Virus record (IMG/VR): IMGVR_UViG_3300044624_002978
Coordinates: 62,001-126,000 of that record
Direction: 5' to 3' (one strand)
DNA length: 64,000 nucleotides
From: a virus
Made by a program: the position numbers and the translations under genes. This document shows positions 1 through 64,000 of this stretch, piece by piece. The notes under the pieces are model-generated. The model searched no databases and was not told the origin of the DNA. It saw nothing but the letters and a program-made list of their open reading frames with translations. Positions within the stretch are counted from its first letter, which is position 1. Every line of letters starts with the position of its first letter.

Positions 1-1
1 A

Positions 2-112
2 CCGACGTCCATCGTGGATAGAAAGAAGGAGGCACTTAAAAATCCTGAAATAAAGCAGGACAAAATAGCATACAGATATAAGGCGGTGGATCTTTTCCTT
101 TCCCTGGCTTAG
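2..112 (+). CDS. C-terminal end of a protein truncated by the window edge
   Basis: An open frame enters from the left edge and ends with TAG at 110-112, giving the last 36 residues of a protein. The tail is charged (rich in Lys, Asp and Glu) and ends in a short hydrophobic stretch, DLFLSLA. Too little is visible to assign a family. The frame stays open to the edge, and the next gene follows after 51 bases containing a promoter-like motif, which supports a real gene end. Confidence 0.5.
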   Translation, partial: PTSIVDRKKEALKNPEIKQDKIAYRYKAVDLFLSLA

Positions 113-136
113 TGAATGTTTATTATTTTCTGATTG

Positions 137-144
137 GATATATA
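137..144 (+). promoter_or_regulatory. GATATATA promoter-like motif
   Basis: GATATATA followed by G lies 27 bases before the ATG at 164. It belongs to a set of nine similarly placed copies in the window, which suggests a phage-specific promoter -10 element. Confidence 0.5.
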
Positions 145-163
145 GTTTAAATAAAAAAATAAG

Positions 164-826
164 ATGCAGAGAATACTTAGACTAGATCAATTTAAGAGCA
201 ATGCTATATCTTTAGATGAGAATATAGATATTTCAGGAATACTTGGTAAGGTTATACCCTCATTAGGAACTGGATTTATTAAAACACTTAAACAAAAATT
301 AGCAGCAGTGCTAATGGAAAAAATAGGGGTTAAGGAAAATTCAAAATTTTCTATTATTATACAGGAATTAGTAGATTCAATAGAATTTAAAGAAATGCCA
401 GGTTTAATAACTGGTGAAAATGCAAATGCAGAATTTCTAGCACCTAGACTAGCTCAGGCTGTTCAGGAATATATACAAAGGAAAGGTATGGATTCACTAA
501 TCGAGCCTTTTGGTTTGGAACCTAACGGATGGATGTACTCAACTATTAGAGAATCCCTACAAGGTGAATTAGGTAAAGAAAAATTAACAGCATTTTTCAT
601 GTCCGCATTTTCTGATGAACCTATAGGAGCAAAAACTATCTCATCATTAAGCGATAAAGAAAAAGAAGCATTTAAGGGTGAATTTTTACAAAAAGCTTCT
701 AAAGCTTATCCAACATCGGCTTCTGCAAGAAACATAACTTCTGATAAAAAAGAAAATGGTGGCGGTGGCGTATTGGATACGTTATCTGGAATTTGGGACG
801 GTTTTGTGGCAGGAGCTAAAAAATAA
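164..826 (+). CDS. Hypothetical phage protein with possible capsid-targeting-like N-terminus
   Basis: A 220-residue protein that I do not recognise. The N-terminus (MQRILRLDQFKSNAISLDE) has the spaced hydrophobic pattern L-x-x-F followed by a Glu, faintly like the short targeting peptide on T4 internal head proteins; this is inference. The middle is helical and mixed-charge. The C-terminus has a Gly4 run followed by a short amphipathic segment (VLDTLSGIWDGFVAG). The A-rich leader (AATAAAAAAATAAG) and the upstream GATATATA motif support this start. It may be a head or internal protein, but nothing proves that. Confidence 0.7.
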   Translation: MQRILRLDQFKSNAISLDENIDISGILGKVIPSLGTGFIKTLKQKLAAVLMEKIGVKENSKFSIIIQELVDSIEFKEMPGLITGENANAEFLAPRLAQAVQEYIQRKGMDSLIEPFGLEPNGWMYSTIRESLQGELGKEKLTAFFMSAFSDEPIGAKTISSLSDKEKEAFKGEFLQKASKAYPTSASARNITSDKKENGGGGVLDTLSGIWDGFVAGAKK

Positions 827-853
827 AATAAAATAAAATAAAATAAAATAAAT
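820..853 (+). repeat. AAAAT pentanucleotide tandem repeat
   Basis: About six consecutive copies of the 5-mer AAAAT/AAATA begin at the stop codon of the preceding gene and run to just before a 23-codon ORF. It could vary by slippage and could act as an A-rich translation leader. Confidence 0.75.
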
Positions 854-854
854 T

Positions 855-926
855 ATGAAAACTATTTGCAATTTAATAACCAAAATGACCTTCGGTATTG
901 TTTGTTTCGGTTTATGTAAAAAATAA
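855..926 (+). CDS. Possible 23-residue hydrophobic peptide
   Basis: ATG at 855 opens 23 codons (MKTICNLITKMTFGIVCFG then LCKK) ending in TAA. The peptide is hydrophobic with Lys at both ends and three cysteines, as expected for a tiny membrane peptide. It follows the AAAAT repeat and precedes the next gene by 11 bases. It is very short, so chance is a real alternative. Confidence 0.3.
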   Translation: MKTICNLITKMTFGIVCFGLCKK

Positions 927-937
927 AATTATAGAAT

Positions 938-1285
938 ATGAACGTACAGGACGTAGAAAAAAGAGAGGTTCTTGATTATAAACAATTTTTAGGTAAAGTA
1001 CATGACGATACCTATAAACCTTTCGCAGCGGACAATCAAAAAGATTCCAGTGATAGAACGGGTCTTTCAGTAATAAAAAGAGAACCAGCTTTTGATTTTG
1101 TTGGATATGCAGATTCTGTATTTGGTAATAAATCCAAAATAGATGTACCTGCTTATAGAATAGATATGGACGGAAAGCAAGGTGAAGTAGATGCTCAGCA
1201 ATTTGGAAATGTTTTTAATATGGATACTAGTGAATCCGCTAACAATTCAGGCTATTCATTTATAAAAAATCTTAGTGATTTTTAA
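938..1285 (+). CDS. Hypothetical protein, 115 aa
   Basis: A soluble, acidic 115-residue protein without recognisable motifs. It is rich in Asp, Lys and Phe, has no membrane segment, and ends SFIKNLSDF. It follows an A/T-rich leader (AAATTATAGAAT) and is the last + strand gene before a strong hairpin terminator. No function can be assigned. Confidence 0.65.
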   Translation: MNVQDVEKREVLDYKQFLGKVHDDTYKPFAADNQKDSSDRTGLSVIKREPAFDFVGYADSVFGNKSKIDVPAYRIDMDGKQGEVDAQQFGNVFNMDTSESANNSGYSFIKNLSDF

Positions 1286-1302
1286 ATCTAATATAAGTAT
1301 AA

Positions 1303-1336
1303 AAAAAAGGCTTCGTTTTTAAACGAAGCCTTTTTT
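1303..1336. terminator. Bidirectional rho-independent terminator
   Basis: A perfect inverted repeat of 16 bases with a 2-base loop: A-run, GGCTTCG, loop, CGAAGCC, T-run. It lies between two convergent genes ending at 1285 (+) and 1335 (-). The A and T tracts on both sides let it work in both directions. Confidence 0.92.
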
Positions 1337-2060
1337 ATGATATTTTTTCTATGAATTTTTCTTTTGCTAATCTATATATTTCTGAATTTTCCTCAAAATT
1401 TTCATATATCTGAATTACATATAGACTCGGAGATGATTTTTTTTCTAGATTAGCCTCAGCCAATATTTCATGATAGATGTATTCATAATTTAGAGAAAAT
1501 TTGGAATTCTTTAAATATATTCTTTTTAATATACATATTTCCTTGTCTCCATCATCGGTTTTCATCGTTAATGATCCTTGCCAATGATAAGGTATGATTT
1601 TATCGTTTATCATGTTTCTAATTATAAGAATTCCTGAATTTGGTTTTTTGGTAGAATTCTTTTCTATTTCCGTTTCAACCTCAAATATTTTTATCTTTGA
1701 TTCCTCATCCTTTAGTATATCCATACATATTTCTGAATATTCATATAATGTTTCCAATGAGCTATCTACTATATTTAATATCTTCTCCTGAGTTGGTTCG
1801 TCAAGGGCATTAAATTTAAAATTGGCTATAATATCTCTATCCTCGGGTTTCCACCCATTGAATGATTTTAATTCCACCGAATTTTTTGATTTAAAATTTG
1901 TTAATATTCTAAGTAATCTAGAAACCTCCCTTAGCGTGGAGTAGCAATTCCCAGAGTTTAAATTTTTACTGAGCTCTTTTAGATAATCCAGTAGGATATA
2001 CTCTTTGTGCTCCTGATCGATCGGTTCTTTTATGAACCAAATTGGACTTATATTTTTCAT
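1335..2060 (-). CDS. Hypothetical protein, 241 aa
   Basis: I place the start at the ATG at 2060 (MKNISPIWFIKEPIDQEHKE). The frame extends upstream to 2144, but those 28 codons translate the divergent promoter region, and a start at 2144 would leave 2 bases to the neighbouring + strand gene. The protein is helical and charged. It opens with the motif PIWF..EPIDQEHKEY.LLDYL and has no clear catalytic motif. It is one of only three minus-strand genes in the window and runs into the terminator at 1303-1336. Function unknown. Confidence 0.7.
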   Translation of the reverse strand: MKNISPIWFIKEPIDQEHKEYILLDYLKELSKNLNSGNCYSTLREVSRLLRILTNFKSKNSVELKSFNGWKPEDRDIIANFKFNALDEPTQEKILNIVDSSLETLYEYSEICMDILKDEESKIKIFEVETEIEKNSTKKPNSGILIIRNMINDKIIPYHWQGSLTMKTDDGDKEICILKRIYLKNSKFSLNYEYIYHEILAEANLEKKSSPSLYVIQIYENFEENSEIYRLAKEKFIEKIS

Positions 2061-2083
2061 TTCTTTTAAATGGAATCTTATTT

Positions 2084-2092
2084 TATATATTT
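2084..2092 (-). promoter_or_regulatory. AT-rich promoter-like box for the minus-strand gene
   Basis: Read on the minus strand, AATATATAA lies about 25-30 bases before the ATG at 2060, the same spacing as the GATATATA boxes of the + strand genes. It forms a divergent promoter pair with the motif at 2115. Confidence 0.35.
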
Positions 2093-2114
2093 GACTAGAT
2101 AAAAAGTTACGAAT

Positions 2115-2122
2115 GATATATA
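2115..2122 (+). promoter_or_regulatory. GATATATA promoter-like motif
   Basis: GATATATA followed by C lies 32 bases before the ATG at 2147, in the short divergent region facing the minus-strand gene that starts at 2060. Confidence 0.5.
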
Positions 2123-2146
2123 CAATAACTAAAATAAAATTCAAAT

Positions 2147-2578
2147 ATGGCTAAAATATATGATTATGCTGCATTCGCTGGTAGTTCTAAAGGTGCTAAA
2201 TATAACGATTACTCATTCGGAGTTGAATTAAAGTATATTGACGTGGACATATATGATAGACCGGAGGAGTATGCTGATATTTCTGATGCTAAAGTTTTTA
2301 TTGATTATTCAGTTGATCTTGTTGTTAATAAATCTGGGATAGAGGGAATGAATTTTAGTGTTAGTTCGGTTGAGCTTGAGTTTATGGTTGACGATCACCC
2401 AAACGAAGACAAGGAGTTTGATATAGATCTAATACCTGGTAAAACTATAGACTTTAGTCAGCTTAAAATTGATGCCAAGGAAAATACAATACCGTCATAT
2501 CCAACAAATGTATCTATCAATATGAGAAACTCGACGGATCCTAAGAATTTTGAAATAACCGTGGAGTTCGGAAAATAA
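2147..2578 (+). CDS. Hypothetical protein, 143 aa, probable virion component
   Basis: A small acidic protein with alternating beta-strand character (FSVSSVELEFMVDD, VSINMRNSTDPKNFEITVEF) and no cysteine or membrane segment. The all-beta look and its position at the head of a run leading into tail genes fit a small structural protein, but no family is recognised. The A-rich leader and a GATATATA box support the start. Confidence 0.65.
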   Translation: MAKIYDYAAFAGSSKGAKYNDYSFGVELKYIDVDIYDRPEEYADISDAKVFIDYSVDLVVNKSGIEGMNFSVSSVELEFMVDDHPNEDKEFDIDLIPGKTIDFSQLKIDAKENTIPSYPTNVSINMRNSTDPKNFEITVEFGK

Positions 2579-2585
2579 TTTAAAG

Positions 2586-3521
2586 ATGAGACATAGAGTA
2601 GTAAAATTTTCACAATTCAATTTATCAGAATCTGATACGAGCCAAGAATATAATGTACCCGGTATAAAACCTTATATGACTGATGGGTATGAAATATCTG
2701 CATTAGATTGCACCACAGAGGAAGATGAAAATGGTAAGATATTCATTAGGAAAGACTCTGGAACGTCCGTGTTATTGTCTTTTGGCGACACAGAGTGTGA
2801 TATTTGGATACCCAAGGATGCAATTGAGATAAAAAAATTGGATGATAACTACATATTAACGATATCACCGGATTCAAAATGGTTTAATCGACCTGAAAAT
2901 AGAATTATAGTGGAAGACTTTATAGAGGGATTTGATTCATATAGAATCAATACTTCCTCGGGTGACAAGAGAGTTATAGATGGGGTTTCCGATGATATAT
3001 CCACTTTATTGGACATGCTTGGTCTAGATATTAAAATTAACAGTATTGAGAAGATATCAGATAATGAATACGAGATAACTTTGGACACCGGTATTTTTAT
3101 TTCATATAAGAAGAGGAGTAACAGCGATATGATAGGTACAACCAAATTTTACTTGGATACAAACTCACCGACACCGGGAATAGAGATAACACCAGCAAAT
3201 GATGGTATAAATTTGATTTCTGATATTTCCGGCATCTGCAAAAAAGAAATAGAAACGGATTTCAAAAAAATTAAGAATGATCCATATCACAGATATCTAT
3301 TAAAAAGACCTATTGGGTTGGAAAGCAATATGGATAGAGAAAATTTATACTCGCATTACCTTGAAGTTATAAATTCTGATTTTAAAAATGACTCTAAATC
3401 TGAGGATCCTAATATATCTGACTCCGGGAGAGCAGGTATATCATATGTGAAGGATATAAAGAAATTAATAGCCGAGTACATTTCTCCCGAAAAAATCCGA
3501 GAAATCTCTCCCGATCTATAA
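2586..3521 (+). CDS. Hypothetical protein, 311 aa
   Basis: An unrecognised 311-residue protein. Its N-terminus (VVKFSQFNLSESDTS) shows the F-x-x-F...E pattern seen at the start of several other proteins here. The body alternates beta-rich acidic segments with a helical C-terminus containing many Lys and Asp residues. It begins 7 bases after the previous stop, so the two are co-transcribed. It may be a head-associated or assembly protein; this is inference. Confidence 0.65.
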   Translation: MRHRVVKFSQFNLSESDTSQEYNVPGIKPYMTDGYEISALDCTTEEDENGKIFIRKDSGTSVLLSFGDTECDIWIPKDAIEIKKLDDNYILTISPDSKWFNRPENRIIVEDFIEGFDSYRINTSSGDKRVIDGVSDDISTLLDMLGLDIKINSIEKISDNEYEITLDTGIFISYKKRSNSDMIGTTKFYLDTNSPTPGIEITPANDGINLISDISGICKKEIETDFKKIKNDPYHRYLLKRPIGLESNMDRENLYSHYLEVINSDFKNDSKSEDPNISDSGRAGISYVKDIKKLIAEYISPEKIREISPDL

Positions 3522-3559
3522 TACGAAACAAAAAGTATTTACTTCGACTATAATTCCTG

Positions 3560-3835
3560 ATGGACTTAGCTCTTAATTTTTACCTTGAATACAACCAGGT
3601 AATATTTATTAAAAAAATTAAAGGATATAGCATAATAGAGATTCGAAGACATTCTGATCCTATCATGGATAATATTATAGAGGTTTGGTATTATGACTCC
3701 CGTAAAAAATTAAGGGGTGAATCATCATGGATAACTTTAAATGATCTTATATCGCATATCGCATATTATAAAACCCTTGGATTTACTGAGCTGACTATAG
3801 AAACAAATACCAATAACAGATCTAAAATAAAATAA
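3560..3835 (+). CDS. Hypothetical protein, 91 aa
   Basis: A small alpha/beta protein (YLEYNQVIFIKKIKGYSIIE at the start) with no recognised motif. The 38-base gap before it holds a TATAAT sequence, but that lies only 5 bases before the ATG, so I do not call it a promoter. Two bases separate it from the next gene, so it is part of the same operon. Confidence 0.55.
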   Translation: MDLALNFYLEYNQVIFIKKIKGYSIIEIRRHSDPIMDNIIEVWYYDSRKKLRGESSWITLNDLISHIAYYKTLGFTELTIETNTNNRSKIK

Positions 3836-3837
3836 AG

Positions 3838-4503
3838 ATGATTAATATTTTAAATCTCTTTTCTAAAAAATCTAATAAAAAGAAAAAAATGGAGATAAGT
3901 CAGGAAACTTTGGAAGATGCTATTGCAAAGTACTCCGGAATGGAGTTTCAATGGATAAAAGGTGAGGATATGTCAGTAACTGAGACATACAAGAACATAA
4001 ATTCAAATGGTGAAGATGTTTTTATACTTTTTAATAGCGGTAAAAGAATAAATTTGAATTTACTGGATGAGTATATGGTATGGTTTCCAGCAAATACTAG
4101 AATTCCTGAACCACCCACTGTAAATCATGAGTTACCTAGGCCCAAGTCAGAACCGATGGTTACGTCGATCCAATATTCGGATCAGCCAAATGTATCATTC
4201 GACGAATCACCGATATATAAGCTATTAAAAAAGCAGAAAAAAAATGCTGTTGAGGTTTCAATAAAGCTTAAATTAAATTTACCATCAAAGGATTTATATA
4301 GTGTTCTATGTCTTTCATTCGATGATGCTGAGAAGGAAATAGTTGATTTTGTTTTGGATGATGTTAATATAGATGACATTAAGAGATCGCTAGGCGAATC
4401 AATAAGAAAATCCTATTATACAGCATCAAGCAAATCTAATGATTCAGATAAGGAGCCTATAGTAACAAATAGAAGAAGAAATAATAGCACCAATGAAAAA
4501 TAA
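3838..4503 (+). CDS. Hypothetical protein, 221 aa, possible tail assembly factor
   Basis: The N-terminus is strongly basic (SKKSNKKKKMEIS). A proline-rich linker lies around residues 85-105. A helical C-terminal part follows (about residues 125-190), and the tail is Ser/Asn/Arg-rich and probably disordered. This architecture would fit a small assembly chaperone placed just before tail genes, but no homology is recognised. Its end overlaps the Nudix gene by 11 bases, which implies translational coupling. Confidence 0.55.
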   Translation: MINILNLFSKKSNKKKKMEISQETLEDAIAKYSGMEFQWIKGEDMSVTETYKNINSNGEDVFILFNSGKRINLNLLDEYMVWFPANTRIPEPPTVNHELPRPKSEPMVTSIQYSDQPNVSFDESPIYKLLKKQKKNAVEVSIKLKLNLPSKDLYSVLCLSFDDAEKEIVDFVLDDVNIDDIKRSLGESIRKSYYTASSKSNDSDKEPIVTNRRRNNSTNEK

Positions 4504-5077
4504 AGATAAAGTTTGCTACGAAGCTCCCAAATTTAAGGTTGTTGAAAGGGAGGGTAAAGCAGGTATAGTTTCAACAGTCGAAACTGTTATGATTTTACCG
4601 TTCATTTCGGATGATCAAGGTTTACCCCTGATGTTAGGGGTTATCAAAGAACCTAATCTTTTTAGAGAAGGTGGTAATACTACGAGTTTAATTACCGGAA
4701 CGTGTGATGATGAAGATCCTGATTATTTAGCTACAGCTAAAAGGGAGCTAAAAGAGGAATCCGGATATGATGTTGAAGATAGTTCGAAATGGTATTTTCT
4801 GGGAACTGTTACATCCAATAAGTTCGTACAAAAAGAATATCCATGCTTTGCTGTTAACGTTACAGATATTAAAAAAGGAGAAGCTGAAACTGACGGCTCT
4901 AAACAGGAAAAAATGGCAGAATTTACTTTTATCCCAGCTAACGATGTTGTTAAATCGCAGGATGTTTTTATACCAGCATTATTTCTAAAGCTTTTTAAGT
5001 TTGTTGTTGGTATGGACCTATATAATAGGGACGATTCAGTTTTTGGTAAGGATAAAGGATTTTCAGTAGATATTTAA
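4493..5077 (+). CDS. Nudix hydrolase
   Basis: A Nudix-box helix is visible at residues 69-92: Gly69, then the core REL-KEE-SGY with Arg84, Glu85, Glu88 and Glu89, the metal-binding glutamates. The spacing between the leading Gly and RE is one residue longer than the usual Gx5Ex7RE, so the box is slightly atypical. The family hydrolyses nucleoside diphosphates linked to another group, such as ADP-ribose, NAD derivatives, oxidised dNTPs or RNA caps; the substrate cannot be read here. At 194 aa it resembles ADP-ribose pyrophosphatase-type members. It overlaps the upstream gene by 11 bases. Phage Nudix enzymes are often linked to nucleotide pool cleaning or host mRNA decapping. Confidence 0.85.
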   Translation: MKNKDKVCYEAPKFKVVEREGKAGIVSTVETVMILPFISDDQGLPLMLGVIKEPNLFREGGNTTSLITGTCDDEDPDYLATAKRELKEESGYDVEDSSKWYFLGTVTSNKFVQKEYPCFAVNVTDIKKGEAETDGSKQEKMAEFTFIPANDVVKSQDVFIPALFLKLFKFVVGMDLYNRDDSVFGKDKGFSVDI

Positions 5078-5088
5078 TTTTATATATT

Positions 5089-5385
5089 ATGAGCGCTAAT
5101 AGAAGAGAGAGAAGAAAATTATTGAGACAGTATGGTCTTTTAGATACGATTAAAAAGACATCGGTTGGATCAAGAATTGAGGAAGGCCAGAATACACATA
5201 GATTAAATTTGCAGAGAATCAAGAATGATCAATTAAAAAAAGATAGAGAAAGGACAGGTAATTCTGACAACTCTGAGAATATTAATTTTTATCACGATAG
5301 CAAGGATGAATATAATGCATTTACCTCGCTTCTTTCTTCTAAGGACTGGAAAAATTTAGATACAGGAGAAAAAGATGGAGAGTAA
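5089..5385 (+). CDS. Hypothetical basic protein, 98 aa
   Basis: The first 30 residues are strongly basic (NRRERRKLLRQYGLL). A charged, probably disordered middle and an acidic end follow. The N-terminus could bind nucleic acid or a partner protein. It lies 11 bases after the Nudix gene and overlaps the next frame by 11 bases. No family recognised. Confidence 0.6.
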   Translation: MSANRRERRKLLRQYGLLDTIKKTSVGSRIEEGQNTHRLNLQRIKNDQLKKDRERTGNSDNSENINFYHDSKDEYNAFTSLLSSKDWKNLDTGEKDGE

Positions 5386-5704
5386 AATGAAGATAAATTT
5401 CTACATATCCAGATATTCTCCCAAGGAAGCTAAAAAAAGATCCACGTATGGCTCTGATTTTTATGTTGTTGATATAGCAAAGATAATAAGAGAACTTGGA
5501 TATAGCACAGATGAGCTTTCGGTGGAATCAGAATTTATTATAAATTACACTATTCGCAAGAAAATAATACAAGGAATATATAGTACAAAGTGTGACGGTA
5601 TACTTGTATGCTATAAGAATATATCTCCTAATTTTGTAGAAAATTTGGAGATTCTATTAGAAGAATATTCAGAAGAATTCGAGTATGCTATCACAGATCT
5701 TTAA
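5375..5704 (+). CDS. Hypothetical protein, 109 aa
   Basis: An alpha/beta protein with one hydrophobic core strand (CDGILVCYKNIS) and an acidic C-terminal helix. Two starts are possible. ATG 5375 overlaps the previous gene by 11 bases and follows an AGGAG-like string. ATG 5387 lies one base after the previous stop and gives MKINFYISRYS. I keep the longer form. Function unknown. Confidence 0.6.
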   Translation: MESKMKINFYISRYSPKEAKKRSTYGSDFYVVDIAKIIRELGYSTDELSVESEFIINYTIRKKIIQGIYSTKCDGILVCYKNISPNFVENLEILLEEYSEEFEYAITDL

Positions 5705-5723
5705 AAAAAGATTTGTATAATAG

Positions 5724-7589
5724 ATGGGTAGCCCAGCAAATTTAGTAGAAAAACAACAGAGAGGTATATCAAAGGACCTCATAGAAAAAGCAAGCAATCT
5801 TGGATCCAATAATCCTTTCAAGGGTCCAACCGCAAGAAGTTTGTTCTATGAAGCTGCAAAAAGAAATCCAGGTAAATATGGACAATTTCTTTTTTATTCT
5901 TTAGGCAGCAATGAAAACGATTTCATAGATGCATATTACAGATCTGAAAATGCCCAATATAACAGGAGAGTATCCTCGTTAAAATCAAAAAATCCATCAG
6001 CGGGATATCTAATATCACAAACCAATAGTTTGGAGAATTCACTATCTAGTGCTGACTCCACTCTAGCAGGATTAAGTTCTAGTTTCGAAAGAGATATAGT
6101 AGGTGGATTAGCAGCTCCATATTCATGGAAAGATTTTTTATATGCTAAGCATTATGGTACGATACCTAATAACTATATGATAACTCTGAGAAGATTTCCG
6201 ACTCCGGTACTAGATAATTTCTCAATACCTGCTATTATTAAAGATTCAGATTCGTATAAAAAGGAAGGCGCAGGAAGGCCTGTTGCACAGGCGGTAACAT
6301 GGTTTGGTGGTAATACTGGAAATAGTTTAAATGAACTAATATCATTTACTACTGGATTAGAATGGGGACCAAAAACTCAGGATGAGATTAAATCATCCGA
6401 TGCTTTTTCTAAGGGATTCTTTGGTGATCTGCCATTCCAATGGTTTTCTTCAGCTGCTAGAACTGCAACAGGAACTGATATATTATCTCAGGGCGTATCG
6501 TCATTCGCAGAGGGTTCTGCCATAGCATTTGATCCTAATAATACTTCCATAGATGATCTTAGAGTTAGAGGACTGAGAGATAGAGCAAAGGATGGTTCAG
6601 CTGGACTTCTGTCCGAATACATCTGGGTACCTATGGATGTTGTCAAACAAACACAGGTAAGGGAGACAGGTCTTAAATTCACATGGGAATCTCTGGTTGT
6701 TAATTTTGAATATGAATTAACTTCGGTAGGTGAGGTTAATACAAAGGCAGCAATGCTTGATATACTAGGTAACATGTTATCAATAGGAACAAATTATGGT
6801 AATTTTTTAACACCCGATATAAGATATAATTCATCATTTCCAGCAATAGGATTTCCTGGTGGTGATGCTGGTCTTGCTTCATTCTATAGAGATCCTTTAC
6901 AATTTATACTTGAGTATGGTGATCAGCTGACAAATCCCACAAAAATAGCTACTGAAGCTGCTGGTGGAGCTTCTGAAACTGGTGGATTTGGACTGAATGG
7001 TGCAAACGGAAATGGTATACAGGATCTAAGAGCAGAGTTTGAAAGAATAGTTAGTGAATCCTCTGAAGGTGGTAAAGGTTTAAGCGTCTCCAAAATAAAA
7101 GAACTTTCAGGTAAATTTGGTGAGGGATTTGGTAAATTGCTTAAGCTGACTGTTTTACCCGATTTTATAGAAAAATGGCAGGCACCTGCTAGTTTACTTA
7201 CTGGTGCACCCATTGGTGAATGGCATTTAACAATAGGTAATCCCTGTAACCCCATAGCAATGATCGGAAATCTTGTTTGTGACAGTGTTGATATATCTTT
7301 TGGTGATACATTGGGACCCGATGATTTCCCAACTACATTAAAGGCAAAATTTACGATGTTGCATGGTAGGGATAGAGAACGCGGTGAAATAGAGAGCATA
7401 TTCAATAGAGGTGATGGTAGACTTTATCAATCTAGTTTAGAAACATCAGCATCTGCTCAATCTTATAATTCACAAGCTGATGTTAATGGAAATGTTCTTA
7501 GTGAGCAGACAGTAAATAATTATTTGAATATGAATTCATATACTACTGAATTATCTGATCAGCTAGGACCTAATATACCTCAGCCTTAA
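5724..7589 (+). CDS. Large tail/baseplate protein with tail-tube-like C-terminal domain
   Basis: A 621-residue structural protein. Residues about 130-350 carry tightly packed aromatic motifs (APYSWKDFLYAKHYG, NYMITLRRFPTPV). Residues about 499-568 (WHLTIGNP, SVDISFGDTLGPDDFP, LHGRDRERGEIESIFN) resemble the beta-rich fold of tail-tube and tube-initiator proteins, as I recall that family. In T4 the tube is initiated by gp48 and gp54 on the baseplate hub, and this gene sits immediately before gp53-like and gp27-like genes. I infer a role at the tube-baseplate junction. The virion-protein call is firm; the tube-fold call is moderate. Confidence 0.6.
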   Translation: MGSPANLVEKQQRGISKDLIEKASNLGSNNPFKGPTARSLFYEAAKRNPGKYGQFLFYSLGSNENDFIDAYYRSENAQYNRRVSSLKSKNPSAGYLISQTNSLENSLSSADSTLAGLSSSFERDIVGGLAAPYSWKDFLYAKHYGTIPNNYMITLRRFPTPVLDNFSIPAIIKDSDSYKKEGAGRPVAQAVTWFGGNTGNSLNELISFTTGLEWGPKTQDEIKSSDAFSKGFFGDLPFQWFSSAARTATGTDILSQGVSSFAEGSAIAFDPNNTSIDDLRVRGLRDRAKDGSAGLLSEYIWVPMDVVKQTQVRETGLKFTWESLVVNFEYELTSVGEVNTKAAMLDILGNMLSIGTNYGNFLTPDIRYNSSFPAIGFPGGDAGLASFYRDPLQFILEYGDQLTNPTKIATEAAGGASETGGFGLNGANGNGIQDLRAEFERIVSESSEGGKGLSVSKIKELSGKFGEGFGKLLKLTVLPDFIEKWQAPASLLTGAPIGEWHLTIGNPCNPIAMIGNLVCDSVDISFGDTLGPDDFPTTLKAKFTMLHGRDRERGEIESIFNRGDGRLYQSSLETSASAQSYNSQADVNGNVLSEQTVNNYLNMNSYTTELSDQLGPNIPQP

Positions 7590-7603
7590 AATAATAAATA
7601 AAA

Positions 7604-8194
7604 ATGGGACTTCTTCTAATAGATACTATAGCAAAAAATAAATCCATATTTAATCCATCTCCGGATCTAGATACAAATAAATATGGTATTTGGGATTTAA
7701 CTAAAGCGTCAATAACTTATGACAACGTAAATGTTAAGATAAGCGAGGTTTTCATAGTAGGCGATGATTATCAGATGAGACCCGATTTAATTGCTGCAAT
7801 CAAATTTGGTGATCAGGGTAAAATGGGATCACTGTTAAAATTGAATAATATAAGTAATCCATTTGCTATAGATCAAAATAGAGTTCTGATGCTACCAACA
7901 AGTAGCACCATAGATAGCACATTTAATGTTAAGAAAGCTAAAAATCAGGCAGCTGCATCTTCTAATACTAGTACTAATGCTAATCAGGTATTTAGAAATA
8001 ATCAGGAACAAAAGAAATTCAAGGTTAGCGATGGCAGGAAAAAGTTTTTGGATGCAAAGATAAAAAATGCACCAGAGATGGCTTTGCCTCCTAATGTTAT
8101 GCAACCTAGTCAGAGAACAATAATTAAGAAGGACGGATTTATAATATTTGCTCCAGATTCCGGAGGTGGCGGATTAACCCAACCAGCAAATTAA
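7604..8194 (+). CDS. gp53-like baseplate wedge protein
   Basis: Residues about 56-91 read YQMRPDLIAAIKFGD ... LNNISNPFAID ... RVLMLP. This pattern (R-P-D-L-I, N-N-I-x-N-P-F, then a Leu-x-x-P ending) resembles the LysM-like core of T4 gp53, which locks baseplate wedges around the hub. The C-terminal third is low-complexity (Asn/Ser/Gln) and ends in a Gly run, so it is probably flexible. The position between tube-like and hub-like genes agrees. A generic LysM-type tail protein is the alternative. Confidence 0.55.
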   Translation: MGLLLIDTIAKNKSIFNPSPDLDTNKYGIWDLTKASITYDNVNVKISEVFIVGDDYQMRPDLIAAIKFGDQGKMGSLLKLNNISNPFAIDQNRVLMLPTSSTIDSTFNVKKAKNQAAASSNTSTNANQVFRNNQEQKKFKVSDGRKKFLDAKIKNAPEMALPPNVMQPSQRTIIKKDGFIIFAPDSGGGGLTQPAN

Positions 8195-8206
8195 TATTAA
8201 CCGATT

Positions 8207-9760
8207 ATGAATATTGACGATATAAAGATAATTTCATTGGCTCTGAATAATATGAAGCTGGATGAGATGCTTAAAGTTGATAAATCAGGTGGATCGGAGG
8301 ATGTACAGAAGCTTAGAGATACTGGTGAGACATCACAATATTCGATAGGTTTAGAATCTCCATATATCTTGATTAATGGATATCCGGTAAGTAAAGGACT
8401 TACTAAATTTCATCTTAGCTTGAATGGATTTCTCCCTGTAATAAGATTTTCTTTTGATGTAATAGAACCACTATTTATATCTGTTAGTTATCCGAAGGAT
8501 GGAGATATAGTGTCTGTTTATCTTAGATCCCCTGGGGATCTTTATAATCCAATGAGGATGGACTATAAAATATTATCCGTAGATGGTGGAGTATCTAGTA
8601 AATATTCTTCGACTGGTTCTGATCCGGATGGTATTAATTTTAAATTTTCAATAGTTGCTGAATGTTACATACCTGGATTATATTCTCCTGTTATAAAATC
8701 GTTTAGTAACAAATCATCTTCTGATGTATTATTGGAGGTTTCACAGGAACTTAATTTGGGGTTTGCCACTAATGAAAATGCTACTGTTGATGAGATGACA
8801 TGGATTTGTCCTAATTATTCATATTATGATTTCATATCCGATGTGTGTACAAGATCATATAAGGATGACGAAACCAGTTTTTTCGATTGTTGGGTTGATC
8901 AATATTATAATGTAAATTTTGTAAATCTTGGTACACAGTTTGCATTCCAGGATGATCCTAAGCAGGATGTAATGTTTATTCCTGGCTATACATCTGATGG
9001 GATTAAGCCAGATGCAAATATACCTGGTTCTGCCTCAGCGGCTCCTACTGTAACCCCATTTGTTTTAACTAACATGATGGGAGCAGGTATAACACCATTT
9101 TTCATAAATGGTTATACTCTAACCTCGAAATCAGGAAACGTTTCTAATTATTCGGGTTATGTTAATACCATTGGATTTTATGATGAGAATACTACCGTGG
9201 AGACTCCGCCTGAAAAATACATAAAGTATGATATGGAATCACAAACTCCGGAGAATATAGAAACCGGTATGATTTTACAAAAGGGTAGAGCAAGGGATAA
9301 TGAATACAAGAATGAAACCAGAAGAGAATGGCTAGGTCCAATTAATATTAATGTTGATCCAACATATGGTGGTGTTCATAAGAATTACTATCACACTAAA
9401 ATGCAGAATATTATAAATATTTTGGATGTAAATAAGCTAACGCTTGAAATAGAGATGAGCTCATATTTTGCTGGTGTCATAAAAGGACAAGTCGTTCCGG
9501 TTGCGATATATGCATTTGATGGAGGTCCAAGACAACAAAATACAGGTAATCTGCCAAATAAGGAGTCAAATAAAACTATGTCACCAACATTAGACCTATT
9601 TCTATCTGGAAATTATGTAGTTCTTGGGGTTGAAATATATTGGTCTCCCAGCGGAGGTCTTAGACAAAAGCTAAATCTAAGCAGAAGAGCATGGACCGCT
9701 AACTCATCTGGAGCACTACCTAAAGCTTTCCCGATATCAATACAAAGTGGACAATTCTAA
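8207..9760 (+). CDS. Baseplate hub protein, gp27-like
   Basis: A 517-residue protein. Strands around residues 50-165 form an OB/tube-like domain. From residue about 170 there is the hub pattern: S-S-D-V-L-L-E-V with ELNLGF, then MTWICPNYSYYDFISDVC, then FFDCWVDQYYNVNFV. The order 'helper helix, W-x-x-P, F-I-x-x-V, D-x-Y-x-V-N-F-V' is typical of gp27/gpD-type hubs that form the trimeric platform below the tube. The gp5-like spike gene follows two genes later, as expected. At 517 aa it is longer than T4 gp27 (391 aa), so it may have extra decoration. Confidence 0.6.
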   Translation: MNIDDIKIISLALNNMKLDEMLKVDKSGGSEDVQKLRDTGETSQYSIGLESPYILINGYPVSKGLTKFHLSLNGFLPVIRFSFDVIEPLFISVSYPKDGDIVSVYLRSPGDLYNPMRMDYKILSVDGGVSSKYSSTGSDPDGINFKFSIVAECYIPGLYSPVIKSFSNKSSSDVLLEVSQELNLGFATNENATVDEMTWICPNYSYYDFISDVCTRSYKDDETSFFDCWVDQYYNVNFVNLGTQFAFQDDPKQDVMFIPGYTSDGIKPDANIPGSASAAPTVTPFVLTNMMGAGITPFFINGYTLTSKSGNVSNYSGYVNTIGFYDENTTVETPPEKYIKYDMESQTPENIETGMILQKGRARDNEYKNETRREWLGPININVDPTYGGVHKNYYHTKMQNIINILDVNKLTLEIEMSSYFAGVIKGQVVPVAIYAFDGGPRQQNTGNLPNKESNKTMSPTLDLFLSGNYVVLGVEIYWSPSGGLRQKLNLSRRAWTANSSGALPKAFPISIQSGQF

Positions 9761-9775
9761 GGTTGGGATAAATAG

Positions 9776-9783
9776 TATAAATA
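9776..9783 (+). promoter_or_regulatory. T4-late-like TATAAATA box
   Basis: TATAAATA, the T4 late promoter core, lies 18 bases before the ATG at 9794. A real transcription start here would give a very short leader. Confidence 0.35.
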
Positions 9784-9793
9784 ATTTTTTTAA

Positions 9794-12091
9794 ATGTCAT
9801 TCGGAGCAACAGATCAACAAAGGAGTTTATTTCTAAAAGGTTTTAAATTATCAAAACAGGGTAATTATGAAGATCCAACATATCTTGGGTTTAAAATAGT
9901 ATTTGATTTCGGTAATTTACCGGTTGGACCTGATGATGGACTACCTCCTAGCCCATTATTCAGGGATAGAAGTTATTTCTACGGAGCTGGTGCTAGTAAT
10001 TTTGCAGAAAATCCATTCGGCCAACCTCAATATGATTCAGTTTCTGGATCTGCTGACGGTAAGGTAGCTTTTTATTCAGCCACTAGTTATCTCGAGGAAA
10101 GAGAAGCTGATTTTGCTTATGGTGGAAAAAGATCCGATATGTTGAGACAGTTTAAATTAATTCTCAATGATATAGTAACAAATTCACCTTGGTTTATCCA
10201 ATCCATACAGGGTCTAGATAAATTAGCACAGGTTGAAAGACCTGGATATGCATCACAGTCCGATGGTGGATCATTTAATCCACAGAGAACATCTAATAAG
10301 ATGCTAGAAATATCAACTCTTGAATCGATAAATCTTAGAATGTCTGCTTTGGCTGATTTATATAATCAAGCAACATTTGATTATGATAACATGAGAGAAT
10401 TGCTACCTAGAAACCTTAGAAAATTTAGAATGTATATTTTCGTTTCGGAGGTTAGAAATTTCTTCAAGACTTCAAGACTTATAGGATCTTCGGCAGCATT
10501 AACAGCTATTGACAATTTATCAACATTACTTGGATCTGGTAATAATCCGGGATCTAATTTAGGAGCTTCTACCGGAGTGGATTCACAACAGAACGAGAAT
10601 TTCAAAGCTCCGAATGCTAATATAAGTCCTTCTAGTTCTTTTAATTCATTTGTTGGTAACGTTGTAAATCAGTCGGGCCTTGATAATGATCTATCTCTTC
10701 TAAAGAATCAGCAAGATCAATCTGGTATAAAACCTGTTATGGTTTTTGAATGTAGAGGCTGTGAATTTGATTTTAGCGAAAGTACACCGATTTCGGATGA
10801 ACTTAATATAGGAACATCAGCTGAAGCAGTTACTCAGAAATTTAAAATCCATATAGATAGGGTCAGAGTTAGAAGTCAATATCCAAATATTAGACAGGAT
10901 GGGAAACCTCTTGTACTTGGAGATAGCTGGGACGGTGCTAGATCATCTGTTCAGAAAAATCCTAAGGATCAGGATGACATATTATCTATAGGAAGCCAAT
11001 TGCTTACTAATTTTGTTAGTAATTCATTAAATGATTTAATTAATGAAGGTGTTGCAAATTTCATACAACCAAATTTACAGGGATTGAACAAACTGGCACT
11101 TGGTAATGCATATAGTTTTAACCCTGGCGAAATATTAACCAGTCTATCATTTAATAATGCTCAGAAATTCCTGGATAGCTTGGGTGGAGTTAATGCTGGT
11201 ATAAGTAAAACTGATTTTCCAACCCCACAATCTACAGGATTAGGTGGTCCGCCACAGAGAGCTTATCCGGCACCTGGTGGTGACGTTTACGAGAATGTTG
11301 CTGGATCTGATTTAGGTGTTCCTGATAGGGTTTATCCTGCTCCTGGTGGTGATGTTTATAATGCTGTTCCTGGTGCGGATTTAGGTGCTCCTGATAGAGT
11401 TTATCCAGCTCCTCAGGGTGACGTGTACTCTGGTGTACCTGGATCTGATTTGGGTGTTCCTGGTAGAGTTTATCCGGCTCCACAAGGAGATGCGTATTCT
11501 GGTGTACCTGGTGAGGATCTAGGTGTTCCTGATAGAGTTTATCCAGCTCCTCAGGGTGATGTGTATGCTAATGTTCCTGGATCTGATTTGGGTGCTCCTG
11601 ATAGGGTTTATCCAGCTCCTGGCGGTGATGCATATGCGAATGTACCTGGATCAGATCTGGGTGTTCCTGATAGAATGTATCCTGTATTTAATGATAGTGT
11701 TTATCCGGAACCCGGTCCAGACCAAAATCTAGGAAATACCGAGAGAGTTTATAATGATGTTGAGCAATCAGCATCGCTGGGTGAATCCCAAGTTTATACT
11801 GATGTAACTGCTCCACCTAGTAATGCTGAACTTAATCAATCGATATATCCAGCGGAAACCCAGATAACATCCAATGGTGAATTAAGAAGCCCTTCCAATA
11901 CTTTTAATTCAACACCAACACCAGTTTATCCAAGACCGGAAGTAACATACAGAAGAGGTGATATAGGTAAAGTTTATCCATCGGTTAGCGGGGATTTCGA
12001 TACATCGGATGAGAATCTAGGAAACTTAAAACCTGACACCAAATATAATATTAGTATAGACGGATTCAATCCAAAGAGCTCTGATTTTTAA
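9794..12091 (+). CDS. Tail/baseplate structural protein with 23-residue tandem repeats
   Basis: A 765-residue protein. The N-terminal half is globular (YLGFKIVFDFG; EREADFAYGGKRSDMLRQFK; LPRNLRKFRMYIFVSEV). Residues about 315-364 (VFECRGCEFDFSES ... KFKIHIDRVRVRSQYP) again resemble a tail-tube-type beta fold. From residue 489 there are six near-perfect 23-residue repeats with core RVYPAPxGDVYxxVPGxDLG, then one degenerate copy, then a disordered Pro/Ser/Asn-rich end. Placed between hub-like and spike-like genes, it is probably a baseplate/tube-cap protein with an elastic or partner-binding tail. Confidence 0.6.
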   Translation: MSFGATDQQRSLFLKGFKLSKQGNYEDPTYLGFKIVFDFGNLPVGPDDGLPPSPLFRDRSYFYGAGASNFAENPFGQPQYDSVSGSADGKVAFYSATSYLEEREADFAYGGKRSDMLRQFKLILNDIVTNSPWFIQSIQGLDKLAQVERPGYASQSDGGSFNPQRTSNKMLEISTLESINLRMSALADLYNQATFDYDNMRELLPRNLRKFRMYIFVSEVRNFFKTSRLIGSSAALTAIDNLSTLLGSGNNPGSNLGASTGVDSQQNENFKAPNANISPSSSFNSFVGNVVNQSGLDNDLSLLKNQQDQSGIKPVMVFECRGCEFDFSESTPISDELNIGTSAEAVTQKFKIHIDRVRVRSQYPNIRQDGKPLVLGDSWDGARSSVQKNPKDQDDILSIGSQLLTNFVSNSLNDLINEGVANFIQPNLQGLNKLALGNAYSFNPGEILTSLSFNNAQKFLDSLGGVNAGISKTDFPTPQSTGLGGPPQRAYPAPGGDVYENVAGSDLGVPDRVYPAPGGDVYNAVPGADLGAPDRVYPAPQGDVYSGVPGSDLGVPGRVYPAPQGDAYSGVPGEDLGVPDRVYPAPQGDVYANVPGSDLGAPDRVYPAPGGDAYANVPGSDLGVPDRMYPVFNDSVYPEPGPDQNLGNTERVYNDVEQSASLGESQVYTDVTAPPSNAELNQSIYPAETQITSNGELRSPSNTFNSTPTPVYPRPEVTYRRGDIGKVYPSVSGDFDTSDENLGNLKPDTKYNISIDGFNPKSSDF
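11258..11740 (+). repeat. 69-bp coding tandem repeat (about 7 units)
   Basis: Units begin at 11258, 11327, 11396, 11465, 11534, 11603 and 11672, each 69 bases and in frame. Units 1-6 are closely similar; the seventh is degenerate. Most differences between units are synonymous, so the protein repeat is better conserved than the DNA repeat. Confidence 0.9.
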
Positions 12092-12094
12092 AAG

Positions 12095-12796
12095 ATGGAA
12101 AATAGAAAAACCTATTTAGGAAAAATAGTAGATAATAAGGATCCTCTGTACCAGGGTAGAGCAAAAATAAGTGTTTTTGGGGTATTTGATGAGATTCCAA
12201 CCGAAGATTTGCCTTGGGCTGAACAGGTACCTGGGGTTTCTTTTGGCGGAGGTGGAGGTGGTGGAAATATTTCCATACCGAAGATTGATTCTGTTGTAGC
12301 AGTTTATTTTGAGAACGAGAATTATTATAAGCTCTATTATGATTATGTCAAGGAGATGGATCCCGTTCTTAAGGAGGAGCTGAAGACTGAGAATTCATAT
12401 GAGGGTACACATTCTCTATTGTATGATAGTGAGTCCGAGTCCGGCGTTCTTAAAATGATTTATACCAGGAGTAAAGGTTTATTGTTTCAGTTGGGTGAAG
12501 CTTCCATACAGATAGATACTCAGAATGCAGGTACGGACAGTGAGAAACTTAGAATAGTTCTGAAAATGAATGAGGATGAGATAAGAATGGAGAAGAGCGG
12601 AGGTAAACAAAAAGTAATAGTTAAATCCGAAAATATAGAGCTGGGTGACGGAGCTGTAGAAAAGCTAGTTCTTGGTAATAAATTTTTATCACTATTCAAT
12701 CAGCACACGCACCCTACTGGTGTTGGACCTTCAGGTGTTCCCATCATTCCCATGGTTGACATACAACATCTAAGTCAAGTATCTAAAACTAAATAA
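12095..12796 (+). CDS. gp5-like baseplate spike/hub protein (OB-fold)
   Basis: The opening (YLGKIVDNKDPLYQGRAKIS then VFGVFDEIPTEDLPWAEQVPG) is the classic OB-fold of T4 gp5/VgrG-type spike proteins (GR.K..VFG....EDLPWA). A Gly7 loop at about residues 50-57 replaces a hairpin. The C-terminal part has short beta strands (IQID, LRIVLKM, EIRMEK, KVIVK, IELGD) like the start of a spike beta-helix, then the loop HTHPTGVGPSGVP at about 203-215, common in this family. There is no lysozyme domain, unlike T4 gp5. It starts 3 bases after the upstream stop. Confidence 0.8.
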   Translation: MENRKTYLGKIVDNKDPLYQGRAKISVFGVFDEIPTEDLPWAEQVPGVSFGGGGGGGNISIPKIDSVVAVYFENENYYKLYYDYVKEMDPVLKEELKTENSYEGTHSLLYDSESESGVLKMIYTRSKGLLFQLGEASIQIDTQNAGTDSEKLRIVLKMNEDEIRMEKSGGKQKVIVKSENIELGDGAVEKLVLGNKFLSLFNQHTHPTGVGPSGVPIIPMVDIQHLSQVSKTK

Positions 12797-12798
12797 TA

Positions 12799-14595
12799 AT
12801 GCCAGCAAATTGGGGAACATTCATAACTAATGTTAGTAGCAAATTAACATCCCAGTCTATCGGGTCATACGATGAGATGGCAGACTTTCTTAGGAATGAA
12901 TATATTTCTGCGACTGTTGGTAAAGCAGCATCTCCATTTGGTCAAACCCATGTTAAGGGACAGGATGCAATTATGTATGAGGGGTTTAAGAAGGGATTTA
13001 AAATGCTCTATGAAGGTGGGGATCTAACATTTGAAGAGAAGAAAACAAATCCAGCATATGCAGATCTGGAGGTTGAACCACCCACGGTGGATATATCAGG
13101 AGCTGCTGATCAGGTTGAGTTAGATTTTAGAGATTGGACCGAGGAGAATAAAGCAACAATACCCGATTTTACATATTCACAATTCTTTTCACAATATCCA
13201 AATTTTCCCAAGGATAGAAAACAAGCAGTACTTGAGATTGCTAGAAAGATATTACACCAATTTGATGGAACTGGAGCATATCTTCAGTGGATGTATTCAT
13301 TAAGAACAGGTTCATATAGTGATTGGGGTAATCTTATAATGGACGAGGTTATTAGACTTATAAAGATTGAGACTAAGAGGGATTTCCAACCTGGTGACAT
13401 CGTTAGAGGATTTGCTAAATATAAGACAATTACCGAGATATGGACAGCTAGCACTGCATCTGATAAAACATCATATACAACAACTCCACCTCAGGGATAT
13501 CAGTATGGGTGGTCAGATTCAACAAAAAAGACCGGTAGTGACATATTTAATTATATAAAGGGTGACACTAATATAGATAATATTGCGTCTTTAAATAGCA
13601 GTAAGCCTGGTGAAGGTGATTTGATTGAGGGAAAGATAATATCAACAAAGAATTTGGGAGGTACAAGCAGTATAAAAATATCCTATTACAGTAAAACTTA
13701 CGAAAAGAATTTTGTAAAAGAATTAATTCCAAGTACGGTAACCAGAAAACTTAATATCTCTGATATAGCAGGAAAATTACCCTCTATAAATATATCTAGG
13801 GAACTTTTTCAGGATCAACACTTAAGTAATCCCGGTAAGATACCAGCTTATCTAACATCAAGTTTTATAAGACATTTCACATATTCTAAAAGATATGATG
13901 CTGGGTACCTTAAACAGTGGCTGAAAGAATTTGGGTTGTCTGATAGTTCTATTGATGACATAAACAGAAGCTTTGACGATTCGTATAGCTATGCTGATGA
14001 TATCATCAATATTTTTTCCAAAGATGGATTCAAAAATACCTCATTTTTTCGGAATAATGCTAATATTTTTGGTAGCAACACCGGATTTCAATTATCATTC
14101 ATCAAACAGAGACGTGATTTTAATAAGACGGTTGAATATAACGGGGAAGAAAATAGATTTAGAGAACTTAAAATCCGCTGGATAAATGAGTTGGCTGACG
14201 CTGCTAGGAAAAGTTCAGATCCCGATAAACCGGAGGACCCATACAATGTTATGGCTAAGGGTGTTCTAGATTATTGGAAATCATGTGGACAACAGCCACT
14301 AACAAATGAACCCGGTGCTCCTCCTGCTTTATTCTCACCTCCTCAGGGTGGTCTTTATGTTCCGATTTATTACGGTAGTCAAACCATGCTTGGTAACAAT
14401 ATAAAAAGAGCTTTCAATACAGGAAAAAAATTCACTCGGGAGCAGGAAAAGAAGATTGCAGCAAAGCTAGTTGCATCAGCTCTAGCATATTCATTTGGGA
14501 TGCATTTATTGGAACTTAAATTTATCTATAGAGGTGGTATACCCGGACCAAATGGACCAATACCTATGATAGGATTTATACCTTTAGTTTACTAA
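12799..14595 (+). CDS. Large virion protein, probable baseplate component
   Basis: A 598-residue protein. The N-terminus (ADFLRNEYISATVGKA ... KGFKMLYEGGDLT) is helical. The middle has a beta domain. The C-terminal 100 residues are rich in Pro/Gly and hydrophobic (IYRGGIPGPNGPIPMIGFIP). The position directly after the gp5-like spike gene, with 2 bases spacing, suggests baseplate or hub function. No specific family is recognised. It ends the first baseplate operon. Confidence 0.6.
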   Translation: MPANWGTFITNVSSKLTSQSIGSYDEMADFLRNEYISATVGKAASPFGQTHVKGQDAIMYEGFKKGFKMLYEGGDLTFEEKKTNPAYADLEVEPPTVDISGAADQVELDFRDWTEENKATIPDFTYSQFFSQYPNFPKDRKQAVLEIARKILHQFDGTGAYLQWMYSLRTGSYSDWGNLIMDEVIRLIKIETKRDFQPGDIVRGFAKYKTITEIWTASTASDKTSYTTTPPQGYQYGWSDSTKKTGSDIFNYIKGDTNIDNIASLNSSKPGEGDLIEGKIISTKNLGGTSSIKISYYSKTYEKNFVKELIPSTVTRKLNISDIAGKLPSINISRELFQDQHLSNPGKIPAYLTSSFIRHFTYSKRYDAGYLKQWLKEFGLSDSSIDDINRSFDDSYSYADDIINIFSKDGFKNTSFFRNNANIFGSNTGFQLSFIKQRRDFNKTVEYNGEENRFRELKIRWINELADAARKSSDPDKPEDPYNVMAKGVLDYWKSCGQQPLTNEPGAPPALFSPPQGGLYVPIYYGSQTMLGNNIKRAFNTGKKFTREQEKKIAAKLVASALAYSFGMHLLELKFIYRGGIPGPNGPIPMIGFIPLVY

Positions 14596-14629
14596 TAATT
14601 TCCAAATATAATAAAGGAACTTAAAGATA

Positions 14630-14637
14630 GATATATA
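14630..14637 (+). promoter_or_regulatory. GATATATA promoter-like motif
   Basis: GATATATA followed by G lies 52 bases before the ATG at 14682, in an 86-base gap with a long A/T-rich leader. This is the longest spacing of the set. Confidence 0.5.
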
Positions 14638-14681
14638 GTACAATTAATAACATTTTTATCACTTTTTAAACTAAAAAAAAC

Positions 14682-15842
14682 ATGAAATTAGAAGCATTAG
14701 ATAATTTCGACTGGGACGTTCCTAACGGGCTATCAATTAATCATAAAGTTAAATCTCCTGATGGTGCAAAGGTTTATTGCCACGAACCATATGCTCAGGA
14801 ATTAGCGGATCTTTATCATTCAACTTATCATCTATTGGACGAAGGATCGAAAGATCTTATTGATGGTGCTGTTTATGGTTGCAAAATTATCTCCGCTAAG
14901 GAAGATGAGGCTTTAGCACAAACAGGATCGGGCCAAACAATCTATCTTGATCTAAAGAAAGAAAGAAAAGACGCAATTAAGCTTGGTATTGGCGGATTAA
15001 ATTTCGTACCTGGTGAAACCATTAACGTTAGAGTTAGAAAATCTAACGGTAGTTATATCGGATCAGCTGTTGAACACTATATACAGAGTCTTAAAGTTGA
15101 ACTATTTGAACAAATTAAAAAAGAAAGCAGTGCATATCTTGTTAGAATAGAGAGTGTTAATAAGGGTGGATATATCGTGGATCTATCAGGAATTAAGTGT
15201 TTTCTACCTGGATCATTAGCAGCTGCTAATAAAATAACTAACTTCGAATCATATGTAGGAAAAGAACTACATGTTATGATTGAAGGATACATTGACCAAA
15301 AAGACATATTCATAGTTTCTTATAAGAAATATCTAAACAAGATAATGGATTCTAAAATCCAGGAGCTTGACTTAACCAAAAAATATAAGGGATATGTTAC
15401 TGGTACTAGCGATTTCGGTGTGTTTGTTGAATGGGACAGTGTTTATACTGGATTGATACACAAGACAGAATTCCAAAATGGCAATTCCTCAACAACATTA
15501 GTTCCTGGTAACGAGATCGAATTTTATGTTAAGGAAATAAAAGATAATAATAGGCTTACTCTTACTTTGGATCAGCCATTGGAGAAGAATGTAATCATGC
15601 AAGATTTGGAGAAGGGAATTTCTGAAGGAAGCTTGGATAATTACGAAGCTAAAGTTAAACACAAAAGAAAAAACGGAGCATTAGTTGAAATAACTGAACT
15701 TGGTTTAATGGCTTTAGTTCCTCAGGATAGACTGGGTAAGAAGGGAAATAACATCAAAGCTGGTGATACCTTATTGGTATCATTATATGAGGTTGATGTA
15801 ATTTCCGGAAAAATATTCGCTCAATTAATCGATGTCAGATAA
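14682..15842 (+). CDS. Ribosomal protein S1-like RNA-binding protein (multiple S1 domains)
   Basis: A 386-residue protein with at least three S1/OB repeats: residues about 148-218 (LVRIESVNKGGYIVDLSGIK, CFLPGSL), about 230-300 (YKGYVTGTSDFGVFVEWDSV, TGLIHKTEF, then LVPGNEIEFYVKEI) and about 322-385 (AKVKHKRKNGALVEITELG, ALVPQDRL). A degenerate one lies at about 60-143. The G-x-V...G-x-F-V pattern and the 'LIHKTEF' strand are hallmarks of bS1-type domains. Cellular bS1 brings mRNA to the 30S subunit, and Bacteroidota depend on non-SD initiation. I infer that the phage protein biases translation towards phage mRNA. Transcription antitermination or RNA protection are alternatives. It has its own promoter-like motif and overlaps the next gene by 11 bases. 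Confidence 0.85.
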   Translation: MKLEALDNFDWDVPNGLSINHKVKSPDGAKVYCHEPYAQELADLYHSTYHLLDEGSKDLIDGAVYGCKIISAKEDEALAQTGSGQTIYLDLKKERKDAIKLGIGGLNFVPGETINVRVRKSNGSYIGSAVEHYIQSLKVELFEQIKKESSAYLVRIESVNKGGYIVDLSGIKCFLPGSLAAANKITNFESYVGKELHVMIEGYIDQKDIFIVSYKKYLNKIMDSKIQELDLTKKYKGYVTGTSDFGVFVEWDSVYTGLIHKTEFQNGNSSTTLVPGNEIEFYVKEIKDNNRLTLTLDQPLEKNVIMQDLEKGISEGSLDNYEAKVKHKRKNGALVEITELGLMALVPQDRLGKKGNNIKAGDTLLVSLYEVDVISGKIFAQLIDVR

Positions 15843-17238
15843 TAGAACACATCTTGATAGAATTAATGCACTTGAATCTTCCGTTATAGGATTCGAATTT
15901 GAATTCTATACAAATCTACTAAAGGGTAAAGCAGCGGAATCGCTTGCTTCACTCCTTAAGAAAAAAGTAGTAGTTTCAGAAAAATATCATTCAAATATAC
16001 CTGTGGATGGCTCTAATTTTAAATTAGAGCCAGACTACTCAGGTGGAAGTAAAATGATGGAGTTCATAACAGGACCTTTACCTTATAATGAAGCTATAAC
16101 AATATTAATAAAGGTGTTAAAATGGATAGATGAAAATGGATGGACCACTGATAGATGTGCATTCCAATTTTCTATAAGTTTTGATAAATTTAGAAGAGAC
16201 ATAAAAGATAAAATAGAAAACATAGACAAACTTAAATTTATACTTGGTCTTGATGAAGGACTGATATATTCAAAATTTGGTAACAGAGAAAAAAATGTCT
16301 ATGCTAAATCAATAAAAAAAATCGTCCCAGTTAATAGATTTTCTATACTAGAAAATATAACTTCGATCGATCCTAAAATGTATAAGGTTCCTAATGACAA
16401 GTATTATGGTGTTAATTTCACTAAGATACCTCAGGGTTATATAGAATTTAGATATCTTGGTAATCGTGATTATCAGAAAAAGATAAAGGATATTAGAGAA
16501 ATTATAGATTATATAATTCTCTATATGTACGATCTATTAAGCAGAAGAATAACTGGATATACCCAGGATGATCTTGTTTCTTTACAAAAGATGATGAGTA
16601 AATATTCTAAGGTTGTTAGATCTTTTAGTAATCCAGATTTCTTCTTTAAAAATTATCCGGACTTCCACGTATTCGTTGATCTGAAGGGATGGGACGAAAA
16701 TATAAAAACATATTTCCCTATAATAAGAGATAAAATATTCGATCTAATTGTTGAAGGCGATATAACTTCATGTTATTTTAATTATGATACCACTAATGGT
16801 AGATATCAAGTTAAGGAAGCAAGAAGCAGGGGAGCATTTGGGATAAATGATATTGACCTTATAATGTGCGATATTAAAAATGCAGTTATAAAAAATTGCA
16901 ATATTTATAACTGCGATATCAAGAAGTCCTCCATAGAGGATTCTTATATTTTTAGTGGAACCAAAGTTATTTCGTCCAAAGTTAAATCAACCATAGTGGA
17001 CTATACGAACACCCTAAATGATTGTTTTATTGATTGCGAGGGTAAGAATATAAATTGCAAAATAGACGGTGGAGTTCTTAGAGCTGGTATAATAGGTGAA
17101 AATGCTGAGATAAGCAAGGAGACAATGAAGGTTAAAAATCCTAGTGATCAGAGAATGCTTAGATTTGTATCTGATAAGAGGCTTAAAGATTCTAATGATA
17201 CATACAATAAGCCTAGATTTGGTAATATGAATTACTAA
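15832..17238 (+). CDS. Amidoligase-like protein with C-terminal beta-helix-like repeats
   Basis: Residues 18-26 (VIGFEFEFY) and 64-85 (KLEPDYSGGSKMMEFITGPL) match, as I recall it, the signature of COOH-NH2 amidoligases related to glutamine synthetase: G-F-E-x-E strand, then D-x-S...E-F-x-T-x-P-L. The glutamates Glu22/Glu24 and Glu77 are the expected metal/ATP ligands. A Q-F-S-I-S-F-D strand near residue 110 sits where family members have H-V-H. From about residue 335 to 430 there are short repeats (CDIKNAVIKNCNIYNCDI) typical of a stacked beta-helix. The family forms amide bonds between a carboxylate and an amine. In this baseplate cluster the target could be a virion or cell-wall component (inference). 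The gene overlaps the S1-like gene by 11 bases. Confidence 0.65.
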   Translation: MSDNRTHLDRINALESSVIGFEFEFYTNLLKGKAAESLASLLKKKVVVSEKYHSNIPVDGSNFKLEPDYSGGSKMMEFITGPLPYNEAITILIKVLKWIDENGWTTDRCAFQFSISFDKFRRDIKDKIENIDKLKFILGLDEGLIYSKFGNREKNVYAKSIKKIVPVNRFSILENITSIDPKMYKVPNDKYYGVNFTKIPQGYIEFRYLGNRDYQKKIKDIREIIDYIILYMYDLLSRRITGYTQDDLVSLQKMMSKYSKVVRSFSNPDFFFKNYPDFHVFVDLKGWDENIKTYFPIIRDKIFDLIVEGDITSCYFNYDTTNGRYQVKEARSRGAFGINDIDLIMCDIKNAVIKNCNIYNCDIKKSSIEDSYIFSGTKVISSKVKSTIVDYTNTLNDCFIDCEGKNINCKIDGGVLRAGIIGENAEISKETMKVKNPSDQRMLRFVSDKRLKDSNDTYNKPRFGNMNY

Positions 17239-17255
17239 AAAATCAATTTTTTAAA

Positions 17256-18032
17256 ATGACACAAGAGGAATTAGTACAGGAGATACAGGATGCATTATCA
17301 TTTAGTTGTGCATTACCCTATAATTTGAATGCTGCAGAAACTGAAAGAATTATAAAAAGAGCTAAAGCTTGGTTTTATGATAATTATCAATATGCTGTGG
17401 AGGATAGAGTTTTTGTTCTTGCTAATTCTCTATTTCAGCACCCTGAATTTAAAAAAACCAGACAGATAAAATTACCACAGCCGATCATATCGGTATATGA
17501 GGTTAGAGAATTGGGAGGATCTGGGATTTCTGGTAATCCTGATAGAGATTTTAGCGATTCAAAGCTTCTTGGTTCTGAACTATTACTTTCCCCTTTTGTC
17601 GGGGATAATCTTGTTTATAGAACGGTGATGTATTCATATTTTGATTTAGCCCAGGCCTATCTATTAAATACGTACGCTTTTAAGTTTAATAAGAATACAA
17701 AATTTCTAACCATAATGGGTAGGGATCCAAATAGATCAGGTAAAGGTCAAACCGCACAGGGATTTGGAGTAGGCGGAATAGATGTATCAGTTAGAGCATA
17801 TGTTGCAATCCCGGATGAATATCTTTTTGATGACGAACTTTTCGTTAGATACTGTATAGCTAAATGTAAAATTGCATTAGCTAATATGCTATCAGTTTTC
17901 AATTATAACCTGCCTGGTGGGATACAAGTTAACACATCGGACATAAGATCTACCGGTGAAGCTGAGCTTCAGGAGGTCATGGATATGATCAATGGTGAGA
18001 ACACTCCTTCGTATTTCCTTCAATGGAATTAA
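17256..18032 (+). CDS. Virion protein, neck/tail-connector-like
   Basis: A 258-residue protein. A helical N-terminus (IIKRAKAWFYDNYQYAVED) is followed by beta segments (TRQIKLPQPIISVYEVREL). The C-terminal helical part contains CKIALANMLSVFNYNLPGG then IQVNTSD, and the end is PSYFLQWN. The 'LPGG(V/I)xxN' element and the Phe/Trp end are, from memory, found in myophage connector-type virion proteins. It directly precedes the gp25-like gene. I am confident it is structural and unsure of the exact role. Confidence 0.5.
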   Translation: MTQEELVQEIQDALSFSCALPYNLNAAETERIIKRAKAWFYDNYQYAVEDRVFVLANSLFQHPEFKKTRQIKLPQPIISVYEVRELGGSGISGNPDRDFSDSKLLGSELLLSPFVGDNLVYRTVMYSYFDLAQAYLLNTYAFKFNKNTKFLTIMGRDPNRSGKGQTAQGFGVGGIDVSVRAYVAIPDEYLFDDELFVRYCIAKCKIALANMLSVFNYNLPGGIQVNTSDIRSTGEAELQEVMDMINGENTPSYFLQWN

Positions 18033-18036
18033 TCTA

Positions 18037-18044
18037 GATATATA
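18037..18044 (+). promoter_or_regulatory. GATATATA promoter-like motif
   Basis: GATATATA followed by A lies 28 bases before the gp25-like ATG at 18065, in the 32-base gap after the connector-like gene. Confidence 0.5.
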
Positions 18045-18066
18045 ATGGGAAATAAAAAATTCCCAT
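18045..18066 (+). promoter_or_regulatory. Small hairpin enclosing the gp25-like start codon
   Basis: ATGGGAA (18045-18051) pairs perfectly with TTCCCAT (18060-18066) across an 8-base A-rich loop, placing the start codon in the stem. A 7-bp stem is modest and may be chance. Confidence 0.3.
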
Positions 18067-18436
18067 GAGAGAGATTTACAATAGAGATCCGCTTGATCCC
18101 AACTACAATCCTTATCAAATAGAGGTCACAGATCCAATAGAGATTTGTATAGGCCAACTTAAAATGATGCTACTTACTAATAAGGGCGAAGTTTTAGGTG
18201 ATCCTAAATTTGGATTAAACCTTGAAGATCTTATATTTAATCTGGAACTTTCGGAATCTAGTATTAGGAAGGAATTAGATCTTTTCCTTAAGGTCTATGT
18301 TCCATTATTTTCAGTGCTTGGCGGTAGCTATGATCTTAGATTCTATGTTGGTACATTAAGGGATATAGCAACACTAGACTTTAAATTACCTCAGGATGGA
18401 AAATTAAGCCCATTGGTTACATTAAGATTAACATAA
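18065..18436 (+). CDS. gp25-like baseplate wedge protein
   Basis: A 123-residue protein with the GPW/gp25 family pattern: DPIEICIGQLKMMLLTNKGE, followed by LGDPKFGLNLEDLIFN. The Leu-x-T-x-x-G-E and D-P-x-F-G-x-x-L steps are diagnostic, and the length matches T4 gp25 (132 aa). In T4, gp25 joins gp6 and gp53 in the inner wedge that clamps the tube. The gp6-like gene follows 8 bases later, as in T4-type clusters. Confidence 0.85.
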   Translation: MREIYNRDPLDPNYNPYQIEVTDPIEICIGQLKMMLLTNKGEVLGDPKFGLNLEDLIFNLELSESSIRKELDLFLKVYVPLFSVLGGSYDLRFYVGTLRDIATLDFKLPQDGKLSPLVTLRLT

Positions 18437-18444
18437 TAATAGAT

Positions 18445-20169
18445 ATGAACATTTTTAAGAAAAATAACATTTTAATAAACGGTCTTCTTGGTGATACGTT
18501 TAATTTTTTGCAGGCAACATATAATCAGACAGCAAACGTATTTACTGTTGCTTCAGCTTGGGGACAGATATTATTTGTGCTACAAAATCTATCGCAGATG
18601 ATCCTATATTTTATAGAGGATTCCATAACTGAATTAAACATAGACCAAGCAACTAGGGATTATTCAGTTAGAAGCTTAGCCAGAATAGCTGGATATGACT
18701 CTGGTAGAGCTAGTGCTGCTCAGGGTGAAGTTTCTCTTAAATGGAATACAAGAGAAGGTGGAGTAGGTGGAGGAGCAGTTATAATAAAAAACAATACACA
18801 GATTAGATGTCAGGAAAATGGAAAAACGTATTCTCTTAGGTTTAGTAGTCCTGAAGTAACTATACCTCTTACCAGAGGAAATAATCTTAGAGTAAAGCTA
18901 GTACAGGGAACTTTTGAAACTGCACTTTTAACTGGGACCGGACAATCACTACAAAGCTATAATTTACCTTCAACATCAGGAGCTTTCTTGGATCAGTTTT
19001 ATGTTGATGTTTATGTTAATGAGGAAAAATGGAGAAGATATGATTCGTTATATGACATTCCACTCAACGGGAAGGGATATCTAGTTAGAACAGGTATACA
19101 AGAAGGGCTTGATGTTTATTTTGGTAACTCTAATTTCGGTATGGCTCCACCGAGAGGATCCAGAATAAGAGTCGAATACCTTAAAACAAATGGAATAAGT
19201 GGTAATGCTAATTCAACTAAGGATAATCAGTTAACGTATAGGTTTTCTAATCAGGGTACAGATCTATTCGGAGCATCAGTTGATCTTAATCTCTATATAG
19301 ATGTTAATAATGAAATAGATCCAGCATTTGGTAATAATCCTGAATCTCTTAATTTAATAAGACTAGTTGCACCTAAAACTTCAAGATCTTTTGTTTTTGC
19401 AAATCCTGATAACTACGAGGTATTTTTAAATAAATTAGGAATATTTTCTCAGATACAGGCATTTTCAACATTTGATGATGATTACCTTGACGACGATAAC
19501 GTGGTTTACATATATTTAGTCCCTGACGTTACATTAAATATATCATCTAATGAGGATTATTTTAGTGTTCCTGTTTCTGACTTCTTTCTAAGTAATGCAC
19601 AAAAGGCAAGAGTACTTAATCTTATAGAGGATTCTGGTTCTATGATAGCAACAACTGTTGTTAAAATTGTACAACCAGTAATAACTAAATTTGTTGGAAA
19701 TGCTATATTAAGTATATTTGAAGGCTCAGATCCGGAGACAATAAGACAGGCAGTGAGAAAGAAAATTTCAGATTATATGTTAAATCTGAAAAGAAGAGAT
19801 AAAATACCAAAATCTGACATAATAGCATTAATAGAATCTGTACCTGGCGTTGATTCGGTTTCTTTCTACTTTATTGGGCAGGCTAATGAACAGAATCAAA
19901 TAAACATCCAGGATCTGGATAATGTCTCGCAGGCACAACTGGACGAGGTTATTGGGATGGATCAATTTGGTGATATAATTATAGGCAGAAATCAATTGAT
20001 TCTTTTGAGAGGTGGTTGGACAGATAGAAACGGAACATCGTACACAGAGGATTTTGTTGACGGAAAACCAGGTCCACTCAATGTAACAATAGCATCCATA
20101 GTTCCTAAATCTTTTAGAATGGATTTAAACACCTCTATGAAGAGCCAAATAATTAATCAGGGAAGCTAA
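18445..20169 (+). CDS. gp6/J-like baseplate wedge protein
   Basis: A 574-residue protein next to the gp25-like gene. The N-terminal helices (LNIDQATRDYSVRSLARIAG) lead into beta domains with 'NNTQIRCQENGKTYSLRF', typical of the gp6/baseplate-J opening. The C-terminal part holds a helix (ETIRQAVRKKISDYMLNLKR), then IPKSDIIALIESVPGVDSV, the J-type 'I...SDI...I..V.GV..V' pattern. gp6 dimers form the ring that holds wedges together and triggers sheath contraction. T4 gp6 is 660 aa, so the length is compatible. Confidence 0.8.
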   Translation: MNIFKKNNILINGLLGDTFNFLQATYNQTANVFTVASAWGQILFVLQNLSQMILYFIEDSITELNIDQATRDYSVRSLARIAGYDSGRASAAQGEVSLKWNTREGGVGGGAVIIKNNTQIRCQENGKTYSLRFSSPEVTIPLTRGNNLRVKLVQGTFETALLTGTGQSLQSYNLPSTSGAFLDQFYVDVYVNEEKWRRYDSLYDIPLNGKGYLVRTGIQEGLDVYFGNSNFGMAPPRGSRIRVEYLKTNGISGNANSTKDNQLTYRFSNQGTDLFGASVDLNLYIDVNNEIDPAFGNNPESLNLIRLVAPKTSRSFVFANPDNYEVFLNKLGIFSQIQAFSTFDDDYLDDDNVVYIYLVPDVTLNISSNEDYFSVPVSDFFLSNAQKARVLNLIEDSGSMIATTVVKIVQPVITKFVGNAILSIFEGSDPETIRQAVRKKISDYMLNLKRRDKIPKSDIIALIESVPGVDSVSFYFIGQANEQNQINIQDLDNVSQAQLDEVIGMDQFGDIIIGRNQLILLRGGWTDRNGTSYTEDFVDGKPGPLNVTIASIVPKSFRMDLNTSMKSQIINQGS

Positions 20170-20184
20170 AAATTTTAAGAAATA

Positions 20185-20715
20185 ATGCAAAATTACACTC
20201 CATTTTTCGAGGGCGAGGATAAAAGTATAAATTATACCGTTGCTGGAATAAAACCAAAAACGTCTAATACAACTTTCTATAATAATAGAGACGTGTACCA
20301 ATCTTCGGATCTTGCTCTAATCAGAGCAAATAACATAGGGTGTTCTGGTTACAGAGCAACAATCACCAATGCAAATGGGGAATATAAATATGCTCCTTGT
20401 TCGAATGTACAGGAATATAAAAAAATAATGAAAGAATTATCCAAAGTTACAGTAGAAAGAAGATACTATGATTTCGATCCGGATAAAAATATTTATGATG
20501 TAATGAATAGCTTCAACGATAATCTATATAATGGGTTTGCATACGAGGATCAAATACTCAGAAGAAGTTTATCTAATGTTATATACAAGGACCCGGTGAA
20601 GGAGGGGATATTGAATTATTTTCAGAGAGTGGTTTATGGATTGATTGAATCAACGAAGGAGATTAAAAATTTCTTCAATTATACAGTAAATAGAAATAAT
20701 AAAAGAGTTTTTTAA
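20185..20715 (+). CDS. Small baseplate-cluster protein, 176 aa
   Basis: An unrecognised protein with several Tyr/Asn-rich segments and a helical C-terminus (YFQRVVYGLIESTKEIKNFF) ending in basic residues. It lies 15 bases after the gp6-like gene and 6 bases before the very large gp7-position gene. The context makes it a likely small wedge or assembly subunit. No motif supports a more precise call. Confidence 0.55.
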   Translation: MQNYTPFFEGEDKSINYTVAGIKPKTSNTTFYNNRDVYQSSDLALIRANNIGCSGYRATITNANGEYKYAPCSNVQEYKKIMKELSKVTVERRYYDFDPDKNIYDVMNSFNDNLYNGFAYEDQILRRSLSNVIYKDPVKEGILNYFQRVVYGLIESTKEIKNFFNYTVNRNNKRVF

Positions 20716-20721
20716 TTTAAG

Positions 20722-23700
20722 ATGGCAGATATAAGACTTAAGTTTTTCAATAAGGAGGGTAATCCATTAAATTTCGATTATATTGGACCAACCGGAGCTA
20801 ATCCTTTAGATTCCAAATTTACATACCGTACATCCATATCGGGTGCTAGTAATCCTGGTGATCTTGATATCACAGAATTTCCAACATATTATAATTTCTT
20901 ATTCAATGCTGAGGATCTTAATGCATTTGATATGACCTCATGGTATACTGAAGCTGTTTATTGCTTAGATAGAGGTACCGAAATATATCTTGAAGGATCT
21001 GTTGCTGGTCAGAATGACTTCAGAGGAAAAATATCAGCTGTTAATCTGTTAGGTAACCAATTAACGATAACTATACCTAGTGACTATTATTCTGGACAAA
21101 GTATAATCAGTCCAGATAATCAGATATACTTTACCACACCTTATAAAAATAGACCCGGTGGATATTTTAAGGGAAATATTTATTTTGATCCGGTATCTGC
21201 TAATCTATACGAGAACGAGCAAATATTTGTTGTACAGGAATTTTATAACGTAACTACATCACAAATTACATATGGACTTCCTCATACCGGCGCAACAGGA
21301 GCTACTGCTTCACCACAATGGAGAAGTAGATGGTACAATGATAATTATGGCGAAACTGACGTTTCGGAAATAATATTCACTTATTCAATATCTGATCAAT
21401 TGGATGGTGGTGATGGTGAGCCATTAATAGTTAGCTACCCTAACATGATTTTTGATGTTGATGTTGATCCTAACGATTTCTATTCTAATGGATACGTCAA
21501 TACAACAACTTCATCCATTGATTCCAGTGCACTCCCAATAAATGTTGCCTTAAATGGACCAGAGGGTGCGGAAAATATTTATGAGAGAAAACTTATAATT
21601 GATGATATATCAACTGGAACACCAGAGAAAATATTGGAGGTTGATTACTATGGACAAATAATAGGTGAGGACGAGAGATTTAAAGTGCTTTTAGCAAATC
21701 TGGGGAGATCTTTTTATAATAGTGATTCAGTTATACTTAGAGATCATGATCCTGCAGAACCTTTACCTAATTACTTAGAGATAAACGAGAAGAGAAAAGA
21801 GCTTATGGTAGCTGGTGAGGAAATATTTCCTTATATTGGTAGTTATAAGGGTCTTATTAATGCTCTTAAGTTTTTTGGTTATCAGGATCTTAGAATAAAA
21901 GAATACTGGTTAAATCTTAAATATAATGGACTAAGAGTAGAATCGCCTATTCAGCAGAATAAGAATTTTTTAAATGCTATTAATAAACAGCAATCGCAGG
22001 GATATAATATGTCATATCAGATTGGTGATATATTGGACAACCCTAATTCTGGTAAATATAAGCTTACTCAAACCTACGGACCTAATAAAAATGGAGAATA
22101 TGTTCTGGATGTTACATCGGAGGATACATTAGTACCAAGTAGAACATACAAAAAAACGTCACTATTTGGACTTTATTATGATCTTAATAAAGTAACCGGT
22201 GAGGAAGACGAATTTAATTTACCGATAGTAGAGGACGCTTTTAAATTCACACAAGAGGAAGTACTTATTAAAATATTTGCTCTGAAGGAAAGATTGAAGA
22301 GGGATTATCTACCATTAAACGCCAGAATTATAGATATAACTGGTGAGGGTATTTATTTTGGTGTATATAATACCAAATCCTGGACTGATATAATGGGAAG
22401 ATCCGATTTTGATTCAGGCTTCGAGTTTGATTTCTATCCTAATCCGGATTTCGGTTTTTTAGAAGATCTAAGAAACTTTTCCACACGACCATTAGCTGGT
22501 GCTATACAAAGTCCTAGTTCATATAATAACAATTATTCTTCAACTGTTCAGTTTCTAGGTGGTACTGGAAGTGCCATTTATTTTAGTGGAAATCTACCGA
22601 ATGGATCTACTGGACCTAATCCTATATTAAACCTATACATAGGTCAAACATACGAATTTAGCGTTTCCGATACTTCCACCTATGGTTATGATCTTATAAT
22701 TACAACCGATCCGAATTTAACACAGATAGATCCACTCGGAATAATTAATAATGGTGCAACCGGAGGTAATTCAATTACATGGTACGTAGAACCTAGCCAA
22801 ACTTCACCAGTATATTATTATTCTTCGGTAAATCCTTCATTATTGCTGGGTACTATTAATATACTACCCCCTATATTATCTGATTTAGGAAACATAGTGA
22901 ATCCGCTAGATTCACAACAAATTTATAATAGCCAACAGAATCAATCGATGTTAAGTGCTATAGATAATTTCTATAAGCTTAAGCAGGAGGGGAAAATAAT
23001 AGAATTGGGTGACGATAAATACGATCCTGTTGCATACATAGATCCAAATACTGGACAGCAGTACGACGTTCCTATTGGAATGCCAGTAATACTTGAACTA
23101 TTTCCTGATATTTGGACATGGAACGAACTTAATACTAGCTGGGATTCCATAATGATACCTGCATATCGGGTAGGCGATAGAGTTGAGGTTCCATCTGTCC
23201 CATCATTCGGTACAGTTGTTGGAGTTAGTTACTCGACGGGCCAATATAATGTCCTTCTAGATCCACCTTACAACATAACGACACAGTTTGGTGAGATGGA
23301 ACTATTTGCAACAACCCAGGTATTTTTATTATTAACTTGGAGTAATATAGATTTTTCGAATGCGATGGAGATAGAGTGGATAGTCGATAAAACCACCACT
23401 CAGTCAGGATCGCCTTATAATTTCAATTTTAGAGGTCCTATAGCGGACTTTTATAAAATGGCACACTTCTTACCATACAGCGGAGATTATAAGATTACGT
23501 GCAATGTATATGATGCCTTTAATGCTAAAAGCACTGTCATTAAGAATTCTATAATCAAGGTTCAACCAAAAACCATAGATATCGATTCTTGGACTAGATA
23601 CAGAGAGGTTGAAAATTATATATGGGATAATGTTGATCGAGGATGGGACTCATATAAATCAATATGGGAATATCCTGCAGAGGGAGATAGTATAGAGGTT

Positions 23701-25482
23701 CTAGAAAAAACAATACCTTCTGAGATTCTGAAATTTGCTACGTATGGGAATAAAGCCGAAGAGGGTCAGAGTTTATATGTTAAAACTAATCTAGATCCTG
23801 TCGGAGCAACCGGTGAGATATTATTATCTCAGAATGTTGTAGCGATAGATGAGATATATTCACTTCAGATATTTACTGGTCAATACGGATCAGCCACGGT
23901 ATCTACCATAACACCTCATGGACTAAATGATGGTGATGAATTAACAATAATAGGAAGTATACCTGAAATAGATGGTAGATGGACAGCAAATATAGTTTCC
24001 CCTACTGTATTTACTATACCTTCCGTAATTTCAAATTCATGGAACGGTGTTGTTCTCGAGACAACCCCGGTAAATAGATATGTTATAGATCCAACTATAT
24101 ACACGACACAAAAAATTACTGGAGCTGGTTTAATAAAGGTCTATGTAAATAATAGAGAAATTGGAAGTGCTGATGCAGGTGACACATTATATCACACTGC
24201 AAATGCAATAACTTCTTCGATAAACTCACTAAGAACATACCCGGACTATTTTGCATCTTGTCTGAATCCTAGTACGGATCCTGTCTCTATTATAATATAT
24301 GCTCCTGATGAATTAGGAGCCGATCAGAATGGTGTTCCGCTATCTGCTACTGTAACGGGAACATTATCACTAAGTTCCATATCTGGAACTCTGGAGAATG
24401 GAGTAAGTCCTTCCGAAACATATGTTTATTGGTCTGAAAATTCAGAAATCTACCCCAATGATAATCTAAGATTTTGGGGAACTAAAAATCTGGACTGGCA
24501 AATATTTAATGAGACTAGCTGGAATGATGGATATGCACATAGCTGGTATGATTTCGAATTTAATAACGATTGGTTAGGTGGATATGAATTACATACAATA
24601 TTACCCGGTGACCACGTCAAAGTAAGTACTGGTAATTCAACATACCCGTTCCCAGTTGGTGTTACATTAACCAGTCCTGGAAGTTCGATGACTGTACAAG
24701 AAGTTGCTGATCAATTAAATAGTTCTGGCGAAACGCATATAACTAATTTTTACTATAGACCTATACCTAGCGATACCGGATCATTAAGCACAATAACCGG
24801 TCCTATTAATCTGGATCTTACTAATGCGTCGGTCCCTGTTAGTACATACCCAGCTCCGCCTTCACTAATAGGAGGTAGTAATGTATTGATACCTAATTTC
24901 GGTTACACTGGAGGTACTCCTATAACAACAACGTCTACGACAACGACGACAACAATAGCTCCTACCACTACGACAACCACGACTACGACAACCACGACGT
25001 CGACAACAACAACGACCACAGCGGCACCTACAACGACTACAACAACGACCATAGATCCTTGTTTACTTGCTGGTAATGCTGTAATGATTTATCCGACTAC
25101 GACAACCACGACGTCGACAACAACAACAACAACGGTACCCATAGGACAAGTTATTATGAATAATCTAGATAATACCGGAACTATTGAGGATGTGCAGGTG
25201 AATTCGAATTCTATTCTGGTAAGTCCAGGAACATTCCCGGTATTACCAAACACAACCGGTGTAGGCAGTTACGGATACGGGATACCAGGACTTTCCCAGA
25301 TAGAAGTAAGTGTTGGTGCGGTGACAATGTATACGGCCGTAAATCTATCATTAAGTACTGGATATACAGATTGTCTTTTACTTGATCCGTTTGCAGGGTT
25401 CGTAGTATTCTCGATGGTAGATTTATCAACAGCACCAACTATAACAATAACACTAGAACAGCAAGGAACCGCGTGTGCATAA
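20722..25482 (+). CDS. Giant baseplate/tail protein (gp7 position) with Thr-rich linkers
   Basis: A 1586-residue protein. Residues about 290-400 carry a compact conserved-looking block (RSFYNSDSVILRDHD, INEKRKELMVAGEEIFPYIG, INALKFFGYQDLRIKEYWLN) of the kind I associate with gp7-like wedge proteins of large T4-like phages. The gene order gp25-gp6-here agrees. The middle has multiple beta/Ig-like domains. Residues about 1402-1471 are two nearly pure Thr runs broken by AP, S and a short Cys-containing module. A C-terminal beta domain of about 115 residues follows. The C-terminus looks like an add-on surface module on a wedge protein. The Thr runs may be glycosylated (inference). Confidence 0.65.
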   Translation: MADIRLKFFNKEGNPLNFDYIGPTGANPLDSKFTYRTSISGASNPGDLDITEFPTYYNFLFNAEDLNAFDMTSWYTEAVYCLDRGTEIYLEGSVAGQNDFRGKISAVNLLGNQLTITIPSDYYSGQSIISPDNQIYFTTPYKNRPGGYFKGNIYFDPVSANLYENEQIFVVQEFYNVTTSQITYGLPHTGATGATASPQWRSRWYNDNYGETDVSEIIFTYSISDQLDGGDGEPLIVSYPNMIFDVDVDPNDFYSNGYVNTTTSSIDSSALPINVALNGPEGAENIYERKLIIDDISTGTPEKILEVDYYGQIIGEDERFKVLLANLGRSFYNSDSVILRDHDPAEPLPNYLEINEKRKELMVAGEEIFPYIGSYKGLINALKFFGYQDLRIKEYWLNLKYNGLRVESPIQQNKNFLNAINKQQSQGYNMSYQIGDILDNPNSGKYKLTQTYGPNKNGEYVLDVTSEDTLVPSRTYKKTSLFGLYYDLNKVTGEEDEFNLPIVEDAFKFTQEEVLIKIFALKERLKRDYLPLNARIIDITGEGIYFGVYNTKSWTDIMGRSDFDSGFEFDFYPNPDFGFLEDLRNFSTRPLAGAIQSPSSYNNNYSSTVQFLGGTGSAIYFSGNLPNGSTGPNPILNLYIGQTYEFSVSDTSTYGYDLIITTDPNLTQIDPLGIINNGATGGNSITWYVEPSQTSPVYYYSSVNPSLLLGTINILPPILSDLGNIVNPLDSQQIYNSQQNQSMLSAIDNFYKLKQEGKIIELGDDKYDPVAYIDPNTGQQYDVPIGMPVILELFPDIWTWNELNTSWDSIMIPAYRVGDRVEVPSVPSFGTVVGVSYSTGQYNVLLDPPYNITTQFGEMELFATTQVFLLLTWSNIDFSNAMEIEWIVDKTTTQSGSPYNFNFRGPIADFYKMAHFLPYSGDYKITCNVYDAFNAKSTVIKNSIIKVQPKTIDIDSWTRYREVENYIWDNVDRGWDSYKSIWEYPAEGDSIEVLEKTIPSEILKFATYGNKAEEGQSLYVKTNLDPVGATGEILLSQNVVAIDEIYSLQIFTGQYGSATVSTITPHGLNDGDELTIIGSIPEIDGRWTANIVSPTVFTIPSVISNSWNGVVLETTPVNRYVIDPTIYTTQKITGAGLIKVYVNNREIGSADAGDTLYHTANAITSSINSLRTYPDYFASCLNPSTDPVSIIIYAPDELGADQNGVPLSATVTGTLSLSSISGTLENGVSPSETYVYWSENSEIYPNDNLRFWGTKNLDWQIFNETSWNDGYAHSWYDFEFNNDWLGGYELHTILPGDHVKVSTGNSTYPFPVGVTLTSPGSSMTVQEVADQLNSSGETHITNFYYRPIPSDTGSLSTITGPINLDLTNASVPVSTYPAPPSLIGGSNVLIPNFGYTGGTPITTTSTTTTTTIAPTTTTTTTTTTTTSTTTTTTAAPTTTTTTTIDPCLLAGNAVMIYPTTTTTTSTTTTTTVPIGQVIMNNLDNTGTIEDVQVNSNSILVSPGTFPVLPNTTGVGSYGYGIPGLSQIEVSVGAVTMYTAVNLSLSTGYTDCLLLDPFAGFVVFSMVDLSTAPTITITLEQQGTACA
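24925..25134 (+). repeat. Threonine-codon (ACN) microsatellite-like linker
   Basis: Long runs of ACA/ACG/ACC/ACT triplets encode poly-Thr with a few AP/S/IDP breaks. Codons are mixed, so the DNA is an imperfect repeat; gain or loss of triplets would stay in frame. Confidence 0.85.
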
Positions 25483-25536
25483 TAATGTTGCTAATGATCC
25501 AATGATATTAAAAAATATAAAATATAAAATATAAAA

Positions 25537-26736
25537 ATGGCTACAGCTACTATAACTTTAACCACTGCGGGAACTGGAACAGGACCATTTGATCTGTATT
25601 CCGATTTTGATGGATATGTTACCCCATTTGAAACTGGTGTTGATAAATCATTATTGGTTTCTGGATATACAACATCATTGGTTTATAATGGAACAACTAT
25701 AATTAGGGTTCAGTCCACAAGTATACAGTGTACAAATTATATAGATTTGTCAGTATCAGGTATAACTACCACAACCACGACATCAACATCAACAACAACA
25801 ACGACAACAACTCCTCCGGTGCTATGTGTATGTTATACAGTGGTTTATACTGGACCCCCTCCACCTCCACAATTTTATACTGGTACAACGGATTACTCAT
25901 ATATTGATTGTTCGGGACTTACCGTGAATACAATAGTATCAGAAGGTTACCCCGTTGATGTTTGTGCTCAAGAAAACAGTATTATAATAACCGGTGGTGA
26001 CGAACTCGCTGGCTGGGACGTGTCACTGTTTAATTGCTGTACTAGTAATCCAATGGATCTTAGTTATGGTGTAAATATTAGCACAGTTTGTAACAATCCG
26101 CAGCTTGTGTCTGTTTGTGCTGATACAAATGATATATGTACCGCAACAGTATTGACAGATTCTGATTTTAACCAGAATTGTCTTACTACACCTGCATCTG
26201 CAGGATATTATGGAGATGGAACAAACTATAGATATTGGGATGGATCAACATTTACTACCGGATGTACTCTTTGTACTGGATGTTTAGTTGCTGACACATT
26301 AATAACATTATCTAACGGGACAACTAAATTGATACAGGATATACAGGTTGGCGATGTATTGAAATCCCTTGATGTGGCAGGAATGCCTCTGGCACCGGAT
26401 CAATGGTATCATTGGAGCAGTGATATATTGGATTACATAAATTCCACATCAACTGTGATCGGTGTATCAATCCATGAATTTGATTCCGTAATAAACATTA
26501 ATAACGGTAAATTAATTGCAACCTACACCCATAACCACGTAGTTAAGCAAAATGACGTATGGTACATTAGAACAACATTCGAATTGAATGTTGGTGATGT
26601 GTTATTGGATATAGATAACAACGAATTTGAAATTACCTCATTGGTTGTTGTAAATGCACCAATAACTGTATATGATATTGATGTGAATAACAGTAATTTA
26701 TATTTTGCAAATGATACATTAACTCATAACAAATAA
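25537..26736 (+). CDS. Surface module protein with Thr linker and C-terminal Hint (intein-like) domain
   Basis: A 399-residue protein. Residues 1-75 are a beta-sandwich (FDLYSDFDGYVTPFETGVDK). Residues about 77-92 are a Thr/Ser run. A Cys- and Pro-rich beta region follows. Residues 249-398 form a Hint domain: Cys249 with LVADTLITLSNG ... IQDIQVGDVLKS (block A), ATYTHNHVV (block B, T-x-x-H), VYDIDVNNSNLYFA (block F) and a terminal THN (block G) followed by one Lys. Hint domains self-cleave through an N-terminal thioester. With almost no C-extein, splicing is not expected; cleavage, or ligation of the upstream part to a nucleophile, is the likely outcome (inference). The leader is A/T-rich with repeated ATAAAAT. 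Confidence 0.75.
   Translation: MATATITLTTAGTGTGPFDLYSDFDGYVTPFETGVDKSLLVSGYTTSLVYNGTTIIRVQSTSIQCTNYIDLSVSGITTTTTTSTSTTTTTTTPPVLCVCYTVVYTGPPPPPQFYTGTTDYSYIDCSGLTVNTIVSEGYPVDVCAQENSIIITGGDELAGWDVSLFNCCTSNPMDLSYGVNISTVCNNPQLVSVCADTNDICTATVLTDSDFNQNCLTTPASAGYYGDGTNYRYWDGSTFTTGCTLCTGCLVADTLITLSNGTTKLIQDIQVGDVLKSLDVAGMPLAPDQWYHWSSDILDYINSTSTVIGVSIHEFDSVININNGKLIATYTHNHVVKQNDVWYIRTTFELNVGDVLLDIDNNEFEITSLVVVNAPITVYDIDVNNSNLYFANDTLTHNK
25765..25812 (+). repeat. Threonine/serine-codon linker repeat
   Basis: Sixteen successive ACN codons with two TCA codons encode a Thr/Ser linker like the longer one at 24925-25134 in the preceding gene. Confidence 0.8.
26281..26730 (+). other. Hint (intein-like) autoprocessing domain, 150 aa
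   Basis: It starts at Cys249 and ends at His397-Asn398 of its host protein, with all four recognisable blocks (A, B, F, G). There is no homing endonuclease insertion; the length is that of a mini-intein or BIL domain. Confidence 0.75.
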
Positions 26737-26793
26737 TAAATTACATGATGGAATTTATTACTATTAGGAGAGTATAATTATAAAAATTTGGGT

Positions 26794-27762
26794 ATGATAA
26801 ACAAAAAAATAACCTTTATTTGCGCACAGCCGGATGTGCCTTATTTTCATTGGCAAGTGGAGGTACTAATCCATAATTTTATGAAAAGTGGAATAAATCC
26901 CAATTGGATAGAAATTCTATTTGCCTATGATGAGTCAATATCACCAGAGGGATCTGAGTTGGCTAAAAAATACCCATACGTTAGATTTTTTTTCTACAAG
27001 AAAACTCCGGTTGAAAACTACGGATATATTCCAATTTTAAGACCGGATATATTGGAACAGCATTTTCTTAAATATCCTGGTCTTTCAGATGATAATATAT
27101 TCTATCATGATTCTGATATCATCTTTAGAGAACTTCCTGACTTTAATTCATTGATTAATGATGATGTCTGGTATCTAAGTGACACGGTTTCCTATATAGG
27201 ATCAGATTATATTAAAAGTAAATCCGAGCAAATTTTGGAAGATATGTGTGACATAGCTGGAGTTTCCAGGGATCTTGTTGAAGCTAACAATCCAAATTCA
27301 GGAGGTGCGCAATATCTTATGAAAAATATAGATCACCTATTCTGGAGGGACGTTAAATACGTTGCTCTCAATCTGTATAAATATATGCTTGATGCTGAGG
27401 TGGAGGAGAGGAAAACTCTATCTGAAGAGCAGTTATCTTCTTACAACCCAATACAGAAATGGTGCGCAGATATGTGGGCGGTATTATGGTGTGGACTTAA
27501 AAGGGGAAGTCAGGTTAGATTATCTGATGAACTTGGATTTAGCTGGGGATCTAGCTGGGGGCAAACAGAATGGAATAAACATAAAATATTACACAATGCC
27601 GGAGTTACAGATAATGGGAACGGGAAGATGTTTTATAAAGGAGATTATATAAATAATTCTCCTTGGGAAGCTGATCTATCCACAATAAGTCCCGATGCCA
27701 ATTCTTATAATTATGTACAGGCCATATTATATGCTAAAGAAATGAGATCTAAACTGCATTGA
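26794..27762 (+). CDS. Glycosyltransferase-like protein with DxD motif
   Basis: 322 residues from ATG 26794; an in-frame TTG two codons upstream (26788) is less likely. The start, ITFICAQPDVPYFHWQVEVL, is a Rossmann-like strand-helix. Residues 104-110 (YHDSDII) hold the metal-binding D-x-D of GT-A glycosyltransferases. NPNSGGAQYLM and CADMWAVLWCGL follow, as in hydroxyproline/serine arabinosyl- or galactosyltransferase-type enzymes. The C-terminal HNAG is a likely acceptor/donor loop. The enzyme would move a sugar from a nucleotide sugar to an acceptor. It is flanked by Thr/Ser-rich tail proteins, so modification of phage fibres is plausible; host glycan modification is the alternative. Confidence 0.7.
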   Translation: MINKKITFICAQPDVPYFHWQVEVLIHNFMKSGINPNWIEILFAYDESISPEGSELAKKYPYVRFFFYKKTPVENYGYIPILRPDILEQHFLKYPGLSDDNIFYHDSDIIFRELPDFNSLINDDVWYLSDTVSYIGSDYIKSKSEQILEDMCDIAGVSRDLVEANNPNSGGAQYLMKNIDHLFWRDVKYVALNLYKYMLDAEVEERKTLSEEQLSSYNPIQKWCADMWAVLWCGLKRGSQVRLSDELGFSWGSSWGQTEWNKHKILHNAGVTDNGNGKMFYKGDYINNSPWEADLSTISPDANSYNYVQAILYAKEMRSKLH

Positions 27763-27768
27763 TATATA
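27761..27768 (+). promoter_or_regulatory. GATATATA promoter-like motif
   Basis: GATATATA followed by C lies 28 bases before the ATG at 27789; the first G follows the stop codon of the glycosyltransferase gene. Confidence 0.5.
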
Positions 27769-27788
27769 CATTAATCAGATATTAGAAA

Positions 27789-29540
27789 ATGGCAGACGTA
27801 ATACTAGGTATAGAACAGGGGGACATCATTTATTACTATGATACGAGCATAGGTGATGTTGTGCAAAGAGATTGGAGTTTCCAAGGTGGAACACCAACCG
27901 GTGCTACATCCTATGGACCCGCAGTAACTTATAATGGTGTCAATACAAATGGATATTCCACATCTTTAACTGTGACCGACGCAGCAACCGTTGTTGCTAC
28001 AACTACCAAGAATAATATAATCGTTGTAACTCCGGAAAATATATCTGCCGCAGTAACCGCATCTAATGTTAATGTTTTAATGGACGATACAGTTTATTAT
28101 GGTTCTTCAGCTACAGCGGGAAGTGGATTGACCGGATACGTGTGGAGCATACCTGGTCTTGGTGCAACATCGGGAATATATTTAAGTAATGTAACATATG
28201 CAAACTTGGATTGGTATAATCTGGCTAATACTTACGTAGGCTCTGTTAATTCAGCATATGTTGCTACCGCTACTTTAACTGTTACTAGTAATGTGGGTAA
28301 CGTGGTAAACTCAAGTACGAATGTTACATTCTATAAAATGGGACCTGCTGAGGGATTCTATTATAATGACTTATATGGGGCAACTGCTAGTGGACCTTAT
28401 TATACACCATCAGTAACAGCATACACTTCTAATGATATAGGTCTTGGTGGATCTGGTTTAGTTATAAAGATTGATCAAGCATCCAGTTTATATGCACCTA
28501 TAAATAATTTATATTCACATTCAACTGACGAGGTTGCATATTATTTGCCAAATAGTTCCGATGTATATACTAGTATGGATCCGATTAGACTTAGATTAAT
28601 AATAAACAAGAACGCGTTTATTATTATGGGAGCTGGCGTTAATCCTAATTCACAATTTAGTACAGGTAGCTATATATTAGCTGGAGGTATAAACACCACC
28701 CTGCAAGATAATTTATATCTAACTGATTATACGACAACGGGAACATCCTTAACTTTCTATAATTTAAAAACATCAAGGGGATGGACAAACGGGGCCATTA
28801 ATAAATTTTTGGAGAATAAGTATTATTTATCTGCATCATCCAAGCATGCTGATGGTATATCGTATCTTGTAGCAAATACTGAGATGTACTTATCATCATA
28901 TTATAGCATAGATTGGACTGGTGGATATACAATAACCCTTGGTACTAGGCCTGGTGTAGCTATACCTTCATCCAGGTTATTTTTCACTAAGTTCGGCGTT
29001 GTAATAAATGTTAATGTTAATGTTAATGTTTATAGAGAAGGAAGTGATAACCTAATAGGCTCATATAACGTTGTGATAAGTTCCGGTGGCGGTGGAGGTA
29101 TTGGAAATAGTCCCGATACTCTTTTAATAACAGCGAATGATGCAGGATATGGATCTGGTTCAGGTTTAGCCAGTATATTTAATTCAACAACATCTTCAAC
29201 AACATTTGCCAATAATATATTATTCGAGGCATCAAGATTCTATTGTCCATTCGAGAATGTAACGGATACTCCCATCTTTCAGGGAATTGCAGTTCATATA
29301 ACTGATCCTTTACATTCGGCAACCGGACTTTATATAGGCAGAGTGGAAATAGTATGGGATGCTTCATATCTATCTGACGTAAATGGTCTAGGACTAACGT
29401 CCGGCCCATTAACATACCCATTTGCAAGTGACACCGGTAGTTCATTTACCGGTATGAGGTTAAAAGTTGGATATCCCAATAATGCAGTAAATCATACTAA
29501 TTATAAAAAGGGATGGGAAATAGGCGGATCAATAGCATAA
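27789..29540 (+). CDS. Tail fibre-like protein with N-terminal PKD-type domain
   Basis: A 583-residue all-beta protein. Residues about 25-80 (W-x-F-QGGTPTGAT, YNGVNTNGYSTSLTVTDA) match a PKD/Ig-like fold. A second similar repeat follows around 85-190 (VWSIPGLG ... YVATATLTVTS). Residues about 400-416 contain a VNVNVNVNVY run encoded by an AATGTT repeat. Gly/Ser/Tyr-rich beta domains complete the C-terminus (SGGGGGIG). It fits an adhesin or fibre that binds host surface glycans. It has its own promoter-like motif and is followed 14 bases later by another fibre gene. Confidence 0.65.
   Translation: MADVILGIEQGDIIYYYDTSIGDVVQRDWSFQGGTPTGATSYGPAVTYNGVNTNGYSTSLTVTDAATVVATTTKNNIIVVTPENISAAVTASNVNVLMDDTVYYGSSATAGSGLTGYVWSIPGLGATSGIYLSNVTYANLDWYNLANTYVGSVNSAYVATATLTVTSNVGNVVNSSTNVTFYKMGPAEGFYYNDLYGATASGPYYTPSVTAYTSNDIGLGGSGLVIKIDQASSLYAPINNLYSHSTDEVAYYLPNSSDVYTSMDPIRLRLIINKNAFIIMGAGVNPNSQFSTGSYILAGGINTTLQDNLYLTDYTTTGTSLTFYNLKTSRGWTNGAINKFLENKYYLSASSKHADGISYLVANTEMYLSSYYSIDWTGGYTITLGTRPGVAIPSSRLFFTKFGVVINVNVNVNVYREGSDNLIGSYNVVISSGGGGGIGNSPDTLLITANDAGYGSGSGLASIFNSTTSSTTFANNILFEASRFYCPFENVTDTPIFQGIAVHITDPLHSATGLYIGRVEIVWDASYLSDVNGLGLTSGPLTYPFASDTGSSFTGMRLKVGYPNNAVNHTNYKKGWEIGGSIA
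29005..29030 (+). repeat. AATGTT hexamer tandem repeat inside a fibre gene
   Basis: About four in-frame copies of AATGTT encode alternating Asn-Val. Slippage would change the protein by two residues per unit without a frameshift. Confidence 0.7.
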
Positions 29541-29554
29541 TTAAAAAGATATAA

Positions 29555-32500
29555 ATGGCAAGTTACGGAATTAGCATAAATCAAATAGATACGGACAGCG
29601 ATTTCTTCGTATGGGCATCTGGGCAGGATCTTAGAAGATTCAATGGATCATCTTGGGAGTATTACAATTACCAAAATTCTGCTGTTCCTAGTTCAATACC
29701 ATATTTTCTAGATACTAGATCTATATCTATAGATCCTTATGATAAAGTATGGACTGGTGTTGCGGAAGGGCCTATTCCTGGATTAAATGAGGTTGCTGTA
29801 TTCTATATAAATTCGGATAATATCGAAATTGGCGAAAACTGGAATTTTTCTGATCTTGGTACTTTTAACGAGCCACAGGAAATATCAACCATATGTGCTT
29901 GTAGATATGGCGATTATGTACATGCTTTTTCAACCCCGCTTAATGGTATAGGCGGTACAGGAGCTACTGGATATACTGAGATTAATGGGGTTACTGGAGG
30001 TAGACTTTTCTGTTATCAGACTAAGATCGATAATTGGTTTGAAGTTGTACCTGGATACACCTGGCCTCATGTATATGACGTAAAGTCCAAGGGAATTGAT
30101 GGTAAGGATTATTTTTATTATATCGCCACAGCGGAAGGACTATTTGCTGTTCCCCAGGGTGAATTGGAAGCAACTGAATTAATTGGGGGAGAGCTTATAA
30201 TAGAACAGGCTAGGGTTTATAATACAAAAACCAGCGGCATTATATCTGATTATGTATATTCATTGGATAGGGATGAGAATGATAATATCTGGATTGGTAC
30301 ATCTCTGGGATTATCTTTCTTTGATGGTGATCAATTTTGGAATTATCCTACTCCCGGCCCGGTTACGAGAGTTATATCAAGACCAAATGGGCATGTATTC
30401 TATTCGCTTGGTGATGGTGAACTTGGACAGGGAAGTGGTCTATGGCATTTTAATGGTACCGTACACACACAATTCGATTCTAGCAATTCAAATATACCAA
30501 ATGATAATGTACTTGATATTAAATTAGTTGGTAAAAACGTAACCCAAGAGGACCTAACAATATATGATAACTCATTATGGGTTTTATGCTTAAACGAGAT
30601 TGTTTCGTTTAATTATGATATTCCTCATGTATATGGATCTTCTAAATATGAGGGAGCAACTGGATGGAATTTTACATATTTTACAGCTACTGGTGGAACT
30701 GCACCTTTGGCTAAGGTTGATAAGTACACATGGGTTTATCCGGAATGGAGAATATATGATGATTATTATACATCATTGAAATTTCCTGGTATGGATCCTA
30801 GAAATCTATTTCTTACAACTAAGCTAAGCGACATAGCTAATGGTAAAGCTGGTGAGCAGAAATATTGGGACAATTATCCAATACCGACTTATGAGGATTC
30901 AGTATTGAGTGAATCAATATCCGCTCCATCGTGGATATCTGATATTCAGCTTAATCAATTAGGGGTTACTGCTGGAACTGTCCAGATAACATCATCAACC
31001 ACGATAAAAACGGAGGATGGTATAAAATATTATATTGGAGGATATCTGAAGGGAAATGTTAGTGTGGACCTTGGTTATTACGACGAAACAGAACTAGCAA
31101 CTTTAACCAATCAAAACCCTACGATAGGTGGGATTTCAGATACTTCATTGATAGGGGGTTCTTCTTTAGATAACGGAGAGATGGGTTTTATAGCATCGTA
31201 TAACGAGTCTGGATTTGTCGATTCAGTATTACCATTTAGAGGATACCGAACAAGAATACAGGACATAAAGGCATCTGAGGATGGTGATTATATAGTTGCT
31301 TCCGGAATTTTTAATAGATTCATTGAAAGTGGACCATATGTATGGGATTCACTAGAGACGGAGAATTCTTATAGAAATGGTCCAATTGGTGCACCAGCGG
31401 GTGTTACTAATATAAATGTTCCTGGTGTTACTGGTGGAGACTATCCCTGGATATATGGATCAACCGGAGATATTTTTAATAGCACATGGAATTATACATA
31501 TGGAGCAAATCCCCCTGGATCTGGAATTTTTTCGGTAGATGTTGAGAGTGGGAGTTCTTATTCCTGGGAGAATATAACCAAGATAAGAATAAATTACGTT
31601 GATACGGTCCCATCTTCCCGACCATTAGGAGATATTATGACATCGAATACCATACGTTTGAGACCATCCGGATCCGCTGCCAACTATAGAGTTAATTCGG
31701 TTACTGTGCTAAATCTAAATTCGATAGAATTCAACGTTACCTATGATTATAATGCATCCGGTACTACGGGTCTTTTCCTTTTCACTAATTCAACGCCATT
31801 CAGAATATATTTTTATGAATATACCGACACCTCATATCCATTGGTACAAAATGTTAATTCTAGAGGGACCTATTGGAATAATAATGACGTTTCTGCAAAT
31901 TCGATATTCGTTGCTAAAATTGGCAGGGATTTGGGTAACACATCAACCTTTACTGATCTTGGTATAAATGGTACATTTTCTCGTGACGTTAGAACCTCTT
32001 ATAGGGGATTGGATTTCAGAAATTTTCCAGCTAAATATGAACAAAATATAAATTCAGGTGATATTAAGAACTCCAATGTATCGTTGAGTAGATATTCCAT
32101 AAATCTTGGTCTTGAATCAGGAATATACTTTACTCCAAATTCATCGACTGGAGATCTATCGACTCTTAAAAATGCATGGAATAGAACTAATGATTACCCG
32201 GAAACATCAGATATTATATTAGGGTCTACACAGGAGATATCACAGAATTGGCTTAGCGATTCTGTGATATCTTATGTGAGATTATCGTCTGATAATCTTT
32301 CCCTATTGACTACATCCACCTCCAACAGCATATACCCTGGTGTAGGTCCAACCTCGGCGAATAGAAAAATATCTGATATAAAATCTCTTCCGGATAACAA
32401 TACTGTTTTAATAACTGGTAACTCAGATCAGAATTTTAATTTTGGTGGAATTGGACTTACTGGAATAAATTCTGTGTATATCCCATATTATATAATATTA

Positions 32501-33622
32501 AATAGCGACGGTACCGGGGTAACTGGTGGATTCATAGGTGGAGCCACTGGATATAGACAATATCCTAAAGCATCAAATGACGAATCTACGTATTACGTAA
32601 CAACTAATTTTGGTGGATCTGGTAGCTATTTTGGTAATGATTATGTAGCAGGTACGACGGGTAATTATTTACTAACTGCTAGAATAACTGAGCAGGGGGT
32701 TCCAATTTCAACCGATGTAGTTTATAGTGGATTTGAATCTAACTTCATACAGCTGCTAAATTCGGAGAATCTTTCGAATGGTCAGTATTTTATAGCTTAT
32801 TCCGAACTCTCATTTGCATCTGATGATAATATCTTTATGATAAAAAGTAACGGAAAGAATAAGATCCTTGATAGTGTTTCGATGGATGCTGATTATAAAA
32901 ACAATTTAATACCCGTTAATCAAAAAAGCGATAGCATATCATTTTCTGTGGACCAGTCAGATAATATATTTCTTACCGGATTTAATTACGGAGCAACTGG
33001 AGCTAGCGGATATTATAATATAGGATCTACATCAGGGGTTTCGTTATTATCACCACAATATAATCCTAATCTGGGTATAAATCTTGGTAATATTATATCG
33101 AGAGCTGGTTCTGGAGCTTGGACCTGGTGTGATGTACATTCGACAGATAAGGGAATGCAAATACCACTTCTTTCGACAGTTATATTTAGCAACTATGCAT
33201 CTAATATTTACGGAAAACAAAACAATAACTGGATACTTAGCGATGCAATAACAGGAAATGAATTGCTTAATGTTAAAGCAACTCCATATTTCATATACAC
33301 ATTTAGCGAAGTTGGTAAATATACCATATACAATAGCGTAGAAGATTCAGCAGGTAATGTTTATTTTGTAACCAAACCTGGATATATTGAAATTATAGAT
33401 CATAAGGCGAAAAGACCTGATGATAATAATCCAGATATAGTTGATTCTTTTGATTATGGTGAACCTGAACCTTTTGCTGGTAGAGACTATGAGGCTGCTA
33501 AATTAGCCAAGGATATGGAGAAACAGCAACAGGAAATTTTCGATGTTAATAATTCTAACCAAAGTTTTGGTACTGGTATCGTTATAGAGAATAATCCGGA
33601 TGCGACATTTAGAAATGAATAA
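29555..33622 (+). CDS. Large beta-propeller tail fibre/adhesin, 1355 aa
   Basis: Two-component-regulator-type propeller repeats are visible near residues 13-71 (FFVWASGQDLRRFNGSSW; SISIDPYDKVWTGVAEG) and 226-263 (ISDYVYSLDRDENDNIWIGT, then LGLSFFDGDQFW). The D-x-x-x-x-x-W-x-G-T blades point to a propeller covering the N-terminal 350 residues. The middle is a long series of Gly/Ser/Tyr-rich beta repeats. Around 1170-1265 there is a PKD-like unit (YFIYTFSEVGKYTIYNSVED). The end is a charged helix (AAKLAKDMEKQQQEIFD). It is probably a host-recognition fibre. The stop codon lies inside a hairpin terminator. Confidence 0.65.
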   Translation: MASYGISINQIDTDSDFFVWASGQDLRRFNGSSWEYYNYQNSAVPSSIPYFLDTRSISIDPYDKVWTGVAEGPIPGLNEVAVFYINSDNIEIGENWNFSDLGTFNEPQEISTICACRYGDYVHAFSTPLNGIGGTGATGYTEINGVTGGRLFCYQTKIDNWFEVVPGYTWPHVYDVKSKGIDGKDYFYYIATAEGLFAVPQGELEATELIGGELIIEQARVYNTKTSGIISDYVYSLDRDENDNIWIGTSLGLSFFDGDQFWNYPTPGPVTRVISRPNGHVFYSLGDGELGQGSGLWHFNGTVHTQFDSSNSNIPNDNVLDIKLVGKNVTQEDLTIYDNSLWVLCLNEIVSFNYDIPHVYGSSKYEGATGWNFTYFTATGGTAPLAKVDKYTWVYPEWRIYDDYYTSLKFPGMDPRNLFLTTKLSDIANGKAGEQKYWDNYPIPTYEDSVLSESISAPSWISDIQLNQLGVTAGTVQITSSTTIKTEDGIKYYIGGYLKGNVSVDLGYYDETELATLTNQNPTIGGISDTSLIGGSSLDNGEMGFIASYNESGFVDSVLPFRGYRTRIQDIKASEDGDYIVASGIFNRFIESGPYVWDSLETENSYRNGPIGAPAGVTNINVPGVTGGDYPWIYGSTGDIFNSTWNYTYGANPPGSGIFSVDVESGSSYSWENITKIRINYVDTVPSSRPLGDIMTSNTIRLRPSGSAANYRVNSVTVLNLNSIEFNVTYDYNASGTTGLFLFTNSTPFRIYFYEYTDTSYPLVQNVNSRGTYWNNNDVSANSIFVAKIGRDLGNTSTFTDLGINGTFSRDVRTSYRGLDFRNFPAKYEQNINSGDIKNSNVSLSRYSINLGLESGIYFTPNSSTGDLSTLKNAWNRTNDYPETSDIILGSTQEISQNWLSDSVISYVRLSSDNLSLLTTSTSNSIYPGVGPTSANRKISDIKSLPDNNTVLITGNSDQNFNFGGIGLTGINSVYIPYYIILNSDGTGVTGGFIGGATGYRQYPKASNDESTYYVTTNFGGSGSYFGNDYVAGTTGNYLLTARITEQGVPISTDVVYSGFESNFIQLLNSENLSNGQYFIAYSELSFASDDNIFMIKSNGKNKILDSVSMDADYKNNLIPVNQKSDSISFSVDQSDNIFLTGFNYGATGASGYYNIGSTSGVSLLSPQYNPNLGINLGNIISRAGSGAWTWCDVHSTDKGMQIPLLSTVIFSNYASNIYGKQNNNWILSDAITGNELLNVKATPYFIYTFSEVGKYTIYNSVEDSAGNVYFVTKPGYIEIIDHKAKRPDDNNPDIVDSFDYGEPEPFAGRDYEAAKLAKDMEKQQQEIFDVNNSNQSFGTGIVIENNPDATFRNE
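32235..32272. repeat. Perfect 14-bp inverted repeat within the fibre gene
   Basis: AGATATCACAGAAT at 32235-32248 and its exact reverse complement at 32259-32272 flank a 10-base loop. It lies inside coding sequence without a T-tract, so it is not a typical terminator. Confidence 0.7.
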
Positions 33623-33642
33623 CACCCTTAGGTGTTATTCAT
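33615..33642. terminator. Hairpin terminator between convergent genes
   Basis: ATGAATAACACC, loop CTTA, then its exact reverse complement form a 12-bp stem. It overlaps the stop codon of the fibre gene and lies 11 bases beyond the end of phoH on the other strand. T-tracts are weak on both sides. Confidence 0.75.
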
Positions 33643-33653
33643 CCATTTTATCA

Positions 33654-34403
33654 TTATCCGTTATTTTCGTCCCATTCATCGAACGTTTCCTCTATAATTT
33701 TTACTATAGGATCTCTAACAATATCATTTACTCCAAAGCTCATTGTTCCTATATCGGGTTTCCCGTCAAATAACTTAACCACGAGATCAAGAGACGAAAG
33801 CTTGGGGTTTTTCATATCAATTTGTTTAGTGTCTCCCGTAATGATCATTTTAGTATCCGTACCGATACGAGTCATCGTGGACCTCATATTCTTCTTGGTT
33901 ATGTTTTGAGCTTCGTCTACGATGATTATAGCATTGTCTATGGACCTCCCTCTAATAAAAGCCAATGGTAGAACCTCTATTAATTTTTGATCTAGCATAA
34001 TGTTAGTTAAACCCTCACCGATTAACTTATGGAAGTTGTCCAGGAATGATATTGTAAAGGGTAACATTTTTTCTTTTAAATCTCCTTTAAGAAATCCAAC
34101 TTCCTCTCCTTCTAATACCGTTACACTTTTTACTAAAATAATTTTTTTAAATCTCTGCTCGGTCTTTAATAATTTTAATGCTTGAGCACATGCTAAATAA
34201 GTCTTTCCCGTTCCTGCTGGTCCAGCTGCTATGGTTATTTTATTGTCGCTTATCAGGCTTATTAGTTTTTTCTGACTTTCGTTTTTATGCTTGTAATCCA
34301 ATCTTAGTTTTTGTAGATCAAATTTTAATGGATTTGCCACCTGTGTCGGCGGAAACACGTCGTAAAATTCTTCATCCGAAATTCTCTTCTTTCTGTTAGC
34401 CAT
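33654..34403 (-). CDS. phoH: PhoH-like ATPase
   Basis: A 249-residue P-loop protein of the PhoH family. The Walker A is at residues 61-68 (GPAGTGKT) and the Walker B is IIIVDEAQN at about 147-155. Also present are the family segments KSVTVLEGEEVGFLKGDLKE and ITGDTKQID, with a conserved Arg in FGVNDIVRDP. The length and lack of fused domains match phage PhoH. PhoH proteins are ATP-binding, and some have RNA helicase-like activity; the phage role is unsettled. It lies antisense to the flanking structural genes, downstream of a small ORF. The leader is A/T-rich with ATTTT repeats. Confidence 0.93.
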   Translation of the reverse strand: MANRKKRISDEEFYDVFPPTQVANPLKFDLQKLRLDYKHKNESQKKLISLISDNKITIAAGPAGTGKTYLACAQALKLLKTEQRFKKIILVKSVTVLEGEEVGFLKGDLKEKMLPFTISFLDNFHKLIGEGLTNIMLDQKLIEVLPLAFIRGRSIDNAIIIVDEAQNITKKNMRSTMTRIGTDTKMIITGDTKQIDMKNPKLSSLDLVVKLFDGKPDIGTMSFGVNDIVRDPIVKIIEETFDEWDENNG

Positions 34404-34438
34404 AGAGTTTATTTTATTTTATTTTTATTTTCCATAAA

Positions 34439-34621
34439 TTAATAAATATTACAATAATGACTTCTATTAACAGCTAAAAGGCTGGAAATAGAAGTCATTA
34501 TCTGTGCATCTATAAATTTTAATGGATTTTGCTTTAATTGGGTGGAATAATTTATGGATTTTGCGCTTAAAGATATATCTTTAAAATCCTTTTTATTGAG
34601 TTTAATTTTTTGTCCTCCCAT
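34439..34621 (-). CDS. Small 60-aa protein upstream of phoH
   Basis: The ATG at 34621 opens MGGQKIKLNKKDFKDISLSA, a basic start followed by a mixed tail ending in CNIY. It lies 35 bases upstream of phoH on the same strand, and its leader carries an AATATATATC box about 25-30 bases before the start. The last third of the frame is also a long hairpin (34454-34501), so the region may instead be an RNA element. No family recognised. Confidence 0.45.
   Translation of the reverse strand: MGGQKIKLNKKDFKDISLSAKSINYSTQLKQNPLKFIDAQIMTSISSLLAVNRSHYCNIY
34454..34501. ncRNA. Long perfect hairpin upstream of phoH, possible regulatory RNA element
   Basis: A 15-bp exact inverted repeat (34454-34468 with 34487-34501; arm ATAATGACTTCTATT) surrounds an inner 4-bp stem (CAGC 34471-34474 with GCTG 34481-34484) and a 6-base loop. 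No T-tract follows in either direction, so a regulatory or processing structure is more likely than a terminator. Confidence 0.5.
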
Positions 34622-34644
34622 ATTTAAGTGTTGTCTGTGACAAT

Positions 34645-34652
34645 GATATATA
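34645..34652 (+). promoter_or_regulatory. GATATATA promoter-like motif, possibly bidirectional
   Basis: GATATATATT lies 37 bases before the ATG at 34682. Its reverse complement, AATATATATC, lies about 25 bases before the minus-strand ATG at 34621, so one AT box may serve both directions. Confidence 0.45.
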
Positions 34653-34681
34653 TTCAGTTCAAAAACAAATAAAAAAAGAAA

Positions 34682-35587
34682 ATGGCAACTGTAAACATCA
34701 ACGAAATTTTAGGTTCTGATTCAATATCGGGCTCAAGAATAACCATAAATTCCAATTTTTTAATATTACAAAACTGGATAAATGGTTATGTTAATGTGTT
34801 TGGTATCGACACTATAAACGGGATACTAGATCTTTCAGCAGCATCTACTGGAAGAGTTCAAGCTAAAATTGGTAGATTTGATACCATATCATTACCAGCG
34901 TTAGGGACTGCAACTGCATCCGTTAATAGCTCTGGACAAGCATCATTTGCTAGTGTAACCACAACGACATTCACTGCATCTGGAGCTATAACTGCAGCAT
35001 CAAATATTACATTTGGTGGTTTATCTACTTTTGTTTCTAACGGAACATCGGAGTTTAACGGTAGATTAACTGCAAACTCTGCAGTATATCTAGGAACACA
35101 AGGTCATGTGGTAAGTCAGAACACTACATATGCTAGTGGTGCTACTGCAGGAACAGCATTTCCAGCAAATACCTCTGGCGGTGGTGGTAGAACATCCACT
35201 GTAAATTCACCATATGCTATAACTGGACTGGAGGATGTTATTTATGCTGAGTGTGGCCCAACCGGATTTTATATTAAAGTGGTTGATGGGGTTTCACCAG
35301 TAGGTGGAACACTACCTTCATTACCTCAAGGTTCAAGAGTAACCATAGTTAATACAACATCGGCTACTGGTTATATACATACAGGTGTAACCGGATCCAC
35401 CCAATATTATACCGGATTTAATACTGCTGCATTATATGGCGGATACCCTTCAGGAGGTATAGTAATGAATCAAAATTCAGCATACAGATCATCGGTTACT
35501 CTTCAGTGGGAACCTAGAGTTGGACAGGGACAAGCAACACAAAATGGATCTTGGATAGTTATAAGTGGTACCAACGTTACATTATAA
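34682..35587 (+). CDS. Fibre-like virion protein, 301 aa
   Basis: The N-terminus (ILGSDSISGSRITINSNFLI) resembles the 'D-S...N-x-N-F' attachment segment at the start of the three collagen-like fibres further downstream. A Thr/Ala/Ser-rich beta-helical shaft follows (TTTTFTASGAITAASNITFG), then a compact head domain (GLEDVIYAECGPTGFYIKVV ... GSRVTIVNTTSATGYI). This is a typical short tail or head fibre design. It is the first + strand gene after the phoH island. Confidence 0.6.
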   Translation: MATVNINEILGSDSISGSRITINSNFLILQNWINGYVNVFGIDTINGILDLSAASTGRVQAKIGRFDTISLPALGTATASVNSSGQASFASVTTTTFTASGAITAASNITFGGLSTFVSNGTSEFNGRLTANSAVYLGTQGHVVSQNTTYASGATAGTAFPANTSGGGGRTSTVNSPYAITGLEDVIYAECGPTGFYIKVVDGVSPVGGTLPSLPQGSRVTIVNTTSATGYIHTGVTGSTQYYTGFNTAALYGGYPSGGIVMNQNSAYRSSVTLQWEPRVGQGQATQNGSWIVISGTNVTL

Positions 35588-35609
35588 TTAAATAAAATAA
35601 AATAGAACA

Positions 35610-37811
35610 ATGGCAAAAACCCCATTTATAAGACCCCTACAAATACAGGGTGGTACTTTCTATACTTTTTCATCATCTGCTGAGGATTTATCTTTTACTT
35701 TCAATAATTCAGTTAATAAATTTAGATTCTCTAAATTTGCCTTATTGAATATACCTGATATAGACAATAGCTCAAATTCCGAAACTAACTATGTAAGACT
35801 TAATGGTCCCGATGGTGCATTCTTGGATTGGGCAAATAATACACAGCAAATAATAACGGGTAATGCTAATATAGACTTTTCTCAAAGTTTTCAGAGTTAT
35901 TGTTTAAATCTGGAGTCAACTATAACTGGCACCGATGAGTATAACTCAGATCTTAAGCAGAATATATCCGAAAGAATTTTCTTTAAATGGCTTAGAGAAA
36001 TAGGAGCCATTAGATTTAGACCCTCCACATCTACTGAAGTTTCGGCTTCATTGGATCAAAATTCCGTTGTTACTGTTAATGATTTACCGGTAACACAAAA
36101 AAGATATACCGAGGGTAATGCATCTCCTGGAACAACCGGAGCATATGGTATGACTGGTGCTGCATATAATAGGGTCGTTCAATATATTGGTAATTTAGAT
36201 ATAGTAAATTCAGTAAAGAATTCAACAAACACTTATTCTGAAGTTTATGTATATGTTCCCACTAAGGACGGTAATACACCATATGTTTTATTTAAAAATT
36301 TAGTTGATCAGAATTATTACCCTGATTACCAATGGTCTAATGATCCAGCTAATCCACTTAATGATGAATATTTATTTGGACGAAACTATGATGAAACCAA
36401 TCCTAGTGGTTTAACAAATTTAGCAATCTTTGATGACGATGTTTTAGGGTCACCTTCAGCTAGCTATATAGACACTGGATTATCAACATCGAGCGTTGCT
36501 GGAAATTGGTACTCACCAAGAGATACTGCTAATACATATTTTACTGATTCCTCTTTTGTTGATCCATCCAATTACATACTAACAAAGACCGATAATTCTC
36601 AGTCACTTACATATGTTAGAAGTAAACTTGATTCAATAGGTATAGATTTCGATCCAAATTCATATCAGGAAATATTAACAAACCCAAATATAAGTACGCT
36701 GGAGGAATTTAATTCAACTGCTGATGCTGCTGATTTTGAATTTAATGCGGTTCTGCTATATTATGATGTTTATGATCCAGCTAATCTAGCTGATTCAGCT
36801 ACCAATTTATATGGTGTTTTATTCCTGGATGACGTTAATACTTCGAGTGGTGATATATTTATTCCTAGATTACAGAAATATAGACCGAATCCAGTTACCA
36901 AATTAAATGGTAACTCCTATGGATTTAAAATAAACGTTAAATTTGATACCGATATAGACCAAACTGGTGTGGAACAGGCAATAAATGATTATTCGCCATT
37001 TTCATTATCTATGTTTATGGATGCTATGAATGTGTTACAGGATGCAAGTTCAACATTGAATAACGCATCTTCACAATTTATAGATTTAAGTAACCGAGTT
37101 ACTAACTTGGAAAATATAACTTTATCTTCCCAAACTTCTATAGATTTAGGTTTAAAGATAGCCAATTTGGAACAATCTTTTGCTGCCAATCAGGCTCTTT
37201 TTAATAATACACAATCGATAATGGGACTAATCAATCAAAACTATGACCTGGTTAGATCAATTATAAATAATAATACAAGTGTTGAAATTTCATATAATCT
37301 TGATTTATTAAAACAAGGTAATGGTATACTACTGGATAGAAGTGTCCCGAATGAGGTTACTGTAAAAAATTCAAATCAGACTTTTAATGTCGGAGATAAT
37401 CTGGGTAAGGGCACTTTAACACAAAGTGGTCTTAATGAATTAGTCTTAATTGATTTTTCAAATTACTTTAAACATGTAAATAACGGTAATCCATTAACAT
37501 TAACCGGCGATTTAACTATAAGATTGAAAGATTCGGTAATAAACTGGAAAACTGGACAAAGATATAGAATATCATTTGGTGATGAGGTTTATCCTGGAGT
37601 ATTTAATATAAACATATTAACTAACTCACTAGGAAAATATCCGCTAGCAAACCCAACTAATGTTGACTATTCAACAAATATAATTACCCTCGATGATGCA
37701 ATATTTGCATCTCAGGATTATTTACCAGTTTTTGATATAGTTTGCATTGACGAGAAAACATTAAAATTCCAAGTTGATTTAGTTGGCAAAAGCTTAACTA
37801 ACAACGTATAA
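35610..37811 (+). CDS. Structural protein with central coiled coil, 733 aa
   Basis: Beta-rich domains fill residues about 1-460. They are followed by a coiled-coil-like region at about 467-550 (STLNNASSQFIDLSNRVTNL, IANLEQSFAANQALFNNTQS) with heptad hydrophobics. A C-terminal beta domain follows (GLNELVLIDFSNYFKHV, TGQRYRISFGDEVYPG). This suggests a trimeric or dimeric fibre or baseplate-periphery protein. It lies 22 bases after the preceding fibre gene. No exact family. Confidence 0.6.
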   Translation: MAKTPFIRPLQIQGGTFYTFSSSAEDLSFTFNNSVNKFRFSKFALLNIPDIDNSSNSETNYVRLNGPDGAFLDWANNTQQIITGNANIDFSQSFQSYCLNLESTITGTDEYNSDLKQNISERIFFKWLREIGAIRFRPSTSTEVSASLDQNSVVTVNDLPVTQKRYTEGNASPGTTGAYGMTGAAYNRVVQYIGNLDIVNSVKNSTNTYSEVYVYVPTKDGNTPYVLFKNLVDQNYYPDYQWSNDPANPLNDEYLFGRNYDETNPSGLTNLAIFDDDVLGSPSASYIDTGLSTSSVAGNWYSPRDTANTYFTDSSFVDPSNYILTKTDNSQSLTYVRSKLDSIGIDFDPNSYQEILTNPNISTLEEFNSTADAADFEFNAVLLYYDVYDPANLADSATNLYGVLFLDDVNTSSGDIFIPRLQKYRPNPVTKLNGNSYGFKINVKFDTDIDQTGVEQAINDYSPFSLSMFMDAMNVLQDASSTLNNASSQFIDLSNRVTNLENITLSSQTSIDLGLKIANLEQSFAANQALFNNTQSIMGLINQNYDLVRSIINNNTSVEISYNLDLLKQGNGILLDRSVPNEVTVKNSNQTFNVGDNLGKGTLTQSGLNELVLIDFSNYFKHVNNGNPLTLTGDLTIRLKDSVINWKTGQRYRISFGDEVYPGVFNINILTNSLGKYPLANPTNVDYSTNIITLDDAIFASQDYLPVFDIVCIDEKTLKFQVDLVGKSLTNNV

Positions 37812-37827
37812 ATAATAACTTAAAGAA

Positions 37828-40800
37828 ATGGCAGGAACACAAAATAGTATAAGTTCTTTATTAGCTCAGTTTCTGAGACTACAAAAAAATTCATTAGAGA
37901 TTTTAAATGGTCTTAATGAGGCAGCAGTTTCAACAAATGATACTGTAAGCATAGAGGTACTTGACGAGGCTGGATTACCAAAGAATGCTAATATACCATC
38001 ATATGGTTATTTAAGAGGTGAGATACAAAGAATAGACAATAATATAAAATCACTTGCCGGCATAGGAGAAAATTCATCGACGGTAAGAAATCCTGATGGA
38101 ACATATTCGCAGGTATTTAAGGTCAATACACTAAAGGAACCATCCAGATTGGTCAATCTTACTGTTCCTAGCACATTTGCTGTTAAGGACAATTGGTTTT
38201 TTGAAAGTTTTCTAAGTCCATTACTTTATATAAACATAAATGTAACCGGCCAAATATCAGATAATGCTGATAGAATAATGGTAAAGCGAATAATTGCTAA
38301 TACGACTACCGATGCTCAGAAGGAATATTTTGATCTACAGCTTAAAGGTAGAAATGATTTATCGTATGAATCATTTATACAACTATTAGATGATAATGGT
38401 ATCGGATATTTCGTTGATGAGGATATTGTACAATTACCATTAAGAACAATAAGATACATTGGTGATTTTGGAGTTCTTAGTTACTATGACGATACTACGA
38501 CAAGGAACGATCAATTTGGAAATCCGGTACAGCAAATAAGAAGAAATTATAAATTAGATAAGCTAAACTATACTGACACCGTTACTAATGTTATAGACGG
38601 TAAAACATTAAATGTTAAGGATAAGGTTGCTACTCAGGACGGAAGTTTATATGAGATAACTTCAATAGATAACGATCAGGCATCAATACAAGCTAAAAGA
38701 GTTTCTGGATATCAGCCAATTCAAATAGGCGCAAAATCGCTATCTATATCATCCACCGATTTTGGTGCTAGATTGGTACAGGTTAATGTGGGTTATAATG
38801 AGAGACAGGGAATTTTCTTTAAGACTATAGATGATAACTTTAATATAGTTAGTGCAACTTGGTCAACCGGTGTTGTTTTTTGGAGTAGCGAGCTACAAAC
38901 TAAAAATTCTGATGGCGAAATAGTAACACTTGAGAATTATTATTTGAATGAGGTAGCTGATCTTGGAAAAGTTTTTCTTGGAGCTGCTAAAGAAAATAAA
39001 ATAACTGCCATTCAGGGACTAAAACCTGATGCACCATTAGTTACTACGGATAGCTTTAAAGTTGTACAAATAAATAGACAAGTAACACAATCAACCTCGA
39101 TAAAGGTTGTTGATGATAAATTAAACCTTAAAACTTCTCTTAAGAGTGAGATTGACTCTCTAGATTCGGCTATTAATGATGCTAGACTTGAATTAAATAC
39201 AGGATTAGCTGGTAATAACTCTGTTTCAGGAAGAAATTTCATAACAGCAGCAGATGATGCTGGTGATTTTGGTAGACGATCTGGTATATTTGGAAGCAAT
39301 ATTAGCACTTCTCCTAGAGGTGTAAATATACAATCCATAAGAGCAAATCTTAATAGTTTAATCGATGAGAGAACAAAAAAGGTTCAATTATATGCTTCTT
39401 TAGTTGATGAGGTAAGCGTGCTTGTTAAGGATGTGCCGCAGATAGTAACCCCACCAAAATATAGAGTAAGAGGATTTTGGCCAATACCTGCTCCAAAGGA
39501 AGATCCGCAGACTGGTAAACAACAGGTTATACAATTCTCAGTAAGATACAGATATCTTAGTGATTCCGGTGCTGCACAACCATCAGATCAGATAGAATTT
39601 GTTGATAATGATGGTCTAAGAAAAAATGCAGCTTTCTCCAACTGGACGGAATATAAGACTGAAATTAGAAAAAAAGTTTATGATTCTAATAAGGGAGTTT
39701 ATGTTTGGGCTGATGAGATAACATCCGATTCTGATGTACAGAATATAAACCAATTGGATATAGCGATAACCAAAGGCGAGAGGGTGGAAATACAAATATC
39801 CTCAATCTCGGAAGCTGGCTGGCCAGAAAATCCGCAAATATCCGATTATTCGGAATCAGTTACTGTAACATTTCCTGATGATCTTAGTGTTAATGGAATT
39901 GCCGATACCTTGGTAACAAATAACGAGGATGCTGCTGTCGTTAAGGTTCAAAGAAATCTTGATGCACAGGGTTTACCTAGTCATCTATCCCAACAGTTTA
40001 CTTCCGGAGATAAAACTTATTATCACGATGCAGTAGGAATTTCCAGTGGTTTTTATAATACAGCAGGGGGCGTTATAAATCTCTTTGACAAGCTGGTCGA
40101 ATTACAGAATCAAGTTTCTCTATTGTCTGCACAGATAACTCAGGCAAAAGGAACATTGGAGGTTTATGTAGTGGATTCATCTAATAATAAAATAAAAGTC
40201 TCTAGAGGATCAGTTGTAAAAATAACTGCTGGATTCTTTAATGATATTTATAGTAATCCTTTAACAACTGACGCTGGTAAAATAGCATCCTCTACGTATA
40301 GTATACAATTATTTAATGCTAAGGCTTCTGCCGTGGAACTTGCCTCGATTATACCTGGTGGTTTATCACAGAAGGCTCCTGCAACTATAGCACCTCAAAC
40401 ATATCCTACTGGATATGACGATAACCTTAGATATGGTGACTGTCCTATTTCCATAACATCTCTAACAATAGCTGATTCATCAATAGTTAATAATGCTTAT
40501 TTTAGACAGGCTCCGCCTTTTGCTTCTGCTAATTCATATGCACAATACATATATCCTAGATATAAATCGGTTGGTTACGATCAGCAGCTATACAATGGTG
40601 GATCATTAGGATCATCTTTCTCCAGTAACTTCAGTGCTTCGTATGCTTATGATGGAGGTTTAAGTACAACTAACTTCGGTATATCCGGTACTTATCCGCA
40701 AAATGGAACTTTGATGATTCCATACTCACCTTCCGTTACCCCAAGTACAGTTGCTGGTGCTACTGCATCCAATATATGGAACGGAACATTCTCAGCTGTT

Positions 40801-41463
40801 ACAGGAGGAACCCCTAACGGAGGTGGTAATATATCGGAATTCTGTATATCTACCGCTCATCCATATTTAATATCAATAGGTGCACAGTCTGCTTTTGATA
40901 CGTACGAGAATCTCGTTAAGCCATATTCGGCTACGAACAAGATATATCCACCTTTTAGACATACGCAAACTTTCTGGGGAGATACCAGTCTGGATTTCTA
41001 TTGGGTTCAACAAACATATAGAGAACCTATAACATTTGCAGCGGGTGCTACCGCTTCCAGAGACGATAGAATGTACCCTGATAAATTAGGATTTAATTCG
41101 AATGATGAATTCCTTATAGGTAAATATTCATGTGGCGCATATTTATATCTGGGACCAACAAATTCATCATCTCTTCAGGTGGAGGGTACAACTTCGATAT
41201 CTGTTAAGCCGCTATTAAATGGTGATTCCAATGCAATAAATGTTCCTCTAATTTTCCAATTCAGACCGGTAGATAAAGCAGGTTATATCGGAGGATGGAG
41301 AAAATCAGGTAATCTTTCAAATATAACATACACTAAAAAGATTGGTGTTGATATACAAGTTAAGAATGAGGATCAATTCTCATTTGATGTACAAATTACG
41401 GGATCGTATAAAAATGACACGTTGGTTGCTCCAAATTTTGATAGCGGTTTAACCTCAGTATAA
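37828..41463 (+). CDS. Large tail protein with coiled coils and FN3-like domain, 1211 aa
   Basis: The N-terminal helix (ISSLLAQFLRLQKNSLEILN) is followed by beta domains. Short coiled coils lie at about 432-455 (LKSEIDSLDSAINDARLELN) and 503-530. A fibronectin-III-like unit occupies about 545-690 (PPKYRVRGFWPIPAP; VIQFSVRYRYLS; ERVEIQISSISEAGWPE). The C-terminal 400 residues are Gly/Ser/Tyr-rich beta structure. The design suits an extended baseplate or tail-fibre-network protein. The T4 gp10 and gp12 neighbourhood is a possible positional equivalent, but that is inference. Confidence 0.6.
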   Translation: MAGTQNSISSLLAQFLRLQKNSLEILNGLNEAAVSTNDTVSIEVLDEAGLPKNANIPSYGYLRGEIQRIDNNIKSLAGIGENSSTVRNPDGTYSQVFKVNTLKEPSRLVNLTVPSTFAVKDNWFFESFLSPLLYININVTGQISDNADRIMVKRIIANTTTDAQKEYFDLQLKGRNDLSYESFIQLLDDNGIGYFVDEDIVQLPLRTIRYIGDFGVLSYYDDTTTRNDQFGNPVQQIRRNYKLDKLNYTDTVTNVIDGKTLNVKDKVATQDGSLYEITSIDNDQASIQAKRVSGYQPIQIGAKSLSISSTDFGARLVQVNVGYNERQGIFFKTIDDNFNIVSATWSTGVVFWSSELQTKNSDGEIVTLENYYLNEVADLGKVFLGAAKENKITAIQGLKPDAPLVTTDSFKVVQINRQVTQSTSIKVVDDKLNLKTSLKSEIDSLDSAINDARLELNTGLAGNNSVSGRNFITAADDAGDFGRRSGIFGSNISTSPRGVNIQSIRANLNSLIDERTKKVQLYASLVDEVSVLVKDVPQIVTPPKYRVRGFWPIPAPKEDPQTGKQQVIQFSVRYRYLSDSGAAQPSDQIEFVDNDGLRKNAAFSNWTEYKTEIRKKVYDSNKGVYVWADEITSDSDVQNINQLDIAITKGERVEIQISSISEAGWPENPQISDYSESVTVTFPDDLSVNGIADTLVTNNEDAAVVKVQRNLDAQGLPSHLSQQFTSGDKTYYHDAVGISSGFYNTAGGVINLFDKLVELQNQVSLLSAQITQAKGTLEVYVVDSSNNKIKVSRGSVVKITAGFFNDIYSNPLTTDAGKIASSTYSIQLFNAKASAVELASIIPGGLSQKAPATIAPQTYPTGYDDNLRYGDCPISITSLTIADSSIVNNAYFRQAPPFASANSYAQYIYPRYKSVGYDQQLYNGGSLGSSFSSNFSASYAYDGGLSTTNFGISGTYPQNGTLMIPYSPSVTPSTVAGATASNIWNGTFSAVTGGTPNGGGNISEFCISTAHPYLISIGAQSAFDTYENLVKPYSATNKIYPPFRHTQTFWGDTSLDFYWVQQTYREPITFAAGATASRDDRMYPDKLGFNSNDEFLIGKYSCGAYLYLGPTNSSSLQVEGTTSISVKPLLNGDSNAINVPLIFQFRPVDKAGYIGGWRKSGNLSNITYTKKIGVDIQVKNEDQFSFDVQITGSYKNDTLVAPNFDSGLTSV

Positions 41464-41483
41464 TAATAAATTATAAATAGAAT

Positions 41484-44400
41484 ATGGCCGAGGCTAAACT
41501 TTTTGATTACAATTCATCATTCTCAGTTGTAAGAACTAACCCAAAATTAACTGGTAATCTAAGAATAACAGTTGGTTCTAATGGTTCAGTTTCTTTTAAC
41601 TCGATGGACGCTAATAGGATATTAAGTAATGACAGATTTAAGAACTTTAATATAACCGGCGAAAATCCGTTCGCGCTGGATGTCTATAACTTTTTTGATA
41701 AAGGCCAATTGGCAAGTGATATAATTTTTCAGACCGCTAGGTTTACTAGAGGTGAATTTCAGGCAGTGAATCAATTTTCTGAGCAATATGATTTTTTCTA
41801 TGGATCCGGTGCTTCTGCTTTGGCTGATAAGAATTATAATGAATCTTTTAGTTATTTTGCACCTCTGTGGATAAACAGCGAGATACCAGACTATTTTGTT
41901 ATATTTAAAGTTCCTGGACCATTAAGTTATTCATATTCTGATAATCAAACGATAATATCGGATGGTATTAAATATAAACTGGTTCAGAATTATGACAGTG
42001 AAGTATCCTTTAGAATATCTTATGGTAACGACGCTTCAGGTAACCCCGTTTATTATAGCGCCGGTGAAATATTTAATGGTTCTAGTTTATATTCAAATTA
42101 TACTATAATAGAAGGTAGCGGTATAGTTGTAGTATTTGACGAGCTTGCAAATATAGATCTTGTGGATGATGTGGAGACTTTATTTAAGAATAAGATATTA
42201 CCTAATGCTACTGCAATAAAAACATTTGATCTTACGGAGAATAGCAAGATTGGTAAATATATTAGATCTATTTTCAATGATAAGAAATTCAAAAAATCAC
42301 CTGTTGATGTTAGCTGGGGTCCGAGTTCATATACGTATTTCAACGGGGTTTCTATAAAAGATGGAATATATTCAAGAAAGGGTGAGATATTATCCGATTA
42401 TTTTGCTAGTGATAGTTCTGATTCGATGATAGATTTTGAGTCTTATATAACTTCGGGATTTTCTAGAAATGGAATTATATCACCAAATTTATTAAATCTT
42501 GAATTTCTATTTGATGATGATGATTCCGACATCTATACAATAAATAGATATATGGGATTTTATGTTTCCCGAAATGATCTAGCCTCTCTTAGACTTAATG
42601 GAGATTTCTTCTATAAATATAGAAACATCGAAGGAAATGACGATCTACCAAAACCGAGCAGAAATAGTTTTGGTTATTATTATGATAGCACAACATATCC
42701 AATAACGGCAGAATCAGGTATAATGCTATTCTATGAGAATGGTAGCGGATTTTTACCAGGTTCGAATGATACAAATATATTGGATAGTAATAAGTTATAT
42801 TATATTACTGATAAGGATAGCAATTTCTATAGCTTAAGCAGGTCCGAATTCTATGGAGGATCAACCGGTCCTAATTATGGTCCATATGATTATTCGACTG
42901 GTTTATTCTCAGCAACTGGATCAACTGGATCAACATCTGGAAATGTAGTGATACAGAATAAAAAAACGGATCTGCACAATTTCACAGGAACTAGTAATAA
43001 GGTGGCAAGTATACCTGCAAAGAATGCAGATTCTCCAGGTAGAGCATATTGTGAGGTTGAGTTCTTGAAAAAATCGGATCTAGTGAATCCAATATATTTT
43101 AAATTATATTGGCCAAATGGATCACTTTATGATGGATCCGAAAAATATGATCTGGTAGAGTCCGCTGATCTATCAGCAATTATACCCTGGGTTGATGGAT
43201 CTTTTTATAGTACTGGTAATACGCATTATTTTAATGCTTATGGTGATGACTTATCCAAAATTGCTAGTTCATTCTCCAATATAATAAAGAATATAGATCA
43301 GGTTACTGTTGAAAGCGGGGTAAATCTTAATTCTTCAGTTATACGACTTAGAGATTCCGGTACCTTTGGTAATGACTTATATTCGATTAGTATATTTGGT
43401 AATTATAGCGATTTTGAATCTAGATACAAGGGGATATGGGACAATACTAGTTCCTATTCGGTTAATGATATAGTTAAATATGATGGATATTATTACACAA
43501 CAGCTTCAATTATAAATGCTCCATCATCAGGTAACTTTAATCTCAATCCAATATCTGCGGGATGGAATAAATACGACACCTTCACTTATCCCGGATATGT
43601 TAAAATTAATGGCATTGATGCATACGAGATATCAGGAACTATTAACTTTACTGGGGGTACCAGATATAGCGGAAATAGGCTTATTTTCGGCTCATCGTAC
43701 GAGGGATTTGTTAACGTAAATGATTTTGTAGTAACCAAAACCGGTAAAAGTAGAGTTATGGAGGTTTCAAAGTATACCGACGAGCCAGTAAGGGATACTC
43801 AAACTAATATAGTTACTGGTTTTGATAACTTTACGTATAGCAGAGTGGCTATATTAGAGGATGAATTTGCGGAGGTTGATCTCGGTTCTTCTAACTCGTT
43901 CAATTCATATAAATCAGTGGACCTAAATATAGGGGTATTCAGCTTCTTTGATATGAAGGAATTCGATTTTGATTTTTTTACTTCGAATTATTCATACACG
44001 CCAACTGCAGAAACTTATAAGTACTATCAAATACAGCCAGGAGTAACCGGATCTATAAATAATGGTATACCTTACTTGGTAAAGAGAGGACAAATAATAT
44101 ATAATAATGTACAATATGATCAGGGTTCAATATTTTATGGAACTGGTGGAATTACATTGTTTACTAGTGCAAATCCTGATCAGAAGGATCTCATAGTATT
44201 TCCAGCCCAATATTCAACAGTTACATATAATAGTTCAACAACCAACTATGGATCGGACATAGGTTATAACGTCGATTTAGATGCGTTTAATGGATTTATT
44301 GGAATCCAATCATTAACACCATCATCTTTGAATTCTAGTGCCTCTAAACTTGAAGTATTTAACAGGGGAAAACTTAGTAGTGAATATGATTACCTGGAGG

Positions 44401-46952
44401 AAAACTATACAACATCGAGAGCTAATATTTCCAGAATAGTTCCTTATATAAATAAATGGGCATACACATCAGGAACGGACTCTAGAGGAAATTTATATAG
44501 ATTAAATTCAACACCAGCCTTTTCACCAACTAACTTTTCGCCTAGTTTAGATAGGAACGAATCTGATTCCCGATACCTTACCCATGAGTGGCTAATATTA
44601 GAGAAGCCACCTAGAGATTTTCCGATAAGTGAGATGAAAAATCAGAATAGCTATTTACCAGGTATGGTTGATCTAGATATGGCTAGAAGCTCTGATCCAG
44701 CGGATGCTCTGTATCTGTCGTCCGTATTTACTGTGGATCCTTCTGACTATTCACCAGAATATAGGGATCTAAGTTCATATACTAAGGAATTATTTACACC
44801 TTTTAGTTTTAATGAATCTAGTGGATATTATGAAACATTATTTAGGGGAATAAAAGTTGTATTGAAGAAAAGATCAAATTTATCAAATTCAAATGCCGAT
44901 TCTCTTGATAAATATATTAGATTATACAGAGGTTATGAAGATTATAAATTCTCTGCTATTATTAGGGTTGTAGATGAGAATTCAACATCAATACAATCAC
45001 CGGTATCTTATGAAATAATAGAGAATGAACAACAGAAATTTGTTTTGTTCGTATGTTACGTTCTTATTAACGATTATAAGTCACAGGAGCTTGGTTATTC
45101 GGGATTGACCGGTGGAGATCCTATATTGGATTATACACTTTTATATTCCCTTAGTAATAAGGAGAAGTTAAATTATCCTCTTGTTAATAACGAACCATTT
45201 TATAAAATAGGTGACATCAAATTAAGTGCTGCATTGGACTTATCGCTATCATCTGGTAGTGTGGTAAATACGACCGCTGTACCTGGCATAATTAATTCGA
45301 TATTAAATCCTGATTATGATACTGACCTTAGAGAGGAAATAAACACAATATTCTCTCCCAATACTGCAGGTGCAACAGCTGGACCAAGTCCTATAGGTGC
45401 CGGTAGTTTCTATGTAAATTCCATAAATTCAACATATCCCTGGCCGATTGGCGTTGGACCTAGCTATATAGAATTTGGTAAAATTGCAACGGGTGGCGCG
45501 GAATATACATTTGATATACAATTCTCTGCATCTGATCCAGTCACAGTGCCAGTGGGGCCTTCTTCGGTTTATAAAAATCAGCCGGTCTTTCAAGTTGAAG
45601 GAGGTGAGGAGTATTATAATTTCATATTAAAAAGAACATCAGCTGCTGATATATTAAGCAGAATAAACGGAAGTTCTCCCTATATAAAATATAAAACTTA
45701 TTACTGGGATCCTGTTTTACTAACAACAAAAGAATCATTAAATTCATTTGAGTTGTATATGGAAAAACCATCCAGGCTATATAAGGGTAATGGATCAAGA
45801 ACAACCAAATTTTATGGTGGGCCTCAGACAATAGGTGAATCTGTTCCGACATCATATATAATACAACCTAACCAGGACCTTCCGTCCTCCTTACTGAGAT
45901 ACTCTGGTGGATATTCACCTTTATTCAGAAAGGTTGTGTATTTTGATTATGATAAGACCGATACCATAAGCGGTGATAATAGTATAGATTTATCATTCAG
46001 AAACTGCAATTTCGCTCCTAATAAAGAATATTTTGGAATTCTTAGAAATCTTCCATTTACTAAGGTTGATAAGGGCAATAATATATTAAGTCTGAGTAAA
46101 GATCTGCCTGAGGGTCCGGTATATCCATTGGTTGGCCAATCTCCAATATGGAAAAAGAATTTCAATATATTCTCTTCAAGTTGGGATCCTGGATACTATG
46201 ACCAATTCAATGGCCCAACCACATATAATCAGGTTGCTGGAACAAGAAGCATGAAGGAAAATAAATCTTTCCTTGCTTCCAAAATTATGAAAACCCCGGG
46301 TAACTTTGATTTCAGTAACTATATAACATTAGAGATATCGAGAACTTCCGGATCAACAAATATAAATGATATAAATAACGCAATACTTGGATATAGTAAA
46401 CCAGTCCAGAATATATCTCCATCTGATTCAGGTATTGGTATAGGAAATGTTGGACCTTACCTATCTGGTGTTGATTATAATAAATTGGATATATCTATAT
46501 TTCCGAATGCTGAAATTATATGGCAATATTTTCCATTGGTTAATAAAATAAGCGGTATAATTAGACTTGATAGGATGTTGAGAAGATATCTTCTTAATTC
46601 TGGTATAAAACAAACGTTCATAGACAATATAATATCAGATTTTGGAGTGGGTAATCCTGATTCAATAGACGATGATGTTAATGACTATATAGATCTTAAC
46701 GTTTCCCCTCTATTTCAGGGAAATGTATTTGATCTTTTTGTTAATAAAACTTCTCAATCGTCCGGATCACAAATAGTTGATTATGAGGTTAGAGGTGATA
46801 TAAATCAATCGGAAAGATTTAAAATGGGATACTATCCCGATAGTAATTATAAATTAACTAGAAATACGGATTTAATTTATAATTTTGAGTATAATCTGGA
46901 GAAAAGCTATAACTATTCAATATTATTTAACCTAGGAATTATTAAAATTTAA
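41484..46952 (+). CDS. Giant virion protein with CBM5/12-like module, 1822 aa
   Basis: The largest protein of the window. Its N-terminal region includes PLWINSEIPDYFVIFKVPGP and a long run of Tyr/Ser/Asn-rich beta domains. Residues about 647-700 (GIWDNTSSYSVNDIVKYDGY ... SAGWNKYD) match the carbohydrate-binding CBM5/12 pattern, with W at the start, 'Y-x-x-N-D-x-V-x-Y-x-G-x-Y-Y' and a final W. Such modules bind chitin-like or other polysaccharides. The protein probably forms part of the outer baseplate or a host-binding organ. The TATAAATA string 12 bases before its ATG is too close to be a convincing promoter. Confidence 0.65.
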   Translation: MAEAKLFDYNSSFSVVRTNPKLTGNLRITVGSNGSVSFNSMDANRILSNDRFKNFNITGENPFALDVYNFFDKGQLASDIIFQTARFTRGEFQAVNQFSEQYDFFYGSGASALADKNYNESFSYFAPLWINSEIPDYFVIFKVPGPLSYSYSDNQTIISDGIKYKLVQNYDSEVSFRISYGNDASGNPVYYSAGEIFNGSSLYSNYTIIEGSGIVVVFDELANIDLVDDVETLFKNKILPNATAIKTFDLTENSKIGKYIRSIFNDKKFKKSPVDVSWGPSSYTYFNGVSIKDGIYSRKGEILSDYFASDSSDSMIDFESYITSGFSRNGIISPNLLNLEFLFDDDDSDIYTINRYMGFYVSRNDLASLRLNGDFFYKYRNIEGNDDLPKPSRNSFGYYYDSTTYPITAESGIMLFYENGSGFLPGSNDTNILDSNKLYYITDKDSNFYSLSRSEFYGGSTGPNYGPYDYSTGLFSATGSTGSTSGNVVIQNKKTDLHNFTGTSNKVASIPAKNADSPGRAYCEVEFLKKSDLVNPIYFKLYWPNGSLYDGSEKYDLVESADLSAIIPWVDGSFYSTGNTHYFNAYGDDLSKIASSFSNIIKNIDQVTVESGVNLNSSVIRLRDSGTFGNDLYSISIFGNYSDFESRYKGIWDNTSSYSVNDIVKYDGYYYTTASIINAPSSGNFNLNPISAGWNKYDTFTYPGYVKINGIDAYEISGTINFTGGTRYSGNRLIFGSSYEGFVNVNDFVVTKTGKSRVMEVSKYTDEPVRDTQTNIVTGFDNFTYSRVAILEDEFAEVDLGSSNSFNSYKSVDLNIGVFSFFDMKEFDFDFFTSNYSYTPTAETYKYYQIQPGVTGSINNGIPYLVKRGQIIYNNVQYDQGSIFYGTGGITLFTSANPDQKDLIVFPAQYSTVTYNSSTTNYGSDIGYNVDLDAFNGFIGIQSLTPSSLNSSASKLEVFNRGKLSSEYDYLEENYTTSRANISRIVPYINKWAYTSGTDSRGNLYRLNSTPAFSPTNFSPSLDRNESDSRYLTHEWLILEKPPRDFPISEMKNQNSYLPGMVDLDMARSSDPADALYLSSVFTVDPSDYSPEYRDLSSYTKELFTPFSFNESSGYYETLFRGIKVVLKKRSNLSNSNADSLDKYIRLYRGYEDYKFSAIIRVVDENSTSIQSPVSYEIIENEQQKFVLFVCYVLINDYKSQELGYSGLTGGDPILDYTLLYSLSNKEKLNYPLVNNEPFYKIGDIKLSAALDLSLSSGSVVNTTAVPGIINSILNPDYDTDLREEINTIFSPNTAGATAGPSPIGAGSFYVNSINSTYPWPIGVGPSYIEFGKIATGGAEYTFDIQFSASDPVTVPVGPSSVYKNQPVFQVEGGEEYYNFILKRTSAADILSRINGSSPYIKYKTYYWDPVLLTTKESLNSFELYMEKPSRLYKGNGSRTTKFYGGPQTIGESVPTSYIIQPNQDLPSSLLRYSGGYSPLFRKVVYFDYDKTDTISGDNSIDLSFRNCNFAPNKEYFGILRNLPFTKVDKGNNILSLSKDLPEGPVYPLVGQSPIWKKNFNIFSSSWDPGYYDQFNGPTTYNQVAGTRSMKENKSFLASKIMKTPGNFDFSNYITLEISRTSGSTNINDINNAILGYSKPVQNISPSDSGIGIGNVGPYLSGVDYNKLDISIFPNAEIIWQYFPLVNKISGIIRLDRMLRRYLLNSGIKQTFIDNIISDFGVGNPDSIDDDVNDYIDLNVSPLFQGNVFDLFVNKTSQSSGSQIVDYEVRGDINQSERFKMGYYPDSNYKLTRNTDLIYNFEYNLEKSYNYSILFNLGIIKI

Positions 46953-46954
46953 TT

Positions 46955-48511
46955 ATGCCAAATATAAATATACAATCTTTAGAATATTCGGACTCCCAAT
47001 CGGAAATGTTCGATAAGGTAAATCTTAATTTTGATGAGATTATCGAAATACATGGGGGATCGCAAGGTAGGATAGGACCTACTGGTGGTGATGGAGCCAT
47101 CGGTGATAGAGGTAAGCCTGGACCTACTGGAAATACAGGAGTCAGAGGAAATAGATGGTTTATTGATATTTCTCAGCCTTCCGGGCCAGGTGACACTGTT
47201 ATTTATGGTGATTATTGGGTTAATAGAGATTCTGGTATTATTAATATATTTACTTCATTGGGATGGCAACCTACTGGATATAGCTTATCCGACGGAGATT
47301 CCATATTTAAAAATTCGGGGTCCATATTCTCCACTGGTATTACCGGATCAGCAATATCATTAAATCAGATAACACCATCCGATTATCTGGTCATAGTAGC
47401 CGATAAAACACCAGGTTCTGGGGTTTTAAATCAGAATCTAGCTAAATTTTTATTATCGACTGATACCACAGTAAATGATTCGCCAATATTGGAATTCTCA
47501 AAAACTAATATTGAGGATGGAAATATAGCTGACTATTCACAACATCCAATATTTAGATGGAATAATTTTACTCCGACCGACGATGGCTTGGTATTAGAAA
47601 TACCAGGGGGATCATTTATAATAGGAGCATCTGGTGGATCTGATATAAAATTCAATGAATTTATAATGAATTCACCAGGTACAATATCATTTAATTATGG
47701 TACTACCTCCGGATCAGGAATATACTCCACTGGTGGATTTGAGATTAATGCTCCCAGCGGACAATTTAGTATACTGAGTTCAAATATAAGCATTACCGGG
47801 GGTACATCCTCAATATCAGCTCCGGTTCAATTAAATCCAAGCTTACCTGATGGTGTTTTTAGTACTTATTTATATAGCGGTGGAACCGCACCAGCACTAA
47901 GAACTACCAGATCTGGAGATACCTTTTCTACTCTATCCCATTCCGTTTATAATATTAGTTTGGAGTCATCAAATGGAGGACAAAGAGACTTCTTTATAGA
48001 TACAAGGGGTAAAATTAGAACCAAGAAAACTGAAACAGGTATATCATATGCTAATACTACCACTGATGTAACGAGTGCTATAACATCTCCATATACAGCA
48101 AATACTAACTGGTATATGTTAACCAGGACAGGAACTCCGATAGATTCATCGGTCCTACAGGATGGTAACACTATGGTCATAAACCCAGTTGTTCCTACCA
48201 GTGGATTTATAGGGATTGGTATTTATACAGGATCCGATTATTCATTAGGTACTACTGGTGGTATTAATAGAGGTGAATCTATAGATATAAATGTTCTTGT
48301 AAGTCCCAATGATCTGGTATATCCCAGTAACGGAATAACATTTATAGGAAAGGGAACTACCTCCGGTAACATTACTAGCTTGGTTGAACTTTCTAATATA
48401 GCATCCTCATTGGATCTAACCATAGCTAGAGGTGTTACCGGAGATTATATAACGGTTTTTTATAGATCATATGGAATTAATGGCGGATCTGGAGGATCTT
48501 TTACTATTTGA
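46955..48511 (+). CDS. Collagen-like tail fibre paralogue 1
   Basis: A 518-residue protein that starts 2 bases after the preceding stop. Residues 12-34 (SDSQSEMFDKVNLNFDEI) form the attachment segment shared by three consecutive genes. Residues 35-65 are ten Gly-X-Y triplets (GRIGPTGGDGAIGDRGKPGP and on), followed by Arg-Trp and a conserved 'YGDYWVN' domain. The remainder is a Ser/Gly-rich beta-helical shaft with a C-terminal beta knob. Collagen-like triplets in phage fibres drive trimerisation. It is probably a trimeric receptor-binding fibre. Confidence 0.7.
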   Translation: MPNINIQSLEYSDSQSEMFDKVNLNFDEIIEIHGGSQGRIGPTGGDGAIGDRGKPGPTGNTGVRGNRWFIDISQPSGPGDTVIYGDYWVNRDSGIINIFTSLGWQPTGYSLSDGDSIFKNSGSIFSTGITGSAISLNQITPSDYLVIVADKTPGSGVLNQNLAKFLLSTDTTVNDSPILEFSKTNIEDGNIADYSQHPIFRWNNFTPTDDGLVLEIPGGSFIIGASGGSDIKFNEFIMNSPGTISFNYGTTSGSGIYSTGGFEINAPSGQFSILSSNISITGGTSSISAPVQLNPSLPDGVFSTYLYSGGTAPALRTTRSGDTFSTLSHSVYNISLESSNGGQRDFFIDTRGKIRTKKTETGISYANTTTDVTSAITSPYTANTNWYMLTRTGTPIDSSVLQDGNTMVINPVVPTSGFIGIGIYTGSDYSLGTTGGINRGESIDINVLVSPNDLVYPSNGITFIGKGTTSGNITSLVELSNIASSLDLTIARGVTGDYITVFYRSYGINGGSGGSFTI

Positions 48512-48517
48512 TATATA
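48510..48517 (+). promoter_or_regulatory. GATATATA promoter-like motif
   Basis: GATATATA followed by G lies 29 bases before the ATG at 48539 and overlaps the stop codon region of fibre paralogue 1. Confidence 0.5.
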
Positions 48518-48538
48518 GTGTAATTACCATTTAATAAT

Positions 48539-50209
48539 ATGACAGAGTTACAGTTACTTAGAATAGAAGAAGGGGATTCTCAGAATAATATAATTGATAA
48601 AATTAATTATAATTTTACCGGTATAATTGACTTCGGTGGAGGCCCTTATGGAAAGATAGGTAAAATTGGACCTGATGGAAATAAGGGAGCTACTGGCCCG
48701 GTGGGTTCATACGGGGATCTCGGAAGGAGAGGTAGTATATGGAACATTGGTCCGACACAACCCCAAGGAAATAACGTATATTTATCAGATTATTGGATGA
48801 ACACTGATGAATTTAATAATATATACGAGTTCAACGGAAATTCTTGGGCATTGAGTGGCATAAACGTAAGATCCAGGGATTTATTTTATGTTGATGGTCC
48901 AGTAATAACATCATCGGGCAACAGTACTAAAAGGGGTTATTACATATCATCTTCTCTTCCCTTAAGTTATACAACAGTAATTAGTGACGTCCAGATAACA
49001 AGTGGATCAAGCACCAGTTCCCCTAATGCGATACCAAATCCGCAGTATAGTAAATTCGTTATATCCACCGATGGACTTAATCCGAATAAGAATATACTGG
49101 AGTTTAGTAAACACCAGTATTCTTCGAATTTAGCATTTACACAAAAAACACCCAGATTTTATTGGACTCAGGGAGCGACATCAGCAAGAGGAAATTATGG
49201 ACTTAGCTTGCTTAGTGGATATAGATTCGATATAAACACTTCTTCCGATTTATATATTGCTTCCATTTCGTCAGGTATTAATTTAACCTCAACTGGAATC
49301 AATATGACAACGCCTAGTACTTTACCATTCGGTATAAATGCAACATCGAGAATTACATTTAATTTTTCGACAGGTTCAGCCATATTCTCGACCAGTAATA
49401 TAAGTTTCTCAGGTGGATTATTTTCTTTTAAAACCCCGATATATTCTTCTACCCAAAGTAATAGTGTTATTCCAACGATGAGGTTGGCTTCAGCGTCGGC
49501 TAATACTGGAAATATTAGATATGTTTATCCATCCACTGGAACTAAGCTAATAAATCTATTTAGAAGTGTTCAATCTGGATCTATTATAAACTATGTAGAT
49601 GGGTCTGGATTATTTTATTTTAATAAAAGAGTTAATTCCATACAGAATGCACAATCTGTAACTGCAACAACGACATCGGTAGTTGCAGGAACACAGATAG
49701 ATTGGGTTACAGTTCTTCCCTCTATCTCATTAACGTCAACCGGCAATTATGTATGGTCGAATAATGGAATGGATTTAGTTGTAACAAAACCAACATCTAC
49801 TGCAAACCAGAGAGGATTATGTTTATGGACTCCTGCCACTGGTGGAGCACCTGGTGGAAATGGTGGGTGGCTAAAATTATTGGAAAATGGTGAATCGATA
49901 AACTTTAGAGTTCATAGTGGCAATTCAGGAACTTCTAGTACCGATAATTTTAAATTCATTGGACTAAATACTTCAAATAATCAGGGAGATGCACCTAATA
50001 ATACACCATCTTCAAACTATTCATTTATTAATTTATCTGCATCTAATGGGGTTGGAGCATCTACAATAGACATAACAATAGTTAATATACAAGGAACCGG
50101 ATCAACTGCGGGTAACAGAAGATGGTTCAAAGTATATTATTCAGCATGGGGAGGTGGATTAACAACAAACCAATGTGGTGTACTAACAACATATAATGCA
50201 ACAGCCTAA
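48539..50209 (+). CDS. Collagen-like tail fibre paralogue 2
   Basis: A 556-residue protein with the same plan as the preceding gene. The attachment segment EGDSQNNIIDKINYNFTGII is followed by Gly-X-Y triplets at residues 35-65 (GPYGKIGKIGPDGNKGATGP) in exactly the same register, then 'YLSDYWMNT', a beta shaft and a C-terminal knob (WFKVYYSAWGGGLTT). The knob differs from paralogue 1, as expected for receptor-binding tips that diverge after duplication. It is preceded by its own promoter-like motif. Confidence 0.7.
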   Translation: MTELQLLRIEEGDSQNNIIDKINYNFTGIIDFGGGPYGKIGKIGPDGNKGATGPVGSYGDLGRRGSIWNIGPTQPQGNNVYLSDYWMNTDEFNNIYEFNGNSWALSGINVRSRDLFYVDGPVITSSGNSTKRGYYISSSLPLSYTTVISDVQITSGSSTSSPNAIPNPQYSKFVISTDGLNPNKNILEFSKHQYSSNLAFTQKTPRFYWTQGATSARGNYGLSLLSGYRFDINTSSDLYIASISSGINLTSTGINMTTPSTLPFGINATSRITFNFSTGSAIFSTSNISFSGGLFSFKTPIYSSTQSNSVIPTMRLASASANTGNIRYVYPSTGTKLINLFRSVQSGSIINYVDGSGLFYFNKRVNSIQNAQSVTATTTSVVAGTQIDWVTVLPSISLTSTGNYVWSNNGMDLVVTKPTSTANQRGLCLWTPATGGAPGGNGGWLKLLENGESINFRVHSGNSGTSSTDNFKFIGLNTSNNQGDAPNNTPSSNYSFINLSASNGVGASTIDITIVNIQGTGSTAGNRRWFKVYYSAWGGGLTTNQCGVLTTYNATA

Positions 50210-50211
50210 AT

Positions 50212-52323
50212 ATGCACTTCAATACTAAATATATTTTTCAAGGTGACTCAAAAAGTGAAGCCTTAGCTAAGATTAATTACAACTTTGATCAGATAGTTTC
50301 TTTTGGTGTTGGTCCTAATGGTCACCAGGGTGCTAAAGGAGCTACCGGAATATATGGGCCAGCTGGATTCAAGGGAATTAGCGGAACTACTGGTAATAGA
50401 GCAAGTAAATGGTATAGCCAATCAGCTCAACCTGCCGGAAGTCAACAATATGATTTATGGATAGATTCCAATACTGCGGACGGAGTTGTTAATCAGAAGG
50501 GCTCAACCGGTTCTTGGACCGATACTGGATATAGACTTTTTAGTTCACTATACTTTAAATCTTATGAGTTTATACAGGGACCGGCCGGGGTAACAGATAA
50601 ATATGTCATTGGTCTAAATAATGTCGGTGCATCAGCAGCATATACCAACCTGGTAATAAGTGATTCTGATATGAGTATATCTGATATAAATCCAAACAAC
50701 TCCAAGGTATTAATTTCTACTGATGATCAGATAAATTTGCCAGTGATGGGATTTTCTAAGTCCGGTGCTATATCGAACTCGAGACCATCTTTCTATTGGA
50801 AAAATACTGGAATTCTGGGTGATTTAGAATTCAGATCAGGTGGAATATTTAGGATAAGCTCGTATCTTGATACTTCTATAAATACCGGCACTTCAAGATT
50901 AAATATATCAGGTAACAGAATAAATTCAACCTCCCTTAATTATAGCTTATCTGGTGTAGGTGATTTTACTATAGCATCGAATAACACGATTGGTGCAGGA
51001 ACTTTCTTTAATGTTAATGCATCAAATTTGGTCTTCAATCAGCTAGCTTATGATCATCTTGGTTCAATTGTAATATCCGCTGCAACTGGATCTTATTTAT
51101 TAAATAATACACCTACAACGGCATTTGCGGGAAGTAATATCGAGCTGGAAGTAAGTAGCTTAAATAACTCGATATTTGAATTTACCGGTATAGGTGGAGG
51201 TAATATACTTTCTGCTAAACCTCAGGGAACAGTTTCAAGTGGTAATTTTTCGCAAACTATATTTGGGTCAACGGGAGGAGCCACTGGTGGAACTGGTGGT
51301 CCATATTCATATCATGTCAGAAGACTACAGCAAATAAGACAAAACACCATAAATGTAAATAATGTTACCTTATATCGTGCTACCTTTGGCTCAACGGCAA
51401 ATCTAACAAATGTTTTTGATATAAGAAATCTCACATTTTGGGAATCTGATGTTATAGTGGTTACTCCGCTTTCCTATACTTCGGCCGGCGGTGTTTATTT
51501 ATATGTTCCAGCCGATTATACGCAGAGCATATATCCAATATATTCCTATAATAGATCCAGAACATTTAGAGTGATGCTAGATAATACTGAAACCAATCCA
51601 ACGGGTAGAAATATACTTGGTCTTATTGTAGACTTTAGTCAATTTATTTCCAGTATAGGTACGGTGGTAAAAGTTTACGTCCAATTCCCTTCGACAACAT
51701 GTCAATATGTTGATCTTACCTGGTTAGCATACGCTAATGCAAATAACGCTAATACCAGGTTATTCTGGAAAACATGCGATGGCAGGGGAGGATATTTAGA
51801 TCTGACTAATCTATATTCAGTTGGTGTAGAACCACCTCCATCTAGTGGAACTGCTGGGGGTACCGTTCCTACTAGCGGTGGATCTTCTCCGGGTGGAGGT
51901 GGATGTCCGACTCCTGATATGCCTATTATGATAAGTCCGGAATTAAGTATATTTGCTGGTGATCTTCAAATCGGGGATGAAATATATACCATACATGAAA
52001 TTAGTAACGAATGGGGTTATTATAAAGTCTCATATATAGAAACTACGATACAGCCTATAGTTTCTGTAAATATAGGAGGAAAAATATTAACTGTTTCTGA
52101 TACGCATAAATTTTTATTAAGTTCGGGAGATTATGTTTCTGTTAGTGAAATTGAAATAGGATCCGAAATAAAAACGATGAACGGAACTTCAATACTTGAA
52201 TCAGTGCATGCTATTGGAAATGGTGAGGTACTAAAAATAGAAATAGAAGATGCTCATACATATGTTATTGATAGTATCATATCTCATAACAAGATAGTAA
52301 GATCATTAACAATTGAACCATAA
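50212..52323 (+). CDS. Collagen-like tail fibre paralogue 3 with C-terminal Hint domain
   Basis: 703 residues. The attachment segment is GDSKSEALAKINYNFDQIVS and Gly-X-Y triplets occupy residues 34-61 (GHQGAKGATGIYGPAGFKG). A 'YDLWIDS' domain and a beta shaft follow. A Gly/Ser linker (SGGSSPGGGG) leads to Cys565, which starts a Hint domain at 565-693: AGDLQIGDEIYTI (block A), TVSDTHKFLL (block B), EIEDAHTYVIDSII (block F) and SHN (block G), followed by ten residues. Autoproteolysis or thioester ligation after residue 564 would release or tether the fibre (inference). It starts 2 bases after the previous stop. Confidence 0.7.
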   Translation: MHFNTKYIFQGDSKSEALAKINYNFDQIVSFGVGPNGHQGAKGATGIYGPAGFKGISGTTGNRASKWYSQSAQPAGSQQYDLWIDSNTADGVVNQKGSTGSWTDTGYRLFSSLYFKSYEFIQGPAGVTDKYVIGLNNVGASAAYTNLVISDSDMSISDINPNNSKVLISTDDQINLPVMGFSKSGAISNSRPSFYWKNTGILGDLEFRSGGIFRISSYLDTSINTGTSRLNISGNRINSTSLNYSLSGVGDFTIASNNTIGAGTFFNVNASNLVFNQLAYDHLGSIVISAATGSYLLNNTPTTAFAGSNIELEVSSLNNSIFEFTGIGGGNILSAKPQGTVSSGNFSQTIFGSTGGATGGTGGPYSYHVRRLQQIRQNTINVNNVTLYRATFGSTANLTNVFDIRNLTFWESDVIVVTPLSYTSAGGVYLYVPADYTQSIYPIYSYNRSRTFRVMLDNTETNPTGRNILGLIVDFSQFISSIGTVVKVYVQFPSTTCQYVDLTWLAYANANNANTRLFWKTCDGRGGYLDLTNLYSVGVEPPPSSGTAGGTVPTSGGSSPGGGGCPTPDMPIMISPELSIFAGDLQIGDEIYTIHEISNEWGYYKVSYIETTIQPIVSVNIGGKILTVSDTHKFLLSSGDYVSVSEIEIGSEIKTMNGTSILESVHAIGNGEVLKIEIEDAHTYVIDSIISHNKIVRSLTIEP
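51904..52290 (+). other. Hint (intein-like) autoprocessing domain, 129 aa
   Basis: It runs from Cys565 to His692-Asn693 of fibre paralogue 3. It is shorter than the domain at 26281-26730 and clearly divergent from it, but has the same block order and the same extreme C-terminal position. Confidence 0.7.
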
Positions 52324-52341
52324 ATATAAATGTAATATAAT

Positions 52342-52605
52342 ATGATAAGCTTAACAACAGAAGAAAAATCAGAAATACTCAATCTATCCAGAAATTTCGT
52401 TGAAATTCACCAGGAGATAGTGGGAGTAGAAAAAGAGATTAAAAGATTGGAGGAGTTATCTTCCGAATTAATTGCCAAATTGGAAGATTGCAGGGAAAGA
52501 GAATGTGATTTCACACAGTCACTTTCTTCTAAATATGGCGAGGGTTCATTGGACGCTATTAATTTAGCATGGAAAAAAGAAGAATTAGTAAATGAAGTAC
52601 TTTAG
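52342..52605 (+). CDS. Small coiled-coil protein, 87 aa
   Basis: Almost entirely helical and charged, with heptads (EIHQEIVGVEKEIKRLEELS), ending in helix (INLAWKKEELVNEVL). No signal or membrane segment. It overlaps the next gene, which encodes a membrane-anchored protein, by 14 bases. The coupling suggests they act together, possibly in lysis or at the envelope. No family recognised. Confidence 0.6.
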   Translation: MISLTTEEKSEILNLSRNFVEIHQEIVGVEKEIKRLEELSSELIAKLEDCRERECDFTQSLSSKYGEGSLDAINLAWKKEELVNEVL

Positions 52606-53437
52606 CAAGGAGACGGTTTCAAAAGTTGGTAATATAGTTACCAGCAGATTTTTTATGCTAGCTATGCTGGTTGTATTGGTTCTGTTATTACTTAGACAAT
52701 GTGGCGAAGCAGATAATGCTAAAGCTGAAGCATTGAGAGAGCATAATAATTATCTAGCATCACTGGATAGTGTAAGAACAATCAAAAATGACATGGGTCA
52801 TTTAATACAGGAGAAAGCAACATATGAATTAAAAGCTTCTGAGCTTTCTGCGGAGCAAAAGAATTTAATTCAGCAACTAGGACTTAAATCAAATGGTAGG
52901 GGTGATACTCCAAACTCAGTAATCAATATGATAGCCGAGATTAGAGATAGCATTAATGTAGCATCCACTATTGTAAAGGACCCAAATGGAGCAGAATCAA
53001 TAACATTTGTACATAATCCGCAGATGCCAGGGAATAATAAATTAAAAATCGATGGTAAGACTCCATATGTTGTGGAAATACGTGTAGATCCAACAGATTC
53101 TACCAAGTATATAGCATCCGTTATACCAGGTCTTACCTCATTAATAATGGAGCAGAATATAGATATAACAACTGGAATCTATAGAGACCCAAAAACTAAA
53201 AGAATGATGACGAGGGTTAGTACAACATATCCGGGTCTTACTTTTAATGATATAAATTCATTTGACATAACGGATAGTCCAGATACCAGAAAAGCGCTAA
53301 AAGCTGCTAGAAAGGAATTTGGGTTTGGTGCTCAATTGGGATACGGTCTTTCTGGATCAAATTCCGGTATAACACCTGGGTTTTATATAGGTATCGGTTT
53401 ACAATATTCACCTAAGTTCTTACAATTCGGAAAATAA
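52592..53437 (+). CDS. Membrane-anchored protein, spanin-like candidate
   Basis: A 281-residue protein. Residues about 18-36 (FFMLAMLVVLVLLLLRQCG) are a single N-terminal transmembrane anchor with the bulk predicted outside. A helical region follows (ELKASELSAEQKNLIQQLG), then a beta part, ending in GAQLGYGLSG ... GFYIGIGLQYSPKF, the porin-like last strand style seen in Bacteroidota envelope proteins. An inner-membrane anchor plus long periplasmic part is the layout of i-spanins (Rz-like), which fuse inner and outer membranes at lysis. This is inference; a tail or injection-related membrane protein is possible. Confidence 0.55.
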   Translation: MKYFSKETVSKVGNIVTSRFFMLAMLVVLVLLLLRQCGEADNAKAEALREHNNYLASLDSVRTIKNDMGHLIQEKATYELKASELSAEQKNLIQQLGLKSNGRGDTPNSVINMIAEIRDSINVASTIVKDPNGAESITFVHNPQMPGNNKLKIDGKTPYVVEIRVDPTDSTKYIASVIPGLTSLIMEQNIDITTGIYRDPKTKRMMTRVSTTYPGLTFNDINSFDITDSPDTRKALKAARKEFGFGAQLGYGLSGSNSGITPGFYIGIGLQYSPKFLQFGK

Positions 53438-53445
53438 TATAAAAA

Positions 53446-55761
53446 ATGGCATTTACAACTACATCTAAATTTGTTCAGATAACACCATACCTCCTAATGG
53501 AGTATATGTACGCTGATGAACCAACCCCGGAGACATATTTTGTTAATAACGGACCTGTTACTGTGGGGTACGATAAGTTGGTAAATGACTACATGAATAA
53601 TAACGTGCAGGTATTTAATAGCGAATCTGATTATTCAATAACACATAATACCACGGAGAATAGTGTGGTGAGAATAGGGGAAAGCTCATTTGTTACTTTA
53701 GATTCGAATCTGATAATACCTTTTAATGACTATAGTGATGAATTAACTAATACTGTTGATCTACCTATAACATTTCCATCGAACATACAGGTTGTTTACG
53801 ATACTGTTAGATATCACATTAGGGCCGGTTATAACCTAAATAATATAGATGGTATTATAATGGGAATAGAATACCAGGATCAGAACTTGGAGTTTGTTAC
53901 GGTTTCACAAATCCTTATAAAAAAAGGAACGGAGCAGGACTATTATTTGAATCCTAGCCCAGTTACCATAGGATCTAATATCTATGATAAGTATTTTGAA
54001 ATAAAAGTACCAAATTTAAAAGATATGGGTGATAAGTATTTAACTGCATCAAATGTTTTTAAACCACAGACACTCGCATCACTAATAAGCTCCAGTGGAG
54101 AAGGATTTATATACGGTTCCCCCATCAGAATAAGCGCTTGGCAAATTCAGAATACCGTTGATTTTAATGGATATCAAAGGTATAATTCTTCCCTGATATC
54201 TATTTTATCATTAGAGCAGGAGGATCCATTTTCTAATATAGGAGCAACAATAAAAGAATCTGACCAGGGTCAATTCTTTGAATATTATGCAACCGATAAT
54301 GAGGGATTTATAGAGGACTTTGTTCTTTTCCAGAATTCAATTGGTAATTCATACTATATAAGTCATGAAATAGAAGTTCTTGAACAAATTGGGGCAGCTT
54401 TTATACAGACGTCACAATTTCAATCAATACAAACTACCGCATACGATCTACCTAATTATTATAGACCCATAGTTAGAAATGCTGGTGTTGCTGCTAGTTT
54501 TACGTTGAGATATACCATGTCGCTGGTTAACAATGTTAATCAAAATAGAACAATAAGAATATCAACATATACATCATCCAATCCTTCACAATGGGGAACT
54601 AATATAACACCAATATCACTTAGTAATTTTCCACAGGTTCAGAAGATCTATAATAGGATATATTCGCAGGCTGATATTAAATTGGGTAATAATAATCAGA
54701 ATAAGATAAGGGAAATAATTAAATACAGCAATGTTTTTATAGATCAAAATTATGTTACTGCAACTATAAATAATCTAAATTTCGTTGATAATACTTTGAG
54801 TAATATTGATGGGGCAGGAAATAGTACAGCATATGGTACGGGAAAACTAACCATAGCGATATCTCCTTTTGATAATTTCTATAAATTTAAGTTCATTAAA
54901 AGTGGTCCATCTGGAGATCCAGTTGCAATAGATCTTAGTAGCTCCGGTAAATTTAATTTATCTTTTGTTAATCCAAAGGGTAATAAAATACAGATACCAT
55001 CATTGGACGATAAAGGTATAGCTAATCCATTATCTGGAGAATTAGCATTTAAGATAGATGAATCTATATCCATGCAGATATTACAGATAACCGATAGAAG
55101 ATTTTTTATAACTAATGGTACCACAGTAAGTCCAGCAACAGGTTCTGTTACTGGAAGTGAGACAATAAAGGTTTCATCAGGGGTAAGCAGTAATGTTCTG
55201 GAGAAGAGAATAGAAAGCGTAGTCGCAACAAGGAGAGACGAGAATCAATCGATATCAAGTGTGGGTAATAGCGTAAGTATAGGAGGATCTACCTTAGCCA
55301 GTACCGTTGGTAATACCAGCTCCGTTATGTATTGGGGTTATTGGAAAAAAGATGGGGAAGCTGACTTTGTAACGGGTCCAACTGCTGCTCCTGCTCCTAT
55401 CATAACAACGTCAGGAAGCGGAACAAGTGGAACTGGAATAATAGGTACCTTGGCCCCTGCCAGATCAATAGTTAAATCCATACCTCCTGCATTTATTACA
55501 TCCGGACAGGCCTCGGCTATAACAACTCCGAGAGCAAATACATCGCAGTCATTGAGGGGTAATATTTTGATCTCTGCTTTAAGCGCTGAAATGGCTGGAT
55601 ATAAAGCAATAGGTTGGGCTGATTCGACAGTAATGCAATATTTCTTAAATCCAGGTAAACCCGGATATATCAAATATCCTAATTTAACTAAGTCTGATTT
55701 TGTTAAAGCTGCTGATGGTATACTTTCACCAGCTAGCATATCTTCAATTTCAGGGCAATAA
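53446..55761 (+). CDS. Large virion protein, 771 aa
   Basis: The protein starts MAFTTTSKFVQITPYLLMEY with beta-rich domains (VVYDTVRYHIRAGYNLNNID) and continues through YYRPIVRNAGVAASFTLRYT. The C-terminal 200 residues are Ser/Thr/Gly/Ala-rich and partly low-complexity. No catalytic motif is seen. The length, composition and position 18 bases before a tail-tube-like gene indicate a tail structural protein. Nothing more precise can be supported. Confidence 0.6.
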   Translation: MAFTTTSKFVQITPYLLMEYMYADEPTPETYFVNNGPVTVGYDKLVNDYMNNNVQVFNSESDYSITHNTTENSVVRIGESSFVTLDSNLIIPFNDYSDELTNTVDLPITFPSNIQVVYDTVRYHIRAGYNLNNIDGIIMGIEYQDQNLEFVTVSQILIKKGTEQDYYLNPSPVTIGSNIYDKYFEIKVPNLKDMGDKYLTASNVFKPQTLASLISSSGEGFIYGSPIRISAWQIQNTVDFNGYQRYNSSLISILSLEQEDPFSNIGATIKESDQGQFFEYYATDNEGFIEDFVLFQNSIGNSYYISHEIEVLEQIGAAFIQTSQFQSIQTTAYDLPNYYRPIVRNAGVAASFTLRYTMSLVNNVNQNRTIRISTYTSSNPSQWGTNITPISLSNFPQVQKIYNRIYSQADIKLGNNNQNKIREIIKYSNVFIDQNYVTATINNLNFVDNTLSNIDGAGNSTAYGTGKLTIAISPFDNFYKFKFIKSGPSGDPVAIDLSSSGKFNLSFVNPKGNKIQIPSLDDKGIANPLSGELAFKIDESISMQILQITDRRFFITNGTTVSPATGSVTGSETIKVSSGVSSNVLEKRIESVVATRRDENQSISSVGNSVSIGGSTLASTVGNTSSVMYWGYWKKDGEADFVTGPTAAPAPIITTSGSGTSGTGIIGTLAPARSIVKSIPPAFITSGQASAITTPRANTSQSLRGNILISALSAEMAGYKAIGWADSTVMQYFLNPGKPGYIKYPNLTKSDFVKAADGILSPASISSISGQ

Positions 55762-55779
55762 TAAAAATATAGATTAGAA

Positions 55780-56328
55780 ATGTTATTAAATTCAAAGCAG
55801 AATAGTTTTTATTTCGTATTTCCTAAGGGCTTCTTTCCGGAGAAGGTTATTAATAAATATCTTCCCTATATAAAGAAACAACCTATTCCTTATGATACTA
55901 TACAAAATTATGTAAATAGTACGATACAATCAATAGGATTCCCTGGAATGTCAATAGATTCAGTTGAACAAGTTAGACCATTAGGTAAAAAAATAACATA
56001 TAAAAGTTCAACCCCAGTTCAGGAACTATTTTCAAAGGATTTCAGTGTTCAGTTTAGATTGGTTGATGGGTTCATTAATTATTTTATAATGATGGACACG
56101 ATTCTGCATTTTTTAAATTTTGCAAACGAACAAATATTTATACAGAATTTACCAATAAGGATCATGGACAGCGATGGAAACATAGTGGTCTCAGTTACTT
56201 TTAAGGAGGTTACGCTTACCTCATTTTCCGAATTTGAATTAAACTATACATCAAATGCTGCACAGGATGCAACATTTAATGTTGGATTCAAAGCTAACTA
56301 TATAGATATAGTTTTTGAATCGAATTAA
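55780..56328 (+). CDS. Tail-tube/tube-initiator-like protein
   Basis: A 182-residue protein with one compact domain: FVFPKGFFPEKVINKYLPYI, SIGFPGMSIDSVEQVRPLGK, FSKDFSVQFRLVDGFINYFI, then VTLTSFSEFELNYTSNAAQD. The order 'strand, FP, extended loop, V-x-F-R-x-V-D-G-F-x-N-Y, late beta strands' resembles the tail-tube fold of gp19-type proteins, and the size fits T4 gp19 (163 aa). It could be the tube itself or a tube-like baseplate subunit. It ends the structural gene block. Confidence 0.5.
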   Translation: MLLNSKQNSFYFVFPKGFFPEKVINKYLPYIKKQPIPYDTIQNYVNSTIQSIGFPGMSIDSVEQVRPLGKKITYKSSTPVQELFSKDFSVQFRLVDGFINYFIMMDTILHFLNFANEQIFIQNLPIRIMDSDGNIVVSVTFKEVTLTSFSEFELNYTSNAAQDATFNVGFKANYIDIVFESN

Positions 56329-56336
56329 GATATATA
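56329..56336 (+). promoter_or_regulatory. GATATATA promoter-like motif
   Basis: GATATATA followed by C lies 26 bases before the ATG at 56355 and immediately after the stop codon of the tube-like gene. Confidence 0.5.
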
Positions 56337-56354
56337 CATAAATAAAAACAAGAT

Positions 56355-56591
56355 ATGAAGACATTCACAGATCTAAAAAAGATTAACGAAATGAAATACG
56401 GTCAGCCACTTTACAGTGAAAAAGACCACATGAAGAACTTATTAGTTGCAGCTTCTGGTAACGACCAGAGAGTTTTAAACGATATTGTTGATTGTTTAAC
56501 AGAGGATCAGATGAAGAAGTGCTTCGATAAACTTTCCAAAGTTTATAATTATACAGGTAGCACTGGACAGAAGATCGCTCCTAGTATATAA
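56355..56591 (+). CDS. Small helical protein, 78 aa
   Basis: MKTFTDLKKINEMKYGQ opens with the MK-T-F pattern found on several proteins here and on T4 internal head proteins. The body is a helical, charged domain (DQRVLNDIVDCLTEDQMKKC) with no catalytic motif. It is the first gene of the replication-side operon and lies 3 bases before the RuvC-like gene. Confidence 0.6.
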   Translation: MKTFTDLKKINEMKYGQPLYSEKDHMKNLLVAASGNDQRVLNDIVDCLTEDQMKKCFDKLSKVYNYTGSTGQKIAPSI

Positions 56592-56594
56592 TAT

Positions 56595-57302
56595 ATGAAT
56601 TTAGTCGGAATAGACTTTTCTATAAACTCCCCCGCTTTCTGTTGTTTGGTTGATGGCAAATACACCTGGGGATCTATAACAAGATCAGATAGAAGTGAGG
56701 AATCCCTTTCTAAGAACATCAAGAAACCATATCACATATTAAGTTGTGATGATGCTTTCAAATTGATATTCTTAGAAAAAAAGGATCTTCCCGAAAATTA
56801 TTCGGAAAGAGAAAGAATTAAGATAACCTATTTCTTAGATATAGTTGATACCCTATGGAAATCTATAATATCTATAATGGGAAAAGAACCATTCCATGTT
56901 GCAATGGAGGGTTTAAGTTTTTCGTCTAATGGTAATTCGCTAATTGATATTTCAATGGCAACTGCACTGTTAAGGGAAAGAATAATTAATGATATTGGCG
57001 TTGATAACTTTCATGTATTCTCACCAACATCAATTAAAAAATATGCGGTAAAGGGAAATGCTAAGAAGGACGAACTTTACCATGCGTTATGTAATTATAT
57101 CGAGGATGAAACAAATTTATTCATCTTCTCTAGAATACTAGAAAGCAATAAGGAAGAATGGATAACCGGTAAAAAGGTTGTTAATAAACCAATCGACGAT
57201 ATTGTTGACGCAACTTGGATTAATTTATATTTAAAGGAAGAATTAAAGGAATTTTATGGAATTAAAGGAAATATTAAAAACGCATCTACAGGAAGCCTCT
57301 AG
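56595..57302 (+). CDS. RuvC-like (RNase H fold) nuclease
   Basis: A 235-residue protein with the RuvC-type layout: Asp7 in LVGIDFSINSP, Glu105 in VAMEGLSFSSNGNSL, a Lys-rich stretch PTSIKKYAVKGNAKKDEL, and a closing acidic cluster Asp201/Asp202/Asp205 in IDDIVDATWI. These supply the acidic catalytic residues of Holliday junction resolvases. T4 uses gp49 (endonuclease VII), a different fold, so this would be an alternative resolvase for branched replicating DNA. Exact substrate unproven. The 3' end overlaps gmhA by 47 bases. Confidence 0.65.
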   Translation: MNLVGIDFSINSPAFCCLVDGKYTWGSITRSDRSEESLSKNIKKPYHILSCDDAFKLIFLEKKDLPENYSERERIKITYFLDIVDTLWKSIISIMGKEPFHVAMEGLSFSSNGNSLIDISMATALLRERIINDIGVDNFHVFSPTSIKKYAVKGNAKKDELYHALCNYIEDETNLFIFSRILESNKEEWITGKKVVNKPIDDIVDATWINLYLKEELKEFYGIKGNIKNASTGSL

Positions 57303-57855
57303 CATTCTAAATGACTTCATTAATAACGACGAGTATCTAAACTCCGTAACAGAGGCAGCCGAAACAATCATCACATCATTAAGTAACGGTAATAAAATAA
57401 TTTCTGCAGGAAATGGCGGGTCCATGTGCGATGCTATGCATTTTGCAGAGGAACTTAGCGGGAGGTATCGTGAGAACAGGGAAGCTTTAGCCGCTGTTTC
57501 CATATCTGATCCTAGTCACATAACTTGTGTTGGAAATGATTATGGCTTCGACCAGATTTTTTCTAGATATATTGAAGCTGTTGGAAACGAAGGCGACGTA
57601 TTTTTCGGTATAACAACTTCAGGAAATTCTAATAATATCACTCGTGCTCTGGTTACTGCCAAGAGAATGGGGATGAAGGTTGTCATACTCACATCAGACC
57701 GCCCAGAAAGCGACGTAAGAATGCTTTTTAGCCACCTTATCGATAATATCATACTAACACCAGTAAATAAATATGCGGATCGTACGCAAGAACTACATAT
57801 CAAAATAATACATTCCCTGATTGATATGATAGAGCGCCAATTGGGAATGAAATAA
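57256..57855 (+). CDS. gmhA: Phosphoheptose (sedoheptulose-7-phosphate) isomerase
   Basis: A 199-residue SIS-domain enzyme strikingly like bacterial GmhA (E. coli 192 aa). GNGGSMCDAMHFAEELSGRY (residues 52-71) has the metal-site His62 and Glu66 region; SDPSHITCVGNDYGF and TTSGNSNNI form the sugar-phosphate site; YADRTQELHIKIIH supplies the C-terminal Gln/His ligands. It converts sedoheptulose 7-phosphate to D-glycero-D-manno-heptose 7-phosphate, the first step to nucleotide-activated heptose for LPS or glycan modification. About half of its Arg codons are CGN, against near zero in its neighbours. It overlaps the RuvC-like gene by 47 bases. Confidence 0.92.
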   Translation: MELKEILKTHLQEASSILNDFINNDEYLNSVTEAAETIITSLSNGNKIISAGNGGSMCDAMHFAEELSGRYRENREALAAVSISDPSHITCVGNDYGFDQIFSRYIEAVGNEGDVFFGITTSGNSNNITRALVTAKRMGMKVVILTSDRPESDVRMLFSHLIDNIILTPVNKYADRTQELHIKIIHSLIDMIERQLGMK

Positions 57856-57916
57856 AATCAATAAAGAGAAACAAAAAGTAAACAAAAAAGTAAAATTTAA
57901 AATTAAAAGAAAAATT
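57856..57916 (+). promoter_or_regulatory. Long A-rich leader of the SSB gene
   Basis: A 61-base leader of mostly A with scattered T and G and no Shine-Dalgarno sequence precedes the SSB ATG. Such leaders suit strong S1-dependent, SD-free initiation of an abundant protein. Confidence 0.4.
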
Positions 57917-58894
57917 ATGAGTAATTTAGACATTTTCAATTTGGACGCAGAGGCGTTCGTAACGAAAGCAAACGCAGTAGAATCAAAAGATTCGGAATTT
58001 TATAAGCCATATCCTGAAAACGGTAAGGATGGAGTTTATAAATCTTTAATTAGATTTGTGCCTAATCCAGCAGATCCAGCGGTATCTAAGGTTCACAAAT
58101 ATTATGTGTATTTGAATGATCCAGTATCAGGAGACGGATTTTCAGCCGATTGTCCATCAACTGTTGGTAAGAAATCAATTCTTAAAGACATGTTCTGGAA
58201 GTTAAAGAATTCACATTCTGCTGCAGACCAGGAATTAGCTAAGAGCTTCTCAAGAAAAGAGGATTTCTATTCGTTAGTTCAAATCGTTCAGGATAAAAAC
58301 AAACCTGAATTGGAAGGAAAGATCATGATCTTCAAATTTGGTAAAAAATTGAATGATATGATCGAGGCACAACTTAAACCAGAATACGGTGATTCTTGTA
58401 ATCCTTTCGATCTTTTCGAAGGTAGAGAATTCGCATTAAGTGTTAGAAAAGTTGGTGAATGGAATAACTACGATCTTTGCTCATTCGTGGGTGAAAAAAA
58501 TGCAATTAAGATCGATGGGGTTTCTATGAAAAAATCTCAGGAGGATATGGCAAAAATTCTCGATTATTTAAACGATGGACCTAAAAACTTATCAAGTTTT
58601 GATTATAAGGACTGGGATGATGATATGACTGAGAAAGTTATGAGTGTAATCAGAAACACAGTTCCTGATCAAAGATTGGTTAACGAGATCGTTGGTGGTG
58701 TTGCTTCTGCTCCTGCAAGAACTGCGCCAGCTCAATCAGCTCCAGCTCCAGTAATGGAACAAGAGTCTACATCTGGTGATTTATACGCTGAGGTATCTCA
58801 AACTAAAGTTGCTGGACATGTTGAAAGAACTGAATCTTCCGCTCCTTCAAGCAATAGTAGTTCTTCATTAGAAGATCTTTACGCAGACCTTTAA
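57917..58894 (+). CDS. gp32-like single-stranded DNA-binding protein
   Basis: A 325-residue protein resembling T4 gp32 (301 aa). The core includes SLIRFVPNP, DMFWKLKNS, the diagnostic LEGKIMIFKFGKKLNDMI and FEGREFALSVRKVGEWNNYD. The N-terminal arm is short. A linker rich in Ala/Pro/Ser (about 265-315) leads to an acidic tail ending SSLEDLYADL, the docking peptide that recruits replication proteins. The Zn-binding His/Cys set of T4 gp32 is not visible; only one Cys lies in that region. It coats ssDNA during replication and recombination. It is followed by a strong terminator. Confidence 0.85.
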   Translation: MSNLDIFNLDAEAFVTKANAVESKDSEFYKPYPENGKDGVYKSLIRFVPNPADPAVSKVHKYYVYLNDPVSGDGFSADCPSTVGKKSILKDMFWKLKNSHSAADQELAKSFSRKEDFYSLVQIVQDKNKPELEGKIMIFKFGKKLNDMIEAQLKPEYGDSCNPFDLFEGREFALSVRKVGEWNNYDLCSFVGEKNAIKIDGVSMKKSQEDMAKILDYLNDGPKNLSSFDYKDWDDDMTEKVMSVIRNTVPDQRLVNEIVGGVASAPARTAPAQSAPAPVMEQESTSGDLYAEVSQTKVAGHVERTESSAPSSNSSSSLEDLYADL

Positions 58895-58909
58895 TAAATT
58901 AAAAACTAA

Positions 58910-58946
58910 AAGGGAACATCCTTCTTGGGTTGTTCCCTTCTTTTTA
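58910..58946 (+). terminator. Rho-independent terminator after the SSB gene
   Basis: AAGGGAACA pairs with TGTTCCCTT around an inner CC/GG step, followed by CTTTTTATT. It lies 16 bases after the SSB stop and directly before the primase start, isolating the highly expressed SSB from downstream genes. Confidence 0.88.
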
Positions 58947-58948
58947 TT

Positions 58949-60013
58949 ATGCAACAAGGAAAAATAGAAGATTTAGTAAGATCGGTATTGGCAAAGGAAT
59001 TTGCCAGAGACCCAAATAAACAAATAGTTTATAAGGCGGGTAACCGACTTAATTTCTCTTGTCCGTATTGTGGTGATTCACACGACTCTAAGAAAAAAAG
59101 GGGAAACTTCTATTTAGATACCCTTGGGTATAAATGCTATAATGGTGGATGTGGAATATTCAAGGATGCTATCAGCTTCTTTAAGGATTTTGCTGTACAT
59201 GGTAAATTAAATGGTACTGAAAGGGATGAAATAAGAAGCGTATTAGAGGAAGTTAGGGGAACAAGAAGAACCGTATATGGTAAAGTTGATATAAGCTACT
59301 TCTTTGATAATGACATCACTGATCTATTAATTCCGAGGGAAACATTTATGTCCAAAATGAAATTGGTTGAAGTGTACGGATCTAGTATACAAAGATACGT
59401 TACAAGGAGACACCAGAAGCTAGATAAAAAGTTTGCATGGGATAGTAAATGGGAAAGACTATTTCTTTTTAATTTAACACCCGATGATAAAATATTAGGT
59501 CTCCAAGTTAGAAATATGAATTCTATTAAGGGATCAGCCAAATATCTTACATATAAACTAAGTGGAATATATGAAAAATTACTTAAGGTAACGGACCAGG
59601 ATTTCATAGATAAGGTACGAGCTGTAGATCCAATATCCCATGTTTTTGGGATAGGTAATTTGGATTTTTCCTCAGATATAACAGTATTTGAAGGACCAAT
59701 GGATTCTTTCTTTTGGAATAATTCGGTTGGCTTATGTTCTTTAGAAAACAAATTTCCATTTGAGGTTGACAATGTTAGGTATTGGTATGATTGGGATAAA
59801 TCAGGTATAGAAAAAACAATGGATCTACTAAGCAAGGGACACACTGTTTTCAACTGGGGTAAATTTCTGGAGGAGAATAATATAAATAAAAATAAAAAAT
59901 GGGATCTTAATGATTTAGTTATACATTTAAGAACCACCGGTAAGAAAATTAAAAGGCTTGATAACTATTTTACCAATGACATTTTAGATCTTGGATATTT
60001 TATAAATGGATAA
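58949..60013 (+). CDS. DNA primase, T4 gp61-like
   Basis: 354 residues from ATG 58949; an in-frame ATG at 58925 lies inside the terminator and is rejected. A zinc ribbon is visible: Cys38-x2-Cys41 (CPYCGDSH) and Cys63-x4-Cys68 (CYNGGC). The central part includes WERLFLFNLTPDDKILGLQV. The Toprim region has Glu in ITVFEGPMDSFF and the D-x-D of YWYDWDKSG. The length matches T4 gp61 (342 aa). It makes RNA primers on the lagging strand with a gp41-type helicase. It overlaps the next gene by 8 bases. Confidence 0.87.
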   Translation: MQQGKIEDLVRSVLAKEFARDPNKQIVYKAGNRLNFSCPYCGDSHDSKKKRGNFYLDTLGYKCYNGGCGIFKDAISFFKDFAVHGKLNGTERDEIRSVLEEVRGTRRTVYGKVDISYFFDNDITDLLIPRETFMSKMKLVEVYGSSIQRYVTRRHQKLDKKFAWDSKWERLFLFNLTPDDKILGLQVRNMNSIKGSAKYLTYKLSGIYEKLLKVTDQDFIDKVRAVDPISHVFGIGNLDFSSDITVFEGPMDSFFWNNSVGLCSLENKFPFEVDNVRYWYDWDKSGIEKTMDLLSKGHTVFNWGKFLEENNINKNKKWDLNDLVIHLRTTGKKIKRLDNYFTNDILDLGYFING

Positions 60014-60254
60014 TTCTAATATACATATAGATCTCACCGATGATTGGGAAAAAGAGGTTACTCGAAGATCGACTAGCAAGATAAAATTTCCAATAAAGGT
60101 CATAGAGTCCGATTTATATGAAGTAAATACAGAATTCTCTGAACCTAAAATAGCAGACCCTAAAACTGAAGGTAAAAACGAGATATCAAAAAACGTAAGA
60201 GTTGTTGATTTATCTGGCAAGAAAAAACAAAAAACAAAAACAAATCTATTCTAA
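60006..60254 (+). CDS. Small charged protein, 82 aa
   Basis: A mostly charged protein (DLTDDWEKEVTRRSTSKIKF) ending in a basic Lys/Gln/Thr tail. It overlaps the primase stop by 8 bases, and the next gene begins 1 base after its stop, so it is translationally coupled in a replication/recombination operon. No family recognised; a small partner of the primase or of the mediator protein is possible. Confidence 0.6.
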   Translation: MDNSNIHIDLTDDWEKEVTRRSTSKIKFPIKVIESDLYEVNTEFSEPKIADPKTEGKNEISKNVRVVDLSGKKKQKTKTNLF

Positions 60255-60255
60255 T

Positions 60256-60702
60256 ATGTCTACAGAGCAAAAAAGCGACTTTAATAAAATCTTCGAAACA
60301 GAGAGAAACGAATGGAGAGAAAAGGTCCAAGTAATAGCAATACAAATGAAGGATATACAGACTCTAGCTAAGGCTCAGATTGATCTATTTAGTCAGAGAC
60401 AGGTACTGCTTGAATATAGTTATAAACTGGCATCAATTGTATCCAAACTTAATTCTAAATACAGAACTGAAAAATCCAGAAAGATGAAGGATTATTCTGA
60501 AAGAAGTGATGTTAGATACGGATCTAATGAGAAAACAGTGTTGATCGAGGGAGATTTAAGCGAGATATCAGAAAAGATAGAATTGGTTGAAGGACATAGA
60601 AAATTCATAGACCAAACAATACAAACCACCGATCACATGCTATACGGGGTTCGCCAAAGAATATCGTTGGAGGATTATCTAAGAGGATCTACGGTGAAAT
60701 AG
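60256..60702 (+). CDS. UvsY-like recombination mediator (tentative)
   Basis: 148 residues from ATG 60256; the longer frame from 60202 runs into the upstream gene and is rejected. The protein is all helical and charged. The segment RYGSNEKTVLIEGDLSEISE parallels the 'R-Y-x-x-x-E-K-T-V-L-x-x-D' part of T4 UvsY, and the end GVRQRISLEDYLRGS parallels UvsY's C-terminal helix. The length is close to UvsY (137 aa), and it is directly upstream of a UvsW-like gene, as in T4. UvsY loads UvsX recombinase on gp32-coated DNA. The similarity is weak and partly contextual. Confidence 0.55.
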   Translation: MSTEQKSDFNKIFETERNEWREKVQVIAIQMKDIQTLAKAQIDLFSQRQVLLEYSYKLASIVSKLNSKYRTEKSRKMKDYSERSDVRYGSNEKTVLIEGDLSEISEKIELVEGHRKFIDQTIQTTDHMLYGVRQRISLEDYLRGSTVK

Positions 60703-60717
60703 AAATAACTAATTTAT

Positions 60718-62274
60718 ATGTTAAAATTTCAAGTTTCAGAAGACCAACAATGGATGATATTAATTGAATCCCTGGACGAGGTCGAGAAAAAACAACTAGA
60801 TATATCACTAACGCAAAAGATCCATAACTTCTATTTCCATCCACTGGTTAAGAAGAAGATATGGGACGGAAACATATGCTTTATAGAGAAGAAAGGAAAT
60901 ATGTGGAAGGTTCCTATTGGATTATGGAGAGAGGTTCTTGAGATAGGTGAGAAGTATAAAATCGAGATGCAAATAAAAGGCATAGAGGAGATTATTATAA
61001 GGGACATAACACTAGAGGATTTTACTACATGGGTGAATGAATTTTTTGAGGATGGTATAGGTGGTGATCCCGATAAGAAACCCAGAGATTATCAGATAGA
61101 AACGGCTTGGAAGATTATAAGATACAGATATTCTATTTCTGAGGTAGCCACTTCGTCAGGTAAGACATTAATATCATTTATGATATTTGCTTATTTGAAA
61201 TCCAAGGGACTCATTAAAAAATATATGATGATAGTTCCCAATAATAATCTTGTTTTTCAAGGGAGCGACGATTTCGAGGATTATGGAATAGAAAAATTAG
61301 GAGTTAAGATTCAGCAAATCGGTGGAGGAAGTAAGCTCAGGGAAGGCTGTGATGTCATTATGGGTACTTTCCAATCACTGGTGAAGAAGGAACCAGAATT
61401 TTTTGCTGATGTTGATGTTGTTTTTGTTGATGAAGCACACCATACGAATTCCATGTCCATAAAGAAGATAGTTGCAAATTGCATGCACTCTAGATGGAGA
61501 TTTGGTCTAACCGGAACATTGACAAAGAAAGGAACCGCTGATTATATGACAATACAGCAATTTTTAGGTCCACTTGTTGTTGAAATCCCGCCAAGCTATC
61601 TTTTTGATAATAACTATGCAACACCTGTTTCGATAAAGGTTGTTATTATGGATTGGCTTGAAGATAGCTATAAACAAAAACTTGCTGACATAAAACTTAA
61701 CAATTCGAATAAATCATCGGATAAAAAAATAGAAGGAAATGAGTTTTATAACATAGAAAGAAAGTTAGTTATAGAAAGCAGAAAAAGACTTAATTACATA
61801 GTTGATTTCATTAGTAAAAGTTCTAAGAATTCACTAGTACTATTTCAATCAGTTAAGGATGAATACGGAAAGCAGATATGGAATTTACTAAGAGAGAAAA
61901 ACTCGGACAAGGAGGTTTTCTACGTCGAAGGTGGAACAAATGAAGCTCTAAGAGAGGAATATAAAACAAGAATGAGCTCGGGTGAAAATAAGGTCCTTAT
62001 AGCAACTTATGGAACATTCTCTACCGGTATTTCGATCAATAATCTGCATAATATATTTCTTGTTGAATCATATAAGAGTGAAGTTCTAATTAAGCAGAGT
62101 TTAGGTAGGGGTATGCGTAAAATGGAAGGAAAGGACAAAGTAAATATTATAGATTTCGTTGACGATTTTAGTACCAAAAATTATTTGAATTATTTAATGA
62201 AACATAGTCTGGAGAGAATGGAGATATACAAGAAGGAATCTTTCGATTATAAAATATACAAAGTTAAACTTTAG
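60718..62274 (+). CDS. uvsW: UvsW-like superfamily 2 helicase
   Basis: A 518-residue SF2 helicase, close in length to T4 UvsW (503 aa). An N-terminal beta domain (HNFYFHPLVKKKIWDGNICF) precedes the helicase core. Motif Q/I is PRDYQIETAW and ATSSGKT (about 145-151). Motif II is VDEAHH (about 237-242), motif III GLTGTL, and motif VI QSLGRGMRKM (about 460). UvsW unwinds branched DNA and D-/R-loops, moving replication from origin-dependent to recombination-dependent mode. It follows the UvsY-like gene by 15 bases. Confidence 0.88.
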   Translation: MLKFQVSEDQQWMILIESLDEVEKKQLDISLTQKIHNFYFHPLVKKKIWDGNICFIEKKGNMWKVPIGLWREVLEIGEKYKIEMQIKGIEEIIIRDITLEDFTTWVNEFFEDGIGGDPDKKPRDYQIETAWKIIRYRYSISEVATSSGKTLISFMIFAYLKSKGLIKKYMMIVPNNNLVFQGSDDFEDYGIEKLGVKIQQIGGGSKLREGCDVIMGTFQSLVKKEPEFFADVDVVFVDEAHHTNSMSIKKIVANCMHSRWRFGLTGTLTKKGTADYMTIQQFLGPLVVEIPPSYLFDNNYATPVSIKVVIMDWLEDSYKQKLADIKLNNSNKSSDKKIEGNEFYNIERKLVIESRKRLNYIVDFISKSSKNSLVLFQSVKDEYGKQIWNLLREKNSDKEVFYVEGGTNEALREEYKTRMSSGENKVLIATYGTFSTGISINNLHNIFLVESYKSEVLIKQSLGRGMRKMEGKDKVNIIDFVDDFSTKNYLNYLMKHSLERMEIYKKESFDYKIYKVKL

Positions 62275-62284
62275 TTTTCATTGG

Positions 62285-62292
62285 GATATATA
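62285..62292 (+). promoter_or_regulatory. GATATATA promoter-like motif
   Basis: GATATATA followed by C lies 25 bases before the ATG at 62310, in the gap after the uvsW-like gene. Confidence 0.5.
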
Positions 62293-62309
62293 CAGAAAAC
62301 ATTTTAATT

Positions 62310-62861
62310 ATGATAATGAAATCATTTACTGAATTTACTAACAATGTATCCGAAGCTAGCTCCGAGGGCAGCACAGGGAAGACTACATTTAGTAGATGGC
62401 TTAGAGATATGAACACGAGAGTTGGTGATGATATGAAGGATTCTAATTACTATTCTAGTTATTATGATTCTGATGACAAATATCAAGCTGCAAGAAGAGC
62501 AACCAACCTAATTCCTAATGTATTTAGATTAATTACCGGAGCTGGAGCTGCTGTTGCAGATTTCTTAACACCTAAAGGATCAAGTAAAGAGGAGAAAAGT
62601 TCAAATAAGTTTACTAAGGACGAACTAAAAGCTAAAAAGACTGAAATCCTTAATAAATGGGAAAGGGATAATATTGGTGATAAAAAAGTTACCGATGCTG
62701 ATGCTGAAAAGTTCTATAAATCTGGAGTGATCAAGGGTAAAAAATACTTCGGGAAGGATTTTGATCCAGCAAACCCTAAGAATAAGGAAGAGGAAATGTA
62801 CGCCGATTATATGAATGGTATAATGGAGAGGTATTATAAAAAGACAAGCAATGCACAATAA
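62310..62861 (+). CDS. Hypothetical protein with capsid-targeting-like N-terminus, 183 aa
   Basis: The start (MIMKSFTEFTNNVSEASSEG) closely resembles the T4 internal-protein targeting peptide pattern MKTYQEFIxE. The ATG at 62316 would give MKSFTEF directly. A hydrophobic helix lies near residues 68-90 (LIPNVFRLITGAGAAVADFL), followed by a Lys/Glu-rich helical domain. It may be an internal head protein ejected with DNA. This is inference from the N-terminus only. It overlaps the next gene by 11 bases. Confidence 0.6.
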   Translation: MIMKSFTEFTNNVSEASSEGSTGKTTFSRWLRDMNTRVGDDMKDSNYYSSYYDSDDKYQAARRATNLIPNVFRLITGAGAAVADFLTPKGSSKEEKSSNKFTKDELKAKKTEILNKWERDNIGDKKVTDADAEKFYKSGVIKGKKYFGKDFDPANPKNKEEEMYADYMNGIMERYYKKTSNAQ

Positions 62862-63774
62862 AACGCTATCATTTAATAACTTTGTAATTTTATTAGAGGG
62901 TGGTGCCGCTATTAAAACATCTAGAAGAATAAGGGAGGATGAGTTTGAAGAAACACTAGCCTCAATAAAGAGCATATTGTTGCCGATTATTGGTGTAAAT
63001 CCCAATTCATCTGCTGGTGAATACATCGTTATTGGAAGCATAGGGAAAAAGAAAAATCCAGATGATACATCGGGTGATCTTGATCTTGGACTTGATTCTA
63101 ATTTATTCAATGTGCCACTAAAGGAGGTATCTGGATATATTTATTCGATATTAAGTGGATCGGAAGAGCTAACAAGCAAATTGGGATTCGAACCTGAAAT
63201 AAATTATTTGAAGGGACTAAATATAGTAAGTATAGGATGGCCTATAAACGGTGATCAAACTAACGGAATTGTACAGCTTGATTTAATACCCGTTGCTGAT
63301 ATGGAATGGGCAAAGTTTATCTACTATTCACCTGACTACAAAACATCTGAAAGTAAATATAAATCAGCTCATAGAAACTGGTTACTTGCTGCTATATTAG
63401 CAATACGTAGAATGGTATTGGATGTTAACGATGCTGGAGAAGTTATGGATTATGATTCACCTGTGCTGATATTAAGCGATGGTTTATATTGGCATACTAA
63501 ATCATACAGAGGCAAACTAAAACCTAGATTAAAGAATGCTGCCAAGATAAGCGGAAGCGAGAGATTTATAACTAGAGATCCTCAGGAATTTATAGACTTT
63601 GCATTGGGTACAGGTTATTCAATCAATGACGTTAAAACATTCGAAAAGTTATACCAGATTATAGATTCACCTAGTTTTGAACTTTATGATAAGGTTGGCG
63701 AAATAGAGGAAAAGTTCCTCGAATATATTACTAGAGCAAATTTAGAGAGGCCCTCCGAAATAAAAAGAGCTTAA
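62851..63774 (+). CDS. Pol-beta-type nucleotidyltransferase
   Basis: A 307-residue protein. IVIGSIGKKKNPDDTSGDLD has Gly62-Ser63 and Asp76/Asp78, and VQLDLIP supplies Asp144: the G-S...D-x-D...D triad of pol-beta-like nucleotidyltransferases. The N-terminus LSFNNFVILLEGGAAIKTSR has the F-x-x-F...L-E-G-G pattern of phage proteins that start with a targeting-like peptide. Substrates of the family include tRNA ends, antibiotics and proteins; none can be chosen here. Next to it is a KxDG ligase, so nucleic-acid repair or end modification is attractive (inference). Confidence 0.7.
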   Translation: MHNKTLSFNNFVILLEGGAAIKTSRRIREDEFEETLASIKSILLPIIGVNPNSSAGEYIVIGSIGKKKNPDDTSGDLDLGLDSNLFNVPLKEVSGYIYSILSGSEELTSKLGFEPEINYLKGLNIVSIGWPINGDQTNGIVQLDLIPVADMEWAKFIYYSPDYKTSESKYKSAHRNWLLAAILAIRRMVLDVNDAGEVMDYDSPVLILSDGLYWHTKSYRGKLKPRLKNAAKISGSERFITRDPQEFIDFALGTGYSINDVKTFEKLYQIIDSPSFELYDKVGEIEEKFLEYITRANLERPSEIKRA

Positions 63775-63779
63775 TCTTA

Positions 63780-63787
63780 TATAAATA
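63780..63787 (+). promoter_or_regulatory. T4-late-like TATAAATA box
   Basis: TATAAATA lies 31 bases before the ATG at 63811 and just after the nucleotidyltransferase stop, the usual place for a T4-type late promoter core. Confidence 0.45.
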
Positions 63788-63810
63788 TAAAGATAAAATT
63801 AAAATTAAAT

Positions 63811-64000
63811 ATGTCTGGAATTAGCCACTTATATGATATTTACCATAAGAAAGGAAAAGAGTTTATTGATAATCTCTTTAGTACTTATGTAACTGTTAAT
63901 GAAAAAATGGATGGATCTGCTTTTGTTTTCGAAAGAGATGCTAACGATGGTAAATTTGTATTCTATAAGAGAGATCAGAGAAATCCGATAACAATGGTTG
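63811..64000 (+). CDS. ATP-dependent nucleic-acid ligase, N-terminal part (cut by window end)
   Basis: 63 residues are visible. EKMDGSAFVFERD carries the adenylation motif I K-x-D-G-S with Lys32 as the expected AMP-accepting residue, followed by VFYKRDQRNP, which fits the start of the nucleotidyltransferase core of RNA ligases and small DNA ligases. RNA versus DNA specificity cannot be decided without the rest. The preceding nucleotidyltransferase gene suggests a repair pair. Confidence 0.75.
   Translation, partial: MSGISHLYDIYHKKGKEFIDNLFSTYVTVNEKMDGSAFVFERDANDGKFVFYKRDQRNPITMV

Follow-up and report, generated by a model that had tools for sequence, protein, structure and literature searches.

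The open reading frame at 25537-26736 of the window (the whole 64 kb stretch of DNA analysed here, which spans positions 62001-126000 of the 343,544-bp giant phage record IMGVR_UViG_3300044624_002978) ends in a real Hint domain, and profile matches, the predicted fold and conservation place this domain closest to the bacterial-intein-like (BIL) domains. We put at about two in three the probability that the C-terminal 151 residues form a catalytically intact, A-type BIL-like Hint and that the fibre is processed post-translationally at Gly248/Cys249, as sequence comparison and a structural model would suggest. The new observation concerns the residue that follows the domain: a lysine at position +1 is invariant both in the close family of this protein and in a separate family of phage proteins carrying an internal Hint. 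The presence of "intein domain" notes on some phage tail proteins was already known.

The full-length protein (43.0 kDa) is composed of an N-terminal part, a Thr run, a Cys-rich module, the Hint domain and Lys399, in this order, and the codon of Lys399 is followed by TAA TAA. The features of the locus are as follows.

18445-20169, upstream of the ORF: baseplate wedge gene (phrog_219, 4.4e-33)
25537..26736, + strand: modular fibre-like protein of 399 aa with a C-terminal Hint (ORF; baseplate/tail neighbours)
25765..25812, + strand: Thr-rich linker, residues 77-92 (sequence)
25822..26280, + strand: N-extein module, residues 96-248, a Cys-rich beta module (C-x-C-Y-T) with a DUF2510-like end
26125-26280: DUF2510-like motif (GYY...RYWDG), directly 5' of the Hint
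26281..26730, + strand: Hint domain, residues 249-398 (Pfam and phmmer matches, AF2 model, Foldseek, VIA-align)
26281..26283, + strand: Cys249, i.e. Cys1 of the domain (TGT), the expected thioester nucleophile (invariant in 19/19)
26521..26532, + strand: block B Thr329-x-x-His332, domain positions 81 and 84 (invariant in 19/19)
26725..26730, + strand: His397-Asn398, the expected Asn cyclisation site (invariant in 19/19, codons vary)
26731..26733, + strand: Lys399 (AAA), position +1 and sole residue after the Hint (Lys in 19/19)

A preliminary description of this DNA had placed a Hint domain at the very end of the protein, with a single residue following Asn398, and profile, fold and conservation agree with it; Cys249 (TGT at 26281-26283) and the terminal His-Asn (26725-26730) also lie where it had read them. 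Block B, given there as T-H-N-H, is present, but the conserved pair is Thr329-x-x-His332, whose Thr stands two residues before the one originally chosen. Neither the conservation of the +1 Lys nor a second C-terminal Hint protein in the window had been mentioned.

The module preceding the Hint (residues 96-248) is represented by alignment A2, with 24 invariant columns in 12 sequences, and ends in a DUF2510-like GYY...RYWDG...C-x-x-C stretch. Matches to DUF2510 (PF10708) were obtained with 4 of 13 relatives (best E 1.9e-4, others up to 0.01); in one protein the score was 20 bits, under the curated cut-off of 24. The model of these residues yielded no Foldseek match at E <=0.001 and a best VIA Z of 4.5, and no ubiquitin-like extein was recognised in the ORF.

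The neighbouring genes, including the baseplate wedge gene upstream, suggest that the product is a tail protein. A 1586-residue protein with Thr linkers of its own, also encoded upstream, matches phrog_28177 (1.6e-19), and since its relatives (26 records) occur in Prevotella, Chryseobacterium, Tenacibaculum and Flavobacterium phages as well as in uncultured phages, the host probably belongs to the Bacteroidota. The next gene after the ORF (26788-27762) matches phrog_4417 (9.4e-66), a phrog of unknown function; its product contains a DSD motif, which we take to resemble that of glycosyltransferases.

The profile search for Hint families proposed in the preliminary description returned matches, although the Pfam scores are under the curated cut-offs. 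The isolated domain was matched by PT-HINT (E 2.7e-4, 21.6 bits; cut-off 27.7), Intein_splicing (5.5e-4, 20.2 bits; cut-off 35.8) and Hint (3.5e-3, 17.4 bits; cut-off 29.7), the window protein thus staying below the threshold of every Hint-type model matched; 13 relatives match such models with E down to 6.5e-6. A pretoxin of the PT-HINT kind was rejected, as no toxin domain follows the Hint, just Lys399. When this first Hint of the window was compared with the PDB by phmmer, it matched BIL2 (6y75, 1.4e-6) and the BIL domain of C. thermocellum (2lwy, 3.7e-4). It also matches the C-terminal part of PHROG 38766, annotated as "virion structural protein" (positions 344-468 of 478), but weakly (E 0.0016).

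The predicted fold gave the same picture. With an AF2 model of residues 96-399, built from 32 sequences (mean pLDDT 88.3, pTM 0.56), four BIL2 chains ranked first in Foldseek and 2lwy fifth. VIA-align superimposed the model on Tetrahymena BIL2 (6y75) with Z 20.1 at 1.6 A over 137 aligned residues, and on 2lwy, the gp41-1 intein and Hedgehog (1at0) with Z 18.4, 18.1 and 17.7; the match to the Hint fold covers model residues 151-304, with Z 17.7-20.1 over BIL2, 2lwy, the intein and Hedgehog.

The domain is neither a canonical intein nor a Hedgehog domain. With the A-type BIL of C. thermocellum it shares the fold, Cys1, the TxxH pair, the C-terminal His-Asn, the lack of a Cys, Ser or Thr at +1 and a place in a variable surface-type protein; Cys1 and the block B Thr/His were found in 19/19 sequences of the close family, HNK likewise in 19/19, and the N-side is variable. 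It differs from the A-type BIL in its single-Lys C-extein, its phage fibre-like context and its family-invariant +1 Lys. Splicing of BIL domains without a +1 nucleophile is reportedly the subject of an earlier paper. BIL2 of Tetrahymena BUBL1 (6y75, 6tmm) is the best match in both sequence and structure; it is located between ubiquitin-like domains in a eukaryotic protein. Canonical inteins require Cys, Ser or Thr at +1, unlike the window Hint, which has Lys there and no C-extein for ligation. As in Hedgehog Hog, the Hint stands C-terminal to a module and there is no C-extein to ligate, but the window protein has no sterol-recognition region and keeps the His-Asn, a pair that serves Asn cyclisation and not Hedgehog-type transfer. 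The Hedgehog-like wording of the preliminary description is therefore better replaced by a comparison with A-type BIL domains.

The close family comprises 58 carriers with a Hint beginning CLV, one of them cut at its 3' end; duplicates (L015/L016) and a locus lacking its start (L078) were left out of the count. Among 16 close viral relatives, 15 are complete and all of these end in HNK and a stop; L006 is truncated where its contig stops. The 57 complete carriers represent 19 distinct nucleotide sequences, in all of which Cys1, Thr81, His84, His149, Asn150 and Lys151 are invariant, as is His334 (domain position 86). The codons nevertheless vary: the +1 Lys is encoded by AAG in 13 and AAA in 6 sequences, and 63 of the 81 protein-invariant sites (out of 151) differ in codon. 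Median dN/dS of the Hint was 0.117 (163/171 pairs usable, with synonymous changes near saturation in some). The low dN/dS, the invariant residues and the codon variation together indicate that both the catalytic residues and the +1 Lys are maintained by selection. Lys alone follows Asn in 49/57 complete carriers, and the other eight have longer tails, KDEFVPFEP (6), KDEFAPFEP (1) and KDEPFDP (1). A hidden C-extein reached by readthrough or frameshifting was not supported, since, on inspection by eye, HNK is followed in most members by another stop or by DNA of unrelated sequence.

The portion upstream of the Hint is far more variable. Among the 23 distinct carriers whose upstream sequence was long enough, mean identity was 84.4% for the Hint vs 42.4% for the preceding 150 residues, and N-side identity was below Hint identity in 250/253 pairs, so that one processing unit appears to serve exchangeable fibre modules; in many carriers the upstream part is a long Thr/Pro-repeat protein. 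A search with the Cys-rich module yielded 43 loci, of which 13 were examined closely (the remaining 30 are mostly from known carrier contigs): L128, L144 and L145 have the Hint, and ten (L149-L158) lack it. L149 and L151, both Hint-less, terminate shortly behind the first Cys-rich part, and the gene next to them is the same portal gene that follows carriers L032, L045 and L056 (phrog_213, 4.9e-68 in L056 and 1.8e-67 in L149); Hint-less L157 likewise precedes the portal gene. At 1040-1130 of L157, behind a stop, we identified an out-of-frame remnant, SNSNLYFANNVLTYNK, which corresponds to the end of a Hint in which the His of His-Asn is replaced by Tyr (a deletion scar). These Hint-less alleles and the scar indicate that the phages acquire and shed the Hint at a single hypervariable locus and can do without it, and hence that not every phage depends on processing. 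No Hint-less relative ended exactly at the predicted cleavage site in a search with one narrow DNA pattern, which is weak evidence. The scan of genome contigs for bacterial relatives, in which the bacterial side was barely sampled, returned only L159 and L160.

The L157 scar, with its His to Tyr change, shows that decay occurs, and a domain with neither a C-extein nor a canonical +1 residue could be regarded as a decayed intein, i.e. a frozen, functionless relic. We consider this very unlikely and rejected it, in view of the dN/dS of 0.117, the invariant catalytic residues and the maintenance of the Hint in 57 complete carriers. The Hint fold and the pairing of the same Hint with different N-exteins would also suit a mobile mini-intein trapped at a gene's end. 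This is the least probable of the explanations considered, and it was rejected as well, because the 151 residues contain no homing endonuclease insert, Cys, Ser or Thr is lacking at +1, and the domain is C-terminal in every complete carrier of the family, its Asn being followed by 1 to 9 residues.

The combination of a fibre- or collagen-like protein with a C-terminal Hint recurs in other phages, namely Phage NCTB, Erwinia, Dickeya and Yersinia phages and an uncultured 484 kb phage (L164); GenBank notes on the tail proteins of Phage NCTB and Erwinia phage Y3 state "contains intein domain". The proteins of Phage NCTB and of the Erwinia phage Y3 relatives resemble the window protein in these respects and in a tail of 3-10 residues, but differ in having other exteins, A, K, T or V at +1 and a Hint only about 25-30% identical. 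Searches of the openly available PMC literature, together with passages of papers found there, turned up no account of phage fibres ending in a Hint or of a conserved lysine at +1; this is weak evidence, since subscription papers lie mostly outside it.

Several related arrangements were encountered. In proteins with two Hints in tandem (L086, L087, L090-L092; also L088/L089, L098, L100-L102 and L211-L218), no Cys1 is obvious in the first Hint, and a few residues past its His-Asn another Hint begins, this one with Cys, at junctions such as HNIPPGKCF, HNIPPCF and HNLPPCF. One 133 kb contig (IMGVR_UViG_3300020473_000021) encodes two fibres with C-terminal Hints (L093 and L198), whose tails read IPGGGSQVKR and IPGGGVVVKK, and the first of which follows a long Ser/Thr/Arg/Trp repeat. 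In the L084 ORF, an LCCL domain (PF03815, 7.5e-9; residues 318-375) lies just before a C-terminal Hint with a +1 Lys.

The window itself contains a second protein of this type:

50212..52323, + strand: 703-aa fibre-like protein, the second of the window, whose C-terminal Hint is divergent (own-genome match of HMM A6, E 5.5e-5)
51904..52290, + strand: second Hint domain, from GGGG(linker)-Cys to His-Asn (sequence; phmmer 2lwy E 0.011)
52291..52320, + strand: tail of the second Hint, KIVRSLTIEP, with Lys at +1 and then nine residues (sequence)

Near its N-terminus this protein has a weak collagen-like stretch. The two Hints share 19% identity (E 3e-4, for that single comparison), and the search with the first Hint alone did not find the second. 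Its close relatives (L256-L258) also have Lys at +1 with another tail (KIVQSISAAE), and the distant ones (L259-L261) have Ile.

The +1 lysine extends well beyond the close family. In the wide-scan alignments A1 and A6 the first sequences stopped at Asn, and their confirmation was therefore not steered by the residue at +1. By means of A6 we found a family of conserved phage proteins whose Hint is internal (L103-L113 and L169-L245), in which an N-part of about 165-205 residues precedes the Hint and a C-part of 99-110 residues follows it; the latter is Fn3-like by eye, and L172 gave no Pfam Fn3 match. The 73 loci represent 48 distinct sequences and 46 distinct proteins. Lys at +1 and Gly at +2 are present in 48/48 (AAA in 39, AAG in 9) at pairwise identities down to 31.8%, and the last four of the 26 invariant columns (out of 167) are H-N-K-G. 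By their sequences, these proteins are candidates for Lys-dependent splicing. A +1 Lys was also detected in L084 (KNEENQQSNQ), L164 (KH) and BN7874_135 of NCTB (KVD). In a quick tree comprising 94 Hints, the +1 residue is Lys in 67 and another in 27 (I 9, L 8, V 3, T 3, A 2, S 1, G 1), with at least five changes between Lys and other residues on a tree in which many branches are long or open. The lysine is not universal, its place being taken by Thr or Val in the Erwinia and Yersinia homologues and by Ile or Leu in a marine group.

Lysine may also be enriched in the short tails as a whole. It is present in 12/12 tails of up to 10 residues, vs 4.19 expected from 225 other ORF ends (p 1.5e-6, post hoc and uncorrected) or 3.38 expected from a looser background of 327 ends (p 1.0e-7); the tails were picked by hand, about one per lineage, and some are related (L095/L099; three from NCTB). 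All six tails without a +1 Lys contain a Lys elsewhere (2.43 expected, p 0.004). When the test was fixed beforehand, the single new short-tail lineage (L166) had a Lys, which is too few to decide, and we treat the enrichment as a hint only.

In the proposed mechanism, Cys249 would attack the carbonyl of Gly248 (an N-S acyl shift), assisted by Thr329 and His332, and would thereby generate a thioester joining the fibre module (residues 1-248) to the Hint. A nucleophile would then resolve the thioester and so remove the Hint from the fibre, and cyclisation of Asn398 would break the bond to Lys399. The residues for both steps are retained, though the second would free one lysine only. Profile, fold and conservation thus favour cleavage or acyl transfer as the likeliest use of the domain, as the preliminary description had predicted. 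Because there is no Cys, Ser or Thr at +1, the nucleophile would be water, a thiol or an amine, and the candidate favoured by conservation is a lysine amine, either that of Lys399 beside the active site or that of another protein.

Were the nucleophile water, the outcome would be plain self-cleavage, in which the Hint acts as a maturation or solubility tag hydrolysed off the folded fibre and the Lys only aids Asn cyclisation or packing. This is a credible alternative, if one with less than even prospects: according to PMC7664689, BIL domains yield cleaved products for the most part, and Hint-less alleles occupy the same place before the portal gene, but self-cleavage alone does not explain the +1 Lys in all 48 sequences of the internal-Hint family.

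A lysine amine, in turn, is a plausible acceptor because, as reported in section 2.4 of PMC8616854, BIL2 makes an isopeptide bond with the side chain of a lysine, and an invariant Lys at the place of the inteins' nucleophile would fit such a role. By analogy, the phage-fibre Hints may constitute a class in which lysine replaces the Cys, Ser or Thr of inteins and its amine takes the Gly248 thioester in cis or in trans, a proposal that we make tentatively and hold to be possible but less likely than not. Possible products would be isopeptide-type or Lys-capped in cis and, in trans, a covalent bond to another virion or cell-surface protein. Counting against the best reading are the BIL2 crystal construct, whose +1 residue does not look like Lys, the 27/94 tree rows with another residue at +1, the Ile of L259-L261, the loss of the Hint in some relatives, the narrow pattern search that returned no relative ending at the cleavage site, and the sub-threshold Pfam scores.

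Transfer in trans, by which Gly248 would be joined in a Hedgehog-like or BIL2-like manner to a Lys or other nucleophile on a virion or host-surface protein, seems unlikely. The thioester has no C-extein to ligate, the exteins are fibre-like, and BIL2 is reported to dispense its ubiquitin-like module to other proteins, to which it becomes conjugated (PMC8616854, section 2.4); against this, no acceptor is known, and the His-Asn is kept though dispensable for transfer in trans.

Tetrahymena BIL2 is the only BIL domain met here as a reported isopeptide-former. The natural role of BIL domains is, to our knowledge, largely open. Because exchangeable fibres end in BIL-like domains that look intact, and because two families share an invariant lysine at +1, Hint-to-lysine transfer is cheaply testable. 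If such transfer takes place, new ligation tools would follow, and phages would own a built-in, ATP-free means to mature or covalently fix their adhesins, with ligation chemistry of the BIL2 type being used in building or arming virions.
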